From positions 36,470,799 to 36,534,798 of the forward strand of contig OZ020593.1 in assembly GCA_963971535.1 (NCBI GenBank): a stretch of DNA of 64,000 bases, written 5' to 3'. Position numbers and translations under genes: made by a program. The DNA is from Notolepis coatsorum (Eukaryota > Chordata > Actinopteri > Aulopiformes > Paralepididae). This document shows positions 1-64,000 of the stretch, one piece after another; the first letter of the stretch is position 1; each line of letters begins with the position of its first letter. The notes below the pieces were generated by a model. That model had not been told where the DNA came from, searched no databases, and saw nothing but the letters and a program-made list of their open reading frames with translations.

Positions 1-237
1 TGAGCGCACCACTCTCTGGAGTGCCTTCCTGTCCTGTGCCGTGCTGTTTCCAAACCAGGCAGTTTCCAGTCAGAATGCTCTCTACAGCCCCGGAGTAGAA
101 GGAGTGGAGTATCTTCCCTGATACTCTGAACTTCCTTAGCTGTCTCAGGTGATAGAGGCGCTGTTTCGCCTTTTTAACCACAGAATCTATGTGTGTAGAC
201 CATGTCAGGTCCTCTGTGATGTGGACTCCCAGGTACA
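1..237 (-). mobile_element. Rex1/CR1-group LINE fragment (RT C-terminal part)
   Basis: The sequence closely matches the minus-strand LINE at about 18741-18978 in this same window. It covers the part of ORF2 just downstream of the reverse transcriptase core (STAQD...RVVRSAERTT-type motifs in that copy). It is cut by the window start and ends abruptly near 237, where unrelated sequence begins. It is a decayed fragment with no long open frame. Confidence 0.75.
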
Positions 238-560
238 AAAGTACAAAATCAGTACCATGGCGATACATGCCTTTTGCCATGGCAGTAACATGGTAAATGA
301 CTGTGGTAAACAACCATGATACTTTTGTAATGGGGCGTACAAACTGACCTTGTATCTTAAGACTATGAAGGCACCGCGGAGGGAAAACAGAGGAGTGCAC
401 TGACGGAGACGGAGGCACAATCAATCAATCACATTCTAAAATCAATACTTCCAGGTCCTTTGGGTTTTTTGCAACAACAGGGGGAGGGGACCGGAGCCGT
501 TGTTGAGGTGGAATCGTGAAAATGCTAAATTAGTATGTAGTTTATAATTAACTACCTAAA
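238..560. other. No gene seen; low-copy spacer
   Basis: Between the LINE fragment and the MITE I see no coding potential, RNA gene or tandem array. It contains a short A/C-rich stretch and one short G-rich stretch near 480. The last 8 bases (553-560) are the left target duplication of the MITE that follows. Confidence 0.5.
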
Positions 561-1038
561 CAGTCATGGAAGAAGTACACAGTTCCTTTACTTGAACATA
601 GAGAATAACCAGATAAATGAGTACTCTGGTAAAAGTAAAATCCTCCATTCAAATTCTAAGTATTTGCTATTAAATGTACTTACCTATCTAAAGTAAAAGT
701 ATACATTCTTATATACATGATAGAATGTGTATTCCAGTGTTTGGGAGCATTCAAACCTCGATCCAATGACCTTTAAAGGTTATGATAAAGTGGTATGTGG
801 TCCAGTTATGCTGCTCTGATTATGTCCTCTGTGAAAGTATATAATTTTCATACATTGTTGCCATGTTTTCTATGCAAAATATTTTTATTCAAAGTAACTA
901 GCAACTGATGTGTTCAGATAAATGTAGTGGAGTAAAAAGTACAATATTTCCTTTGAAATGTAGTGGAGTAAAAGTGCAAGTAGCTTTACATTCTACAAAA
1001 AGTACAGTTCTTGAGTAAAACTATTGGTTCCACCACTG
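561..1038. mobile_element. hAT-type MITE (CAGTGGTGGAA family)
   Basis: The left end reads CAGTCATGGAAGAAGTAC and the right end, reverse-complemented, reads CAGTGGTGGAACCAATAG, giving imperfect inverted ends. The element is flanked by the 8-bp direct repeat TACCTAAA (553-560 and 1039-1046), the hAT signature. The A/T-rich interior with repeated AGTAAAAGTA-like motifs is typical of a MITE family very common in fish. It has no coding capacity and is non-autonomous. Confidence 0.88.
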
Positions 1039-1046
1039 TACCTAAA

Positions 1047-1254
1047 CTACATGATCCAATGTATTTTAGTAATTTAATGTAGTTAAACTACCATCTAACT
1101 ACTGCATAATGTAATTAAACTTCTGATTGAACTACATGGTTCAATGGTTGCCTCCACCATCAGTGTGTGAATGTGGGAATGGCTAAAATGTGAGGAACAA
1201 AAACATTTCAAAAGCACTTTGGATAAAGTGCTATATAAAAGAAAATGCACCATT
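1047..1254. other. No gene seen; A/T-rich spacer
   Basis: Low-copy sequence between the MITE and the minisatellite. No open frame, RNA signature or inverted repeat was recognised. Confidence 0.45.
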
Positions 1255-1975
1255 TACAGTGTGTAGGTCTATCATTATGGATGTAGGTCTATCAGTACAT
1301 GTATTGTACTGTATGTAGGTCTATCATTATGTAGGTCTATCACTATGTATGTAGGTCTATCAATATGTAATTATATCATTATTTATGCAGGCCTATCAGT
1401 ACATGTATTGTATGTAGCTCTATCATTATGTATGTAGGTATATGTAGGTCTATCAGTATGTAAGTATATCATTATTTGTGTAGGTCTATCAGTACATGTA
1501 TGTAGGTCTATCACTATGTATGCAGGTCTATCACTATGTAAGTCTATCATTATGTACAGTATGTTGGTCATTCATTATGTAGGTCTATCAATATGTAGGT
1601 ATGTCAGTATGTATGTAGGTCTATCAGTGTGTATGTACATAGGTCTATCAGTGTGTATATAAATATGTAGGTCTATCAATATGTAGGTCTATCAGTGGGT
1701 ATGTGAGTCTATCATTATATAGGTCTATCAATATGCAGGTATGTACTGTATATCAGTAAGCATGTGGGTCTATCAGTATGTATGTAGGTCTATCATTATG
1801 TACAGTATGTAGGTCTATCAGTATTTATGTAGGTCTATCAGTATACTGTATGTAGGTCTATCAGTATTTATGTAGGTCTATCGGTATGTATGTAGTTCTA
1901 TTAGTATACTGTATGTAGGTTTATCAGTATGTATGTAGGTCTATCGGTATAGGTCTATCAGTATGTATGGAGCTC
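1255..1975. repeat. Degenerate minisatellite, unit about 16 bp (GTATGTAGGTCTATCA)
   Basis: Dozens of imperfect copies of a GTATGTAGGTCTATCA-like unit run through this stretch, with frequent CAGTATGTAT and CATTATGTA variants. The same unit reappears at 12961-13040 and 16510-17010. The three blocks are therefore probably pieces of one array separated by insertions. Confidence 0.88.
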
Positions 1976-2444
1976 AAGTTAAGTCAAGTCAAGAGTTTTA
2001 TTTGTCACAGCATACAAGCATACAGTGAAATGCGGGTGGTCATGCCTGCAGTGATTGTACAATAATACAGGTAATAAGAATAAGACATAACAGGTATAAT
2101 GTACATAAAGTTTACAAAAAGCATGGTAAAAGACATGCTAAGGTCCTGCGATAGTGCAATACAATGTTAGCTACGGAGGAGGCACTGGGTCTTATGTACA
2201 CTACAATACTATACTATACAATACTATACTATACAATCTACAACTATATATCCTTATGCTATCTTGCTATATCCATCTATTTATACAAGAACCACTCCTG
2301 TTCTTTATCTTTAAAAAAAAATGTAAAGTGACCTAATCATTGTGTAAAGTGACCGTTGAGTGTAAACGTGTGCAGCATGTGTGTGTGTGTGTGTGTGTGT
2401 GTTCATGCTAAAGTGACTGTTAGTGTGTGAGCGTATACAGTATG
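1976..2444 (-). mobile_element. Rex1-like LINE, 3' UTR half (split by the BEL element)
   Basis: It begins with the same 3' tail as the LINE at 18108 (reverse complement of CAAATAAAACTCTTGACTTGA) and follows that copy through the 3' UTR. It stops at GTATG (2440-2444), where an LTR begins. The rest of the same LINE resumes at 12573, after the second LTR and a second GTATG. A short GT microsatellite lies at 2379-2401. Confidence 0.85.
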
Positions 2445-2963
2445 TGTAACTGCAGCTATGGTTAACAGTTGGTTAATATAGTTATATTCGTTTACAATTT
2501 ATATGCTTCTTTTTTGCATATTAATAATAATACACACGATTGTATTTCATTGTATTTCTTATGGGTTTATATAAGATATATGAGTGGCGCACGATTTCTA
2601 TTTGTTTGTGCAATTATTTTAGTCTCACGAGACTTGGTCCACTTGGTATCCGGTGACGTGTTTCCGCCTTCCTTCTCTTGAGTTCCGACATGACTGTGGG
2701 TGGATTATTGACTTTCCTGTCAATCCCAACAAGTAAAAGACAATCTACCAAGACAACCTAACAAGACAATCTACCAAGATAAGGATTAAAGACATAACAC
2801 CAGAACGCATCGATGTTCTCTTATACTGGCACGCAGCCAATACGATTTTACGGTTTGGATGAAGGTTTGGATGAAGGTTTGGATGGAGATTGGACAAAGC
2901 TTAATTAAAATCAGTACAAGAAATCTACTTGCATTAATTGCGTCGTGCCCGGAGGATGTCACA
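2445..2963 (+). repeat. Left LTR of the BEL/Pao element
   Basis: A 519-bp direct repeat of 12068-12572. It starts TGTAAC and ends GTCACA, as expected for an LTR. It contains a short GGTTTGGATGAA-type repeat near 2855-2885 that is one unit longer than in the right LTR. Confidence 0.88.
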
Positions 2964-3721
2964 GTAAAATCTTAACTGTCCACACGAAGCAAGTGGAAAG
3001 AAGATGGCGCCGGTCTTGCGCCATCTGAATGTCAGCAAAACAAAGGAGATGATTGTGGACTTTAGGAGTTCGGGGGTCAGGGACTAAAGCCCCCTCAGCA
3101 TCGACGGGGCACCGGTTGAGAGAGTGAACAGTTTTAAGTACCTCGGAGCCCACATATCCGAGGACTTGACATGGACCACACACATTGACAGTGAAGAAGG
3201 CACGACAACGCCTCTACTTCCTCAGGCGCCTAAGGAAGTTCCAAGTCAGTCAGAAGATCCTTAAGAACTTCTACTCATGTACAATAGAGAGCATCCTGAC
3301 TGGCAATATCACCTCCTGGTTTGGGAATAGCACCGCACAAGACCGTAGCAGACTACAGAGAGTGGCACGTTCAGCCGAACGCACAATTGGAGGGGGGCTT
3401 CCCACTCTCCAGAACATTTACAACAAGCGGTTTTTTGATTGATTGATTGAAAAGTTTATTAACAGATTGCAGAATGGGTACAGTACAGTACAGCTCAATA
3501 CATACAATTGTTAAGGGGATGCAGACCAGAGAAAGACTTTCGTCTTGTTTACATCAGGGTCCCCCATTTTCAATTCATCATAACATATATGACATACATG
3601 ACATACAGATAGACAGTACTGCTACATCTATACATTTATGACATATCAGATTTGCAAATACAGTACTGTTTGTGATACAAAAAGTGTCCAGAAAAAGAGT
3701 GTATATACATTTGACGTAGAA

Positions 3722-3838
3722 ACTGTACATTGGGGGAGGTTGGGTGGGTGGGGTGGGGTTGGGTGGGTGGGTGGGGGCTGTACATTGGAGGTGGGGGGGG
3801 GGGGGGGGGGGGGGGGGTTGGGTAGGGGGGGGGGACAT
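3722..3838 (+). repeat. G-rich simple repeat, strong G-quadruplex potential
   Basis: The stretch carries runs such as GGGTGGGTGGGG and an uninterrupted G run of about 30 bases, within roughly 115 bases that are nearly pyrimidine-free on this strand. It lies in the 3' UTR-like part of the minus-strand LINE. It has no coding meaning; the proline-rich frames opposite are artefacts. Confidence 0.8.
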
Positions 3839-4177
3839 TGTACACTGTACATTGAAATACTGACAAAGCCATACTTTGTCATTTACTGTACAACTGGGTT
3901 AGGACATTTGTAGGGGCCAGTTTCGAATTGCAGTCTCCCGTAGGTGTTCTTTGAGAGTGTTTTTGAAAGTGGGTAGTGATTCACATTCCTTTACAGCTTT
4001 GGGTAGGGCGTTCCACATTGATGTGGCATAATTGCAAAACGTGTTTAGTCCCTTGTTTGAGCCGAATCTGGGTTTAACATGATTTGTGGAGCTCCCTCTG
4101 GTGTTGTGATCGTGGTATTCACTGACCTTTGGGAAGTATTTTGACATGTACATGGGTACCTTGGTCGCGTAGTGTAT

Positions 4178-4659
4178 ATATATTTTTTTTTATCCACTTT
4201 TTCTCCCATTTTCTATATTTTCTCCCATCCCAATTTCGTATCATCCAATTCAACCCTCCCCTGTCACGAACGCTGTTTCTTGCCTCCCACAAGCCGGCTG
4301 CAATGTGGACTAAGTCATACATAGCACAAGTCCCCTCCGGTACTTGAGGTAACAGCAGTCGCATCTTTTCACCTGCGCAGTTCGATCTCTCAGTGGCGAG
4401 GAGTAACGCGTGGGAGGCTCACGCTGCCCCCGACACTTCCTAATTCTACTGCGCAGGCGCACCAACCGACCTGTAAGAGTCGCTGTCCACAACGCCCGAT
4501 CCCCACCCATCAGTTTCCCACCCCCTAATACGGCCAATGTGTATTAGTATGAACGACCAGCTAAACTGAAAGCAATGTGGAGCACTGGGCTCGCCTGTTC
4601 GAGCCCAGCGCTCCACATTGCTTTCAGTTTAGCTGAAAGCAATGCCACGTAGCCGCCCC
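4178..4659 (-). mobile_element. tRNA-related SINE with hairpin head, 15-bp TSD
   Basis: Flanked by the perfect 15-bp repeat GGTCGCGTAGTGTAT (4163-4177 and 4660-4674). The uninterrupted target is seen in the related LINE at about 15430. The T-rich left end is the 3' A-tail of a minus-strand SINE. The body (GTAAGAGTCGCTGT, CCCACCC, TAATACGGCCAAT) matches two other copies here (11740-11996 and 55262-55742). The head holds a near-perfect hairpin: 36-bp arms at 4558-4593 and 4600-4635 with a 6-base loop. Confidence 0.85.
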
Positions 4660-5465
4660 GGTCGCGTAGTGTATCTTGTAGACCAGGCCCATTGCAAGTT
4701 GCTGTCGTCTACTCTAAGCCATCCTAGGTTGTCAAAGTGGGCAGGGGTGAGGTGGGTTCTAGGAGTCAGGTCAAGTAGAAGTCTGACCAGTTTGTTTTGT
4801 GATGTTTGTAAGGGTAAGGCTAAGGCTAAGAGAATTATCAAGGACTCCAGCCACCCAAACAACTGCCTCTTTGAACTGCTGCGGTCAGGCAAGCGATACC
4901 GGAGTCTCATGGCAAGCACAGAAAGACTCAGAAGAAGCTTCTATCCCCAGGCCATCAGGTTGCTTAACGAACAATAACACTATGCAACAACCATCAAATG
5001 CACTCACAACACACACATCCACACGCACACACTCACTTTAAACAAACAACACACTGCAGCACCCACTCTCCACACTTTAGAACACCTAAACACACTTTAT
5101 ATTTATTGATAAAGGATTTGCACTACAACCCATACCTCAGTACACCTTACTTTAAATTGTACCTAAATTATACCTCATCCCATTTCTGCTTTGCACTATA
5201 TAGTATTGTATATTAGTATTGCATAGTATATTGTATATTGTATGGTAACTCAGTTACTTCTATTCTGCATCGAACATTGTACATATGTATATACTGAACA
5301 CTGTGTCTACGTACGTGACTTCTATTTTTACTTCTATTATTACATGCTATACTATTTTATTTCATACTTATCTCTTGTCTAGCACAGTCTCTGGAGCGTA
5401 ACAGAAAGAAGCATTTTGTATAAAAGTATTCTGTACTTCTGTATGACAACTATTAAAGAAACTGG

Positions 5466-5932
5466 TCTTCATCTCGCTCGTCATGAAGCAGCGTGTGGGA
5501 AGGACCAAGGTGTAAAAGCACAAGATGGCGCCGGTGTTCAAGTCAATGTTCATCAAACAACAGCATGTGGAATGACGGCATCTGTGTAAAGTTTTAAACT
5601 CACATTCTTCACCATATATTTGCAAAAGCCATAAGGTTGGACACTTATAAGAAGTAGTGTTCTAACAAAGGGTAATATTGTAAATGTACTAGAAGGGTGA
5701 GAGAAGTGAGACACAACCACAAGGTGTCGCCTTCGTCCATGTGTTTTCTTTTGTAATGTTTTTTGAAGCATCTTACTTTCTGTAGCCTAGATCCCCATTC
5801 ATGCATGTATTGAAATGAGTGCTTTGAGGTTTAAAAGTGCAATTTCATTGATCAACCTTATTTGATACATATAGGTTAAAGGGGAGTTTAGCCTACATTA
5901 GTAAAGTAAAGACTGGTATAAATAAGTCAACC
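5466..5932. other. No gene seen; interior of the BEL element
   Basis: Low-copy sequence following the LINE tail. It repeats an AGATGGCGCCGGT motif at 5523 that also occurs at 3003, before the inserted LINE. This may mark the BEL leader on both sides of the insertion. I see no coding region or RNA gene. Confidence 0.35.
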
Positions 5933-6391
5933 TGTTGTGAGGGCTGCTTTTGAGCAGGTACCTCAGCCTGTTGGCTCCCCCCTGAGGACGTGTGGCGCGT
6001 TGACACGACCCCGAGGCGTACGTCTCTCGAGACGTTCACGTCTCATGGCTGGTGCTAATGAACAATTAGAGAATGCTGCCTCTTCCCGGACTATAAACAC
6101 CTGACCAGCCCCAGCAGTCGATGCAAATTTGTTCTGTAGGAACAGTAGTTTGGAAGACGCCGTCTCGGATACTCGTCGCGTTCATCCGCCCGTTAATTCC
6201 CTTGTTATTTTCTCCCCCCTGCCTCGCCAAGTCCCTCATGTTATTTTCCCTCTCGGGAATCAGTTATTGTTTCGCCCCAGCGTGGCCGAGGCCACATGTT
6301 CCACTACATCTTTTCAACACTGTAAGACTTTATTTACATATTAAGTACACACACATAGTCTGCTACATCACACATACTTCGGGTTTTAACA
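5933..6391 (+). repeat. LTR-like segment (possible solo LTR, fossil)
   Basis: It starts TGTTGTGAGGGCTGC, has a TATAAA box near 6092, GC-rich CCTCGCCAAG-type sequence and a polyA-like TTTATTT region, and ends around TTTTAACA. This layout resembles Gypsy-type LTRs of fish. I could not find a matching partner or a clear target duplication, so the ends are approximate. Confidence 0.3.
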
Positions 6392-6402
6392 CATGTAACG
6401 GA

Positions 6403-6475
6403 GGTACCGCGAGTATATCCACAGTCACGATGGACTTCAAGTGTTGTGAAGTGACTGTGGATGTTAGCGGTACTG
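6403..6475. repeat. Inverted repeat, potential hairpin
   Basis: GGTACCGCGAGTATATCCACAGTCAC pairs imperfectly with GTGACTGTGGATGTTAGCGGTAC across a loop of about 22 bases. It directly precedes the tRNA-like sequence and may be part of the same small element. Confidence 0.55.
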
Positions 6476-6527
6476 CAAGTAAACTCACTCCCCAGAGGCA
6501 TCCAGACCCATTACTTAGGAGTGAATT

Positions 6528-6600
6528 CACCTCTTGGTATAGTGGTCTGTGATGCCGCCCGCAACGCGGGAGACCGGGGTTCAACTCCCACTCGGGGCAA
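6528..6600 (+). repeat. tRNA-derived sequence (SINE head or tRNA pseudogene)
   Basis: It carries an A-box-like TTGGTATAGTGGT and a B-box-like GGGGTTCAACTCCC at tRNA spacing. The anticodon arm CGCAACGCGGGAGACC resembles eukaryotic tRNA-Asp. The acceptor and T stems pair poorly, so it is not a working tRNA. The sequence downstream to about 6700 may be a SINE body. Confidence 0.5.
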
Positions 6601-6791
6601 TCCCTTAACAGGGGTCGAATCTGAAACACAACGCAGAGCAATACGAGACCGGCTACACACACACCTCATAACCCAGGTCCCGACCTGCTGACACTACATT
6701 TCCACCGTTCATTGTTTGTATGCCTTGTAAATTTTTTTCGTATATTTGAATTTGTCTCTGTTTGTAAAAATAAATATACGCTTGTTTTAGC

Positions 6792-7158
6792 GTTTAAAGG
6801 GGAGATGAAACATAGCGATATAAACATAGTCATAGCATCAAATTAGTATTTAGATAAGCCACAGAAAAAATCACGTTATAAAAATAAGCAGTTTCTAAGA
6901 AAAAACGATTTGTTTTTGAAGCATTTATCAACATGGGCGCCGCCATTTTGTTTGGTGACGTCACGGTGTTGGTTTGGTCTGGCTCCTGCTGGGTATCTGC
7001 CTAGTAAACATGGAGTGTCAGTAAATGCAACGTTGCCTACCAGACGGGACCGCGTGGTTCTTTTTGTATTGCTCCCTGGCTGTTCAAACTAATTTTACCG
7101 TGTGAAAGAGAGGAAAGTTGGTTCATTTCCACAAACTACCAGTGAAGAAAACAGTGTT
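6792..7158 (+). mobile_element. DNA-transposon-like fragment with a THAP-like remnant
   Basis: It starts TTTAAAGGGGAGATG, which resembles the TTAA-flanked Kolobok-like end at 33094. It contains GGGCGCCGCCATTTTG and a short frame KRGKLVHFHKLPVKKTVL, like the FHxLP part of a THAP domain, which Kolobok transposases can carry. No right end was found and the frame is interrupted. The assignment is tentative. Confidence 0.3.
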
Positions 7159-7400
7159 GTTCAACCACCGTCGTGGGGCATTTAGCTACCTGGCTACCTA
7201 GCTCCAGTTCAACCACCGTCGCGGGGCATTTAGCTACCTGGCTACCTAGCTCCAGTTCAACCACCGTCGCGGGGCATTTAGCTACCTGGCTACCTAGCTC
7301 CAGTTCAACCACCGTCACAGGGCATTTAGCTACCTGGCTACCTAGCTCCAGTTCAACCACCGTCGCGGGGCATTTAGCTACCTGGCTACCTAGCTCCAGT
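7159..7400. repeat. Minisatellite, 48-bp unit, 5 copies
   Basis: The unit starts TTCAACCACCGTCGCGGGGC and includes ATTTAGCTACCTGGCTACC. Copies begin at 7161, 7209, 7257, 7305 and 7353, and the array decays after 7400. Because 48 is divisible by three, both strands show repetitive frames with no functional meaning. Confidence 0.92.
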
Positions 7401-7439
7401 TCAGCTAACTAGCTACATGCAGCATTTAGTGAGCTGGGT

Positions 7440-7566
7440 TAGCCGGCTAGTTGGCTTTGAATCCCGGCTGCGGCTAGGTAGCCTTCAACAAGATTTGGCC
7501 AGGTCTTGCTCGAAAAAGAGATCTTTGATCTCAAGTGACTACCTGGTAAAATAAAGGTAAAATAAA
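7440..7566 (+). mobile_element. L2-type LINE/SINE 3' tail
   Basis: It ends with AGTGACTACCTGGTAAAATA and a repeated AAAGGTAAAATAAA, the typical 3' end of fish L2-related LINEs and their SINE partners. It is truncated on the left and directly precedes the gag-like frame. Confidence 0.6.
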
Positions 7567-7567
7567 A

Positions 7568-8863
7568 ATGTCACGTAAAGGAAAGATTACTGAGCTAGAA
7601 CAAGAAGATGACACAATAGCTCAAAAGGAACAGATTATCAAACAGGTTAAAGATGAACCCAGAAACAAAGAAGATTCCCAAGAGCAGCCCAAAAAGTGTA
7701 AAGACGGCGACACTGGTGAAAGGAATACAAGAAAATGTGAAAGAATCATAACTCTGACAGATAAGGGCAGAGAGATGCAAGAGGAGAAAATTATAGGACT
7801 CCAGCGAAGGTTCCAATTCGTATATAAGAGATGGAAAAATGAAGTGAGAGTCGCCAAGGAGATACTATCACAAACTGAGACAGTAACTGAGGAACTCGAA
7901 ACAGTCATTACTGATACCCGTCGTCTCTCCACTGATGTCCAGCACGCATATGAAGAATTACGACAAGTTGAAACGCCAGATAAGGAAACCCGTCGGAGAG
8001 TCGATCTGTGCTCCCAAATGTCCCGGTTCATCTTCAAAAGAGCCTCAAGCCTACTGGATGGACATACTCCTGAAGAAGAAGATGACTGTCCTGAAGCAGG
8101 TTTTCTATTCCACGCAAGCATCAACTCTCGCTTCTCTAACTCAAAGAAGACCTCTGTACGATCAAATAGGTCCACAGTAAGACGTCAAGAAGCTGCTGCC
8201 GATGTCGCTGCAGGCCAAGCTGTTCTCAAGCTAACAAAAGAGCAAGACCAAGAACAAAGAGAAATACAGCGGCTGGAAGAGGAAGCTGAAAAACAGATAG
8301 CCGAACAAGAAGCAGCAGCAGTCAAGCGTTGCTTGGAGAGAGAGAAAGATGAGTTCAAAAGAAGAATGCAGCAAGAGGAAGAGGACGCTAAAATCACAAG
8401 AAATAGAACAAGAAACAGCAGCCGTTAAGCGTCGCTGGGAGAGAGAAACAGATGAGTTGAAAAGAAAAATGGGGAGAGACACAGATGAGTTGAAAAGAAG
8501 AATACAGCGGCTGGAAGAGGGAGCTAAAGAACAGATAGCCGAACAAGAAGCAGCAGCAGTCAAGCGTTGCTTGGAGAGAGAGAAAGATGAGTTCAAAAGA
8601 AGAATGCAGCAAGAGGAAGAGGACGCTAAAATCAAAGCTCAAATGATATCGCAGCATACAGCCCTCCAAAGAACCCTGGATGAAAGGAAAAGAAGGGTGC
8701 AGCAACTGGAGGAAATGAAAAGTCTAAATGCAGCCCAAGCGAGAATCCAAGTGTACGGCCAAGTGGCGAAAAAACAAGAAGAGAAGCTAAACATCAAAGT
8801 GGATAGTGAGAGGAGAACAGTCAACCAAATGCCTGTTCCTACAAGACCTCCTTCCCAGTATTG
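7568..8863 (+). pseudogene. gag-like region of the BEL/Pao element (fossil)
   Basis: A highly charged, Glu/Lys/Gln-rich, coiled-coil-forming coding region starting MSRKGKITELEQEDD. Its second half consists of heptad-like RLEEEAEKQIAEQEAAAVKR blocks that occur in two near-identical copies (about 8276-8395 and 8517-8630), an internal duplication of about 240 bp. Position inside the LTR pair and upstream of the integrase suggests the gag-equivalent region of a fish BEL element. It is broken. Confidence 0.55.
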
Positions 8864-9060
8864 AATTGAATTGAAAACCTTTATTTATCCCAGAGGGGAA
8901 ATTCAAATGTCCTTTACAGCATAAACAGCATAACAGCAATTTAAAAACAGCAATTAGAAAACAGTTTATACATAACATACATAACATACACTTATTAGTA
9001 TGTGTTAAAAACAAGATGGACAAGTACACAGGGATAAAAATTGCTAAAATAGTAGTATGT
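8861..9060 (-). mobile_element. Fish LINE 3' tail, minus strand
   Basis: It begins (TTGAA)n then AACCTTTATTTATCCCAG and GGGGAAATTCAAATGTCC. These are reverse complements of a LINE 3' end related to the tail at 12778 and 15826 (CCTTTATTGATCCCC, GGGGAAATTCAG). It is a short 5'-truncated copy inside the BEL interior, separating the gag-like part from pol remnants. Confidence 0.65.
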
Positions 9061-10795
9061 GCTCTCTGCACCAAGAAATGTAGTCTCCTCCCCGGGTGAA
9101 AGTACATCAGAGCTCGTCAGGGTCCTGGCAGATGCAGGGAGTTCAAACAGAATCCCCATTAGTCATCATATAGAGGTAAAACAAGTGACACCGGATTTTG
9201 AGTCTTCGATCAACCTTCAAACAGAATTACACTATGTAAATCGGCTCAAAGTGAAAGAAGTGACCCCTACAGAAATCATAAAGGTCCTCGAGTCCGACTT
9301 CTCAGAAAGGTCCAAGGAAAATAATCCCATCTCACAAGATGACCTGAAGTTCCTATCCACCGCCTGAAAGGTCTCGAAAGAAAACTGAAAAACTGAAAGC
9401 TACAAAAGCAAAGACCCTTCCTGGACGAGGATGGGATCCTCAGGGTGGGAGGACATCTACGTAGGTCAAGCAGCGCTACACCCCCACATAAAACATCCGG
9501 AAATACTTCCACAGAAAAGCCACATCTCATACCTACTCATCAAACACCACCACGAAAAGATCCAACACCAAGGGCGTGGAATGACAACAAATGCACTCAG
9601 AGCTAATGGATGGTGGACCATGGGATGCAGCAGCGCTGTCTCATCGCACCTCTGCAGATGTGTCAGGTGCCGAATATACAAAAGAACGCACCAACGAGAA
9701 TACAAGTATCGAAGAAAGAAAAGAAGCTGAGCTTGTTATCATCAAGCTTGCTCAAGAAGAGGCCTTCCCAGCTGAGATAAAAGGACTCAAGCAAAAGCAT
9801 GAACTTGCCAAGACCAAAGAAAGTAAGCTATAAAAGCTAAGTCCCTTCCTGGACGAAGACGGGATCCTCAAGGTGGGAGGACGTGTAGGTCAAGACGCCC
9901 AATCTGCGTTAAAGAAGAAAAAAAAGATCTAAAAAGATATGGACTTATACTCACCTGTCTATGCTCAAGATCCGTTCACATAGAAGTGGTTGACGATATG
10001 ACTACAGACTCATTCATCAATGCACTCAGATCATTCATTGCGATCAGAGGAAACGTTCGCCAATTCAGATGCGATCAAGGAACCAATTTTGTTGGCGCGA
10101 GAAGAGAATTTACAGAACTTATGAAGGGAATGGATGAAGAAAGACTGAAGGCTCTGGGATGTGAGTTTCTTGTGAATCCTCCAGCGGCAAGTCACATGGG
10201 CGGTATATGGGAGAGGCAAATAAGAACGATAAGAAGCATACTGACTACCATTCTGGACCAGTCCTCACAAAGGATTGACAGCACCTCTCTCCGGACTTAC
10301 CTGTACGAAGTCATGTCCATAATCAATAGCAGACCGCTCTCCGCTGAGTTTCTGAACGACCCATCCGGACCTGACCCTTTAACCCCGAACCACATTCTAA
10401 CGATGAAATCTACAATCATTCTGCCCCCACCTGGACAATTCATCAAACAAGATCTGTACCTACAAAAGGGGTGGCGCCGAGTTCAGTATTAGTTTTGGAC
10501 AAGATGGAGGAAAGAATATCTTCTCAACCTACAACAGAGACAGAAGTGGTGTAAAACCAGAAGGAACTCTAAAGTCAACGACATCATCCTTCTCCAAGAT
10601 GAACTGACACCATGCAACGAATGGCGACTAGCAAGAGTCACTGAAGTCTACCCAGGACAAGATGGTAGAGTTAGAAAGTTGAAGCTGCTAGTAAGCCACA
10701 CCACATACAATAGCAAAGGGAAAGCTACAACCAGTACAGTGTATTTAGAGAGACCAATACACAAGATAATTACATTGATAGAAGCAGATTAGAGC
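9061..10795 (+). pseudogene. pol remnants of the BEL/Pao element: integrase and C-terminal region (fossil)
   Basis: About 9420-9730 keeps HHHEKIQHQGRGMTTNALR, the zinc-binding neighbourhood of BEL integrases. About 9986-10492 is the integrase core, with DDMTTDSFINALRSFIAIRG, RCDQGTNFVGARRE and the PPAASHMGGIWERQIRTIRS block typical of BEL/Pao and not Gypsy. About 10495-10795 resembles the BEL-specific C-terminal domain (DELTPCNEWRLARVTEVYPG). Reverse transcriptase is not recognisable. The region is broken. Confidence 0.75.
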
Positions 10796-11739
10796 ACTAG
10801 TGAGTTATTCAACATTAACACATTTTCTGCCACGCAGTATGCCCATCTTTGTGCCCTCTCTGCCACCGCTGTAAGCCTATGGAGTGGCTCACCTTCTTTG
10901 CAGGGCTATAACTTTTTAAATATTATTGCTATATTGACATTACTATTCAACATCGATTATCTATCGTTCAGGATGTGCAAACGTTATACTTTTTCATTCA
11001 TACATTCATACAAAAATACCGTCTAGAATATAAGTATGTTTTTATCGTTTTCTGCAGTAATTCCTAGAACGTGATTTATAGGCCTAAATGCATATATAGA
11101 TTATCGATTGGCGTGTCTTCCATATACACGCTATATTAAAAAATTCAAATGTATATGATCGGTCTAGTTATGCTTCGTCATGCGCGAAGGAAAGGGGGGG
11201 GGGGGGTCGTTTATAATTCCTTGATCGTCACTAACTGCTTTATGTAGTATGGGTTGATTTATTGATCAGATGGTTTGTAAATAAAGAAATGTACAATCGG
11301 CTTGAAAGTAACGTTAGTTGCCTCTTACCGTTCGCCGTTCGAGACTGGAGGAAAAATATCCCACTTATTTGACGTCGATCTCCTAGATCCATTTCCGGTT
11401 TGTAATAAACGCCCAAATAATAACGATTATTGAGTTATGGCAGCGATCCATATGCACGCCAGTGTATGTATGGAGTCCCGCAACGATATGTGACTGCCGG
11501 ACGGATTTCCCAGATGCACCGATTGCCACTTCCGGTTGTAACTCGCCCGATCATCCACCAGGCGGCAGTATTGAGGCATTGCAATATCGTGCAGGGTCCC
11601 ACTGTATCACCAGAGGCTGGGTGGCTGAATTATGAATGCCATGGCGAAAAAATTAAATATGATCTCAATATCGCTGTACAGCGTGGTTTGGCAGACAACG
11701 CATGGCGGGCAATAACGTTGTACAGCGTGGATGGCGGGG
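10796..11739. other. No gene seen; BEL 3' interior with unknown inserts
   Basis: A/T-rich sequence with a G run at 11195-11206. The segment around 11420-11720, with palindrome-like GATAACG and GCGGGCAATAACG, is of unknown origin. I recognise no coding sequence or RNA. The frame at 11430-11900 overlaps SINE sequence and is not credible. Confidence 0.4.
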
Positions 11740-11996
11740 AATGTGTTAAGCTACCCCCCTTAGATCCTATCCTCGCTGAGCAGGCACCCCGACCGAACTG
11801 TAGGAGTCGCTGTTTACAACGACCCGGACCCACCCCGCCAGCTTTCCCACCCTCTAATACAGCCAATTGTATTAGTGTGAACGGCCAGCCAAGCTGGTGA
11901 CAACACCGGAGCTGTGAGCTGGATTCGAACAGGCGAATCCAGCGTCTCCGGTGTTGGTGACGAACGCAATCTCCGCTACGCCACCTGACCGCCCTA
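11740..11996 (-). mobile_element. tRNA-related SINE, head-proximal fragment
   Basis: Nearly identical to 55497-55740: CTACCCCCCTTAGATCCTAT, GTAGGAGTCGCTGTTTACAA, TAATACAGCCAATTGTATTA and the hairpin GCTGGATTCG/CGAATCCAGC. Read on the minus strand it starts GGGCGGTCAGGTGGCGTAGC and has a B-box-like TGTTCGAATCC. The 3' half of the SINE is absent. Confidence 0.8.
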
Positions 11997-12067
11997 GAAA
12001 TTCCACATTCTATTAGTATGTGCAATAAGACATTCCACATTCTATTAGTATGTGTAATTGGTGGGAG

Positions 12068-12572
12068 TGTAACTGCAGTTATGGTTAACAGTTGGTTAAT
12101 ATAGTTATATTTGTTTACAATTTATATGCTTATTTTTTGCATATTAATAATAATACACACAATTGTATTTTATTGTATTTCTTATGGGTTTATATAAGAT
12201 ATATGAGTGGCGCACGATTTCTATTTGTTTGTGCAATTATTTTAGTCTCACGAGACTTGGTCCACTTGGTATCCGGTGACGTGTTTCCGCCTTCCTTCTC
12301 TTGAGTTCCGACATGACTGTGGATGGATTATTGACTTTCCTGTCAATCCCAACAAGTAAAAGACAATCTACCAAGACAACCTAACAAGACAATCTACCAA
12401 GATAAGGATTAAAGCCATAACACCAGAACGCATTGATGTTCTCTTATACTGGCACGCAGCCAATACGATTTTACGGTTTGGATGAAGGTTTGGATGGATT
12501 GGACAAAGCTTAATTAAAATCAGTACAAGAAATCTACTTGCATTAATTGCGTCGTGCCCGGAGGATGTCACA
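12068..12572 (+). repeat. Right LTR of the BEL/Pao element
   Basis: A 505-bp direct repeat of 2445-2963 with the same TGTAAC...GTCACA ends. It is preceded by a polypurine-like GGTGGGAG and followed by the target duplication GTATG. A 32-bp direct repeat (ATTCCACATTCTATTAGTAT) sits just upstream at 12000-12055. Confidence 0.88.
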
Positions 12573-12775
12573 GTATGTGTGTTGTGTGTGTGCTCATGTG
12601 TGCTTGTGTGTGGAGAGTTCAGTGTTCAATACTCTGATGGCCTGGGGGAAGAAGCTGAGCCGGTCTCTCTGTCCTAGTTGCTGGTGTGCGCAGGCGTTTG
12701 CCTGACCGGAGCAGCTTGAACAGGCTGTTGTTGGGGTGGTGAGGGTCTTTCATTATTCTGCAGGCTCCATCAGTA
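12573..12775 (-). mobile_element. Rex1-like LINE, continuation of 1976-2444
   Basis: It matches 18465-18672 of the better copy (TGGCCTGGGGGAAGAAGCTG, TCTTTCATTATTCTGCAGGCTC). It continues the LINE that stops at 2444, which is strong evidence that the BEL element inserted into this LINE. It is truncated at 12774, where minisatellite-like ATCAGTAT and a new LINE tail follow. Confidence 0.85.
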
Positions 12776-12777
12776 TA

Positions 12778-12960
12778 AGATAAGATATTCCTTTATTGAT
12801 CCCCTTGGGGAAATTCAGGCATAATAGCAGCATGGGGAGGGGAGGTACAGGTAGTAAAAACAAGCAGTGTAAACAATATAACAAATCAATATAACTAACT
12901 AACTGAAATATACAGTATTCACATAAGGTGCAGTATGCATAAGGTAGTAAAATACATACC
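12778..12960 (-). mobile_element. Rex1-type LINE 3' tail (ATAAGATAAG end)
   Basis: It begins ATAAGATAAGATATTCC and CCTTTATTGATCCCCTTGGG, the reverse complement of a LINE 3' end with (TTATC)n termini. It matches 15826-16100. It is 5'-truncated near 12960, where the minisatellite resumes. Confidence 0.75.
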
Positions 12961-13040
12961 TACCGAGTATGTATGTAGGTATATCAGTGTATGTAAGTAT
13001 ATCAGTATGTAGGTATATCCGTATGTATGTATGTATGTAT
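12961..13040. repeat. Minisatellite block, same unit as 1255-1975
   Basis: Copies of GTATGTAGGTATATCAG end in (GTAT)n. The last 8 bases (13033-13040, GTATGTAT) recur directly after the hAT-like element at 16510. Confidence 0.8.
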
Positions 13041-13836
13041 CAGTGGAGGTTTCTCTATGACAACACGTGAAACACAAATTCACTCATAATTCATAATTAT
13101 TATTAATTTACATATATATACATTTATTTTATTTATATATATATAAAGAAATTATTTTTTTAATTATTATTATTTTATATTTTTTTATTATAAAAGTTTT
13201 CCTCTGTAAAAAAAATGCCAGTGAATTTTTTCTTTTTAAAAAATGGCCAAAATTGACAGCTCTGAGCAGGCCTGCACTGCAGTAATGACTGCAGTAATTA
13301 TTCGTGAAGAAAACTTCACAGGTGTGACCCAATGTTATATAAATAATAAATAACAGCCAATCGAAATAGGCTATTAACTTCGTCTAAGCACGGTCTGTGC
13401 AGTTAAACTCTTGCCATTGAATGGAGGATTGAATGATTGACAGCCCTTGCCATCCATTATACAACGGCATGCAAATTTCTCGATTCTGATTGGCCATTCA
13501 CACGTCTTTATTGGCAACAATCCACGGTCCTGGGCTCAGGACCCGCCCACAACCGAATCACATATCACTCCCCGGCTCACTCCGGGAGAAAACAGGATCG
13601 CGGACAACAAATGGTTATGTTGAAAGCACCATAACGACTAAATATGAAGCGATTCTGTCAAGGGGAATGTGTTAGTATTTTAAACAATGTTGGATGATGT
13701 AATTGATGGGTCTTGACTCAATCTAGAACAAAAGAAAAATCGCGGATTGATTGATAGATTAATTGATTGATTTAAATTTCTTCCTTCCTACTTTCTACAG
13801 ACTGCAGCGTTCTCTCTCACACACTGTCCGACGCTG

Positions 13837-13857
13837 GCGTACCCACAAACACACACA

Positions 13858-13903
<46 letters not shown>

Positions 13904-13912
13904 CACACTGTG

Positions 13913-13945
<33 letters not shown>

Positions 13946-13951
13946 CACACA
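13837..13951. repeat. (CA)n microsatellite
   Basis: An almost pure CA repeat of about 110 bases with CACG and TGTGA interruptions. The histidine-threonine frame it creates is an artefact. Confidence 0.95.
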
Positions 13952-14210
13952 CACTCCTGTCTGCAACAGCGGGGGAGTCAGACTGAGAGAGAAGCAGCGC
14001 TGTTTTAAGTGAGCATGGTCTATTGAATTGATTGATTGGTTGATTGCTAATTTTATTACTGTACCCCTGGTTTCCAACTGGTTAAGTTTAGGCTAAAAGA
14101 AATAAATAAAAAAATAGGGCGAAGAAAACGTTTTTTTCCTATAGGGCAAAGAAAACGTTTTAATTTGTTTTACCTACTTTATATTCTGCATCTGGTAATA
14201 AAATTTTCAA

Positions 14211-14370
14211 TCAATCATTCCAATAATACACAGTTGGATGTGTTAGTTGGTTGGATGCACTTCAAGCTGCTTCCACATGAGGCAACTTCTCTCAATCATT
14301 CCAATAATACACAGTTGGATGTGTTAGTTTGGTTGGATGCACTTCAAGCTGCTTCCACATGGAGTTGTGG
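14211..14370. repeat. Tandem duplication, about 80-bp unit, 2 copies
   Basis: TCAATCATTCCAATAATACA through GCACTTCAAGCTGCTTCCAC occurs twice in a row (about 14211-14290 and 14291-14365). The two copies differ by a few bases. Confidence 0.85.
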
Positions 14371-14495
14371 GAACTACTTTTTCTGGCGGATGGTTTTTTC
14401 AATAAATCTTCGATTAATGTGTGTTTATTGTATAGAAATAAGGTTGGATGAATCTGGCAGTTGTATAAAAGCTTTACACCACGTGCAGTCGTGAT

Positions 14496-14589
14496 TTGTG
14501 ACCAATAAACCATGCCTAGGGGGGTCTAACGACCCTCGGCTGCGCCTCGGGCCTAACAACCACCCCTAGGCATGGTTTATTGGTCACAA
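14496..14589. repeat. Long perfect hairpin, 27-bp arms
   Basis: TTGTGACCAATAAACCATGC continuing to AGGGG (14496-14522) is the exact reverse complement of 14563-14589. The loop of about 40 bases contains CCTCGGCTGCGCCTCGGG. Its origin is unknown; it may be the centre or end of a MITE. Confidence 0.8.
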
Positions 14590-14682
14590 ACCACTCCTGC
14601 GTGTGATGTAATGCTTAAATACATGGAGGTTGAATATGATTGGCAGCCTTGCAAATCCAATCAGAGATTGCTGCATTGCAAA

Positions 14683-14922
14683 GTCAAAACAGGTCCATCT
14701 GCAGGTTAGGTTTAGCTCTGGCCAATCTCAAGTTTCTCAAGTTTCTTTATTAGTTGTCATACAGAAGTACAGAATACTTTTATACAAAATGTAACAGAAA
14801 TAAGCATTTTGTATAAAAGTATTCTGTACTTCTGTATGACAACTAATAAAGAAACTTGAGAAACTTGAGATTGGCCAGAGCTAAACCTAACCTCCGACCC
14901 TGCAGATGGACCCATTTTGACT
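14683..14922. repeat. Large palindrome built from LINE tails, arms about 110 bp
   Basis: The left arm (14683-14791) and right arm (14805-14922) are nearly exact inverted copies around a 13-base spacer. The inner halves are the 3' end of a Rex1-like LINE (ACTTCTGTATGACAACTAAT) tail-to-tail. The outer halves (TCCATCTGCAGG, TTAGCTCTGGCCAATCTC) are not LINE sequence but are inverted as well. Confidence 0.88.
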
Positions 14923-15210
14923 GTTTGAAAGAGCAAGGAAGTAGTTTAGTTGTTGTTTAGTAGAAGTAAGCTGTACAGCTATAACAAGTAAAGTCAGGCT
15001 AAATTAAACTTTGCGCCAACATTAGGACCGAAGTATAAACCAGCAACTGAGCAACATGAAGAAGTGGACTTATGCATCTGGATCAGAAAAAACGTTGTGG
15101 ATGAAAAAGTAAGTAGGCTAGTGTTTGTAAAAGCTTGTATGCTAACAGTAGCTAGCCAGCTTAGCCTACATCACTATGATAATCACCAAGCTAACTTACT
15201 GTACACACTG

Positions 15211-15330
15211 TAGGGCTGGGCAATTAATCAAAACAGAATCGCGATATCGATTCATAGACCTATGCAATCTCATTTCTAAGTTATGACTATTTTTTTTTAT
15301 TATTTTTTTTGTACTTTTTAAATTATTTTA
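15211..15330. mobile_element. Partial hAT MITE (TAGGGCTGGGC family)
   Basis: It starts TAGGGCTGGGCAATTAATC and runs through ATCGATTCATAGACCTATGC and TAAGTTATGACTATTTTT. These correspond, in reverse, to the right half of the MITEs at 53107-53325 and 53706-53912. The other end is missing because a LINE fragment follows. Confidence 0.7.
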
Positions 15331-15822
15331 TCTGGGTTGAACATGATTTGTGGAACTCCCTCTGGTGTTGTGGTCGTGGTATTCACTGACCTTTGGGAAG
15401 TATTTCGACATGCACATGGGTATCTTGGTGGTGTAGTGTATCTTGTAGACCAGGCCCATTGCAAGTTGCTGTACTCTGTCGTCTACTCTAAGCCATCCTA
15501 GGTTGTCAAAGTGGGCAGGGGTGGGGTGGGTTTTAGGAGTAAGGTCAAGCAGTAGTCTGACCAGTTTGTTTTGTGATGTTTCTAATCTTGTTTTTAGTGC
15601 CTTTGAGGTGCTTTGGTACCATGAGGTGCAAGCATAGTCGTAGTACCCTTGAATGAGTGCTCCTGTTAGAGTCTTCAAGGTATTCTTGTTTACCAGAGAG
15701 GAGATCCGGTACAGGAATCTAGTTCGTTGGTTGATTACATTGGATCCCATTTTGTCACAGGAATGATTTGCCTCTATAGGATGGAACCCAGGTAGGGAAT
15801 TTCATCTTTCCTTTTAAGATAA
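15328..15822 (-). mobile_element. Jockey-group LINE, C-terminal coding fragment
   Basis: One open frame of 140 residues on the minus strand (MGSNVINQRTRFLYRISSLV, GALIQGYYDYACTSWYQSTS, LVRLLLDLTPKTHPTPAHFD, FPKVSEYHDHNTRGSSTNHV) corresponds to the region after the RT core. It is the same family as 3432-4811 and truncated at both ends, with no catalytic motif. Confidence 0.75.
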
Positions 15823-16261
15823 GATAAGATATTCCTTTATTGATCCCCTTGGGGAAATTCAGGCATCATAGCAGCATGGGGGAAGGGGGGGGGGGGGTAC
15901 AGGTAGTGAAAACAACACAAGCAGTGTAAACAAATAGGTCAATATAATTTACTATCTAACTAACTGAAATATATTTTCACAGTGTCACATAAGGTGCAGT
16001 ATGCATAAGGTAGTGTTATAATTTACTATCTAACTAACTGAAATATACATTATTCATTATTCACAGTATCACAGTATCCACATAAGGTGCAGTATGCCTA
16101 AGGTAGTGTAAGTTGTCCTCCTTGGGTTCCTATAAGTCCCAGGTCGATGTCTGGCAGCAGTTGCTGCCCACTGTTGTGGAGCCTGATGGCCACTGGTATG
16201 AAGGACTGTCCGAGGCGGTTAATTGAGTGTCGGGGGGTATGAGTCTGTGGCTTCCTTGTCA
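15823..16261 (-). mobile_element. Rex1-type LINE 3' fragment (ATAAGATAAG end)
   Basis: The (AAGAT)n start and CCTTTATTGATCCCCTTGGG tail match 12778-12960. It extends further upstream into sequence encoding the ORF2 C-terminus, ending near CTTGTCACC. An internal repeat of AATTTACTATCTAACTAACT occurs twice. Confidence 0.7.
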
Positions 16262-16385
16262 CCTTCACCTAAAATGTTTTGATCTGATCAGGTGCGCTGT
16301 CACCTAAAATGTTTTGATCTGATCAGGTGCGCTGTCACCTAATATGATTTCATCTGGTCAGGTGCGCTGTCACCTAATGTTAATA
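16262..16385. repeat. Tandem repeat, about 38-bp unit, 3-4 copies
   Basis: CACCTAAAATGTTTTGATCT followed by GATCAGGTGCGCTGT is repeated, with variants CACCTAATATG and TTCATCTGGTCAGG. It lies just inside the right end of the hAT-like element. Confidence 0.85.
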
Positions 16386-16509
16386 TGTTTTCATCTGTGT
16401 CCACTGACCACTGACACACAGTGGGGGATGTTTTAAAAATATAATTTAATATATAATATAATATAATAATTTGTGCTTCACCAAAAAATTTGGTCAGCAG
16501 CCTCCACTG

Positions 16510-17010
16510 GTATGTATGTATGTATGTATGTATGTATGTATGTATGTATGTATGTATGTATGTATGTATGTATGTATGTATGTATGTATGTATGTATGTA
16601 TGTAGTTCTATCAGTATGTAGGTAGGTATATCAGTATGTATATAGGTCTATCAGTATGTATGTAGGTCTATCAATATGTATATGTAGGTATATCAATATG
16701 TATGTAGGTCTATCAATATGTCAGTATACTGTAGGTCTTTCAGTGTGTATGTAGATACATCAGTTTGGATGTATGTCTATCAGTATATATGTAGGTCTGT
16801 CAGTATGCAGGTCTATCAGTATGTACTGTATGTCTATCAGTATGTATGTAGGTATATCAGTATGTATGTAGGTATATCAGTATGTAGGTATATGTGTATG
16901 TAGGTCTGTCAGTGTGTAGGTATATGTGTATGTAGGTCTATCAGTATGTATGTAACGTTAGTGTATGTGTGTATGTACTGTAGGTCTATCAGTATGTAGG
17001 TGATACTTGC
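16510..17010. repeat. (GTAT)n and GTATGTAGGTCTATCA minisatellite
   Basis: About 100 bases of pure (TATG)n are followed by degenerate 16-bp units identical in kind to 1255-1975. This is the right-hand part of the array split by the hAT-like element. Confidence 0.9.
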
Positions 17011-17637
17011 TGATCCCCCCCCCCCCAGATACGTAAACTTAGGGTGAGAGTTCTTAAATGGCAGCTTAGATTCCTGCCCTCTTCTTAAAGCTGTCATCTG
17101 TTGTGAGACACGGTGCAGCGAGGCTGGCTCAGCTCCCCAGATCATGACGCTGATTAATAAATGATAATGCCGAGATCACGGGGACATCGCAGGAGATGCT
17201 ATTTTTAGCCGAGGGAGCCAATTCAACCTTGACCGCACTCGCCTTCCTCAAGCCAAGACTCCTACATCATCATTTCACACTTCCCCGTCACCTCATAACT
17301 CTGCCCTCGGACATAAAATATTAAAATCCCACTCTGCCTACTGTGTGAGTGCGAGTTAAAAAAAAAAAAGGGCACACCTGTGCATTTCATCCTCAGGAGC
17401 TCTTTGCGGAGCGTGCATATTTTGTCTCAAAGAGAGAGGCTGTCGCCGGCACCTGGGCAGCGTACATATACGGAGAGCGGCGGTCGGCGGAACACCTGGG
17501 TGCTCTCCGAGCAGCGCATGCCGACGGCGGCAAGAGTCACACTGTTATCTCCTTCGACTTCGGGTGCAAACCGGGGAGTTTGTACCCAAAGTAAAAAAAA
17601 AAATACAGCAAGGCGTCTTTTTCTAAGACTATCCACA
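17011..17637. other. Low-copy sequence, no gene recognised
   Basis: Non-repetitive, moderately GC-rich sequence with a C run at 17015-17027 and two A runs. Short frames occur (for example 17349-17640) but carry no motif and conflict with one another. It may be conserved non-coding DNA. Confidence 0.4.
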
Positions 17638-18107
17638 TAATAATAATAATAATAATAAACTTTATTTGTATAGCACCTTTCATACAGAAACTGCAACTCA
17701 AAGTGCTTCACAACAGAAAAAGACAGGCATAAAATGAGCACATAAAGTGCAGACATATAAAATCACAGTTTTTCGCATTAGGATCCAACATCCCAACAGG
17801 ACACCTAGTTTGATTCAGTTTTAAATAAACAATAATAAAAGGAGCAAGATAAAATAGACAGAGTAAAATAGTGCAATCGTGCAGTGCAATAAAATTGTAG
17901 AATAGAATAGATTAAAAAAATATATATATTTTACAGTGCAATAAAATAGTTCTGGATTACTGTTCAACAGTTCAAAGTCGTACAATGGTAAAACTGTTCT
18001 GAATTACTGTTTCAACGCCGTCCCAAACATTTGTTCGGTATCCATAGTTCAAAACATGACAGTCTTCTCTTCTGCCTGACACCACAATGCACATTTTAAG
18101 GCAAGAT
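17638..18107 (-). mobile_element. L2-like LINE, 3' end (split; continues at 26905)
   Basis: It starts with (TAA)n then AACTTTATTTGTATAGCACC and TTCATACAGAAACTGCAACTC, the reverse complement of a typical fish L2 3' end. The sequence CTGACACCACAATGCACATT at 18080 recurs at 26960. The same LINE therefore appears to resume beyond the Rex1-like LINE and the DNA transposon. Confidence 0.7.
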
Positions 18108-18521
18108 ATAGTCAAGTCAAGAGTTTTATTTGTCACGGCATACAAGTATACAATGAAATGCGGGTGGTCTTGCCCGCAACGATGTGCAATACAGTGGTAC
18201 AACATATAATAGAATCCAATAAAAACAACATTGTGCAATAAACAGGTTACAGGTAACATGGTGTGACATCTCGGTATCTGTACATAAAAAATATTTACAG
18301 AGCATATAGGACATGCTAGGTAGCTTTGGTAGTGCAATACACTGTTACTGTTGTTATACTAATTTAAAGTGGCCTTTCCTTTTGGCCATAAGTGGGTGTG
18401 TGCGGCATGAGTGTGTGCCCGCTCATGTTAAAGTGTTAAAAGTGGCTGCTAGTGTGTGAGCGTGCACAGCGTGCGTGTCGTGTGTGTGCTTGTGTGTGGA
18501 TAGTTCAGTGTTCTGTGGCAC

Positions 18522-19904
18522 TCAATGTTCATTGTTCAAGGCTCTGATGGCCTGGGGGAAGAAGCTGAGCCTCTCTGTCCTAGTAGCTGGGGTTCGCAGG
18601 CGTCTGCCTGACCTCAGCAGCTGGAACAGGCTGTTATTGGGGTGGTGGGGGTCTTTCATTATTCTGCAGGCTCTGGATTTGCACCTCTTGTTGTATAGAA
18701 CCTGCAGGGGAGGTAGTGCCATACCCGTGGTACGCTCGGCTGAGCGCACCACTCTCTGTAGGGCCTTCTTGTCCTGTGCCGTGCTGTTTCCATACCAGGC
18801 AGTGATGTTTCCGGTCAAGATGCTCTCTACAGCTTCTGAGTAGAAGGACTGGAGTATCTTCCCCGATACTCTGAACTTCCTTAACTGTCTCAGGTGGTAG
18901 AGGCGCTGCTTCGCCTTCTTTACTACTGTGTCTATGTGTGTTGTCCATGTCAGATCCTCTGAGATGTGGACCCCCAGGTACTTAAAGCTGCTCACCCTGT
19001 CCACGGTAGCCCCGTTAATCATCAGTGGTGTGTGTGTCTCCTGCTGTCCTCTCCTATAATCCACGATCAGCTCCTTGGTTTTACCAATGTTCAGGAGCAG
19101 GCTGTTGTCCTGGCACCAGCGTTCCAGTACCTCAACCTCCTCCCGGTAGGCCTTCTCGTCGTTGTCCGAGATCAGCCCCACCACCACCGTGTCGTCTGCG
19201 AACTTCACTATGGAGTTGGAGCTGAACTTGGCCACACAGTCGTGTGTGTATAGTGAGTACAGCAGGGGGCTCAGAACACAGCCCTGGGGGGACCCGATGC
19301 TCAGGGTGATGGTGTTGGAGGTCTGACCCCCCACCCTGACCGCCTGGGGTCTCTCACTCAGAAAGTCCAGTACCCAGGCGCTCAGGGCGGAGCTCAGACC
19401 CAGCCCGATCAGCTTGTCCACCAGTCTGGTGGGGACTATGGTGTTGAACGCTGAGCTGTAGTCAATGAACAACAGTCTCACATAGCCCCCCTTCTGACGG
19501 TCCAGGTGAGAGAGGGTGCTGTGCAGTACTTGGGAGACCGCATCGTCAGTGGACCTGTTTGGCCTGTATGCAAATTGCATAGGGTCCATATCGCTGGGGA
19601 GGGAGGCACAAATGTGATCCTTGACCAGCCTCTCGAAACATTTCATGGCCACAGAGGTGAGTGCCACCGGTCTGTAGTCATTGAGACCTGCTGGGGAGGG
19701 TTTCTTTGATACCGGGATAATGGTAGACATCTTGAAGCAGGCAGGGACCACTGACTCCTTCAGGGATCGATTAAATATGGTGGTGAACACAGGGGCTAGC
19801 TGGTTAGCACAGGACTTGAGTATGCGTCCTGTTATTCCATCTGGGCCAGCCGCTTTCCTGGTGTTCACCTGCATAAATGCTCTTCTCACACTGTGTACCG
19901 TCAA
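18522..19904 (-). CDS. LINE ORF2, reverse transcriptase part
   Basis: A 460-residue open frame covering the whole RT and C-terminal region of the Rex1/CR1-group LINE. It copies LINE RNA at the nicked target. Visible motifs, in order: KAAGPDGITGRILK (about residues 17-30), LNDYRPVALTSVAMKCFERL (about 75-95), FAYRPNRSTDDAV, LFIDYSSAFNTI with its first catalytic Asp (about 145-156), [19 protein letters not shown] (about 200-218) and the catalytic FADD box ([12 protein letters not shown], about 232-243). The C-terminus (LLRSGRRLRTPATRTERLSF, PQAIRALNNEH) is typical of fish Rex1/Babar-like elements. The annotated Met is internal, and the endonuclease and linker lie upstream in other frames. Because the RT frame itself is unbroken, the copy is fairly young but not autonomous as it stands. 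Confidence 0.85.
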   Translation of the reverse strand: MTVHSVRRAFMQVNTRKAAGPDGITGRILKSCANQLAPVFTTIFNRSLKESVVPACFKMSTIIPVSKKPSPAGLNDYRPVALTSVAMKCFERLVKDHICASLPSDMDPMQFAYRPNRSTDDAVSQVLHSTLSHLDRQKGGYVRLLFIDYSSAFNTIVPTRLVDKLIGLGLSSALSAWVLDFLSERPQAVRVGGQTSNTITLSIGSPQGCVLSPLLYSLYTHDCVAKFSSNSIVKFADDTVVVGLISDNDEKAYREEVEVLERWCQDNSLLLNIGKTKELIVDYRRGQQETHTPLMINGATVDRVSSFKYLGVHISEDLTWTTHIDTVVKKAKQRLYHLRQLRKFRVSGKILQSFYSEAVESILTGNITAWYGNSTAQDKKALQRVVRSAERTTGMALPPLQVLYNKRCKSRACRIMKDPHHPNNSLFQLLRSGRRLRTPATRTERLSFFPQAIRALNNEH

Positions 19905-20118
19905 TGAGAGAGCGTCCCCGCCCCCCCGCGGATGCCCCCCCCCCCCTCCACAACAGCCGGCGCACCAGTGACGTCACTAGCCGTTGGGCTAGCAGTGCCA
20001 CTGTTTGCACCAAACCGCACATAGAAGGTGTTGAGCTGGTCCGCAAGGGAGGCGTCGTCGCTCCCCATTGAGGGGGCGCTGACTTTGTAGTCAGTTATAG
20101 CCCTCAGTCCTTGCCATA

Positions 20119-20150
20119 AAGGAATATCTTATCTTATCTTATCTTATAAG
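20119..20150 (+). repeat. Tiny LINE-tail insertion inside LINE ORF2
   Basis: AAAGGAATATCTTATC with (TTATC)n is exactly the terminal 3' sequence of the LINE family at 12778 and 15826. It interrupts the coding line between DTRGL and WQGLRAITDYK of the Rex1-like LINE. Short TTAT-like repeats on both sides look like a target duplication. Only about the last 28 bases of the donor are present. Confidence 0.7.
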
Positions 20151-20458
20151 CCTCTTGTGTCGTTCTGTGCCATTTGTGCCTCCATCTTGTCGGCATACGT
20201 CCTCTTAGCAGTTTTAACAGCCTTGCGCAGAGTGTAGACTGTTGTCTTGTACTCGTCCATGTTTCCTGACTCTCTGCCCAGGTTGTAAGCAGTGGTGCGA
20301 GAGTTCAGGGCTGCTCTGATAGTACTGTCCACCCATGGTTTCTGGTTTGGGAACACCGTCGCCCTCTTTGTGGGGACAATACTATCAGCCAGCGTTGTTA
20401 TGAATGACACCACAGCGTCTGTGAACTCACTGACGTCACTGGTGCTCCTCTCGAACAT
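20144..20458 (-). CDS. LINE ORF2, linker between endonuclease and RT
   Basis: A 104-residue frame (MFERSTSDVSEFTDAVVSFI, VFPNQKPWVDSTIRAALNSR, AYNLGRESGNMDEYK) that is the conserved segment between the APE endonuclease and RT in Rex1/CR1-type LINEs. It is in a different frame from the endonuclease and is terminated on its 3' side by the small LINE-tail insertion. Confidence 0.75.
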   Translation of the reverse strand: MFERSTSDVSEFTDAVVSFITTLADSIVPTKRATVFPNQKPWVDSTIRAALNSRTTAYNLGRESGNMDEYKTTVYTLRKAVKTAKRTYADKMEAQMAQNDTRGL

Positions 20459-21548
20459 TCCCCAGTCGGCGACGTCTAGTGCGTCCTGAAGCGTGGCCTC
20501 TGATTTGGTCGTCCCATTTTTTTACCTCACGTGACACGACGGCGTCACGTGATCTCTGTTTGTACGCGGGGACCAGCAAGATGGCGGCATGATCCGACGT
20601 GTTCATTGCTCCCGCTAATGGTGGGGCCGGTACAGCCTTGTATCCGGCTCTGAACAGGGTGTAGCAGTGGTCGAGTGTATTTCCTCCCCTTGTGGAGCAG
20701 ACGATGTGCTGAAAGAAAGACGGCATGACTTTTTTCAGATTCGCCTGATTGAAATCCCCGGCTACGATCATGGCTGCGTCTGGGTGCTTGATTTGGTGAG
20801 TGTTCAGGTGGTCGTGTAGTTCCGCTAGCGCCCTGCCGACGCTCGCCTGGGGTGGAATGTACACTGCAGTCATGATCACTGCAGTGAACTCGCGTGGAAG
20901 ATGGAACGGGCGACATTGGATCGTGAGGTGTTCCATGTCGGGAGAGCATGAACGGGAGAGTATCTTCACCTCCCCGGGGCTAGTCCAGCCGTTGTTGGTC
21001 ATCAGGCAGAGACCCCCGCCGATGCTTTTCCCGGAGGCTTCTGTACGGTCCGCTCTGAAGATGGTGAAGGAGTTGGAGGGAGAGATGCTGTGATCGGGAG
21101 TCACTGATTTCAGCCAGGTCTCCGTGAAACACAGGATATTGCATTCCTTCATCTCTCGCTGGAATCGGACCCGCGCTCGTAGATCATCCATCTTACTCTC
21201 TAGCGAACGTGCATTCGCCAGGAAGATAGATGGAATAGCCGGACGGTAAGCAGATCTTCTTAGTCTTAATCTGATCCCGCTCCTCTTCCCCCTGTGTTTC
21301 TTCTTTGTCTTACGGCCGTCTCCCGCGTCTTTGTCTCTTCTGATCTCCATTGGCCATTCTTGGCATGATAAAGTGTCTCTAAACTCCTCTTTGAGTCCGG
21401 AGTTTAGGTCAATAAGTGACTGGCAGTCGTATGACGTCCCCGCCAGTGATGCTTCAATAAAAAAAGTAGTAAAAACAAACATAATAACAAAAAATTTGCA
21501 CATTCGTTGCCGAGCAAAACCCACGGCGACTGACTCGGGTCGCGCCAT
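20436..21548 (-). CDS. LINE ORF2 N-terminus, APE-type endonuclease
   Basis: A 370-residue frame starting MARPESVAVGFARQRMCKFF, near the element's 5' end. It nicks target DNA to prime reverse transcription. Visible APE motifs: SIFLANARSLESKMDDLRAR (about residues 108-127), CNILCFTETWL with the catalytic Glu (about 135-146), VYIPPQASVG, DAAMIVAGDFNQ with the conserved Asp-Phe-Asn (about 260-272), TLDHCY and the C-terminal SDHAAI motif. The N-terminal 90 residues contain a hydrophobic stretch and a basic KKKHRGKRSGIRLRLRR patch. The frame drifts after residue about 345 (EVKKWDDQI), so the C-terminal tail of this frame is not native. Confidence 0.8.
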   Translation of the reverse strand: MARPESVAVGFARQRMCKFFVIMFVFTTFFIEASLAGTSYDCQSLIDLNSGLKEEFRDTLSCQEWPMEIRRDKDAGDGRKTKKKHRGKRSGIRLRLRRSAYRPAIPSIFLANARSLESKMDDLRARVRFQREMKECNILCFTETWLKSVTPDHSISPSNSFTIFRADRTEASGKSIGGGLCLMTNNGWTSPGEVKILSRSCSPDMEHLTIQCRPFHLPREFTAVIMTAVYIPPQASVGRALAELHDHLNTHQIKHPDAAMIVAGDFNQANLKKVMPSFFQHIVCSTRGGNTLDHCYTLFRAGYKAVPAPPLAGAMNTSDHAAILLVPAYKQRSRDAVVSREVKKWDDQIRGHASGRTRRRRLGNVREEHQ

Positions 21549-21962
21549 GTAGTAGGGTCATCTGTGGCACTTCCGTGACCGTGGAGAGCGAAGGTCCGTT
21601 TCTCAATGGATTTGTCATCTAGGAGGGTTAATAAACAAATGTAGCTGGGGTGTATTTTTTTAAAAAGCGGGGAAAATTCGTGAGAGACCAAAATCCAAAA
21701 TGGCTGCCGTGGAAATGAACTTTTTAATGGACATTCGTTGCTGAGCAAAACCCACGGCGACTGACTCGGGTCGCGCCATATAGTAGGGTCATCTGTGGCA
21801 CTTCCGTGACCGTGGAGAGCGAAGGTCCGTTTCTCAATGGATTTGTCATCTAGGAGGGTTAATAAACAAATTTAGCTGGGGTGTATTTTTTTTTAAAAGC
21901 GGGGAAAATTCGTGAGAGACCAAAATCCCAAATGGCTGCCGTGGAAATGAACTTTTTAATGG
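21501..21962. repeat. Tandem duplication, 231-bp unit, spanning a LINE/transposon junction
   Basis: 21501-21731 and 21732-21962 are nearly identical. Each unit consists of about 51 bp of the Rex1-like LINE 5' end (CATTCGTTGC...CGCGCCAT) fused to about 180 bp of the transposon's inverted terminal repeat (GTAGGGTCATCTGTGGCACT onward). The duplication must postdate the junction of the two elements. Confidence 0.9.
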
Positions 21963-22310
21963 TTTGACCTATAATGATGCACAATACATGGTTTCAGAGC
22001 TTATTTTGATCAAGGAATACATATTTGGTGTTTACCTTGTTGACCTTCAAATGCATGATGGCTGCCAATTTTGAGCTCCAAAATGGATTTCTTTCAAAAT
22101 CGTCACAGAGCCTTCATATTAGCTCTAATGAAAGCTCTGCTCATGATGAGTTGAGTTATGGACAGAGGGGATAGGTGGCTATCTTCCACCATACTCCATC
22201 CATCTGTGAAAGTTGGAGACATGATCACCCCTGTTTGCTTCAGCAGGGTAGGTTATTGGCCCCAGATGCTGTTTCCACAAGGTTGTCTGACTGCTTTGTC
22301 TGACCTCTCA

Positions 22311-22702
22311 TGTTACGATTCTGGTTCTTGACTACGGTCGGGAACCTCCCACCTTCTCTGTCATCTGTCACTTGATTACTGTCACTTGTTTTCCCTGTAA
22401 TTTAGTGCTGTCAATTAGGGGTTGGCTTCTGATTGGCTGTCACGGGGGTGTGTGTGGAATGTTGGTATTTGGTGGCTATATAACATTCCTTTCCTCTGCT
22501 TGTCATTTGTCAGGTCTTCACTATAGGAGTTCGGAGATAACGCGGGCGGTTCCAGTTCTGGACCACCACTAAGCTCCATTACCTAATTCTCTCGTTCCCT
22601 TGCCTTGGCATAGTATCCTAGTATTACTCTTTGTGTTATTTACTATTAAAGTCGAACCTGTTCAAGAGTATACCTTCTCCGTCTCTGTGATTGCCTACAA
22701 CA
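22311..22702 (+). repeat. LTR-like segment, Gypsy-type (fossil)
   Basis: It runs from TGTTACGATTCTGG to GATTGCCTACAACA, with a TATATAA box near 22479 and an ATTAAAG polyA-like signal near 22645. The next about 150 bp end in a purine tract, AAAAGGGAGG. It looks like a partial LTR element within the DNA transposon. No second LTR was seen, so it is a remnant. Confidence 0.45.
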
Positions 22703-22859
22703 ATTGGAACTCACCTACCTCCATCCTGACACTCTCACCCTAGACCTGTCCGGTTTGGTAAAACCTTCTAGGATTTTCCTCCTACTGGCATAGCTCTCAG
22801 GGTTCACTGAGGTACTCAAGCTCCCTTACAACGACAAGGTGAACAGTCAAAAGGGAGGT

Positions 22860-23230
22860 GTTTTTTTTCTTCTTTTTTTTAATATATGTTTTGTAACTTT
22901 TGTATAAATATGGTGCTTCAACAAATAGCACTCCAAAATAATAATTGATCAACTAGTAGCCTAATTAAGGGCAGATTTGGAGGCAACAGCATCTCCCCCT
23001 GGCTGACACAGCAACTGAACCATGTAATGTCAAACTGAAAATATAATTGTTAGAATAAAACACACTAATGTTCACATCACAATATTAAAAAAGAAAGGAA
23101 ATAAGGGTGGAGAGAAAAGGCTGGTAGAAAACACAAAATACAGAGTAGGGATGGATATAAAATAAGCTAAGCAGATGATATAATGTAACAACTTGTTGTT
23201 GATGGATGATGAGAACGGGAGACAGAATCA
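22860..23230. other. Transposon interior, no gene seen
   Basis: A/T-rich sequence between the LTR-like insert and the coding remnants. It contains a T run at 22861-22880. No motif was recognised. Confidence 0.4.
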
Positions 23231-25925
23231 CTATTCTTCATCAGAATCTGTTGATTCTCCACACTGACTCCATTCATCATCACTGCTACTCTCATCTGAG
23301 CAGTCATGAGATGTGAGCTGCTGGGGCAAGGGGGGAAGGGTATGACGCACTGGCCGGCACTTCCTATTCACTAGTTCCCAGCCGTGACCAATGGGGGAAG
23401 GATGTTCTTGAAGGTTGTAATGGAGCTGGCAATATGTAATGTAGTTTGTTCTTTCCACATGAAGATCCAAGGAGTCCTCATCAGGTGGGAGACGAATCGT
23501 ACACTTCTTCTTCAATTTGTGCCACTTGGAAGCTCTGGCCTGGCCACACGTAACATCTGCACTCTCAGCGTAAACAATTGAGAGGACAAATGCTTTCATA
23601 TCTGCTCTCACTTCATCTTTCATCACCCACTTGTCCCAGGAGCTCTCTTGCCTCAGGAACAACCATCACCTTCTCCAACACCTTTTTCTTTCCATGCCCA
23701 TAGAAGCCTGAGGTGTGGTCACTGCCACGGAGAGGTATGATGTCTGCAACCTCTTCAGAGAGCATTACACAGCAGTTGATACATGCATTCTTGCGTCTGT
23801 GTCTCTGCAGTCTAGAACAACAGGTCCAGTGTAGTTGGTGGTCCTCACCTTTGCATAGGCGGAGAGCAGCATTGTATCTGCCTCTGGATGTTTGAAGACA
23901 TACTCTCCATTAGCGATGCCAGTGATGAGGTTGGTTGACACTTCTCCCTCACAGTATATGATATCACCCTGCACTTGACCAACTTGTGTTTTCAGCTGTT
24001 CTTTCACAAGTTTTTGCAATCTGACCTTGTTTCCTGAGTTGACCATGAGTTCACTGAATTCAGCAGCACCTGGGAACCTGTCTTCGGGTTTCAGGAAAAC
24101 ATTTGGGACGTGTGGATGTTTTGCTCATCATCATGCTCATCATCCTTGATGCTGAAGGGAAGGTCATACTTGTCATTGATGAGAATGATGAGGTAAGCAT
24201 TGGCATGGCGTGAGAAGATGATTGCGCAGATTTTATGCAGGTAGAACCATCCCGCTTCCTAGCCTCTCGGTCCTCAGGTGTGGGGGTGGCAAGCCGCCAT
24301 ATCAGACCCATGTCTACAAGGCTCACGTAGTTCTGCGGTTCCTCAGGAACTGGTTCTAGGGTGAAAAGCTCTAACAACTTGCTCTTCACAGTCTTGCGCA
24401 TTGACCCATCCACATTGAAGAGTGAAAGGCACTCCTCTTTCACTCTTCTCTCAAGGGATGACTCAAGTTGTATCATACCAGATCCCTCTGCTAGGTCTAC
24501 CAGGGGCGCTAGTCCTGATCTCTCCATATGGGCCACCTGCATATGAGCATCAGAAGGTGCGCAGCTCTTTTCACTTGCAAAATTCCATCTCTTATTCCTG
24601 TGGATGGTTGCAGTAAGAGGCTTGATCTTGGTGAACACCCGCTCTTGCAGAAAAGTCTCAACCTGAGCTTGGCCATCTGGAATTGCAGTCTTAAGGTCAT
24701 GCAGTAACTCTGGTGAGGAGACGAGGCCAGACTGTAGTGACCTCAGTGTAGGTGAGGAGATGTCAAATGGATCAGCTTCAAAATCCCTCATGCATGCCTG
24801 CAGGTCCTGAACTGCTTGCTCATCCTTCTGCATCCTCGATGGCTGGCATTCGACATGCTTCCTGTGACGACGCTGGCACTGGAGGCCCCGCTTCACACTT
24901 CACCCTTGCAACGTTGTTTGCATTCCTTGTTGTTGAGAACAGTTGTTTCTCATTCTTTAAAAGCTGAGTCCATCCTTGCTTTAGCTTCGAGTTCAGATTC
25001 ATAGTTGTTTATATCCAAGGATTGAGGGGCTGGCAGGAGTAGGGTAGCCCTGTCATCGACTGGGTAAAGTGATCGTTGAAGAACTCCATTTGTTCATCTG
25101 ACAGTGAAGATAGCATTGCCCAGTAGTCTGGCAACCACCTCCCATAGTCATGGTTGTCGTATGCCATCAGTCCTGGCAGCATGTTGTAGGTTGACGATAG
25201 GTACTCAGAGTCATTTCTTGCATGACATGCATCAAGACATTGTACAAGTGGGTCAGACATCTCCAAGAACGAGATCCAAAAGTCCCCCATGTCTGTGCTA
25301 GGCTTCTCATAAACTCTGTTGATCAGCTCCTTCATGTCGCCATCATTCTCAAGATCACAGTAAGCTGTCTGTAGAGCCTCTTGAGTTTCAGTCAGTGCAT
25401 TCCACAGAATGTTGAGGTTCTCCTTGATGTCTTCCGATAGTTCTTTGTGCTCAAGAATCTTTGACAGTTGATTTGGGATAAGAACCTCTCTCAAGAGCAG
25501 GATGCACTGCACGCCCCGTCTGTAGTGCTTTCCTTGTAGTGCTTGGTCTACCGACCCCTCCACTATTACCCCTGCTGTAACCAGAGTGTCTGCCATTCCA
25601 GAGCCTAGATGTAGGACATCAGCTGGTGGAAAGCTCCGAGGATTGGGATGATGTCCTTGAACATTTCTGGATTCTCCGCCTTGAGCTGAGTGATCGTCTT
25701 GTAGGTGGGCAGGTCACCAACAAGAAAGGAGAATGTAATATTCTTCAGCCGCATGGCCTCCACATGTTTCACCATGATGTCACTCACCACTGACTTGCTT
25801 GGAGGTTCATTGTATGTTGTGTGGTAGTAAGGGTTGTGTGGTCTTGTTGGGTGGTGGATGACAGCAGGACTGGGCACCACTGTATCCTGGAACACGCTGC
25901 TCTTCAGGTGGTGGTCTTGTACCAT
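23231..25925 (-). pseudogene. Broken protein gene of the long-TIR DNA transposon, function unknown
   Basis: Consecutive minus-strand frames, in coding order 25605-25925, 25009-25596, 24060-24896, 23765-24046 and 23231-23662, look like one long protein with several frame changes and stops. Recognisable blocks: DLPTYKTITQLKAENPEMF then IPILGAFHQLMSYI; MADTLVTAGVIVEGSVDQAL followed by GKHYRRGVQCILLLREVL; YVFKHPEADTMLLSAYAKVR with VVLDCRDTDARMH; and near the end KWHKLKKKCTIRLPPDEDSL with an acidic Ser/Asp C-terminus. From memory, this block order (GxFH...GKR.AD.G, then a HxEADT and xxDTD pair, then an LPP motif) recurs in repetitive uncharacterised proteins of fish and cnidarians. The acidic pairs could be nuclease or transposase residues, but that is inference. 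It is probably the transposase-equivalent of this element. Confidence 0.55.
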
Positions 25926-26533
25926 GATTGTCTACACAAGACAGTGCATGTATCACAGAGCGAGCACGCTGCGGAGCTGACCCATCCACTGGTGGATCTA
26001 CCCTGGGACGAGCAGGTGGCTCACTCTTGCTACCTGGGGGGCATCTGTACTGGCAAACCTTTGACCACATCCATCAGAGCCCAGTGGTCATAGAGGAGCA
26101 GTGTATCTGCATAGCTGATGCAGAAACCACTCTTGTGCAGTGTCTACCAGATCTTTACTCCTTGTCATGCCATGGACATTTACGCCCAGGTTGATAGCAG
26201 TGGTAATGCGCTGTCCAGTGAGGTGGTACATTCGGACCCAGAGTTTTTGTTAACACCAAAGTAAGATAAATAAATAAGTAGCGCACAAGGGTTAAATTCG
26301 GCTCAAGCAACTAACCTTGCTAGCTTTGCATACAGAATACTATTTTATGTTAGGCTATAGTGCAAAATAATTTTTGGTTCATTATGAAAATGTGATGGTA
26401 TGAACTGGACACCATATTCTCAGTAGCCTACCCTATTTAATGGAAAACCGCAAATCAGTAACTGTTGTTTACACACAAACATTGACTTTATTGACCTCAG
26501 AGATTACTTCTGTGCACGTATACTGTATATTAT
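25926..26533. other. Transposon 5' coding edge and spacer
   Basis: About 25926-26230 may hold further degraded N-terminal coding sequence (minus strand, Cys/His/Pro-rich, for example QYRCPPGSKSEPPARP). About 26230-26533 is A/T-rich without features until the right inverted repeat. Confidence 0.35.
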
Positions 26534-26904
26534 TCAACTCATCATGAGCAGAGCTTTCATTAGAGCCTAATATAAAGGCTCTGTGACGATATTGAAAAAG
26601 ATCCATTTTGGAGCTCAAAATTGGCAGCCATCTTGCATTTGAAGGTCAACAATAGGTCAAATCATTATATAAACACCAAATATGTATTCCTTGATCAAAT
26701 TAAGCATCATTGTAGGTCAAACCATTAAAAAGTCAATTTCCATGGCAGCCATTTTGGATTTTGGTCTCTCACAAATTTCCCCCGCCTTTTAAAAAAATAC
26801 ACCCTGGCAAATTTTTTTTATTAACCCTCCCAGATGACAAATCCATTGAGAAACGGACCTTCGCTCTCCACGGTCACGGAAGTGCCACAGATGATCCTAC
26901 CAAT

Positions 26905-27785
26905 ATCAGACCGTATTAAAGCTGACAGTCTCCCCTGCTCATGACGGTCTCCTGTTGCCCGACACCACAAATGCACATTTTAAGGCAAGCCGTATCAGAC
27001 AGTAGTCTCCTGCTCATGACAGTCTCTTCTGCTCGATACACACACAGTTCAATACCCAACAGTTTTGAACCTGTAATAAACAATAGACAGAAAACTGTAG
27101 CCCAGTGCAATAAAAACCTGACAGTTTTGAACCTGTAATAAAAAGCAATAGACAGAGTAAAATAATACAGTGCAATAATAGAATAGAATAGATAGTATAA
27201 TTATGCAAAAGAATGGACAGAGTAAAATAGTGCTATAGTACAGCGGAGTGTATTAGAAGGCTATGGTGAAGAGGTAAGTTTTTAGCTTTTTTTTGAAAAT
27301 ATTAAGAGATATAGCTTCCCTAATGTCCATAGGTAGTGTGTTCCATAATTTTGGTGCATAGTTTGCAAAGGCTGCATCCCCGATTTTCCTTAGACTGTGG
27401 CTTGGAACCTTCAATAGACCAGTAGTAGATGATCGCAATGTTCTAGGAGGCACATAATTGACAAGATAATTTGCAATGTACTGTAGCTTGGTCCTATTCC
27501 ATTTAGTGCTTTGTATATAAGGAGGAGGACCTTGAAATCAATTCTAAATGTTACCGGAAGCCAGTGTAGGTTAGCTAATACAGGACTGATGTGGTCTCTC
27601 CTCTTGGTTCTAGTTAGTAGCCTAGCTGCCGAGTTTTGAATGAGTTGGAGTCGTTCTGTGTTTTTTTTTGGGAGGCCAGTGAGGAGTGCATTACAGTAGT
27701 CAAGTCGGCTTGAGATAAAGGCATGGATCCGTTTTTCAGCGTCTTTTTGATTTATAAACAGCCGTACCTTAGCTATGTTTCTAAG
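26905..27785 (-). mobile_element. L2-like LINE, ORF2 C-terminus and 3' UTR (continues 17638-18107)
   Basis: The minus strand encodes the C-terminus seen in L2-type LINEs: HAFISSRLDYCNALLTGLPK-like sequence near 27690, RLLTRTKRRDHISPVLANLH near 27590, then PPRTLRSSTTGLLKVPSHSL and APKLWNTLPMDIREAISLNI (27253-27453). The 3' UTR continues to about 26905 and contains small direct duplications (CAGTTTTGAACCTGTAATAA twice). Confidence 0.75.
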
Positions 27786-30330
27786 GTGGACAAATGATGA
27801 TACTCAATCTTTTTGGCCTACTGCGAACCCACGGGCCAACGCTGGCACTAAAGTTCAATCTGGGCTAGGGTATAGTGTGTGTGTGTGTTTATGCAGGTGC
27901 ACGGAGGCAGGCAGACAGGCATACCGGGTGCCTGGGAGGTCAGGGGCTAGGTGGAGTGTTAGCGGGGACGACACCTGACAGCGGCTGGGTGGATGCGGCC
28001 TGGCAGTTCTGTAAGTTCATGTCACTGCCGATAAAAGTCACCGGCCGCCGGGAGGAGAAACCACAGCGCCAGCGCAGCCGGGTCCTCCATGCGGGACGAG
28101 GGGAAGGGAGGACGGGGACACGCGTCCTTCTGCTTTCGTCCTTTCCGTGTCCCCCCGTGACGCTTGCTGAGCAGACGAGTCCAGACAGCCCGGGTGGCCG
28201 TCGGGGCAGGCGGAAGGTGAAGGTGGAGGTGCCAAACGTGGTAAACGCTACCGGTTCATTTCGGGGCATGGGAGGCTAAACCGCGGCGCCCCACGTCTTC
28301 GGTTGTGTAACGGGACAAAAAAAAGAAAAACTTCACAAGAACAGGAAGTCCTACACCTCAGAGGTAACACTGTGGGATGGTCAAATTGTGTTTTAGTGAG
28401 CAATGACAACGGGGTCAGCTTTTGGGGGTCTGGAATGTTTAATACCATTACCGTGGAAGAGGTAAAGGACACGAGTGGCAGGATAGATATCGTCCCGAGT
28501 GCAGAGGGGCCCCGGTTCGGAGTGTCGAGAGGAAGCCCGGTAGCAAGTAATGTAGGAGAATTATGGCACAGCGCCCAGAGAGCCATCGGATCGGACCCGT
28601 GTGTGGCCTCTGCTTACTTCATTACTTCTTCCATGGTAAAGTACAGAGTGTCATAACAATCACAATTTCATCTCATTCATCAAAAACTCGGGGGTGGGGG
28701 GGGTGCATCTGGACCCTGGACACACAGAAAGGTTCCAGGGAAAGGCGAGCTTGTGTTGCACCGAACCTAAGTAGGGGTAACATAGCGGAGTGCCAAAACC
28801 CATCTCGCTTCCCCCATCCTGCAGATCGAGTTGCGCTTCTGTCTCCATGTAGAGGAATATAGAATAAACATACACACACACACCGAGGTACAGGGGCCAG
28901 AAAACCAAGCCAAAGCAATTAGGATTGGACGTCGGGGCAGTCTTGGCAAGCCTCAGGCTGTTCAATAAATCTGCATCATCTTCCACGTTGTGACGGGGAG
29001 CGTCTGAGGGCGGCGGGGAGGAAGAGAGGGATCCACGAGCCCTTCGCCCCCCCTGAACACTAAGCACAGCACGGAGCGGCCTAGGTTACCTGGGGTTGAC
29101 AGGTAAGTCGAGTTGACAAGTCTGTCAAAGTGTTTCCAATTTGCCCCTTGCACAGAAGGTGTGATCTGCCTTGAAGCCAGACACTGCCACCTAGTGTCGA
29201 TATGGTAGGAGTTAGAGGGAACCCCCCCCCCCCCCCCCCCAGACATTTAATTGCTAAAGGACTTAAAAGTATCACTCGGGCCAAAGTCAAGAGCATTTCG
29301 AAATCACGGCGATGGGAGATTGATAATGGATGCTCAAAACTCTCTCCAACCTACGCATGTGTGTGCCGTGTGCATGTACTAATGCAGAGAGCGAAACAAG
29401 CCCGCACACGCTCCCCTCTTTAACCCCCCCCCCCCCCACCGTGAAAGTAGCTGAGCTGCAACTTTTCCGTAACCCGGCACGTAACGGAAGTAATTGTCCA
29501 ATGGGTGGGTTGTGTTTTTCCCCCCATTTCACTTTTCTAAATGACTGCAAATGAGGGGCCGCCCCAGACACTTGTGCTGTAAGCAAAAACAAACTTAGCA
29601 TCCCGCTCTATGGTTAAACGCTGTGGAAAAACTCACCTTCAGCAGTGAGGCGAGGGAGGGGGAAGGAGGGAGGGAGGTGAGAAGGGTGGAGGAAGCAGGA
29701 GGAGGAGGGGAGGGGAGGGGGGTAAGCAGCAGCGGCGGCAGGAGGTGAAAGCGGACGCATGTGCTGTGAATTAGGCTTTCGCGGGCAGCCCTTGTGGTGG
29801 GAGTAACCAAGGAGACGGAGAGCGGGTGTTTCTGCATGGCTGCAGACTGCTGCGCCTGGGGGGCTCACTGACCCGGGTGCGAGCGAGGGGAGGTAGAGAG
29901 ACAGCGGGCCGAGACCTACACTCGCTTGCTCTTTCCCCCCCTTTCTCGCTCCCTCACTCCCTCGCTCTTTCGCCCCACCAGCGGCCCCCGGGGAGCCCTC
30001 GCACGCACCTCCAACCAGCCTCTGTACGCTCTCTCTCTCTCTCCATGTGTTGAGTCTTCTCTCTCTGCCCTTATGTAAGGCCTCTTTCCCCTCTACATGT
30101 GTTGGGGGGCCTCAATCTTTCTCACTCTGCCACTGTGGAAGAGCCCGGCTCTCCTTTCCCTCTCTACGGAGGGAGTCCTTGATCACGTACTCCATCACCA
30201 AAAAAAAAGAAAGAAACAACCCACAGTAGTCACCCTCTCCACCGAATAAGTGTTCAGATTCCTTCATAGGTTTTTGTCAAGCCCCCCTCCCGCGGAGGAG
30301 GGAGGCCGTCTTCAATCGCCGTTTTTAACC
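27786..30330. other. GC-rich low-copy segment, no gene assigned
   Basis: Mixed GC-rich sequence with CpG-containing stretches (28020-28280, 29640-30050), long C runs at 29222-29241 and 29424-29438, and short conflicting frames on both strands. I see no splice-supported exon or known protein motif. It could include a promoter or untranslated exon of a neighbouring gene, but nothing here proves it. Confidence 0.35.
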
Positions 30331-32629
30331 GTAGCATTTTAATTCACCTCCATGTATCAAAACATACAGAAAAATTGTATAATGTGTAATGACTTTGCCC
30401 ACCACATCCTCAGAAGGATGTTTTCATTTCATGTACGAGGGATGTGCGACAGGGGGGGGGGGGGGGTACACGACAGCCTGGAGCACATCTCTGCAGAAAA
30501 TCTAAATTCATGGTATTGCAATTCACCCTCTCTCCTTCTGACTCTCGACATATACACCTGTATGTACATGTACACATACACACAACAATACCTTCATTCA
30601 ACAGCCTCATCCGCTCATAGGATTGAAGGGGCAGAGTTTGAGACTGATTTGAGGGAGTTTTATTCACGCGTCACATACTACAGTGGGTAATGGAATTCAA
30701 GAAACGTTGTACAGCACTGCCATGTCTTGTCTGACAGACACACACACAAATAAACAAAAAGAAGACATTGAATCCGCTCTTCTTCGCCATCGTATAAAAA
30801 TAGTGTAGCTACAAAAGTATAAATTAGGATATAATAAGACAACTCAGATCTGAATTTAGAACGGCTATCTGCCAAAGCGTGACAAAAAAGAAAGAAAGAC
30901 ACAAATCAAAAAATAATCAAATGAGTTGGTGTTTTTTTTGTAATCTAAGCAGAGTATAAAAAGATCAAACGGCCTGTAAAACAGAATAAACGCAACACCG
31001 ATCTGTCAACCTGATTTGATTGTATATAAACTGAAACCCCAACGGAAAATATAGAGGAAAACCCCAAACAGAACAGATATCCATGTTAAGCCATCTTGTG
31101 TATTTCACACCTAACATTGAACTTTATTATTTCAATAAGTTAAATCCTGGAAAACAAAAAATAAAACTTCCATCTGAATTCAGTTTTCTAATAATAACGA
31201 GTAACAACAGTATCTAGCTTGAGTTTCTATCAAAACCTTGTTTTTGAAATGCTAGTGTAGAAAAAAGAGGTATGGTGTTATTGGTGCTCCCTATTTCTGA
31301 ACCAACGGCGCCCCCCTGTGGCATAAAACAGCAGTGATCTTGTATTTACACACTTCATCCCCTGAAAAAAGGATGATGTCACCCCATACACGCCAGTCCC
31401 AGGATCAGTGTTGCTTCCCCCCCCCCCCCCCCCCCTTCATAATGGTTAAGATTCAGATCGGGGGACGCTAATCTGATTGTAGATTGATCAGTGTCTCAGG
31501 GGGCGACCTCTCCACGAATCACTTCCGAGAAACACCCTGGCTTATAACGATATAGATCAGTACTCTTAATATTGAATGCATGCATATCTTAAGATATAAT
31601 TTTCATTTCAGCAATGAAAATGACGTAATAGATAAACTAAAGTGGAGTTGGCGTCGCTGCGTCAACTAATGGCATTTTGTCCCAGAGCATTTCTTAGTTG
31701 AAACACTAACGTTATTATAAACTACAGTAAAAATCCCATTCACTTCAATTGCTTCAAACGCCGGAGGCCCACCGATGACAACCAGAACCGGACTACAGCT
31801 TTTGATCATTCCTGTGACAAGTTAAAACTCTTGCGCTAACAGTTTCATTCCGATTCGTCATGGACCCCATATATATATCATTATCTCGTTACAAATTGAG
31901 GTAAAACATTGGATCTATACTTTGGAGTCAAGTTTTTAAAACAAAAACGGATAAATTGAAAAACCAGTGTGACATTAAGCAAACAAAACCCTTTTGACAA
32001 CACAAGTTAGAAATATGTCTGCATCTTCAGGTGAGGATTACATCATCATAATGTAATAATCATCAATAATACATAAATATGACCCTGGAGTAAAAATGAA
32101 TCCAAATCAACTCAGAATTAATTCAGTGCATGAATTTAAACCCTAAAATAGCCACGCAAGCCAAACTCATCCTTGTTCTTCATACGTCATCCTTTTGATG
32201 GCGGACGTTGGTAAGTGTCAATGTTGGTGTGGTTAATAACATGTTAAATAAAGAAGGTGGGAAACATGTGGCTATGAGAACCGAGCGCTTTAGGGTAAAA
32301 AGGGACATTTCTGGTTTATAAAAAACAAACAAACAAAACAATCCTATTGAAATGAGTCCTTTAAATCCATGCAAAAGGCACTTTAGCTAGCATTTTGGGT
32401 ATTGAGATATTGGGAGCATAAGTTGAGCATAAATCAACTAAAAACTATTTTTTCCAATCAATATCTGAAAAAATTAAAGAAACAAAACCTTCTTACCACC
32501 TTTTACTATTATGTACTATGTCTATAGTACTATGCCTATACTACTACGTACTATGCTAATGTCTATACTACTCTGCACTCAAGAGTGTAGCACTCAAGTT
32601 TGGCACAGCTAGACTAACAATACCACTGA

Positions 32630-32735
32630 CCCTTAGCTGCCAGTGGTGTACCCCCTCCTGCTGACACAAATTGTAAGTGGCTTTGGATAAAAGCATCAGC
32701 TAAATTACTAGATGTAAATGCAAGTTAGCTGAAAG
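32630..32735 (+). mobile_element. SINE 3' tail (fish GTAAGTGGCTTTGGATAAAA type)
   Basis: TTGTAAGTGGCTTTGGATAA followed by AAGCATCAGCTAAATTACTA is the conserved 3' tail shared by fish SINEs and their partner LINEs. The head is not recognisable. Confidence 0.6.
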
Positions 32736-33097
32736 GATTTCTCTGAAATGTCCTTTTTTATCCCCCGCACATAGTGCATTATGTTGTGCACTGAACAAAC
32801 GGGAAGAGGGACAACATTTTAGCCCTATAGACCTAACAAATTCTGTTTCCAATATCTCTACAACCAAAACACAGAGGCAAGTGCTTTACAGATGGACTAA
32901 AAGCACCCCCCCCCCCCCACACACACACACAGTTTTCAATAACGCTTAATAGGCTTCTTAAAAACCTCAAACATCCCTTTAAAATAGCTTAGGAATAGAT
33001 TCAGTGGTATAGCCACTGCCAGGCATTATGAAATAAAAAATAGATTCTCTAAGCTAATGTTCACTAGGTTGGCGATACCTTTATAAAACGGTATTAA

Positions 33098-34156
33098 GGC
33101 GAGACACTGCAGGTGAATACCGGTAGTTAAATATACTTTTTTTGTTGATTTTGAGATTTTGCTTCCTAAACATGTCTTCTATGAAACTAGTGACAATAAA
33201 ACGTCAATAACACACATTTAGTTGTTTATTTTACATAATTTTGCCTTATTGCATCCATAAATGTGCACATATTTAATGGGGAAGTGCCTCATTTGCATAT
33301 ATAAACATAAATTTCAGAAAACTTGCAATATATTTTTTCTTAGTTTATATGTACATAACAAATTGGCAAAGTTTCATAGTGATATCTATTCAAATATTTT
33401 TTGCCTATTAGGGGGTACTACACTGTACTACACTGTTTGTAGCCTGTGTGTAGTTCTGTTCAGTTCAATAACATCATTATTATTATTATTATTCAGTTAT
33501 CAGGCATGTGTTTAGGTTGTCTATTACTAATGGTTTGATTAGGTATTGTGTTTGTAAATATCTGTTTAAAAAAAAAAGTATGGCATTTTACAATACAGAA
33601 CTTTGAAGGCGTTTTCCCAAAAATTAGTTTTAAGAGTTTTTCCTCATACTCTGAGCCAGAAATCTCCACTTCAGTAGCACTCACATACACCAAACCTTCC
33701 AGTTCTATTCATATCTATGTTCTGAAGGTATTTACAGAAGGGTTTGTTGATATCGCATTCATACCCTGATTTATATCACATTTTATTCCTAAAAACATGG
33801 CGAAATATGGAATTTTACCATAAAAATGGACTGATGGAGTATTTTCTGATTTATGGAGTGATAAAAAGAGATATCCAAAATCCCCTCTGTAATAACCTTT
33901 GGCTCTAATATGTCAACAAAATGAAACTATAATTTTGAAAATGGCTTTATCCAATGTTCAGATTTCTGTCCTGGAATTATATGCAAATTAGTGCATATTT
34001 AAGTAGATCATGCCTCATTTGCATATTTAAAGATAACATTTCAGAAAACTTGTAATACAAAAAAGTCTTGTCTTAATATAAGTAATCAACTGGGGAAGTT
34101 TCATTGCGATATCTATTAGTTAATTTTTTTACCCTATTTACCTGCAGTGTCTCCCC
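33098..34156. mobile_element. TTAA-flanked MITE-like element, Kolobok-type
   Basis: The left boundary is TTAA then GGCGAGACACTGCAGG. The right boundary, reverse-complemented, is TTAA then GGGGAGACACTGCAGG, so the inverted ends of about 22 bp are nearly perfect. TTAA (33094-33097 and 34157-34160) is the duplicated target, as in Kolobok and piggyBac elements; the ends do not start with the piggyBac CCC. Subterminal regions (33280-33410 and 34010-34135) are a diverged direct repeat (GCCTCATTTGCATAT, TTTCAGAAAACTTG). No transposase frame. Confidence 0.75.
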
Positions 34157-34974
34157 TTAAGATGTTAAATCTAGAAAGGTCCAATTCAAATGTTAATTTC
34201 TATTGTTTCGGTTGTGATCGACTACATACAAACTGTGTTGTAAAACAAAAACGAAATAAAATAATAGTTCGATGGCAGTTGTCAATGACAATATCTAACC
34301 ACCAGAGGGCACTGTTTCCAACTGCCAGCCATAAGTCCCTTTAATTATTAAGGATAAACCTACTGTTATTCACATAACTATAAGCTGAATAAAAGATAGG
34401 ATGGTGAAAAGAAGGCCCTTAAGTAACAATGTAAAGGCATGACATTGACTCTAACCTATAGGGTTCGGAGGTGATAACGAAAGAGAGAAAGAGAGAGAGA
34501 CTTTTAAGGCCCAAAGATAACAGGTGACAACTTAGTACCAGATGCAACAAACAAATTCACATATTTTGACTAAAATAATTTCAAAGGCTATAAGCTCATT
34601 CAGCTATATAGTCCATAAAGCCAGAATAAATAAGTAGACTCCATTAGCTGTTTTGCGGTGGGCTTACCGATTCATCTAATGGCCTCAGTCTCCAGTCGTA
34701 GTTCCTTCCTGAAAATGGAAAACTTTTTAACCCTCAGTGAGACGAATTTCTTTTCTTTTGGTTTGTTGCAAATGGCACTCATCATATCAACAGTACTGCA
34801 TGACGATCCTTTCCCGCATATGAACTATATAACTAGTCTTGTGTTTTTTGTACGTGTCCAAAAACCTCCACGACCGGCACTTCCCTGTAAAGGCTTGTGT
34901 CGAGGAATACATTTCGTTTCATCTAAAACCTATATAAATATAAATAGTCTTTTGAGTCGAAAGGCATGTCCTCC

Positions 34975-35529
34975 TCAGCCCATGTTGGAGCGCAGGAAGA
35001 TGAGCTTGTTCATCTCCTCGGCCGTCACCTGCTGCTTCCTCTTCATGGCCAGGCTTTGCTCGCACATGCTGGCGCACTCGCTGCGCACCCCCACGGCGGG
35101 CACGGCCAGCAGCCACAGCGCCAGGCGAGCCAGCCGTGGGAACCGCTCGCACACCGGCGAGCTCCAGTACTGGAAGAGGTCGGGGTTGCCCTGGAGGAGG
35201 GGCTCCGCCAGGTACTGGAACATCTCCTGGCGGACCTGGCCCTGGCCCTCGTCGCCGCCGCCCGCCACTGCGCACAACGCTGACCCCGGCCCCCGGGAGT
35301 TTCCGCCAGGGGCCGCGACCCCGTCCACGCGGCTTCTCTTTGGGGTGGGCGGCCCGTCCCCGTCCCGCTCCTCGCCTACCGCGCCCCCGCCGGCGCCCAT
35401 GCCTCCGTCCCGGGACTCGGTGGCCATTTCGCAGGCGCGAGAGATGATGTCGTCGTGCTGGTAGGACGGGACCGAGCGCAGCTTCAACTGGGGGTCCAGG
35501 ATCATGGCCACCTGGTGAGCTCGCTCCAC
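34975..35529 (-). CDS. znf618: ZNF618-like gene, last coding exon (hAT dimerisation domain)
   Basis: The exon follows a TGCCTCTAG acceptor and reads VERAHQVAMILDPQLKLRSV onward to stop TGA at 34975. It joins in phase 0 to the preceding exon (39002-40089, ...ALKENFK). It encodes the end of a hAT transposase-like domain: MILDP (a conserved hAT motif), a long low-complexity Gly/Glu/Arg insert with PTPKRSRV (possible nuclear localisation signal), then LFQYWSSPVCERFPRLARLA and LWLLAVPAVGVRSECASMCE, the hAT C-terminal dimerisation motif. In active transposases the last part usually reads LAVPASSAPSERxFS; here it has diverged, consistent with a domesticated protein. ZNF618 is known as a nuclear UHRF2 partner linked to 5-hydroxymethylcytosine recognition; that role is taken from the family. 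Strongly GC-rich. Confidence 0.75.
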   Translation of the reverse strand: MERAHQVAMILDPQLKLRSVPSYQHDDIISRACEMATESRDGGMGAGGGAVGEERDGDGPPTPKRSRVDGVAAPGGNSRGPGSALCAVAGGGDEGQGQVRQEMFQYLAEPLLQGNPDLFQYWSSPVCERFPRLARLALWLLAVPAVGVRSECASMCEQSLAMKRKQQVTAEEMNKLIFLRSNMG

Positions 35530-36160
35530 CTAGAGGCACAGAAGGAGATTGCAGGACTGACTGGACATCCTTTTTATAAAAAAATATTGATATTATCGAT
35601 TAGATATTCAAAAGAGCAAGCGTATAGCATTAAATTGTGGCCCAAGCCACACTTAACATTTGTGGATCTATTTACTTTCAAAAGCCTCGGCAGCTATGTC
35701 ACCTGTACGCACTATTAGAAAATGAAGCACTTAAAAGAGAAGCTTCTCTCGTATTTTTAACTATGGACTACGACAGGATAAGTGCTGAAAACCTAATGGG
35801 CATAACCTTGTAGTCTAGCCTTCAGACTATGCTGTCAGTCTATAATATTGTTGAACGTCTTCCAATGAAATGGGATAGGAATAGGATATCTAGTTGAGTG
35901 AGTTCACATAGTCTACCCCTGTTGTATGGTACATGCATTAACAGGCGCAAGGCGAAAGGGCTTATGTCAAGCGCAGCAAACCGCAAATGGGACTTGGGCA
36001 CAAATATGTGTAATTATCCATTGACATCTACCGGTTACCTGATAATATACCCCGATTGTATAATTAGAGCCAAAATTATTAGAATACTGTGAGATTTTAT
36101 TCCTCACAACCTAAAGACATAATCATTATAAAAAAGAAATCTTAGTCTTAGATTATAAAG
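35530..36160 (-). other. ZNF618-like last intron, 3' part
   Basis: Low-copy intronic sequence between the last exon and the inserted L2 LINE. Without the LINE the whole intron (35530-39001) would be only about 0.65 kb. No other features. Confidence 0.6.
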
Positions 36161-36172
36161 ATTAATACAAAA

Positions 36173-37378
36173 ATGTATCATAGTCACTTATTCTGCTCTG
36201 AGGCAGAATCCAATACGCAATGCAGCCTCTCCTCCTTCTCCCCGGTAAATGGTCCCCAAGTTGTCAAGCTCATAGCCTCAGCCAAAGCCTCCACCTGCTC
36301 ACTTGACCCCATGCCTACCACCCTGGTCAAGATCTGCCTCCCTGCTCTCTGCCCCACCATGGTCAACATCATCAACTCCTCATTTGAATCTGGTCTCGTC
36401 CCCCCCTGCTTCAAAACAGCCTCCGTCACCCCCATCATTAAGAAACCCGGCCTCGACCCAGACGAGCTAAACAACTTCCGTCCGATCTCCAACCTTCCTT
36501 TCCTTAGCAAAATCATGGAAAGAGCAGTGGCCGCCCAACTCCAACAATACATGTCCAACCATGAGCTCTATGAGCCTTTTCAATCCGGCTTCAGAACTCA
36601 ACACAGCACAGAGACCGCCCTCATCAAAATTACCAACGACCTCCTCCTTGCAGCTGACTCTGGCCACATTAGCATCCTCATCCTCCTTGACCTTTCTGCA
36701 GCATTCGACACAGTCTCCCACTCCATCCTCCTCAACCGCCTATCCAACAACCTCGGCATCACTGGCTCAGCACTCTCCTGGTTTCAAACCTACCTCACCA
36801 CCCGGACACAGTTTATCACCATCGGCGACTCCAGTTCCACCCCGGCCCCAGTCAACCAAGGCGTCCCCCAGGGCTCCGTACTTGGCCCAATCCTATTCAC
36901 CATCTACATGCTCCCCCTCGGTCAGATCATCCGCCGCCATGGCCTCAGCTTCCACTCCTATGCCGACGACACTCAACTCTACCTCTCCACCAAACCATCC
37001 ACCCATCTCCCCCCACACTCCCTTATCAACTGCCTTCACGAAATAAAAACCTGGATGTCATCTAATCTCCTCAAACTCAACAACAATAAAACCGAGCTCA
37101 TGGTTGTGGCACCCAAGGCCCTGCTCCGGAAGGTTGGGGATCTCACCCTCCACATTGACGGCTGCTCCATCTCCCCATCCCCTAAGGTCCGCAACCTGGG
37201 CGTTATCCTGGACTCCACCCTTTCCTATCAATCCCATGTCAATTCCCTCACCAAATTCGCCGTCTTTCACCTCCGAAACATTTCCAGACTCCGACCATCA
37301 CTTTCCGACACCACAGCTGAGACCCTCATCCACGCCTTCGTCACCTCCCGCCTGGACTACTGCAACGGGGTCCTGTCC
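36173..37378 (+). CDS. L2 LINE ORF2, reverse transcriptase part
   Basis: An open frame encoding the RT of an L2 LINE. Motifs: CSLDPMPTTLVKICLPALCP, NNFRPISNLPFLSKIMERAV, FQSGFRTQHSTETALIKITN, LLDLSAAFDTVSHSILLNRL (first catalytic Asp), VPQGSVLGPILFTIYMLPLG and HSYADDTQLYLS (YADD catalytic box), then LLKLNNNKTELMVVAPK and LGVILDSTLSYQSHV. It ends at CNGVLS, where the Mutator-like element begins; the residues after that in the raw frame are not LINE. The endonuclease is missing, so this 5'-truncated copy is dead on arrival. Confidence 0.85.
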
Positions 37379-38390
37379 GCCTGTAGCTGTTCCGCAACGT
37401 TGCTATTTCCGGGGTAGGCCTGATTGGCCCCGACAGGCATGTGACCCGCCGCGGCCACGCCCCACGGCAGCCTCAGGACGCGGCAACGAAGCTGCTGTGG
37501 TTCACAGGCGCTTTCCGCCTTCAACGGCGCCCGCAGCATTAGGAAGGAGTTCGCGGCGCCTTTCACATTGCAGTCATCAGTCATAATAAACGCGCCGCAG
37601 TCGGCAGTCATGCAATCATTTATCATTTAACATTTGAAAGGCATACATTGTTGTATGAAATAAAATAGTATAGAGACATATGTACAGCGTCGCGCCACAG
37701 TCGGCAGTCATGCAATCATTTATCATTTAACATTTGAAAGGCATACATTGTTGTATGAAATAAAATAGTATAGAGACATATGTACAGCGTCGCGCCGCAG
37801 TCGGCAGTCATGCAATCATTTAACATTTGAAAGGCATACATTGTTGTATGAAATAAAATAGTATAGAGACATATGTACAGTGTCGCGCCGCAGTCGGCAG
37901 TCATGCAATCATTTATCATTTAACATTTGAAAGTATGAAATAAAATAGCGGGGAGAATATGCTCACGCGAGCGGCATCGCTGAGCTCTGGTGACGCGGTC
38001 TTATTGGGGCTTATGCCGAGAACAGCAGTAACACAACATTGCAACTGTTGTGTTACTGCTTTCTGACCGAATTAGTCATTCATTTGTCTAGGTCAGTCTC
38101 TAACAGTGTAACAGTAAGAAGCATTTTGGATAAAAGTATTCTGTACTTCTGTATGACAACAATGTATGTCTTTCAAATGTTAAATGATTAAATGATACAC
38201 AGCGAAATCTACGCTCTCGCCTCTCATCCTGCTTTCGCCAACGGCAGCGATGTGAAAGGCGAAGCGAACTCCAGCAGTAGCGCGCTTGCCGCTGGGGCTG
38301 CCGCGGGGCGTGGCCGCGGCGGGTCACGTGCCTGTCGGGGCCAATCAGGCCTACCCCGGAAATAGCAACGGTTGCGGAACAGCTACAGGC
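37379..38390. mobile_element. Mutator-like non-autonomous element, about 95-bp TIRs, 9-bp TSD
   Basis: It starts GCCTGTAGCTGTTCCGC and ends in the inverted copy GCGGAACAGCTACAGGC. The inverted ends match over about 95 bp and are very GC-rich (GGGGTAGGCCTGATTGGCCC). It is flanked by GTCCTGTCC (37370-37378 and 38391-38399), and the uninterrupted L2 reading frame is restored if one copy is removed. A 9-bp duplication with long TIRs fits the MuDR/MULE superfamily. The interior has no transposase. It holds a 100-bp tandem repeat and, at about 38100-38162, a short Rex1-like LINE tail. Confidence 0.85.
37591..37938. repeat. Tandem repeat, 100-bp unit, 3.5 copies, inside the Mutator-like element
   Basis: Units start CGCGCCGCAGTCGGCAGTCA at 37591, 37691, 37791 and 37884. 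The third unit lacks about 7 bases, and the last is cut short near 37938. Confidence 0.93.
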
Positions 38391-38399
38391 GTCCTGTCC

Positions 38400-38825
38400 G
38401 GGGTCCCAAGCAAAACCCTGGACAGGCTCCAGTATGTTCAAAATTCAGCTGCCAGGGTTCTAACCCGGACCAAACCCTGGCAGCACATCACCCCCATCCT
38501 CATCCACCTCCACTGGCTCCCCATCAAATTCCGCATCACCTACAAAACCCTCCTGCTCACCTACAAATCCCTTCACGCCCTGGCACCTCAGTACCTCACT
38601 GACCTCCTCCACCCCTACACTCAGTCACGGTCCCTGCGATCCACGGACACTGGTCAGCTCTCCATCCCCCGAACCAGACTACGGACGTTCGGGGACAGAG
38701 CTTTCAGTGTGGCAGCTCCCACCCTCTGGAACTCCCTCCCCGCAGAACTCCGCACCGCCCCAACTCTGGACTCATTTAAAAAACTGCTCAAAACCCACCT
38801 CTTCAACCTGGACTTCAACCCCTAA
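38400..38825 (+). CDS. L2 LINE ORF2, C-terminal part
   Basis: It continues the L2 frame after the Mutator-like element: GVPSKTLDRLQYVQNSAARV, PWQHITPILIHLHWLPIKFR, YKTLLLTYKSLHALAPQYLT, STDTGQLSIPRTRLRTFGDR and FSVAAPTLWNSLPAELRTAP, ending in the usual KKLLKTHLFNLDF. This C-terminal domain is shared by L2/CR1-type LINEs. The Met at 38286 lies in the inserted element and is not native. Confidence 0.85.
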   Translation, partial: GVPSKTLDRLQYVQNSAARVLTRTKPWQHITPILIHLHWLPIKFRITYKTLLLTYKSLHALAPQYLTDLLHPYTQSRSLRSTDTGQLSIPRTRLRTFGDRAFSVAAPTLWNSLPAELRTAPTLDSFKKLLKTHLFNLDFNP

Positions 38826-39001
38826 CTTTCTCACTTTATATGTATATGTTGCGTCTGTCCACTATGTTTGTTAATTTGTTATCCCCCCCCCCCACCCCCC
38901 CCCTTATGTAAAGCGACCTTGGGTCCTCTGAAAGGCGCTATATAAAACGAAGTTATTATTATTATTATTATTATTATTAATACATGGTATAGAGTCAATA
39001 C

Positions 39002-40089
39002 CTTGAAGTTCTCCTTGAGGGCCTCCAGGAAGTAGTGGCAGAGCTTGCTAGCAGTACCAGTGCCAGCCTCCCCAGCCTTGGAGGTGAACAGCTTCTCCAG
39101 GCGCAGGTAGACGGGCAGCACCTGCTGCAGGGTGGGCCTCCTCTGGCTGCTCAGCTCCAGGGCTGCCAGGCGTAAGGGGGCCAGCAGGCAGGCCAGTGTC
39201 CCCAGCAGGTGCTTGTTGAGGCCCTGGAGGAGTGGAGCCGTGGCCTTACTGCGCCCGTACGCCTCGCAGATCTGCTCAAAGTGCGCGTGGACCTGCAGCA
39301 GGGCTTCGGCCGTACGGTCCCAACAGGGGGGCGTGGGGCACTGGGCGGGGCCGCCGTGGGAGCCCTCCTCAGAGCTGTTGGTGGAAGGCTCCTCCCTCAG
39401 GGTCAGGCTAGTGGAGGACGAGATGTCCCGGCACGTGGAGAGGAGTTCAGTCAACTCGTGAAGGCCCCGCGCCTGGAGGCTGCGCTTCCCGAGGACCGCC
39501 TGGACCACGGCGCCCAGCGAACACCCGGCGCACCGCAGGCAAACCCTCCGCCGGCCGCCGCTTCCCAACGGCGAACCCCCGACCCCCGCCGCCCACAGCC
39601 GGGGCTCCGACACGTACACCGTGCGGATGTCCGACATCACAAACTCCGAGAGCACGTTCTGCACCCAGTGGTGCACCTGCTCGGGCCCCTCCCGCAGCTC
39701 CGCCTCCCTGACGCCGAGCACGTAGCGCCTCAGCCGGGAGCCCTCCACCTGGTAGGCCGTCAGCACGTAGCAGGCGTCCGGCCCGTACGTCTGGGAGTGG
39801 CAGGTGATGGCGATGCCGAGCGAGGCGTTGGAGCCCAGGGCGCACGTGACCTTGACCTTCACCTGGTTGTACATGCGGGGCAGCTGGCGGAGCGCCAGGG
39901 CGCTCATGTTGCCCAGGTCGTCGCGGGTGGAGTAGGCGCCGTGGCGGGCGCCCGTGTCCACCAGGGTCTGGGCCAGCTTGAGGAAGTCCTTGCTGTTGAG
40001 CACGTTCAGCATGCTGAGGTCTGCGCACATGACCCGCAGCAGACGCTCTGCCACCTGCTGCCGCTCCTTGTCTGGGAGCCCGTTGTGCT
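39002..40089 (-). CDS. znf618: ZNF618-like gene, penultimate exon (hAT transposase-like core)
   Basis: A 1088-nt exon, spliced on its 3' side through CTTCAAG|GTATTG (phase 0 into 34975-35529). The acceptor is probably GGCTGGCAG at 40090-40091. It encodes about 362 residues starting HNGLPDKERQQVAERLLRVM. Blocks visible: ADLSMLNVLNSKDFLKLAQT and GARHGAYSTRDDLGNMSALA (about residues 20-65), an RNase-H-like core with LGSNASLGIAITCHSQTYG and CYVLTAYQVEG (about 90-120), a Cys-rich RRRVCLRCAGC segment (about 180), GLHELTELLSTCRDIS, a Ser/Glu-rich loop, and the helical KHLLGTLACLLAPLRLAALE with QVLPVYLRLEKLF near the end. This is a domesticated hAT-type domain, and the open frame over 1 kb argues for purifying selection. 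Long frames on the opposite strand are shadows. Confidence 0.78.
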
Positions 40090-40248
40090 CTGCCAGCCGA
40101 CATGGTGGAGGGATGGATGGGGAAGAAAGAGAGAGAAAGGGGTAAGAGACCAATATTTAGTTTCAATTACCAGTGAAGTTGGATTCAAGAAGAGACTAAG
40201 AAAAGCTGTAATGCAGAAAGAGATTGATTTTGGTTAAGTCTAATCTGT
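40090..40248 (-). other. Intron sequence next to the penultimate exon
   Basis: It contains a pyrimidine-rich acceptor region (minus strand CTTTCTTCCCCATCCATCCC) and short unique intron sequence up to the L1 target duplication. Confidence 0.55.
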
Positions 40249-40650
40249 GTCTGATGAATGATTTTTTTTTTTTTTTTTTTTTTATTATTGCAAAACAAAA
40301 AATTATTAAAAGTCAGTACTCAACACACAATGCATAATGAAACTTTCAGTAAAGGTGGTTAAAATATATGCAAGTACAGAAACAGGATAAAACAAAAATA
40401 GTCTATAATAACATTTTAACCGTATACAGTGTATATCCAGCGAAATTACAATTATATAAATGTTAGTATATAATATACCCCTAATACCTATTTTCTAAAA
40501 CCCTACACACATATGCTCCAGCTCAAACCCCCCCCTCCCGGACCCCCTCTTGGATAGTACCTCCATTATCCCTCACTCCTAACCAGACACTACCATTATA
40601 AGCTAGCTTTTATTCTCTCCACCACTTCTAACCACATTGACATTTTGGAT

Positions 40651-43233
40651 TCATTGAGCCCCAGAATTCTTGCTGTAGATATTTATTGATATATCACATC
40701 GAGATATGTAAGAAACCACACTTTTCGGCACATTTTTTCCGGTTGAAACCAACGTGATGCGATCAGTTTTTTTAGCTACTGTGATACCCGATAAAACCAA
40801 TCTTTTTAGTTGTGGATTCACTGCAAACTCAAAAACATCATTCAATAGTAATACCGCGGGGTGTACAGGTATATTCCAAAATACGAGTATTGATAATTGT
40901 TGGGACACATCTTTCCAGAATGCCTTAACTGGTGGGCAGTCCCAATACATGTGCATAAATGTTCCTTCGTCCCCATTTGTACATTGGGAGCATTTGGAGT
41001 CTTGTATAAGCCCCATTTTGCACAGCCTTATAGGAGTCAAGTATGTCCTGTGAATATAGTTCAGATTGATTTGTTGATGATCCGGGTTCCTTGATGTAAG
41101 TCGGACATTTGCCCAGGCTCCTTGCCAATCAAAGTCATATTCCAGGTCTGGTATATCCCTCCTCCATACAGTGTCTAGTTGAAGGGTTTCATACGAGGAC
41201 GTTAGTAATTGATAATAAAAACCTGATACAAAACCTCCCAATGTATCTCTTTCATAGAAAAATTTGTGGTATCTGTGGTGTTCAATTGGTATGAGTAATG
41301 GAACACCGTGAGATCTCATACAAAGTCGTAACTGTATGTAAAAAAGCCATGTGGACTCGGTGAGGTTAAACTTTATGCATATTTCGACATAACTACAGAG
41401 GCCCTTGTTATTACAAATATCCCCTAATGAGTGTATGCCTTTCTCTTCCCATATAGGGAATCTTATAGGTCGTTTTCCCATTAAGAGTGCATTGTTATTG
41501 AATATGGGAGTGTGATTATGCCATTCTTGAGGGTTAGGATATTTCTTTTGTGTTTCCCGCCATGTTCTGATTGCATGGGTAATTATTGGGCCAAATTCTC
41601 GCTCACAATGCTTGATTGAAAGTTTAGTGTGTGCTATGTCTTTCAGTCTCTGTGGGGCTACCATGTTTTCTTCTAATTCTCTCCAAGATACCAAAGCCTG
41701 GGGGTCAAACCATATCTTCAATGGTCTTAATGTGAAGGCCTTAAAATATTGTAAAAAATCTGGGACTGCCATGCCACCGTCTGCTTTATTTCTCTGTGCG
41801 GTGGATCTTTTTATGCGAGGTGGTTTGTTATTCCAAATAAATTTGTATGTGGAGGTTTGTAATCTTTTCCAGTAGCCCTCTGGAGGAGGTAACGGAAGCA
41901 TTGAGCTGAAGAAATTGATTCTTGGTAATACATCCATCTTAACTATTGATACCCTTGCCTGTACTGAGTTTTTAAGTTTTGCCCACCTGTCCAGGTCGTC
42001 TTTGATTTTGTTCTGTATTTTTGTGTAATTGTGCTTCACCGTTTGTCTTATGGTGGGAAATATTTCCACACCCAAGCATCTGAAATGTTTGACCATGGGT
42101 ATCGCACCTGGGAGGGTTGTGTCTTTTTTTGCACTGGTGTTAAGAGGAAGAAAAGCCGACTTAGGCCAATTTATTTTAAATCCCGATAAATCACCAAAGT
42201 TTTCTATCAACTTGAGTATATGCGGCAATGTGTTGTTGGGGTTTTGCATGAACAATATTACGTCGTCCGCATATAAACTAATTTTATGATGTGTGCCCTT
42301 GATTACTATTGGTTCTATGTGTTGGGATTGTCTTATAAATTGTGCTAAAGGTTCTAATGATAGATCGAATAGTCCGGGACTAAGAGGGCAACCCTGTCTG
42401 GCTGAGCGTGATACCGGAAAGATATCGGAGATGAATGTGCCTGTTGTAATCCTGGCCGATGGGTCCTTGTATAGTACTTTAATCATATCAATGAATCCTT
42501 TTCCTAACCCCATCCTTTCTAATACTGCCCATAGAAACGACCATTCCAACCTGTCAAATGCTTTCATAGCATCCAGGGATAGTATCGCCTTAGGTGTGGT
42601 GTCCTCTTTGTCTGCATCTAGTACGTGCAGTATTCGCCTTATGTTATCATTGATCAGGCGACCTTTTATGAAGCCTGTTTGGTCCGGATGAACTAAAGAC
42701 GTCATATGCTTTTGCAATCTGATGGCTAATATCTTAGAGTACAGTTTGACATCGGTTCCGAGGAGGCTTAAAGGACGGTAACTACCGCACTCAGTGGGGT
42801 CTTTGTCTTTTTTGTGAAGAACTGAAATGAGTGCGATATTTTGGTGTTTATGGAAGCTTCCCTCTTTGACTGAGTATAAGATCATATTTAGTAATAAGGG
42901 TCCAAATATGTCCCAGCAAGAAATGTACATTTCTGATGGGATACCGTCAATTCCCGGAGCCTTGCCGTTTTTCATTACGGATATGGCCTTCTTGAGTTCT
43001 TCTAATGTGATCGGTACTTCTAACTGTTTAGCGTCGTCCTCCGTAAGTTTAGGGAGAGTAATTTGATTAAGATATGTGTCTAATTTGTCTTGATCAAAGG
43101 TCGTTTCTGAATTATATAAATCGGAGTAGAATTCTTTGAATGTATCATTTATTATTTTGGGTTCTGTTACTAGAGCTTGTTGTTTCCTAATGGCAGTTAT
43201 ATCTGCAAATTTTGCATTAATTCTTAGTCGCAT
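40651..43233 (-). CDS. L1 ORF2, reverse transcriptase and C-terminal part
   Basis: An 860-residue frame from an internal Met to the natural ORF2 stop. RT motifs: MKNGKAPGIDGIPSEMYISC (about residues 92-111), YRPLSLLGTDVKLYSKILAI (about 155-175), LVHPDQTGFIKGR, LSLDAMKAFDRLEWSFLWAV (first catalytic Asp), SARQGCPLSPGLFDLSLEPL and ISLYADDVILFM (YADD box). The C-terminal part has KWSAFLPLN-type and LPLPPPEGYWKRLQTSTYKF blocks and the Cys/His knuckle CSQCTNGDEGTFMHMYWDCP typical of L1. The frame is the same as the endonuclease frame upstream; a single TAA at 43276-43278 separates them. Confidence 0.9.
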   Translation of the reverse strand: MRLRINAKFADITAIRKQQALVTEPKIINDTFKEFYSDLYNSETTFDQDKLDTYLNQITLPKLTEDDAKQLEVPITLEELKKAISVMKNGKAPGIDGIPSEMYISCWDIFGPLLLNMILYSVKEGSFHKHQNIALISVLHKKDKDPTECGSYRPLSLLGTDVKLYSKILAIRLQKHMTSLVHPDQTGFIKGRLINDNIRRILHVLDADKEDTTPKAILSLDAMKAFDRLEWSFLWAVLERMGLGKGFIDMIKVLYKDPSARITTGTFISDIFPVSRSARQGCPLSPGLFDLSLEPLAQFIRQSQHIEPIVIKGTHHKISLYADDVILFMQNPNNTLPHILKLIENFGDLSGFKINWPKSAFLPLNTSAKKDTTLPGAIPMVKHFRCLGVEIFPTIRQTVKHNYTKIQNKIKDDLDRWAKLKNSVQARVSIVKMDVLPRINFFSSMLPLPPPEGYWKRLQTSTYKFIWNNKPPRIKRSTAQRNKADGGMAVPDFLQYFKAFTLRPLKIWFDPQALVSWRELEENMVAPQRLKDIAHTKLSIKHCEREFGPIITHAIRTWRETQKKYPNPQEWHNHTPIFNNNALLMGKRPIRFPIWEEKGIHSLGDICNNKGLCSYVEICIKFNLTESTWLFYIQLRLCMRSHGVPLLIPIEHHRYHKFFYERDTLGGFVSGFYYQLLTSSYETLQLDTVWRRDIPDLEYDFDWQGAWANVRLTSRNPDHQQINLNYIHRTYLTPIRLCKMGLIQDSKCSQCTNGDEGTFMHMYWDCPPVKAFWKDVSQQLSILVFWNIPVHPAVLLLNDVFEFAVNPQLKRLVLSGITVAKKTDRITLVSTGKNVPKSVVSYISRCDISINIYSKNSGAQ

Positions 43234-43275
43234 GGCTAATAGGTGACTAGGTTTAGAGCCTTGGAAGTACTGCTG

Positions 43276-44343
43276 TTATCTTGTGCTGCGTATTTGCAAT
43301 TCCGATTTTTGTCTGTATATTGCTTTGATCTCTGTCTTTAGAATGTTAACTTGGTTTTCTAGTCTAGTAGAGTTGTTGTATTTTAAAGAATTAAAAAGCG
43401 TTGAGTAAAGCGTTTCCATTTCAGATAGTTTTGTGTTTTGATTTTTGCGCAATATGGAGGAAAATCTATCCGAGAAATCCTTGATCATAGTCTTTACCGA
43501 CATCCATAATATTCTGGGATCTTGCACCGAGTTAGCATTATCCCGTAGGAATATTGTGAGAGCTTCTTTAATTTGTGTAATGAATTCATTGTTGTTAAGC
43601 AGCATAGAATTAAAACGCCATCTTGGGGCCCGGGAAGATAGTGTACCAAATGTTGCTTTCAGGATTAAGTAGCAGTGATCTGATAGCGCATTGGGTGTCA
43701 TTTCCACTTCATATTTATCAAATATTCTCGGGGATGCAAAGACGTAATCAATTCTGGATAGTGTGTTGTGTCTCGTCGAACGACAGGAGTACTTGCGGGT
43801 CATGGGGTTAAGTGAACGCCATAAATCAGTTACCCCTGTTGATTTCGACCAATCTTTTAATGCTTTAGATGAATTTTTTTGTTCGCTGGAAAAGGTAAGG
43901 TAAGTTTTGTCCATCCTTGGGTTCCAAATGGCATTAAAATCCGCACCTATTATATATGAGTACTCGGGATGGTTTAACATTTCTCCGGTTAGTGAAGTGA
44001 AGAAACCCACTTCGTACAAATTTGGGGCATATACCGCTGCCAATGCAATTTTCCTGTTATTGTGTATAATCCTAGCTATAGTTATGCGCCCCTCAGCATC
44101 CGACCATACCCCTTTCAATTCGATATTTAATTTGCGTCTGACGACTATGGCTACCCCTCTAGTTCTCGTAACAAAAGAAGAGTGACTAATTTTATGGTAT
44201 ACGTTATCCGCTAACGTATTTATGTCTTCCTCTAAAATGTGCGTTTCGCTTAATAGAGCCACGTCCACATGTTCTTTTTTCATCAGTGTGAGCACGCTTT
44301 TGCGTTTGTGTTGTTTGTTTATCCCACCGGTGTTCCATACCAT
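43276..44343 (-). CDS. L1 ORF2, N-terminal APE endonuclease part
   Basis: 355 residues from near the ORF2 start to an in-frame TAA (43276-43278). Motifs: VWNTGGINKQHKRKSVLTLM, DVALLSETHILEEDIN (catalytic Glu), IALAAVYAPN, YSYIIGADFNAIWNPRMDKT (catalytic Asp, Asn), SRIDYVFASPRI and LSDHCYLIL (the SDH motif). After the stop the same frame continues QQYFQGSKPSHLLAMRLRIN into RT. One nonsense change therefore appears to be the only break in ORF2, though upstream start codons should be checked. Confidence 0.88.
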   Translation of the reverse strand: MVWNTGGINKQHKRKSVLTLMKKEHVDVALLSETHILEEDINTLADNVYHKISHSSFVTRTRGVAIVVRRKLNIELKGVWSDAEGRITIARIIHNNRKIALAAVYAPNLYEVGFFTSLTGEMLNHPEYSYIIGADFNAIWNPRMDKTYLTFSSEQKNSSKALKDWSKSTGVTDLWRSLNPMTRKYSCRSTRHNTLSRIDYVFASPRIFDKYEVEMTPNALSDHCYLILKATFGTLSSRAPRWRFNSMLLNNNEFITQIKEALTIFLRDNANSVQDPRILWMSVKTMIKDFSDRFSSILRKNQNTKLSEMETLYSTLFNSLKYNNSTRLENQVNILKTEIKAIYRQKSELQIRSTR

Positions 44344-45520
44344 TATATTCTAACTAGCCATAATCTATGCATGTTTTTGTGTAGTTTTTGGTAATGCTTC
44401 TGGAGTGTGAAGCTACAATAGATGTACATCCAATTAATGAGGTCCCGTTGAGAGCTGAGCTTAAAAACATATATATATACAAATAAAAATCCCCTATTTT
44501 CCCCTCACCCAGAAAGTCGTACAGGCCTGTGTTCCAAGAACACATCCTCCGCGATTGACTTTCTCCCATAGTCCACCGGATTGCCCAAACTGAGCATTGT
44601 AATCTTAATCTTCCTATGCTAATTGCCATAGGATCTAACATTTCCATTCTATTGCAATAGAATGTCGCTTTTGGTCTTGCACCTTCCCTTACTGTAATGA
44701 AGTATTGTGATAAATGACAGAAAAAATAAAATAAAAAATAAAAAAAGAGAATAAACTTTCATCGACATATTCATTTGAACCCTCTACTAACGTGTGGAAA
44801 AAAGGAAAAAAGGAAAAGATTGTAGAGCAATATTGACACCTTAATGTGAAGAACATTGGAAAAGAACAATGCAAGTTAAAATATATTTTAAAAAATATAG
44901 AGTAATGAGAAGAAAAAATTAAATAAAATAAAAATCAATGGAAAGATATAGATAAGGAATGAGAGATAGAATAATTATCAACGTGGAGAAGCCACTAGAA
45001 CCGAATTAACAGATTAGATAAGATAGAAAAGCAGCGCCTTTTAGAGCTTCAATGTGCCTTCAATGGAGTGATTACTTAAATTGTTAGAATAACCTTGTAG
45101 TGTTCATACGTTTAAGTGTGGTTAATTTTTAAAATATTATTAAGGACTGATTGAACTTCATTTAATTTATTATCTGCTATGTGTATACACACCGGATGTT
45201 TATTGTTAGAGTTGTAGGCTTCGTTGTCATGGTGCCTTATTATTCTAGAAGGTTGTAGAGTATACTAGTGCCTAGACTATTTTATGTTCCAGAATGATCT
45301 AAGAGACCCAGGGCATTTGAGCGATAAACCCAGAATATTCCAGATAGATCTTTTTGCAATGATATGTATTTGTCTCCTCAGAGACCAGAGATTGAAATTA
45401 TAATGTATTATGAATCGTATTATACACAGTACACATTGTTATAGACGGCTTGCATATCGTCTGCTACCTTGATGAACACAATAAAGTCATTCTAACACTG
45501 GTATACATTGAGAAAGAGGC
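44344..45520 (-). other. L1 inter-ORF region, non-coding
   Basis: About 1.2 kb between ORF1 and ORF2 with no long frame and mostly A/T-rich sequence. This is unusually long compared with mammalian L1. It may be normal for this fish lineage or may contain an unrecognised insertion. Confidence 0.5.
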
Positions 45521-46687
45521 TTATCTGTTTCCGGCATTTTCGTCCTGCCTTGGGTTATTTGCTCCATTTCGATTCAGAAAATCCTCAGCTTCAATAGGTG
45601 TGTATATACCTGACCTGCGGCCGTCACTGCCCAAGAATGATAACAGCGCCGGGTATGATAGCCTTGGCTTGTAACCGGCTTTGAACAGCTTTTGCATCAC
45701 CTCCTTGTATGGTAGACGTCGGATGATGGCATCTTTGCTCAAATCTTCGTAGATAAATATTGGTTTACCACCATAATTCAGATTCCCACGTTGGTTGCGA
45801 GCAAATTTGATGATGTCATCCCTTGTTGTAGTCTTCCGCAGGGTGACAGTGATGACTCTTGGCCCGTTGATTCTTTGCCCCCGAGAACCGATTCTGTAAA
45901 CTTGGTCCACTTCTGGCACTGTGTTTGGATCGATGTTACCCAAAATCGTTGATAACACTGTTGGAAAGTTGGGATCTTCACAGTTTACTGCTTCATCAAG
46001 CCCTACAATGCGGATGTTATTCCGCCTGTGGTAGCGTTGGGTTTCTAGTAGCCTCTCCGTCGCTTCGTTTTTAAGCCCTTGTATTTCCCTCCGATATTCT
46101 TCTTTCACTCTTTCCATCTCTTTTCCCATCTCTGTCATGCCACCTTCGTTCGCCTTGACTGCCCGTGTAATTTCTGTCACCGTATTCTCCACTGTCGTGA
46201 TTCGCATGGACTGTAAAGCGCCCGCTCTCATAACCTCTTCGAATTTAGTATCGATGTGTTCAACGTGTGCTTTGAAAGCGACCATCTGTTCTTTTACGTG
46301 TGCTTTGAAAGCGACCATCTGTTCTTTTATCAGGATAGTCAGAGAGTTGAAGTCGGGTTGTGTAATTGAACTGCTTGTGTCAGTTGATGTTATTGGAGCA
46401 GTGAGGGATCCGATGGATGTTTTTGCTATTATCTTCTCAAAATCGCCTGCTTTTTCCTTCACGGTACTTTTTTCTGATGTTCCTGTTATGTTGTCATCTA
46501 TTGTCTCCCTCTCGGGGCCAGTTGTCCTTGGTCCCTGTGTATTCTCCTCTATATTCCCCGCGTCGGGGCTTGTCACCAACGGATCTGCCACAGCGTCGCC
46601 TGACATTTTCCTTGAACGTGTTTCAATAGGCGCCGTTAGAATTGCTGTGTCTTGTTTCCTTCCACCCTTTCTCTTATCCTTATCCAT
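45521..46687 (-). CDS. L1 ORF1 protein (RNA-binding chaperone type)
   Basis: An intact 388-residue frame. It starts MDKDKRKGGRKQDTAILTAP; the first about 120 residues are Ser/Thr/Glu-rich and probably disordered. A coiled-coil region follows (about 120-215) with heptads and an exact tandem duplication of KEQMVAFKAHV (33 nt, about 46280-46335). The RRM-like and C-terminal domains come next: YHRRNNIRIVGLDEAVN (the L1 ORF1 RNI/VxG motif), VDQVYRIG, RVITVTLRKTTTRDDIIKFA and IFIYEDLSKDAIIRRLPYKE, ending in LSYPALLSFLGSDGRRSGIY. ORF1 proteins of this kind form trimers that coat LINE RNA. The start is chosen because it is the first Met after the GC-poor 5' UTR. Confidence 0.88.
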   Translation of the reverse strand: MDKDKRKGGRKQDTAILTAPIETRSRKMSGDAVADPLVTSPDAGNIEENTQGPRTTGPERETIDDNITGTSEKSTVKEKAGDFEKIIAKTSIGSLTAPITSTDTSSSITQPDFNSLTILIKEQMVAFKAHVKEQMVAFKAHVEHIDTKFEEVMRAGALQSMRITTVENTVTEITRAVKANEGGMTEMGKEMERVKEEYRREIQGLKNEATERLLETQRYHRRNNIRIVGLDEAVNCEDPNFPTVLSTILGNIDPNTVPEVDQVYRIGSRGQRINGPRVITVTLRKTTTRDDIIKFARNQRGNLNYGGKPIFIYEDLSKDAIIRRLPYKEVMQKLFKAGYKPRLSYPALLSFLGSDGRRSGIYTPIEAEDFLNRNGANNPRQDENAGNR

Positions 46688-46912
46688 GTTGTCTTTTGAT
46701 ATAGTTAGTAGAGGGTCTTATCAATACATACGATGTGGTCTAATCTCTTTTGGTATTGTCCAAATAAGGTTTTTAAACGAAATTAACGATAACGGGAGCG
46801 GAGCTGTAACCAATTGCGTGCGCTACATATTGCAGCTAAACCGGAAGTCTGATGAATGAATTCTTGTGTTGGGTTATGTATTGATTTGGAATGTCTGTCT
46901 AATGGTTATGAG

Positions 46913-47274
46913 TAGGGATGCTCGATATTGGCTTTTTTTTTTTTACAGATACCGATATTGTCCAACTCTTAATTTCCGATACCGATATCAACCGATACCG
47001 ATATATGCAGGGTTCCCCCCCCCCAAAAAACAGAATAATTTCAGGTAATTAACATTACATATCTCTTGTTGTGGAATTAACACAACATTATGCATACTTT
47101 TGACAATAAATCAAATCAGAAATTGTTCTTACTTGCTTGCCTGGGTTAATAAAGGTTATAGAAATGTAAAAAGATTTATTTTTTTTAAAACAGATACAGA
47201 TATTTTTTGATATCACATTTGAATGCCAATATCGGCCGATAATATCGGTAGGCCGATAATATCGGACATCCCTA
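46913..47274. mobile_element. hAT MITE (TAGGGATG family), 8-bp TSD
   Basis: Ends TAGGGATGCTCGATATTGG and the inverted TAGGGATGTCCGATATTAT. Flanked by GTTATGAG (46905-46912 and 47275-47282). The interior consists of ACCGATATC-like repeats. No coding capacity. It sits 53 bp from the L1 5' target duplication. Confidence 0.92.
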
Positions 47275-47282
47275 GTTATGAG

Positions 47283-47640
47283 GAATATTAGTACAGTATA
47301 TGGAATGTCAAGCTGTTTTTGAACAAGTTTTAGTTTTCTCTGAGATGTTTCCGTTTGTTCTTGTATTGGTATTTGTTGTTTTATTGATATTTGATTTGTT
47401 CTATAATTATGTTTGTTATTGTTCTATATTTGTTTGTATGTCAGATTTAGATTGGTTTATTGTTCTATATTTGTTTGTATATATTCTTGGTGTTTTATTG
47501 ATATTTGTTTTATTTTATGTTGTTTTATTGATTATTATTCTTGTTTGATTTTTTTATGTTTGTATCCAGACCCCAGGAAGAATAGTCGCGGCTGAGGCAG
47601 TGACTAATGGGGATCTGAAATAAAGAAAGAAAGAAATAAA
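47283..47640. other. T/G-rich low-complexity intron sequence
   Basis: It is dominated by TTGTTTTATTGATATTTG-like imperfect repeats and ends with (AAAG)n near 47620. The hydrophobic frames it creates are artefacts. Confidence 0.55.
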
Positions 47641-48095
47641 GACCTACACATTATAGTAGATTAGATTAAATGTATTGTCATTATACAGCACAAGTACAGT
47701 ACAACAAAAAGAAGTTTAGCATCCAACCAGAGTGCAAATGTAACAGTAAAAGTGCAATAGTAATATACAATGTACAGGTGATTAAACTGGGTATACAAAT
47801 ATAGATTAGTGCTACTGGGTGTAGTCTACTCAGATGTATGTACAGTTGTAATATTAATTAGTAAGAGTAGTAAGGTATATGTACAGATATAGTATCTACA
47901 GATATGCAAAAATGATTATGTGCATCTATGTACAGACATGTGGTGTGGATAGATATATATATGGTAATAATAAATATATATACAGTATATACAGCATTAT
48001 TATACAGAGTTATATGGATTACCGTATATGCAGGTGTATAACTAGGTATAAAAAAAATATTACATGCAGGTATATTCAATGCCAGTTCTCATTTC
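47641..48095 (-). mobile_element. LINE 3' UTR fragment, minus strand
   Basis: It starts AGATTAGATTAAATGTATTG then TCATTATACAGCACAAGTAC, the reverse complement of the tail seen in plus orientation at 50310-50450 (CAATACATTTGAATCTAATC). It extends about 450 bp through A/T-rich 3' UTR. No coding part is present. Confidence 0.65.
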
Positions 48096-49278
48096 ACGTC
48101 TTTATAACGTGGACTTATACATGAAGATAAGTACTAGATAAATGGAAAACAGCAGCACACCACTTAAATGCGCTGAATCACCTCTGCATTGATTTATATT
48201 TGTACATTTCGGTCACAAAGACCTTACTAAAGCAATAATTGTTTTAAATTATCGGAAAAAGAAAATAGGTTTTTAACGTATACATTAGCCCCTTACTATG
48301 TACAGGGGTCATGCTGATCGTGGTACAGTAGTCAGATTTGGCCCCTCTTGTACTCATGAAGAGGGGCTTCAAACCAAAAGATCAGATTTATAATCAGAAT
48401 CAAACACTGACATCTGTTAGCTGCTGTTACAGAGTGCATTGCCTTAACATGCAAATCTTTTATAATTTATAATAAAAATTAACATGCTAATTACTTCTCA
48501 CTCATGTAGGCTTCTACTGGCTAATTATGAATGACTATGATTATGAATAGAATGCAAATAAAGCACATGAGTGCAAATAATGTGCACAGTAATGAACAAG
48601 AATGCATCTTCCACTATTCCCTTTCCCCCTTGTACACTACCTAGTAGCTATGTGATGCATCCTCCACCATTTCTAGTCCCCAGTGCACACTTCCACACCT
48701 GCAGGTCACTTTGGCGACTGCCAGAGGACGGACTGCACGGTTATGCGTTTGTGTGACCTCTCAGAGTGCATCCATGCCAAATAGTCACTTCCTGTCACGT
48801 CCTCATCCCTGCTCACCTATTTAATATCATTCAATAGACAGTCACTTTTCTGATGTCTAGTGTTGTCATTGGTATAAGCCTAGTATAAATTAGTGAATTA
48901 TTAGTTAAATAATTCTTTGCTCCATTGTGCCATACTGTTAATGTTTCTCACGGTATGTCTTCGACAAACCTTGGCTGACTACTCTGGAAAGGTGGCTGAA
49001 TATTTTGATTATTGTGATTGGCTAAAATTGTGCGGGCGTCAAGACTGGCTGCCACTCACTCACCCACACAGATACCGCATGGGAGCCAGGTTAAGGAAGA
49101 ATAGTGATTACCTTGGTAATAACTAATAGGGATCCAAACAAACAATAGCCTGACCTGAGATTAATGTAATTTTGCTTCACCAACTATTCATTAGCTGGAG
49201 TAACTTTGTACCTTTGAAAATTGTTATCACTACAAAATTTGTGCAGTGTAGGCAAAAGACTGTGGACATCAAGGACAC
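48096..49278. other. Intron sequence, no feature recognised
   Basis: Low-copy A/T-rich sequence without repeats, RNA genes or plausible exons. Confidence 0.5.
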
Positions 49279-49283
49279 TGTGT

Positions 49284-49325
<42 letters not shown>

Positions 49326-49351
49326 ACGCACGCGCACACACGCACGCACAA
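49279..49351. repeat. (GT)n microsatellite
   Basis: About 50 bases of TGTG followed by alternating CACGCACGCG/CACACGCACG. It is potentially Z-DNA-forming. Confidence 0.95.
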
Positions 49352-49474
49352 GGCATTTTCTATTACCCATTATCGAATCTCATGCCAAGAAGCAATGAAA
49401 GCAGTATCTGGCACCGGCATTATCATTATCATTATTCACAGAAGATTATTGCATAGAAATCAATTTGTAAAAAC

Positions 49475-49590
49475 CCAATATCCATAAAGAGCCCTTGTAC
49501 TGTACTCGGCCCCTACCCAATATCCATAAAGAGTCCTTGTATTGTGCTCGGCCCCTTCCCAATATCCATGAAGAGTCCTGCCCCTACCAT
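49475..49590. repeat. Tandem repeat, about 50-bp unit, 2.5 copies
   Basis: CCCAATATCCATAAAGAG followed by CCTTGTACTGTACTCGGCCC is repeated with a few differences. Confidence 0.85.
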
Positions 49591-50164
49591 CTAAACTGCA
49601 GGCCCAAACAATGCGTTTGTTGTCCTCAGTTCCAGCTAGTACTATTGGTGTGTTCTGTATCAGTAAATACAAATTAATTAAGAAATTGCACAGGTCTGGG
49701 GTAAGTATGGATATGGTGACATGTGACCCTTGTACGTTCAATGTGGTATTCATTAGTTCATTAGAGAAATGAACAACATTTATGAAATTTATGACTTTAA
49801 TCTCAAGAGAACAGTTTAATTCTTCTAAATGTATTACTTTAATATCAGAGAACCTCTGTTTTTTTTCTCTCACTTTAATCTCAGAAATGTTGCGTTTTTT
49901 CTCTGAATATTACTCCGTCAAAAATGTTTTTACATACATTGACCTAAATACGCCGTTGTAAATCACTTACTGATATGGTAGTAAAAGAAGCTATACGAAT
50001 ATCATAAACTATATGATTTTGTGCTACATAGCGGAGTGTGAGGTTTTTGTTGAAGCCTACAGAGCACATACTCCTTTGTAGATACTACTACAGTATATCT
50101 ATATCTGTACATATCCTTTACTAGTTATGCTGCTGGCCAGTATGACTACTACTACCATACTGTC

Positions 50165-50460
50165 TTTCAATCAATCAAATCCTTTATTTAACCAGATAAA
50201 CATCATTGAGATTAACATCTTTTTCAAGAGCGATCTGGCCAAGCAAGGCAGCAGAAAGTTTTATTTGAAACCTGTATCACTGTACATATTAATATTACAA
50301 CTCTGTACACACATCTGATTAGCACTCATTTATATATGTTATACCCAGTTTAATCACCTATACATTGTACATTACTATTGCACTTTACTGTGCACTCTGG
50401 TTATTTTCATTGTATAACGACAATACATTTGAATCTAATCTAATCTAAACAACTACATGA
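50165..50460 (+). mobile_element. Two LINE/SINE tails in opposite orientation
   Basis: 50165-50265 reads AATCAATCAAATCCTTTATT and TTTTTCAAGAGCGATCTGGC, a minus-strand L2-type tail related to 7440-7566. 50310-50450 is the plus-strand 3' end of the LINE whose minus copy lies at 47641 (ACTTTACTGTGCACTCTGGT, CAATACATTTGAATCTAATC). Confidence 0.65.
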
Positions 50461-51725
50461 AACCAGCACTGTAGAAATGATTTACTATTCATTTAATAAA
50501 TGAATTAACCTAAACATGCAATTTAACTGATAATCTGATATACACAAAATGTATTTATTTATGTTAATTTAATTGTGTTGGTGTTTCCTTTTCTGCAAAA
50601 TAAGTATGTACATTCTGTTTGGTTTGGTAAACATCGCAATTAGTCTATCAGTGTACTGTATGTGTAGGGGCAGGTACAAATAAGAATGGTCTTCTTCCCG
50701 TTCCTTTTGGCCATGGAATTTAGTGGAGCATATTAATATGTACTGTTGGACTGTAATAATTCCATGTACGAATAAATAAAAATGAAATGAAAATGAAATT
50801 AAACTATTCCTAACTCAACTATTCCTTCTCAATGTAGGCTTTAGGTTAGCCTGCTGTCCTACTATAATAATGGCACATCAAAAACAGTTGTCTACCAATC
50901 ATAGCAAACTGAAGCATTCGCACCATGTAACATATACTGTGAAAATGGTCGTTAGTTTAATGCTCGTTAATGTTTAATGCTTGTTAACTTGTCACGTGAC
51001 GGAGCACATGCCTCTTAACACTAAAAACAGACATTATTGTTTGGGAAGGTTTTTGTACGGCTGCCTTTTAGTAGTAAACACAACAAAGGTTGATATAAGG
51101 TACAGTATTGCCATGGGGTAACATTGACATGGAGTAAGAGCACATGCTTAACCTCTCCTTAGCCTTAGTGTTTAGGGGACTGGCTGTTCCAGGGGGGTTC
51201 ACTTGCCTTCGAGCAACAACACTTTATGCCTATTCTTATGTCTGCACGTTCTAGGTTGCACTACTTTTATTGTCTTTTATACCTATTCTTATGTCTGCAG
51301 TTTATGCATTGTTTTTATTCTGTCAACTGTATACAAATTTTATGCCTAGGTTCATTTTATGCTATTTGCTGTGGGGCACTTTGGGCTGCGGTCCATATTA
51401 TATTGTAAAAGAAAATGTATGCATTGAAATGTCTGTAAGTCTCGACGACATTGAAAATGAGGTGACCTCAATTGTCCTTTAAGAATAAATAAAGGTTTGA
51501 ATAAAATGTTATTGAAATATAGAAGAAAATGACTATAAAAGATGCACACAATATACCAAGCTTCTTAGCCTTCTCGCCCCCCGGTTCTGAATGACCATAT
51601 AGGTCATATAGCATATAGGCCTCACATTACAACAAGGACACAGTGTCATAGAGACAAAGCATTCTTGCATAGATTAAAGTTATACCTGCCCTGAGGTGAG
51701 CGAGGCAGAGCACTTTTCTCTCGGT
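50461..51725. other. Intron sequence, no feature recognised
   Basis: A/T-rich low-copy sequence. The short frames around 51226-51550 have no motif and overlap each other on both strands. Confidence 0.5.
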
Positions 51726-52200
51726 CAGAATGTCAGTAACACAAATACTTAGCTAATGAAGCTATGGTATAAACACGCCTCAGAATGTCAGTAACTCAAA
51801 TACTTAGCTAATGAAGCTATGGTATAAAGACGCCTCAGAATGTCAGTAACTGAAATACTTAGCTAACGAAGCTACGGTATAAACGCTGCTCAGAATGTCA
51901 GTAACTGAAATACTTAGCTAACAAAGCTACGGTATAAATATGCCTCAGAATGTCAGTAACTCAAATACTTAGCTAATGAAGCTACGGTATAAACACGCCT
52001 CAGAATGTGAGTAACTCAAATACTTAGCTAATGAAGCTACGGTATAAACACGCCTCAGAATGTGAGTAACTCAAATACTTAGCTAATGAAGCTATGGTAT
52101 AAACACGCCTGAGAACATCAGTAACTCAAATACTTAGCCAACAAAGCTACAGTATAAACACGCCTCAGAATGTCAGTAACGTAACGTAACATAAATACTT
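51726..52200. repeat. Minisatellite, 55-bp unit, about 8.5 copies
   Basis: The unit starts CAGAATGTCAGTAACTCAAA and includes ACTTAGCTAATGAAGC and GGTATAAACACGCCT. Copies begin at 51726, 51781 and 51836 and continue to about 52195. Units are uniform in length with scattered substitutions. Confidence 0.93.
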
Positions 52201-53106
52201 GGCGTGCATCGACCCTGGTTTTGGACATATGGAAAATCGTGCTATAATAAAACACAGCCCAGAATGTCAGTCAAATGTAATGGTGTTTTTCTACCGGGAG
52301 CATTCTTACCGGGGTACCCTGTGTCGATGTAGTGAAGTGTGATTGACGTTGATGTCAACCTAATGCTTGTGACTGACTGAATCAGTGACTGATTGTGAGT
52401 GACTGAATCAGTGACTGAATGTGAGTGACTGAATCAGTGACTGAATGTGAGTGACTGATTCAGTCACTCACTGTTTCAGTGACTGAATGTGGTCGACTGA
52501 CTGAATCAGTGACTGATTGTGAGTGACTGAATCAGTGACTGATTGTGAGTGACTGAATCAGTGACTGAATGTGAGTGAGTGAATCAGTGACTGAATGTGA
52601 GTGAGTGAATCAGTGACTGAATGTGAGTGACTGAAACAGTGACTGAATGCGAGTGACTGAATCAGTGACTGAATGTGAGTGACTGAATGTGAGTGACTGA
52701 ATCAGTGACTGATTGTGAGTGACTGAATCAGTGACTGATTGTGAGTGACTGAATCAGTGACTGATTGTGAGTGACTGAATCAGTGACTGAATGTGAGTTA
52801 GTGAATCAGTGACTGATTGTGAGTGACTGAATCAGTGACTGAATGTGAGTGACTGAATCAGTGACTGAATGCGAATGACTGAATCAGTGACTGAATGTGA
52901 GTGACTGAATCTGTGACTGAATGTGAGTGACTGAATCAGTGACTGACTGAATCAGTGACTGATTGTGAGTGACTGAATCAGTGACTGAATGTGAGTGACT
53001 GAATCAGTGACTGATTGTGAGCGACTGTCAGTGACTGATTGTGAGTGACTGAATCAGTGACTGAATGTGAGTGACTGAATCAGTGACTGATTGTGAGTGA
53101 CTGAAT

Positions 53107-53325
53107 TAGGGCTGGGCGATTCTTGCTAAAATGTGAATCACGATTTCTCTCTTAAGAATTGAGACCACGATTCTCATCTCTTCAATAAAATCATTTAAAA
53201 AGTTTAAAAAAAAAATATTTTATAACTTTTTTTTTATAAAAAGAAAATAGTCATAACTTAGAAATGAGATTGCATAGGTCTATGAATCGAGATCGCGATT
53301 TTTTTTTATTAATTGCCCAGCCCTA
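53107..53325. mobile_element. hAT MITE (TAGGGCTGGGC family), copy 1 in the minisatellite
   Basis: Ends TAGGGCTGGGCGATTC and inverted TAGGGCTGGGCAATTAAT. Flanked by GACTGAAT (53099-53106 and 53326-53333). 219 bp, non-coding, forming a long hairpin through AATCACGATTTC and its partner. Confidence 0.93.
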
Positions 53326-53705
53326 GACTGAATCAGTGACTGAATGTGAGTGAGTGACTGAATGTGAGTGACTGAATCAGTGACTGAATGTGAGTGACTG
53401 AATGTGAGTGACTGAATCAGTGACTGAATGTGAGTGAGTGAATCAGTGACTGAATGTGAGTGACTGAATGCGAGTGACTGAATCAGTGACTGAATGTGAG
53501 TGAGTGAATCAGTGACTGAATGTGAGTGACTGAATCAGTGACTGAATGTGAGTGACTGAATCAGTGACTGAATGTGAGTGACTGAATCAGTGACTGAATG
53601 TGAGTGACTGAATCAGTGACTGAATGTGAGTGACTGAATGTGAGTGACTGAATCAGTGACTGATTGTGAGTGACTGAATCAGTGACTGATTGTGAGTGAC
53701 TGAAT

Positions 53706-53912
53706 TAGGGCTGGGCGATTCTTGCTAAAATGTGAATCACGATTTCTCTCTTAAGAATTGAGACCACGATTCTCATCTCTTCAATAAAATCATTTAAAAA
53801 GTTTAAAAAAAAAATGTATAACTTTTTTTTTATAAAAAGAAAATAGTCATAACTTGTTGTATAGGTCTATGAATCGAGATCGCGATTTTTTTTTATTAAT
53901 TGCCCAGCCCTA
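53706..53912. mobile_element. hAT MITE (TAGGGCTGGGC family), copy 2 in the minisatellite
   Basis: Nearly identical to copy 1 with about 12 bp missing. Flanked by the same GACTGAAT (53698-53705 and 53913-53920). Shared flanks and array context on both sides indicate that it arose by duplication of the array block, not by a second insertion. Confidence 0.93.
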
Positions 53913-54215
53913 GACTGAATCAGACTGAATGTGAGTGAGTGACTGAATGTGAGTGACTGAATCAGTGACTGAATGTGAGTGACTGAATCAGTGACTGAAT
54001 GTGAGTGACTGAATGTGAGTGAGTGAATCAGTGACTGAATGTGAGTGAGTGAATCAGTGACTGAATGTGAGTGACTGAATCAGTGACTGAATGTGAGTGA
54101 CTGAATCAGTGACTGAATGTGAGTGACTGAATCAGTGACTGAATGTGAGTGACTGAATCAGTGACTGAATGTGAGTGACTGAATCAGTGACTGAATGTGA
54201 GTGAGTGAGTCACAT

Positions 54216-55245
54216 TGCCAGTTATAGAGGTGCTTCGCATCTAAAAGCAGCTGAAAGAAACAAGGCCCTGCTAATAGCCAGGTCACTGAACGCTGTAGGT
54301 TAATGAAATGCTCTACTGCCATCTAGAGGAATTATAAGGGATCTTGATTTGCGCATTGAGAATGGTAAGTATCCGGGCATACACACCGGGCACTGTGCAG
54401 AACTAATTTCCACTTCTCAGCCAATTACAAATCCAGTATTAACGGAAGCCGTTGTATATACAGTGCAGTCGGTAAGTCAAGAGAAACATTTAGTTGTTTT
54501 GCTCTGTACTCAGATTTGATATGGAACTATTACTGTGAGGTTAAAGTGCCAACTGTAAGCTTTCATTTGAAGGTGTTTACATCCATATCAGGTGGATTAT
54601 ATTAGGAATTGTAACCCTATTATACATCCAAAAGTAATTGTACTTAAATTAAGTCATGTTTAATATTTGGTTCCAAACCCATTGCAATCAATGACTGTGA
54701 CCCTTAAGTGCTCATTTGTGAAATGATTTTGTCTTTCCTGCTAACAAAGCAGAGACCAATGTCCCCTCAATACACCTGAATGGAACTTAATGGGAATTTA
54801 GGTGTACAGTGGGCTCCCCATCAGAATACTCAAACACAGTAGCAATTCTGAGTAGTACTGTATGCATTTTTTTGTGCATGGATGGAAGATTTCTACTACA
54901 ATACACACAATTACAATTATCTCTTGGGCATTTCCTGGTTGTTATACAAGGTAGGTAAATAAACGATAATCACCTACAAACACAATACTGTTCTGACAGT
55001 ATTCTAACCATTATAAATAATGTGTTTTTCCATCTGCAGGTGGGCAATCACACCCCCACAGGTACCCATGTTGACAGTGGCCCCATCTGCACCGAAAGAC
55101 ATGCATGTTTTCATCCACCCTTCGTCATGCCCTCGACAAACTGCATCAAATGCCTTGGTGGCATTCAACTCTAAATTATACTATTATGACTTATGACTAT
55201 ATGGCTTTAAAATGTTACACTTAAAAAGTCCAAATAAAATTGGTA
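54216..55245. other. Intron sequence, no feature recognised
   Basis: Low-copy sequence with no exon-like frame, RNA or repeat that I can identify. Confidence 0.5.
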
Positions 55246-55261
55246 TTTATAAAATGTTTTT

Positions 55262-55742
55262 TCTTTTTGATCTTTTCCCCCCTCCTTTTTCCTCCGATTT
55301 TGTCCCATCCCAATGTTAGTCGTTATGCCAATTCCCAATCCCCTTCCTGGTCGCTGCGCACTTACCCCCCACAGTCGGTCTGGGAGAGTGGAGGCTATCA
55401 CGTGCTTCCTCCGACACACGTCTAGCCAATCAACCGCTTCTTTTCACCTGGCAGCGCGGACTCTCACTGAGAGGGTGTAACGTGTGGAAAGATCACACTA
55501 CCCCCCTTAGATCCTATCCGCGCTGAGCAGGCGCCCCGACCGAACCGTAGGAGTCGCTGTTTACAACGACCCAGACCCACCCCGCCAGCTTTCCCACCCT
55601 CTAATACAGCCAATTGTATTAGTGTGAACGGCCAGCCAAGCTGGTGACAACGCCGGAGCTGTGAGCTGGATTCGAACAGGCGAATCCAGCGTCTCCGGTG
55701 TTGGTGACGAACCCAATCTCCGCTACGCCACCTGACCGCCCT
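55262..55742 (-). mobile_element. tRNA-related SINE, full length, 16-bp TSD
   Basis: Flanked by TTTATAAAATGTTTTT (55246-55261) and TTTATATAATGTTTTT (55743-55758). On the minus strand it starts GGGCGGTCAGGTGGCGTAGC, has a B-box-like TGTTCGAATCC, a middle domain TAATACAATTGGCTG, and a 3' part with CATTGGGATGGGACAAAATC ending in an A-rich tail. It is the reference copy for the fragments at 4178-4659 and 11740-11996. Confidence 0.87.
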
Positions 55743-55864
55743 TTTATATAATGTTTTTACCAGTTTCACACTATATGAAATAGTTTTGTATTATTTGTAA
55801 CCATATTAATTTGGTAACATGTAAAGAGTGAAACAGAAGTGACGGCAGGCAGGGGTGTTCTCTC

Positions 55865-56137
55865 AAGTAGCAGCCTGATCTTGCTTAGAATACATAGATA
55901 AAGTCAACCACAGGAAAAAGGTACATAATGTATGTTATGTTATAGCCATATGCAATATATTTACGTTTCATATCCGCGAAAGTAAAAAACTAAAACAAAA
56001 CTCGGGAATCGAACTAATGATGGTTGAGATGGGGGCGAGTGCACCACTAGACCAAGCCACCCACCCCGACACAAGTATAGTGATACTGTGATGATGGTTC
56101 GTTCACAATACTAAGCAAGATCGAGCTGCTGCAGACT
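55865..56137 (-). mobile_element. Small element with inverted ends and a tRNA-like core
   Basis: CAGCCTGATCTTGCTTAGAATAC near 55870 pairs with ATACTAAGCAAGATCGAGCTG near 56108. Between them, the minus strand of 56001-56067 looks like a tRNA: A-box TGGCTTGGTCTAGTGG and B-box AGTTCGATTCCCG. Stems do not fold well, so it is a SINE head or tRNA relic and not a gene. Confidence 0.5.
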
Positions 56138-56648
56138 ACCGAGACACACTTTTCTGATAGCCTTGCAACTAAAAACTGTTTATCCTTTCTCTCTAAACTG
56201 CTCCTTGGATCTCTATTCCAAGTTGCGCAGTCCTATGTCATTTGTATGGCCTATATATCCAAGCTTAGCATGTTTATTTTAGTCTACATTCAGCTTCATT
56301 TAAATCCCTTCCAAAAATGTCCTTGGTCATCATGCTGAGTGGGATGAAGGTGTCTGTAGGCTTTTCTTCTGCAAAGCCTGATAGTTAGTCTTTTTTACAT
56401 AATCATATGCAGTGTTAATGGGAGAATCTTTTACGGCTGGCATTCCCCCTCGAAACATTTGGAGCCGTTGTGCACCGACTCTAATAACAGAGTTATGCAA
56501 ATTGGGGATGCAAATGGAATGTTCAACTGTGGTTAATATATAACCATGCTAGCAATTCTATATAAAATGCTCTAATTGTGCCATATGGCATGTACCATAA
56601 TTCATGGATATTATATACATAGTGGTGGGATTGGGATGATCAATGCAC
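56138..56648. other. Intron sequence upstream of the next exon
   Basis: Low-copy intronic sequence. The minus-strand donor of the next exon is at its right edge. Confidence 0.5.
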
Positions 56649-56819
56649 CTTTGAAAAGGGAACCGAGGGAGTGGTTCCTCTGGGGGAGCGCCTGGACCTT
56701 GATCAGAACCTGGGAGGGGGGCACCGCCGGAGGCTGGGAGGCCCTCCACAACTGCTCTTGTGGGGCAGAGGGCGGCGAGGTCGTTGGAGAATCCGCTTTG
56801 GTGTGGTTCTCATTGTCCG
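56649..56819 (-). CDS. znf618: ZNF618-like gene, linker exon
   Basis: It starts after a TCTCCCCAG acceptor and continues the zinc-finger exon in phase 1 (SHA|ADNENHTKADSPTTSPPSAP). It encodes a Ser/Pro-rich linker, QEQLWRASQPPAVPPSQ, then VLIKVQALPQRNHSLGSLFK. The 3' border is less certain. The end at 56649 (CAAAG|GTGCAT) gives 171 nt (57 codons) and the correct phase 1 to join the exon at 40089 (FK-E-HNGLPDKE). An earlier end at CAG|GTTCTG or AAG|GTCCAG would need an acceptor two bases further in. All three donors are weak. The acceptor, reading frame and position leave little doubt that the exon is real. Confidence 0.65.
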
Positions 56820-56854
56820 CTGGGGAGACACACACCCAAACGCGTTACTGTATG

Positions 56855-57352
56855 TAGAGTTTTGGTACAGTAACTAAGGTCATAATTATGGTACAGTAAC
56901 TAAGGTCATAATCATAGAGTTATGGTATATATAGTGACTAAGGTCAAACTTATAGAGAGTTATGGTATAGTGACTAAGGTCAAAATTATAGAGTTACGGT
57001 ATAGTGACTAAGGTCAAGCGTATAGAGTTATGGTATAGTGACTAAGGTCATAATTATAGAGTTATGGTATAGTGACTAAGGTCAAACGTATAGAGTTATG
57101 GTATAGTGACTAAGGTCATAATTATAGAGTTATGGTATAGTGACTAAGGTCAAACGTATAGAGTTATGGTATAGTGACTAAGGTCATAATTATAGAGTTA
57201 TGGTATAGTGACTAAGGTCAAATGTATAGAGAGTTATGGTATAGTGACTAAGGTCATAATTATAGAGTTACGGTATAGTGACTAAGGTCAAAATTATAGA
57301 GAGTTATGGTATAGTGACTAAGGTCAAAATTATAGAGAGTTATGGTATAGTC
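56855..57352. repeat. Minisatellite, about 34-bp unit, about 15 copies
   Basis: Unit GAGTTATGGTATAGTGACTA followed by AGGTCATAATTATA or AGGTCAAACGTATA. The two variant types alternate regularly in the central part, suggesting a 68-bp higher-order unit. Confidence 0.93.
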
Positions 57353-57473
57353 ATCATTAGGGGTGGAGTGGGATGGGTGGGGGGGGTTCTATGAAAGCAC
57401 AACTCAAATCTCATGAGTGGAACATAATTAGATTGAAAACATAAAACTGAATAAAGGTGGTGAACAGAAAGAA

Positions 57474-58258
57474 GTGTTAAGTAAAGAAAAGTGTCGAGTC
57501 TTTATTATTGCCAAAATCAAGCCTTTGCTCTCGTTCAAAGATCTCCAGAAAGTCATCCATGCCTTCATCTCCTCTCGCCTAGACTACTGCAACTCCCTGT
57601 GTACTGGGATTAGTCCGTCATGCCTGTCCCGCCTGCAATTAGTTGAAAACGCTGCAGCCAGACTCCTGACGGATACGCGGAAGAGGGACCATATTAGTCC
57701 TGTTCTAGCCTCCCTCTCCACTGAGAGAGGGACTGTATAGAATTGATTTCAAGCCCTAAATGAGCAGGCTCCCTCCTACGCCGCAGACCTCATGAAGCCC
57801 TGCTCCACCACCAGGTCCCTCGGGTCGGGCCGCCTTGGGGCTCCTGCTGGCCGTCCCGCGACCTAAATCTAAGATCAAGGGTGTCTGTGCCTAGACTGTG
57901 GAACAGCGTCCCCTATTCGTCAGATCTGCCAAAACACACTTTTATCCTCTAGCTAGCCTTTAGATCCCCCCTAATGTGGTGGTTTGTACCAGTATCTATG
58001 ATCCGTTGTTTTTAATGTGATGATTTGTGCCTATTGTGTGTATTGATGCCTAATGATTTGTGCCTATGCACTATTGTGCGTATTGATGCCTAATGATTTG
58101 TGCCTATGCACTATTGTGTGTATTGATGCCTATGTGTGAGCATTTTCCGCTTTTAGTCTTCTCTCGTGATTTTACTACCTCCCCTGGTATGTACAGCACT
58201 TTGGTCAACGTGGGTTGTTTTTAAATGTGCTTTATAAATAAAGTTGACTTGACATGGT
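57474..58258 (+). mobile_element. L2-like LINE, ORF2 C-terminus and 3' end
   Basis: The frame 57474-57740 reads FKDLQKVIHAFISSRLDYCN, SLCTGISPSCLSRLQLVENA and RLLTDTRKRDHISPVLASLS, the standard L2 C-terminal block. Downstream frames are broken. The 3' UTR contains a tandem TAATGATTTGTGCCTATGCA repeat (58040-58130) and ends GTGCTTTATAAATAAAGTTG. It is 5'-truncated and antisense to the host gene. Confidence 0.8.
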
Positions 58259-58264
58259 GATACT

Positions 58265-58885
58265 TCCTGCCAACTCTCCTATTAGACCCCCCCCCCCCCC
58301 CCCCCCCACCAGGCCCTCCGAACAAGGTGTGTAACTTCCTGCTAACTCCATTAGAATCCCCACCCCACCCCGGCCCTCTGGACTAGGTGTGTAAGTAACT
58401 CTCCTATTAGAATCCCCCCCCCCCCCCCCCAGCCCTCTGGACTAGGTGTGTAAGTAACTCTCCTATTAGAATCCCCCCACCCCGGCCCTCTGGACTAGGT
58501 GTGTAAGTAACTCTCCTATTAGAATCCCCCCCCCACCCCAGCCCTCTGGACGAGGTGTGTAAGTAACTCTCCTATTAGAATCCCCCCCCCCCCAGCCCTC
58601 TGGACGAGGTGTGTAAGTAACTCTCCTATTAGAATCCCCCCCCCCCCAGCCCTCTGGACGAGGTGTGTAAGTAACTCTCCTATTAGAATCCCCCACCCCG
58701 GCCCTCTGGACTAGGTGTGTAAGTAACTCTCCTATTAGAATCCCCCCCCCCCCAGCCCTCTGGACTAGGTGTGTAAGTAACTCTCCTATTAGAATCCCCC
58801 CCCCCCGGCCCTCTGGACGAGGTGTGTAAGTAACTCTCCTATTAGAATCCCCCCACCCCGGCCCTCTGGACTAGGTGTGTAAGCA
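58265..58885. repeat. Minisatellite, about 55-60-bp unit with C tracts, about 10 copies
   Basis: Unit GGACTAGGTGTGTAAGTAAC then TCTCCTATTAGAATCCCC, a variable C run and CAGCCCTCT. The length of the C tract is the main difference between copies. C-rich on this strand, so G-quadruplex-prone on the other. Confidence 0.93.
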
Positions 58886-59115
58886 TGCCAAGAAACGCTA
58901 GAGGCTTTACTAAGGAACTAACAACAAAGTCAATCATTACTTCAGGGGATCCAAGCTATTACAACACCCACGTTGGCAAATAGATACTTAAGAGTGACTC
59001 CGACATGTAGCAAAACCAGCACACTGACAGCGGTTGGCCGCCTATTTCCGGACTAATCTGAAATGCCCTATATATCTAGACTGAACGACGTGCATCCATC
59101 ATGAATGGGACTCAC

Positions 59116-59193
59116 CGGCGTGCGACTGCATGTGCTCCAGCAGGTTGTTGTAGAACTGGAACTGGATGCCACAGGCGCCACAAGTGTAGGGTT
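59116..59193 (-). CDS. znf618: ZNF618-like gene, C2H2 zinc-finger exon
   Basis: A 78-nt exon between a TTTCTAG acceptor and a GTGAGTCC donor, phase 1 at both ends. With the preceding exon it reads (A)KPYTCGACGIQFQFYNNLLE then HMQSHA. This is a classical C2H2 finger: C-x2-C, 12 residues, then H-x3-H, preceded by a KPY linker. The motif QFQFYNNLLEHMQSHA and its onward splice to ADNEN are what led me to ZNF618. Such fingers bind DNA or partner proteins. A wrong phase at either junction would destroy the frame, so the splice assignment is well constrained. Confidence 0.85.
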
Positions 59194-59199
59194 CTAGAA

Positions 59200-60180
59200 A
59201 CAACAACACAAGGCCCAGAAGAGGGTTGGCTCTGTGCGGGAGGCAGCCTACCAAGATATGCACAGGCATCTGCGGATCAGTCCAGCCTGTACCCCCTCCC
59301 CCTGAGCTGCGCTCTAGATCTAGGCCAACACCCGCTGCTGTGACGACAAGCCTTTTCATTTTAAACATGTGACTAAGAAGCCAAAAGAAAAAAAAGGCGG
59401 GAACATCTCGTGTTAAAGGGGGTTATTATTCTAAACCTACTTAATAAAAAGTGTGCCTTTGATAAGTAGCATGGCATTAATGTGGAGAATATGGACTTCA
59501 GTCCAAGGAGGTTTGGTAATAATGATGTGTGGCATTTCCCAGACGCTTCTCTAAAAGAAAGTTGGTCAGCCACATCCTTTCTCGCTGCGGTCTAGAGTTG
59601 GACAAAGAAATACACAATGGATCATAATAATAATAATGCTCTTGATGAAGTGTTTAGTTTAGTCAGCAGGTTTTCCCATAATCTTCTTTTCACAAACATA
59701 AAACAACAAAAAAACAACAACCACGAAACCGCGCAGACCCATGGCGCTACCTCCGCACATGTCCCGACAAAACGTCCCCGCCGGATCGCCCGCGACTGAG
59801 TGAGTGACCACAATTTAGCATTACATAGCCCAAGACGGCAGCCCTGCGCGCCCCATGGGGGAAAAGTCTGGTAGAGTAAGAGTCAGCTAATTCACAGTCT
59901 TCTAATGTTCTAAACTCACCACAGCAAACAACAGCCACACAACGACACACGAAGCAAAACTACCGTCACCCTGCCTGCTGCGAACTGTCCTGCGCTGAAG
60001 AGCTCAATGCTGCAAATGCATTAGTGGTAATAAACTGTAGGGAAATAGCCCACGATGCAGGTAAGACAAACATGTCTGCTCAACAGAAGAAAAAAAAATA
60101 AGGTGAAATGATTTTTTTTTAAGTTTGTGGTGGGGAGTATGCAAATGTTTTTTGGGCCAGTGGGTGGGGTTGGAACTTAC
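59200..60180 (-). other. Intron of the ZNF618-like gene, no feature
   Basis: Low-copy sequence; short frames on both strands have no motif. An A-rich stretch at 60085-60125 is the only simple sequence. Confidence 0.5.
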
Positions 60181-60225
60181 TCTGTGCTGTAGAGAACGAG
60201 GCGGCCACCAGAGGGCTTGGAGTTC
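60181..60225 (-). CDS. znf618: ZNF618-like gene, 45-nt microexon
   Basis: Bounded by a CGCCCACAG acceptor and a GCACAGA|GTAAGT donor, both strong. It is symmetrical: it enters and leaves in phase 1. With its neighbours it gives G-TPSPLVAASFSTAQ-K, joining NSSQNSS to KPYTCGACG. Including it supplies the Lys of the KPY finger linker; skipping it gives Glu (EPY) and keeps the frame. It is therefore a good candidate for alternative splicing. Confidence 0.7.
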
Positions 60226-60569
60226 CTGTGGGCGAGAGGATGAGACACGGTAAAAACACTGTTTTCAGTGTAGAAGCACTCCCTGTAGCTTTTTTATCAA
60301 AACCCTACAGGGTTTTTTCTTATTTTTCCTCTTTCTTTGTGATTCATGGACCAGAGACGTTTAGAGAAGACAAAGTGGCTGTGGATTCACTGATTTTCCC
60401 AAGACAATTTGCCAGGAGGTGTAAAATTAAATGCTTTTGATTGAGGTTGATTTAGCTGTACACGGGGAAGTGATTTGGCCTTTTAAAGCAGTGCAGTGTG
60501 GGTTTGATAATGGGACCACTTTCATGCATTAGGCGCCTAACAATACCGTGGTTACCGTTTCTGATCAAA

Positions 60570-60800
60570 CATGGGATTTCTGTGAACAGGCTGTGATTTG
60601 GTGGCGGCGGCGTTTGTGAACGGGCTGTGAGTCAGTGGCGTTTGTGAACGGGCTGTGAGTCAGTGGCGTTTGTGAACGGGCTGTGATTTGGTGGCGGTGG
60701 TGTTTGTGAACGGGCTGTGATTCGGTGGCGTTTGTGAACGGGCTGTGAGTTGGTGGCGGTGGTGTTTGTGAATAGGCTGTGATTCGGTGGCGGTGGCATC
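60570..60800. repeat. Minisatellite, 24/36-bp unit (GTTTGTGAACGGGCTGTGA)
   Basis: Seven to eight copies of GTGGCGTTTGTGAACGGGCT followed by GTGAGTCA or GTGATTTG, some with an extra GGCGGTG. Intronic. Confidence 0.9.
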
Positions 60801-61210
60801 AATTGAAATCACAGCGACCCAATGGTCCAGTGATTGGCCAACCCTGCACTGCCAATTTCACTCTCGGAGGGACTAAACGGTGCAGTGTATCCGACAGGGC
60901 GGTCCTTCTCATTAAGGCTGTACACACACACACACACAGTATCTGGGCTGTTTGGCCTGGTGTTCTGTACATGTCCAGGTTACTCAAGACAAACCACCTT
61001 TAATGTCCTACTCCTCCTTTCCAGCCTGCGCTTCAGTAAAAGAAGCATTGCCTGAAAGCCGGATACCGCCTCCCTGTTTATTGACATTCACAGCCGATGC
61101 ACTCAGCAGAGTAGCAGAGCTGAAAATAATGTGCACTATGTGCGAGCAGAAATAATACATGCATGCGCGCACACATACACACACAAAATTAGAAGCACCC
61201 CAGTGCTCAC

Positions 61211-61288
61211 CACTCGAATTCTGGGAGCTGTTTGTGTCAACGAGGCTTGAATGTATCGCGCTCTCCATTTTCCGGATGAAGGGGCCGT
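61211..61288 (-). CDS. znf618: ZNF618-like gene, upstream exon
   Basis: A 78-nt exon between a TTGTCCACAG acceptor and a GTGAGCAC donor, phase 1 at both ends. It encodes (x)GPFIRKMESAIHSSLVDTNS followed by SQNSS, a polar Ser-rich stretch without a domain. It is assigned to the gene because strand, phase and spacing fit the next exons exactly. The further 5' exons, including the start codon and other zinc fingers, must lie beyond 64000. Confidence 0.65.
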
Positions 61289-61317
61289 CTGTGGACAATA
61301 CATGAGTATGCACAATG

Positions 61318-61655
61318 AGTGACACACACACACACACACAAAAACAGCAGAGATACAGTATAGAGATACCATAAGTGACACACATTAAAACAGCAGAGAT
61401 ATAGATACCATAAGTGACACACACACTAAAACAGCAGAGATAGCATCAGTGATACACACACACACTAAACAGCAGCGATAGCATCAGTGATACACACACA
61501 CACTAAACAGCAGAGATAGCATCAGTAACACACTTAACAGCAGAGATAGCATCAGTGATACACACACTTAACAGCAGATATAGCATCAGCGATACACACT
61601 AAACAGCAGAGATAGCATCAGTGATACACACACTAAACAGCAGAGATAGCAATGA
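61318..61655. repeat. Minisatellite, about 33-36-bp unit (CACACTAAACAGCAGAGATA)
   Basis: Eight or more copies of ACACACACTAAACAGCAGAG followed by ATAGCATCAGTGAT. The array starts with diverged copies (AAACAGCAGAGATACAGTAT) near 61340. Confidence 0.92.
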
Positions 61656-61890
61656 TACAAGTTCAAGTTTCTTTATTAGCCATAGCCATGAAGTGCTTTG
61701 AGAAGCTAGTGAAGGGCTACATCTGTTCCTCCCTCCCCATCAACCTGGACCCCCTGCAATTTGCATATCGCCCCAACAGGTCCACGGAGCCCATGTGCTG
61801 CACACAGCAGCATCACACCTGGACAAGAGGCAGGGGAACTATGTGAGAATGCTATTCATCGACTACAGCTCAGCATTCAATACCATAGTC

Positions 61891-62393
61891 TAGGGCTGAC
61901 CTTCGAATATTTTTTTGGAATTCGAAGCTTCGGGGCCGAGATTCGATTTTAATTCGAAGCTTAGAGATTAAAAATAATAATTAAAAAGAATAATTTTAAA
62001 TATATATATTTTTTTTAATGTTGTGGGACTTGTACAGCACTTTGTTCAACTTTGTCAGTGCTGTAAAGTTTAAACCTTTTTAAATCTTAGACAAACAAAA
62101 CACTTTGCTTTCATGAAATATTGTAATCCGTCATTTGAGGCTTTATAAAAGCAGCACAATGAACACAAATCTGTCAGTGGCGAGTCTGACCTCATCTTAA
62201 ATAACAAACAGCATTGCTTGTTGTAGTTAACAAAGAGAGGCAGAGTTGATTTTGCAAAAAAAATTAAAAAAATAAAATTAAAATATCATAATATATATAT
62301 ATTTTTTTTAAATAATCAAATTTTATTTTCATATTCGAATCCCATGCCCATCGAACGAAGCTTCGAAGCTTCGAAGTATTTAAGACAGCCCTA
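61891..62393. mobile_element. hAT MITE (TAGGGCTGACC family), 8-bp TSD
   Basis: Ends TAGGGCTGACCTTCGAATA and inverted TAGGGCTGTCTTAAATACTT. Flanked by CCATAGTC (61883-61890 and 62394-62401), so it clearly inserted into the LINE coding region (AFNTIVPSKL). The interior has TTCGAAGCTTCG palindromes and A/T-rich sequence. Confidence 0.93.
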
Positions 62394-62437
62394 CCATAGT
62401 CCCCTCCAAACTCATAGCCAAGCTCAGGGACCTGGGC

Positions 62438-63079
62438 TTGAACTATGACCTCTGCCAGTGGGTCTTGGACTTCCTGACGGGCAGACCCCAGGTGGTGAGA
62501 GCAGGCAACTGCACCTCCTCATCCATCACTCTCAACATAGGGGCCCCCCAGGGCTGTGTTCCGAGTCCCCTCCTCTACTCCCTGTACACACATGATTGTG
62601 TGGCACAGCGGAACAACAACACAATCATCAAATTTGCTGACGACACAGTAGTGGTGGGCCTGATCTCTGCAAACGACGAGAGGGCCTACCTGGAAGAGGT
62701 AAAGGTTCTAGCGGGATGGTGTCAAGAGAACAGCCTCTCCCTGAACGTCAGCAAAACAAAAGAGATGATTGTGGACTTTAGGAGGTCGGGGGTCAGGGAC
62801 TACAGCCTCGACGGGGCACCGGTTGAGAGAGTGAACAGTTTTAAGTACCTCAGAGTCCACATATCCGAGGACTTGACATGGTCCACACACATTGACAGTG
62901 TTATCAAGAAGACACGACAACGCCTCTACTTCCTAAGGAAGTTCCAAGCGAGTCAGAAGATCCTCAAGAACTTCTACTCATGCACAATAGAGAGCATCCT
63001 GACTGGCAATATCACCTCCTGGTTTGGGAATAGCACTGCACAAGACTGTAGCAGACCAGGCCATCAGGATGTTCAATGA
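62438..63079 (+). CDS. LINE RT fragment (Rex1-like), after the MITE
   Basis: A 213-residue frame with [57 protein letters not shown] (FADD catalytic box), [34 protein letters not shown] and [13 protein letters not shown]. After about residue 207 the frame runs across the internal deletion (SRPGHQDVQ) and is no longer native. The N-terminal RT and the endonuclease are missing. Confidence 0.8.
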
Positions 63080-63485
63080 ACAATAACAAACCATCAAATA
63101 CACCCACAGCACACACTCACTTTAAATAAACAACACACTGTAGCACCCACTTTACCCACTTTAGACACTAACACACTTTATATTTATTGGTAAGGAGATT
63201 TGCACATCAATCTCATACCTCAGTGCACCTCACCACCACAAGGTGGCACCACAAGCTAAGCTATACCTCACCATTTCTACACTGTACTGTATCTGCATTG
63301 TATATACTGTACATATACTGTATATATGTATATCGAACATCTTTGTTTTGTTTACGTACTTGACTTTCTATTTTATACTTATATTATACTTTTTATACTA
63401 TCTAGCACACTCAGGAGCAAAACAGAAAGAAGCATTTCATGCAAAAGTATTCTGTATTTCTGTATGACAACTAATAAAGAAACTT

Positions 63486-64000
63486 GAACTATTAGTTATC
63501 ATACAGAAATACAGAATACTTTTGCATGAAATGCTTATTTCTGTGTGCTAGATAAAATAAAAAGATAGTATAAAATAAGTATAATATAAGTATAAAATAG
63601 AAAGTCCAGTACGTAAACAAGTGTAAACAAAACTAAAATGTTCAATATACATATGTACAGTATATGTACAGTATATACAATGCAGAGTAGAGAAGGTAAC
63701 TGAGTTACAGCAATATACAGTACAGTGTAGAAATGGTGAGGTATAGCTTAGCTTGTGGTGCCACCTTGTGGTGGTGAGGTGCAATGAGGTATGAGATTGA
63801 TGTGCAAATCTCCTTACCAATTAATATAAAGTGTGTTAAGTGTCTAAAGTGGGTGCTACAGTGTGTTGTTTATTTAAATTGAGTGTGTGCGTGTGGATGT
63901 GTGTGCTATGGGTGTATTAGATGGTTTTTTATTGTTCATTGAGCATCCTGATGGCCTGGTCTGCTACGGTCTTGTGCAGTGCTATTCCCAAACCAGGAGA
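63486..64000 (-). mobile_element. Rex1-like LINE 3' part, minus strand, mirror of 62990-63482
   Basis: The reverse complement matches the plus-strand copy from its tail (ACTAATAAAG) back to CTCCTGGTTTGGGAATAGCA at the window edge. It includes the same internal deletion (GACCGTAGCAGACCAGGCCA). It has an insertion of about 25 bp (GTAACTCAGTTACCTTCTC) relative to the plus copy. It runs off the window. Confidence 0.88.

Follow-up and report, generated by a model that had tools for sequence, protein, structure and literature searches.

A decayed, multi-copy DNA transposon of Notolepis coatsorum with a DUF6589-like and possibly FEN1/XPG-like protein, proposed as a member of the Academ superfamily

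Introduction

Academ transposons encode a Cys8-type finger, and the nuclease of the AcademX lineage is of the XPG type; we take DUF6589 to belong to Academ as well. Kolobok and piggyBac elements duplicate a TTAA target, and hAT and Zisupton elements an 8-bp target. Proteins with the sequence blocks described below are common in animal genomes, where, to our knowledge, they are unnamed.

AcademX is described as having target duplications of 3 or 4 bp and a nuclease, and AcademH as having duplications of 9 or 10 bp and a helicase (PMC10045372). The Academ transposase is described as being of the DDD/E type (PMC9587614), the reported mean length of Academ elements in bivalves is 5565 bp (PMC10294476), and the superfamily has been recorded in teleosts (PMC4746887).

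Here we describe a locus within a 64,000-nucleotide stretch of the N. coatsorum genome (hereafter the window). We read the locus as the decayed remains of a cut-and-paste DNA transposon that is present in many copies and whose protein probably combines DUF6589-like and FEN1/XPG-like parts, and its most likely placement is in the AcademX lineage of Academ.

Results and Discussion

Limits and Copies of the Element

Table 1. Features of the transposon copy and its flanks (positions in the window).
Feature	Position	Strand	Remarks
Whole element, begins TAGTAGGG	21781..26902	.	Single protein encoded internally, minus strand
Left terminal inverted repeat (TIR)	21781..22165	+	Inner copy of the tandem duplication
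Right terminal inverted repeat	26523..26902	-	
Left target duplication	21778..21780	+	ATA
Right target duplication	26903..26905	+	ATA
Tandem duplication, 231 bp	21497..21962	+	Left flank and start of left TIR; copies 21497-21730 and 21728-21962
Solo LTR (our reading)	22311..22731	.	Nested in the element; CTCTCA at both sides
N-terminal block INLGVNVHGMTRSKDLVD	26091..26219	-	
Block with VGDLPTY and LGAFHQLMSYI	25608..25925	-	VGDLPTY: candidate transposase D; region DUF6589-like in other copies, not here
GKHYRRG block	25012..25605	-	Stops just before candidate third transposase acid
Linker and first nuclease-like acid	24243..24899	-	LVDMG, D at 24312-24314
Second nuclease-like acid	24094..24243	-	ILINDKYD, D at 24172-24174
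Nuclease-like I-region	23792..24103	-	HPEADT (E, D at 23876-23884), DTD (23795-23803)
RGSDHTSGFYGHGKKKVL	23619..23795	-	FEN1/XPG helix-three-turn-helix resemblance; seventh acid 23718-23720
C-terminal block RLPPDEDSLDLH	23234..23641	-	Acidic tail, protein end

The inverted ends of the element were 385 bp (left) and 380 bp (right) long, and 21783-22165 aligned with 26523-26900 at 84% identity over 399 columns. We placed the termini at 21781 and 26902 because a 3-bp direct repeat, ATA, adjoins them and because the same boundary was seen in other copies. ATA was the only match of at least 3 bp when 13 boundary offsets were tried on each of two left copies. The locus had originally been predicted, from its letters alone, to be a DNA transposon with long inverted ends, and this description stands, except that the left limit given then, 21552, falls in the outer unit of a tandemly duplicated 231-bp segment. 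The terminal 34-mer occurs three times in the window at up to three mismatches (expected 0.00), and the outer 179 bp of the right inverted repeat (26722-26900) is 93-95% identical to at least 39 other places in the genome. The window holds a single copy of the element.

Twenty further copies were fetched from the host genome, 13 of which have both ends. Protein pieces were present in 19 of the 20 and lay between the ends in 12 of the 13 both-ended copies; ends and protein, on whose joint occurrence elsewhere the original prediction had staked itself, thus do occur together. At one fixed boundary, nine of the 13 had a 3-bp direct repeat (1 in 64 expected for each); the duplication was absent there in four, and two others fit another offset too. 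Lengths of up to 11 bp were checked, and the duplications found were of 3 bp and of varied sequence. Eleven of the both-ended copies measured 4.1-5.9 kb, the remaining two 1979 and 3623 bp. From the recurrence of the protein and of the 3-bp duplication, we conclude that the ends and the protein are parts of one transposon. The single copy in the window would, taken by itself, leave room for unrelated inverted repeats that had paired by chance around a host pseudogene, but the other both-ended copies refute that reading, to which we give practically no weight. Among the copies examined, no complete element was seen. No relatives outside the host genome were found in viral contigs, plasmids (one piece searched) or phages (one piece searched), and two pattern matches in genome contigs were dismissed as chance after frame and tblastn checks.

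A second, related family has similar ends, an element length of 4.28 kb and 44-47% identity to the first over 198 aa. All three of the fetched copies have uninterrupted frames, of 1045, 1030 and 1022 aa, and 3-bp duplications were found in two of two copies, one of which (TTT, in L062) adjoins a T-rich flank. Common to both families are VGD, FH, WIE, LVDMG, EAD, DTD and G[CS]D, and VND in the second family occupies the position read as IND in the first.

Protein Remains and Shared Frame Breaks

The protein blocks that had been singled out in the original prediction are present in the order given there, on the minus strand from 26219 to 23234, scattered over several frames. The longest minus-strand frame (279 aa) was reached by one of 1000 dinucleotide shuffles, and neither the second longest (234 aa) nor the total in frames of at least 100 aa was reached by any of 1000. 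In other copies the candidate for the third transposase acid reads WIE; here it is interrupted. The window pieces gave no relevant match in Pfam, NCBIfam (one joined piece only) or PDB, and with no family in these searches above its cut-off the protein keeps its description as unnamed. Structure predictions of two natural window segments had a pLDDT of 42.6 each, and the models were unusable.

In a search of 21 copies, two frame breaks were identical in sequence in 8/8 and 14/14 readable copies, and the third in 10/12. Because the copies have these breaks in common, the first family probably spread after its own gene had broken, and it may have been moved by the enzyme of another element. Two of the three common breaks are at short T runs, which, together with the uniformity of the break sequences, would suit recoding sites or tiny introns in a family that is still coding. 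We regard this as improbable, since neighbouring frame pieces overlap or come within a few bases of each other at these breaks, too close for an intron to fit between them, since the related second family reads straight through, and since several copies carry further stops. The proposal to seek copies with the same ends and determine their duplication length yielded such copies and a length of 3 bp.

A Probable, DUF6589-like Transposase Half

Of the frames scanned from other copies, the four that include the VGD region come from two families, and all of them matched DUF6589 (PF20231) in Pfam, with E values of 0.0012 (L015), 0.012 (L026), 0.0018 (L061) and 0.0006 (L062), at 14.8-19.0 bits and so below the Pfam cut-off of 27; the alignments in L061 and L062 span about three quarters of the profile. 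The window's own pieces had no DUF6589 match in Pfam. As judged from sequence, the DDE-like acids are more likely to be those of VGD and WIE in this half than those of HPEADT and DTD. An IIDNDDF block lies upstream in L030 and L026. CVDN, a candidate for the first transposase acid, was dropped, as other copies show IIDNDDF, which was not seen in the three-frame reading of the window.

A Possible FEN1/XPG-like Nuclease Half

The remaining half contains seven acids in FEN1/XPG order, at positions common to both families, with spacings (51/99/25/46 in L061) similar to those of four archaeal FEN1s (52-53/69-72/19/61-62). This order is the reason why HPEADT, DTD and GSD are better read as a FEN1/XPG-like than as an RNase-H site. 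The acids in HPEADT and DTD are probably catalytic, as had been suggested from the letters; the RNase-H-like comparison suggested with them is probably wrong and was set aside, the order and spacing fitting FEN1/XPG better. The first family also has a GxD...GxGKK motif, as do the 5'-nucleases FEN1, XPG, EXO1 and GEN1. The element differs from these enzymes in having no significant sequence homology to them, in the fusion to a transposase, and in a second family that lacks a profile signal.

The evidence for FEN1/XPG homology is weak and mixed. The match of the joined window pieces to FEN was reached by none of 5000 shuffles; with a FEN1-only profile the joined window stretch was equalled by 7/1000 shuffles, with hhalign by 2/100, and with a global hhalign alignment by 10/300. 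A profile of the two families was marginal (4/200 column shuffles). The second family alone gave no FEN signal: its match lay off the motif and was equalled by 72/3000 shuffles, and the FEN1-only profile gave no match whatever. PDB searches found nothing relevant, either with L018 (best match ClpB, E 0.16) or with a profile of the two-family alignment.

This half might have another fold, such as a second, RNase-H-like domain or a non-catalytic domain, an alternative that we consider unlikely while giving it real weight. It would account for the silence of the second family with FEN profiles, and for the Pfam results, in which the XPG model did not appear in the scanned frames of the window or other copies and the second-family nuclease half matched DUF7731 only (E 0.011, below cut-off); the unusable structure models also leave it room. 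Against it stand the FEN-like spacing of the seven ordered acids, found in 2 of 100000 shuffles with a pattern whose widths had been chosen in the knowledge of these sequences, and a permissive hhalign alignment that places EADT on EADA, DTD on DSD and GSD on GCD. In addition, both FEN profiles have their best match in the window here, the GSDHTSGFYGHGKKK piece ranking first of 1542 window segments, although its E values of 0.26 and 1.1 would not count as significant in a database search.

Superfamily Placement and Proposed Mechanism

The 3-bp duplication, the length and the possible nuclease led us to propose, as most likely though not proven, assignment to the AcademX lineage of Academ. As AcademX and Academ are described in the sources cited above, the likeness lies in the 3-bp duplication (nine of 13 first-family copies, two of two second-family copies and ATA in the window), the possible nuclease part, the range of lengths and the presence of the superfamily in teleosts; the two copies of 1979 and 3623 bp are shorter. 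If the assignment holds, the AcademH lineage shares the superfamily of this element, but neither of the features described for it was seen: the duplications are of 3 bp, and Pfam scans of the frames given, among which there was no complete element, showed no helicase match. Kolobok and piggyBac were rejected because the 3-bp duplications vary and are not TTAA, and hAT and Zisupton because they are not 8 bp.

It is less probable, though worth considering, that the DUF6589-like transposase and nuclease define a separate, undescribed superfamily that has only the 3-bp duplication in common with AcademX. The absence of any named family above its cut-off is compatible with this, as is a literature search on DUF6589 or PF20231 that found no related paper, but the duplication, length and nuclease are all features that the cited sources, as far as they go, give for AcademX or Academ. 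Somewhat more doubtful still is a class outside Academ in which one protein has two complete active sites, of a DUF6589-type DDE transposase and of a FEN1-type flap nuclease, and a family whose own gene had broken is driven in trans and spreads widely; if so, the same polypeptide would perform both excision and junction repair. With Academ as the preferred placement, the locus, which had been put forward as a poorly described class, is indeed little annotated but probably belongs to a known superfamily.

The transposon as we picture it has inverted ends of about 380-400 bp beginning TAGTAGGG and would have encoded a single long protein of perhaps 1300-1500 aa, with an N-terminal zinc-finger-like part, the DUF6589-like half and the FEN1/XPG-like half. 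By analogy with DDE transposases in general, the transposase half would bind the long ends, excise the element and insert it at a target site whose strands are cut 3 bp apart, a stagger that the duplications show, and the nuclease half might act at the donor or target junctions, where it would trim flaps or branched DNA. The blocks are now tied to defined ends, a 3-bp duplication, a DUF6589-like half and a testable FEN1/XPG-like site, which offers an identity for such proteins and makes it a concrete experimental question what a repair-type nuclease does as part of a transposase.

Later Changes at the Left End

The unit of the tandem duplication comprises about 50 bp of flank and about 180 bp of inverted end, and its two copies are 97% identical. 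The duplication is younger than the insertion, based on a K2P distance of 0.026 between the tandem copies versus 0.087-0.095 between the left and right ends. Neither an Rfam scan nor a tRNA scan found a match in the window. We read the nested solo LTR as a later insertion that is foreign to the transposon.

Boundaries and copies of the element

The original prediction of a transposon with long inverted ends around an ordered series of protein blocks was borne out: the ends match at 84% over 399 columns, and the blocks follow the predicted order on the minus strand, spread over several frames. The element begins with TAGTAGGG, and the ATA at its boundaries is the sole direct repeat of at least 3 bp among the boundaries tested for the window copy. 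The amount of open frame exceeds that of dinucleotide shuffles. The left limit previously placed at 21552 stems from a 231-bp tandem duplication, in which roughly 50 bp of flank are copied together with roughly 180 bp of inverted end. This duplication is later than the insertion, because K2P is 0.026 between the tandem duplicates and 0.087–0.095 between the left and right ends. A sequence nested in the element reads as a solo LTR.

Features of the element and its surroundings (window positions)
Feature	Position	Details
Element	21781–26902	ATA direct repeat at boundaries
Left inverted end	21783–22165	
Right inverted end	26523–26900	
Protein blocks	26219 to 23234	minus strand
Solo LTR reading	22311–22731	421 bp, TGTTACG...CTGACA, CTCTCA repeats either side
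LINE-like frame, left of element	20439–21557	endonuclease, E 0.00014, below cut-off; adjoins insertion point
LINE-like frame, right of element	27253–27803	reading of frames
LINE	40654–44349	reverse transcriptase frame (874 aa) and endonuclease frame (357 aa)
Long tandem array	51725–52180	55-bp unit
Long tandem array	52368–54212	26-bp unit
Long tandem array	58299–58883	54-bp unit

A 179-bp piece of the right end served as the query against the host genome, which comprises 3.42 Gb in 4787 contigs. Of 1334 first-look candidates, 40 were scored; all of these were reported, 39 of them outside the window and 93–95% identical. Twenty places (L011–L030, like the window copy members of the first family) were fetched. 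They were drawn from the places most similar to the end in the window, which biases the sample to the window's subfamily. Both ends were present in 13 of the 20, spanning 1979–5925 bp (4139–5925 bp in 11). The target-duplication length, which the original prediction had looked to intact copies to provide, came out as 3 bp: at the boundary TAGT[AT]GG, nine of the 13 two-ended copies have a 3-bp direct repeat (ACA, TAT, ATA, GTA, TTC, TAA, ATA, TTA, ATA), and L012, L021, L023 and L029 have none. A neighboring offset also fits in L018 (5 bp) and L026 (3 bp). The flanks of L023 (1193–5930) are mutually reverse-complementary over about 12 bp, whereas other copies have direct repeats. Protein pieces were present in 19 of the 20 fetched copies, the exception being L021. 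The association of ends and protein, on which the original prediction depended, held in 12 of the 13 two-ended copies, where protein pieces lie between the ends.

Frame breaks shared within the first family

Three places of frame change (J1, J2 and J3) are identical in most first-family copies readable by the patterns used (10/12, 8/8 and 14/14, from 21 copies searched, the window copy and L011–L030). The simplest account of these shared breaks is a broken master spreading in trans: the first family would have multiplied after its own gene broke, moved by the enzyme of another element. Because the sample was picked for its resemblance to the end in the window, another subfamily may have intact members.

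Individual copies retain parts missing from the window copy: the TRSK block is followed by an IIDNDDF block in L030 and L026, GKHYRRG is followed by WIE in L015 and L029, and the 321-aa natural frame of L018 has a longer DTD-to-GSD stretch. An upstream frame of L026 contains the pattern CVWC...YHYACW, which resembles a zinc finger.

A second family with longer frames

Searching the genome at the protein level with a 198-aa block (150 of 836 candidates scored, 155 matches reported) identified a second family, with at least 78 entries at 44–47% identity over the query among the matches listed, including L061, L062 and L063. All three of these fetched copies have natural frames of 1022–1045 aa, continuous at the positions of the three first-family breaks. 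Two of the three have both ends, are about 4.28 kb long with arms matching at 94% and 98%, and start with TAGTTGGGTC. Their duplications are TTT and CAG, the TTT adjoining a T-rich flank where other offsets match too. None of the three copies yielded the N-terminal part that holds the DNDDF block, the N-terminal query matching them at E < 0.01 at residues 301–341 only; hence neither family provided an element that is both complete and intact.

The two halves of the protein

In the candidate transposase half, the Pfam family DUF6589 matched L015 (E 0.0012), L026 (0.012), L061 (0.0018) and L062 (0.0006), all below the curated cut-off, with about three quarters of the profile covered in L061 and L062; the window's own protein pieces had no DUF6589 match. 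Within this region the VGD, FH and WIE positions are common to both families and are candidate DDE residues. A library search for DUF6589 or PF20231 turned up a single paper, which is unrelated.

In the candidate nuclease half, LVDMG, EAD, DTD and G[CS]D occur in the same order in both families, with a hydrophobic-N-D block between LVDMG and EAD (IND in the first family, VND in the second). The acid spacings are 51/99/25/46 in L061 versus 52–53/69–72/19/61–62 in four archaeal FEN1s. Shuffling the L061 region 100000 times produced this acid pattern twice; shuffling the joined window pieces 200000 times produced a shorter five-acid pattern 47 times and a version of the shorter pattern with GxG once. 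These figures are optimistic because the pattern widths were chosen with the tested sequences in view. The acid pattern was found in none of 17 window frames of at least 200 aa, and the XPG reference itself fails the pattern with GxG.

Profile comparisons gave mixed results. The segment RGSDHTSGFYGHGKKKVL ranked first of 1542 window segments with both a FEN1 profile (E 1.1) and a FEN1/EXO1/XPG/GEN1 profile (E 0.26), which have sequences in common. The score of the joined window pieces was reached by 0 of 5000 shuffles with hmmsearch, 0 of 300 with local hhalign and 10 of 300 with global hhalign; when a longer joined stretch was compared with the profile of FEN1 alone, 7 of 1000 and 2 of 100 were as good. 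For L018, two hmmsearch scores were reached by 2 and 6 of 3000 shuffles and the hhalign score by 0 of 150, a permissive hhalign setting placing EADT on EADA, DTD on DSD and GSD on GCD. Other results speak against the FEN-like reading. The two-family profile was marginal (4 of 200). The second family alone gave no signal: it was equaled by 72 of 3000 shuffles with one FEN profile, its match lying at another place, and had no match with the other. No Pfam XPG model matched in the frames scanned (window pieces and other copies), and the sole Pfam match in the second family's nuclease half was DUF7731 (E 0.011, L061 residues 764–805, below cut-off). A PDB search with L018 gave ClpB as best match (E 0.16), and both predicted structures were unusable.

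Probable placement in Academ

The element is probably a member of AcademX. The AcademX nuclease is of the XPG type, and DUF6589 is part of Academ. In the literature, AcademX is described as making duplications of 3 or 4 bp and encoding a nuclease, and AcademH as making duplications of 9 or 10 bp and encoding a helicase (PMC10045372). Academ is one of the superfamilies listed as having a DDD/E transposase (PMC9587614), and its mean length in a bivalve library is 5565 bp (PMC10294476). Among fish, it is reported for zebrafish, medaka and stickleback but not for tetraodon (PMC4746887), and also for Xiphophorus (PMC4705583); a human place is listed as matched by Academ-1_NV, where NV presumably stands for Nematostella (PMC9004415). 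The element fits these cited features.

Neighboring features

A Pfam scan of 27414–27803, within the LINE-like frame to the right of the element, gave no match. The LINE with both frames is perhaps young, since its reverse transcriptase and endonuclease frames are nearly contiguous.
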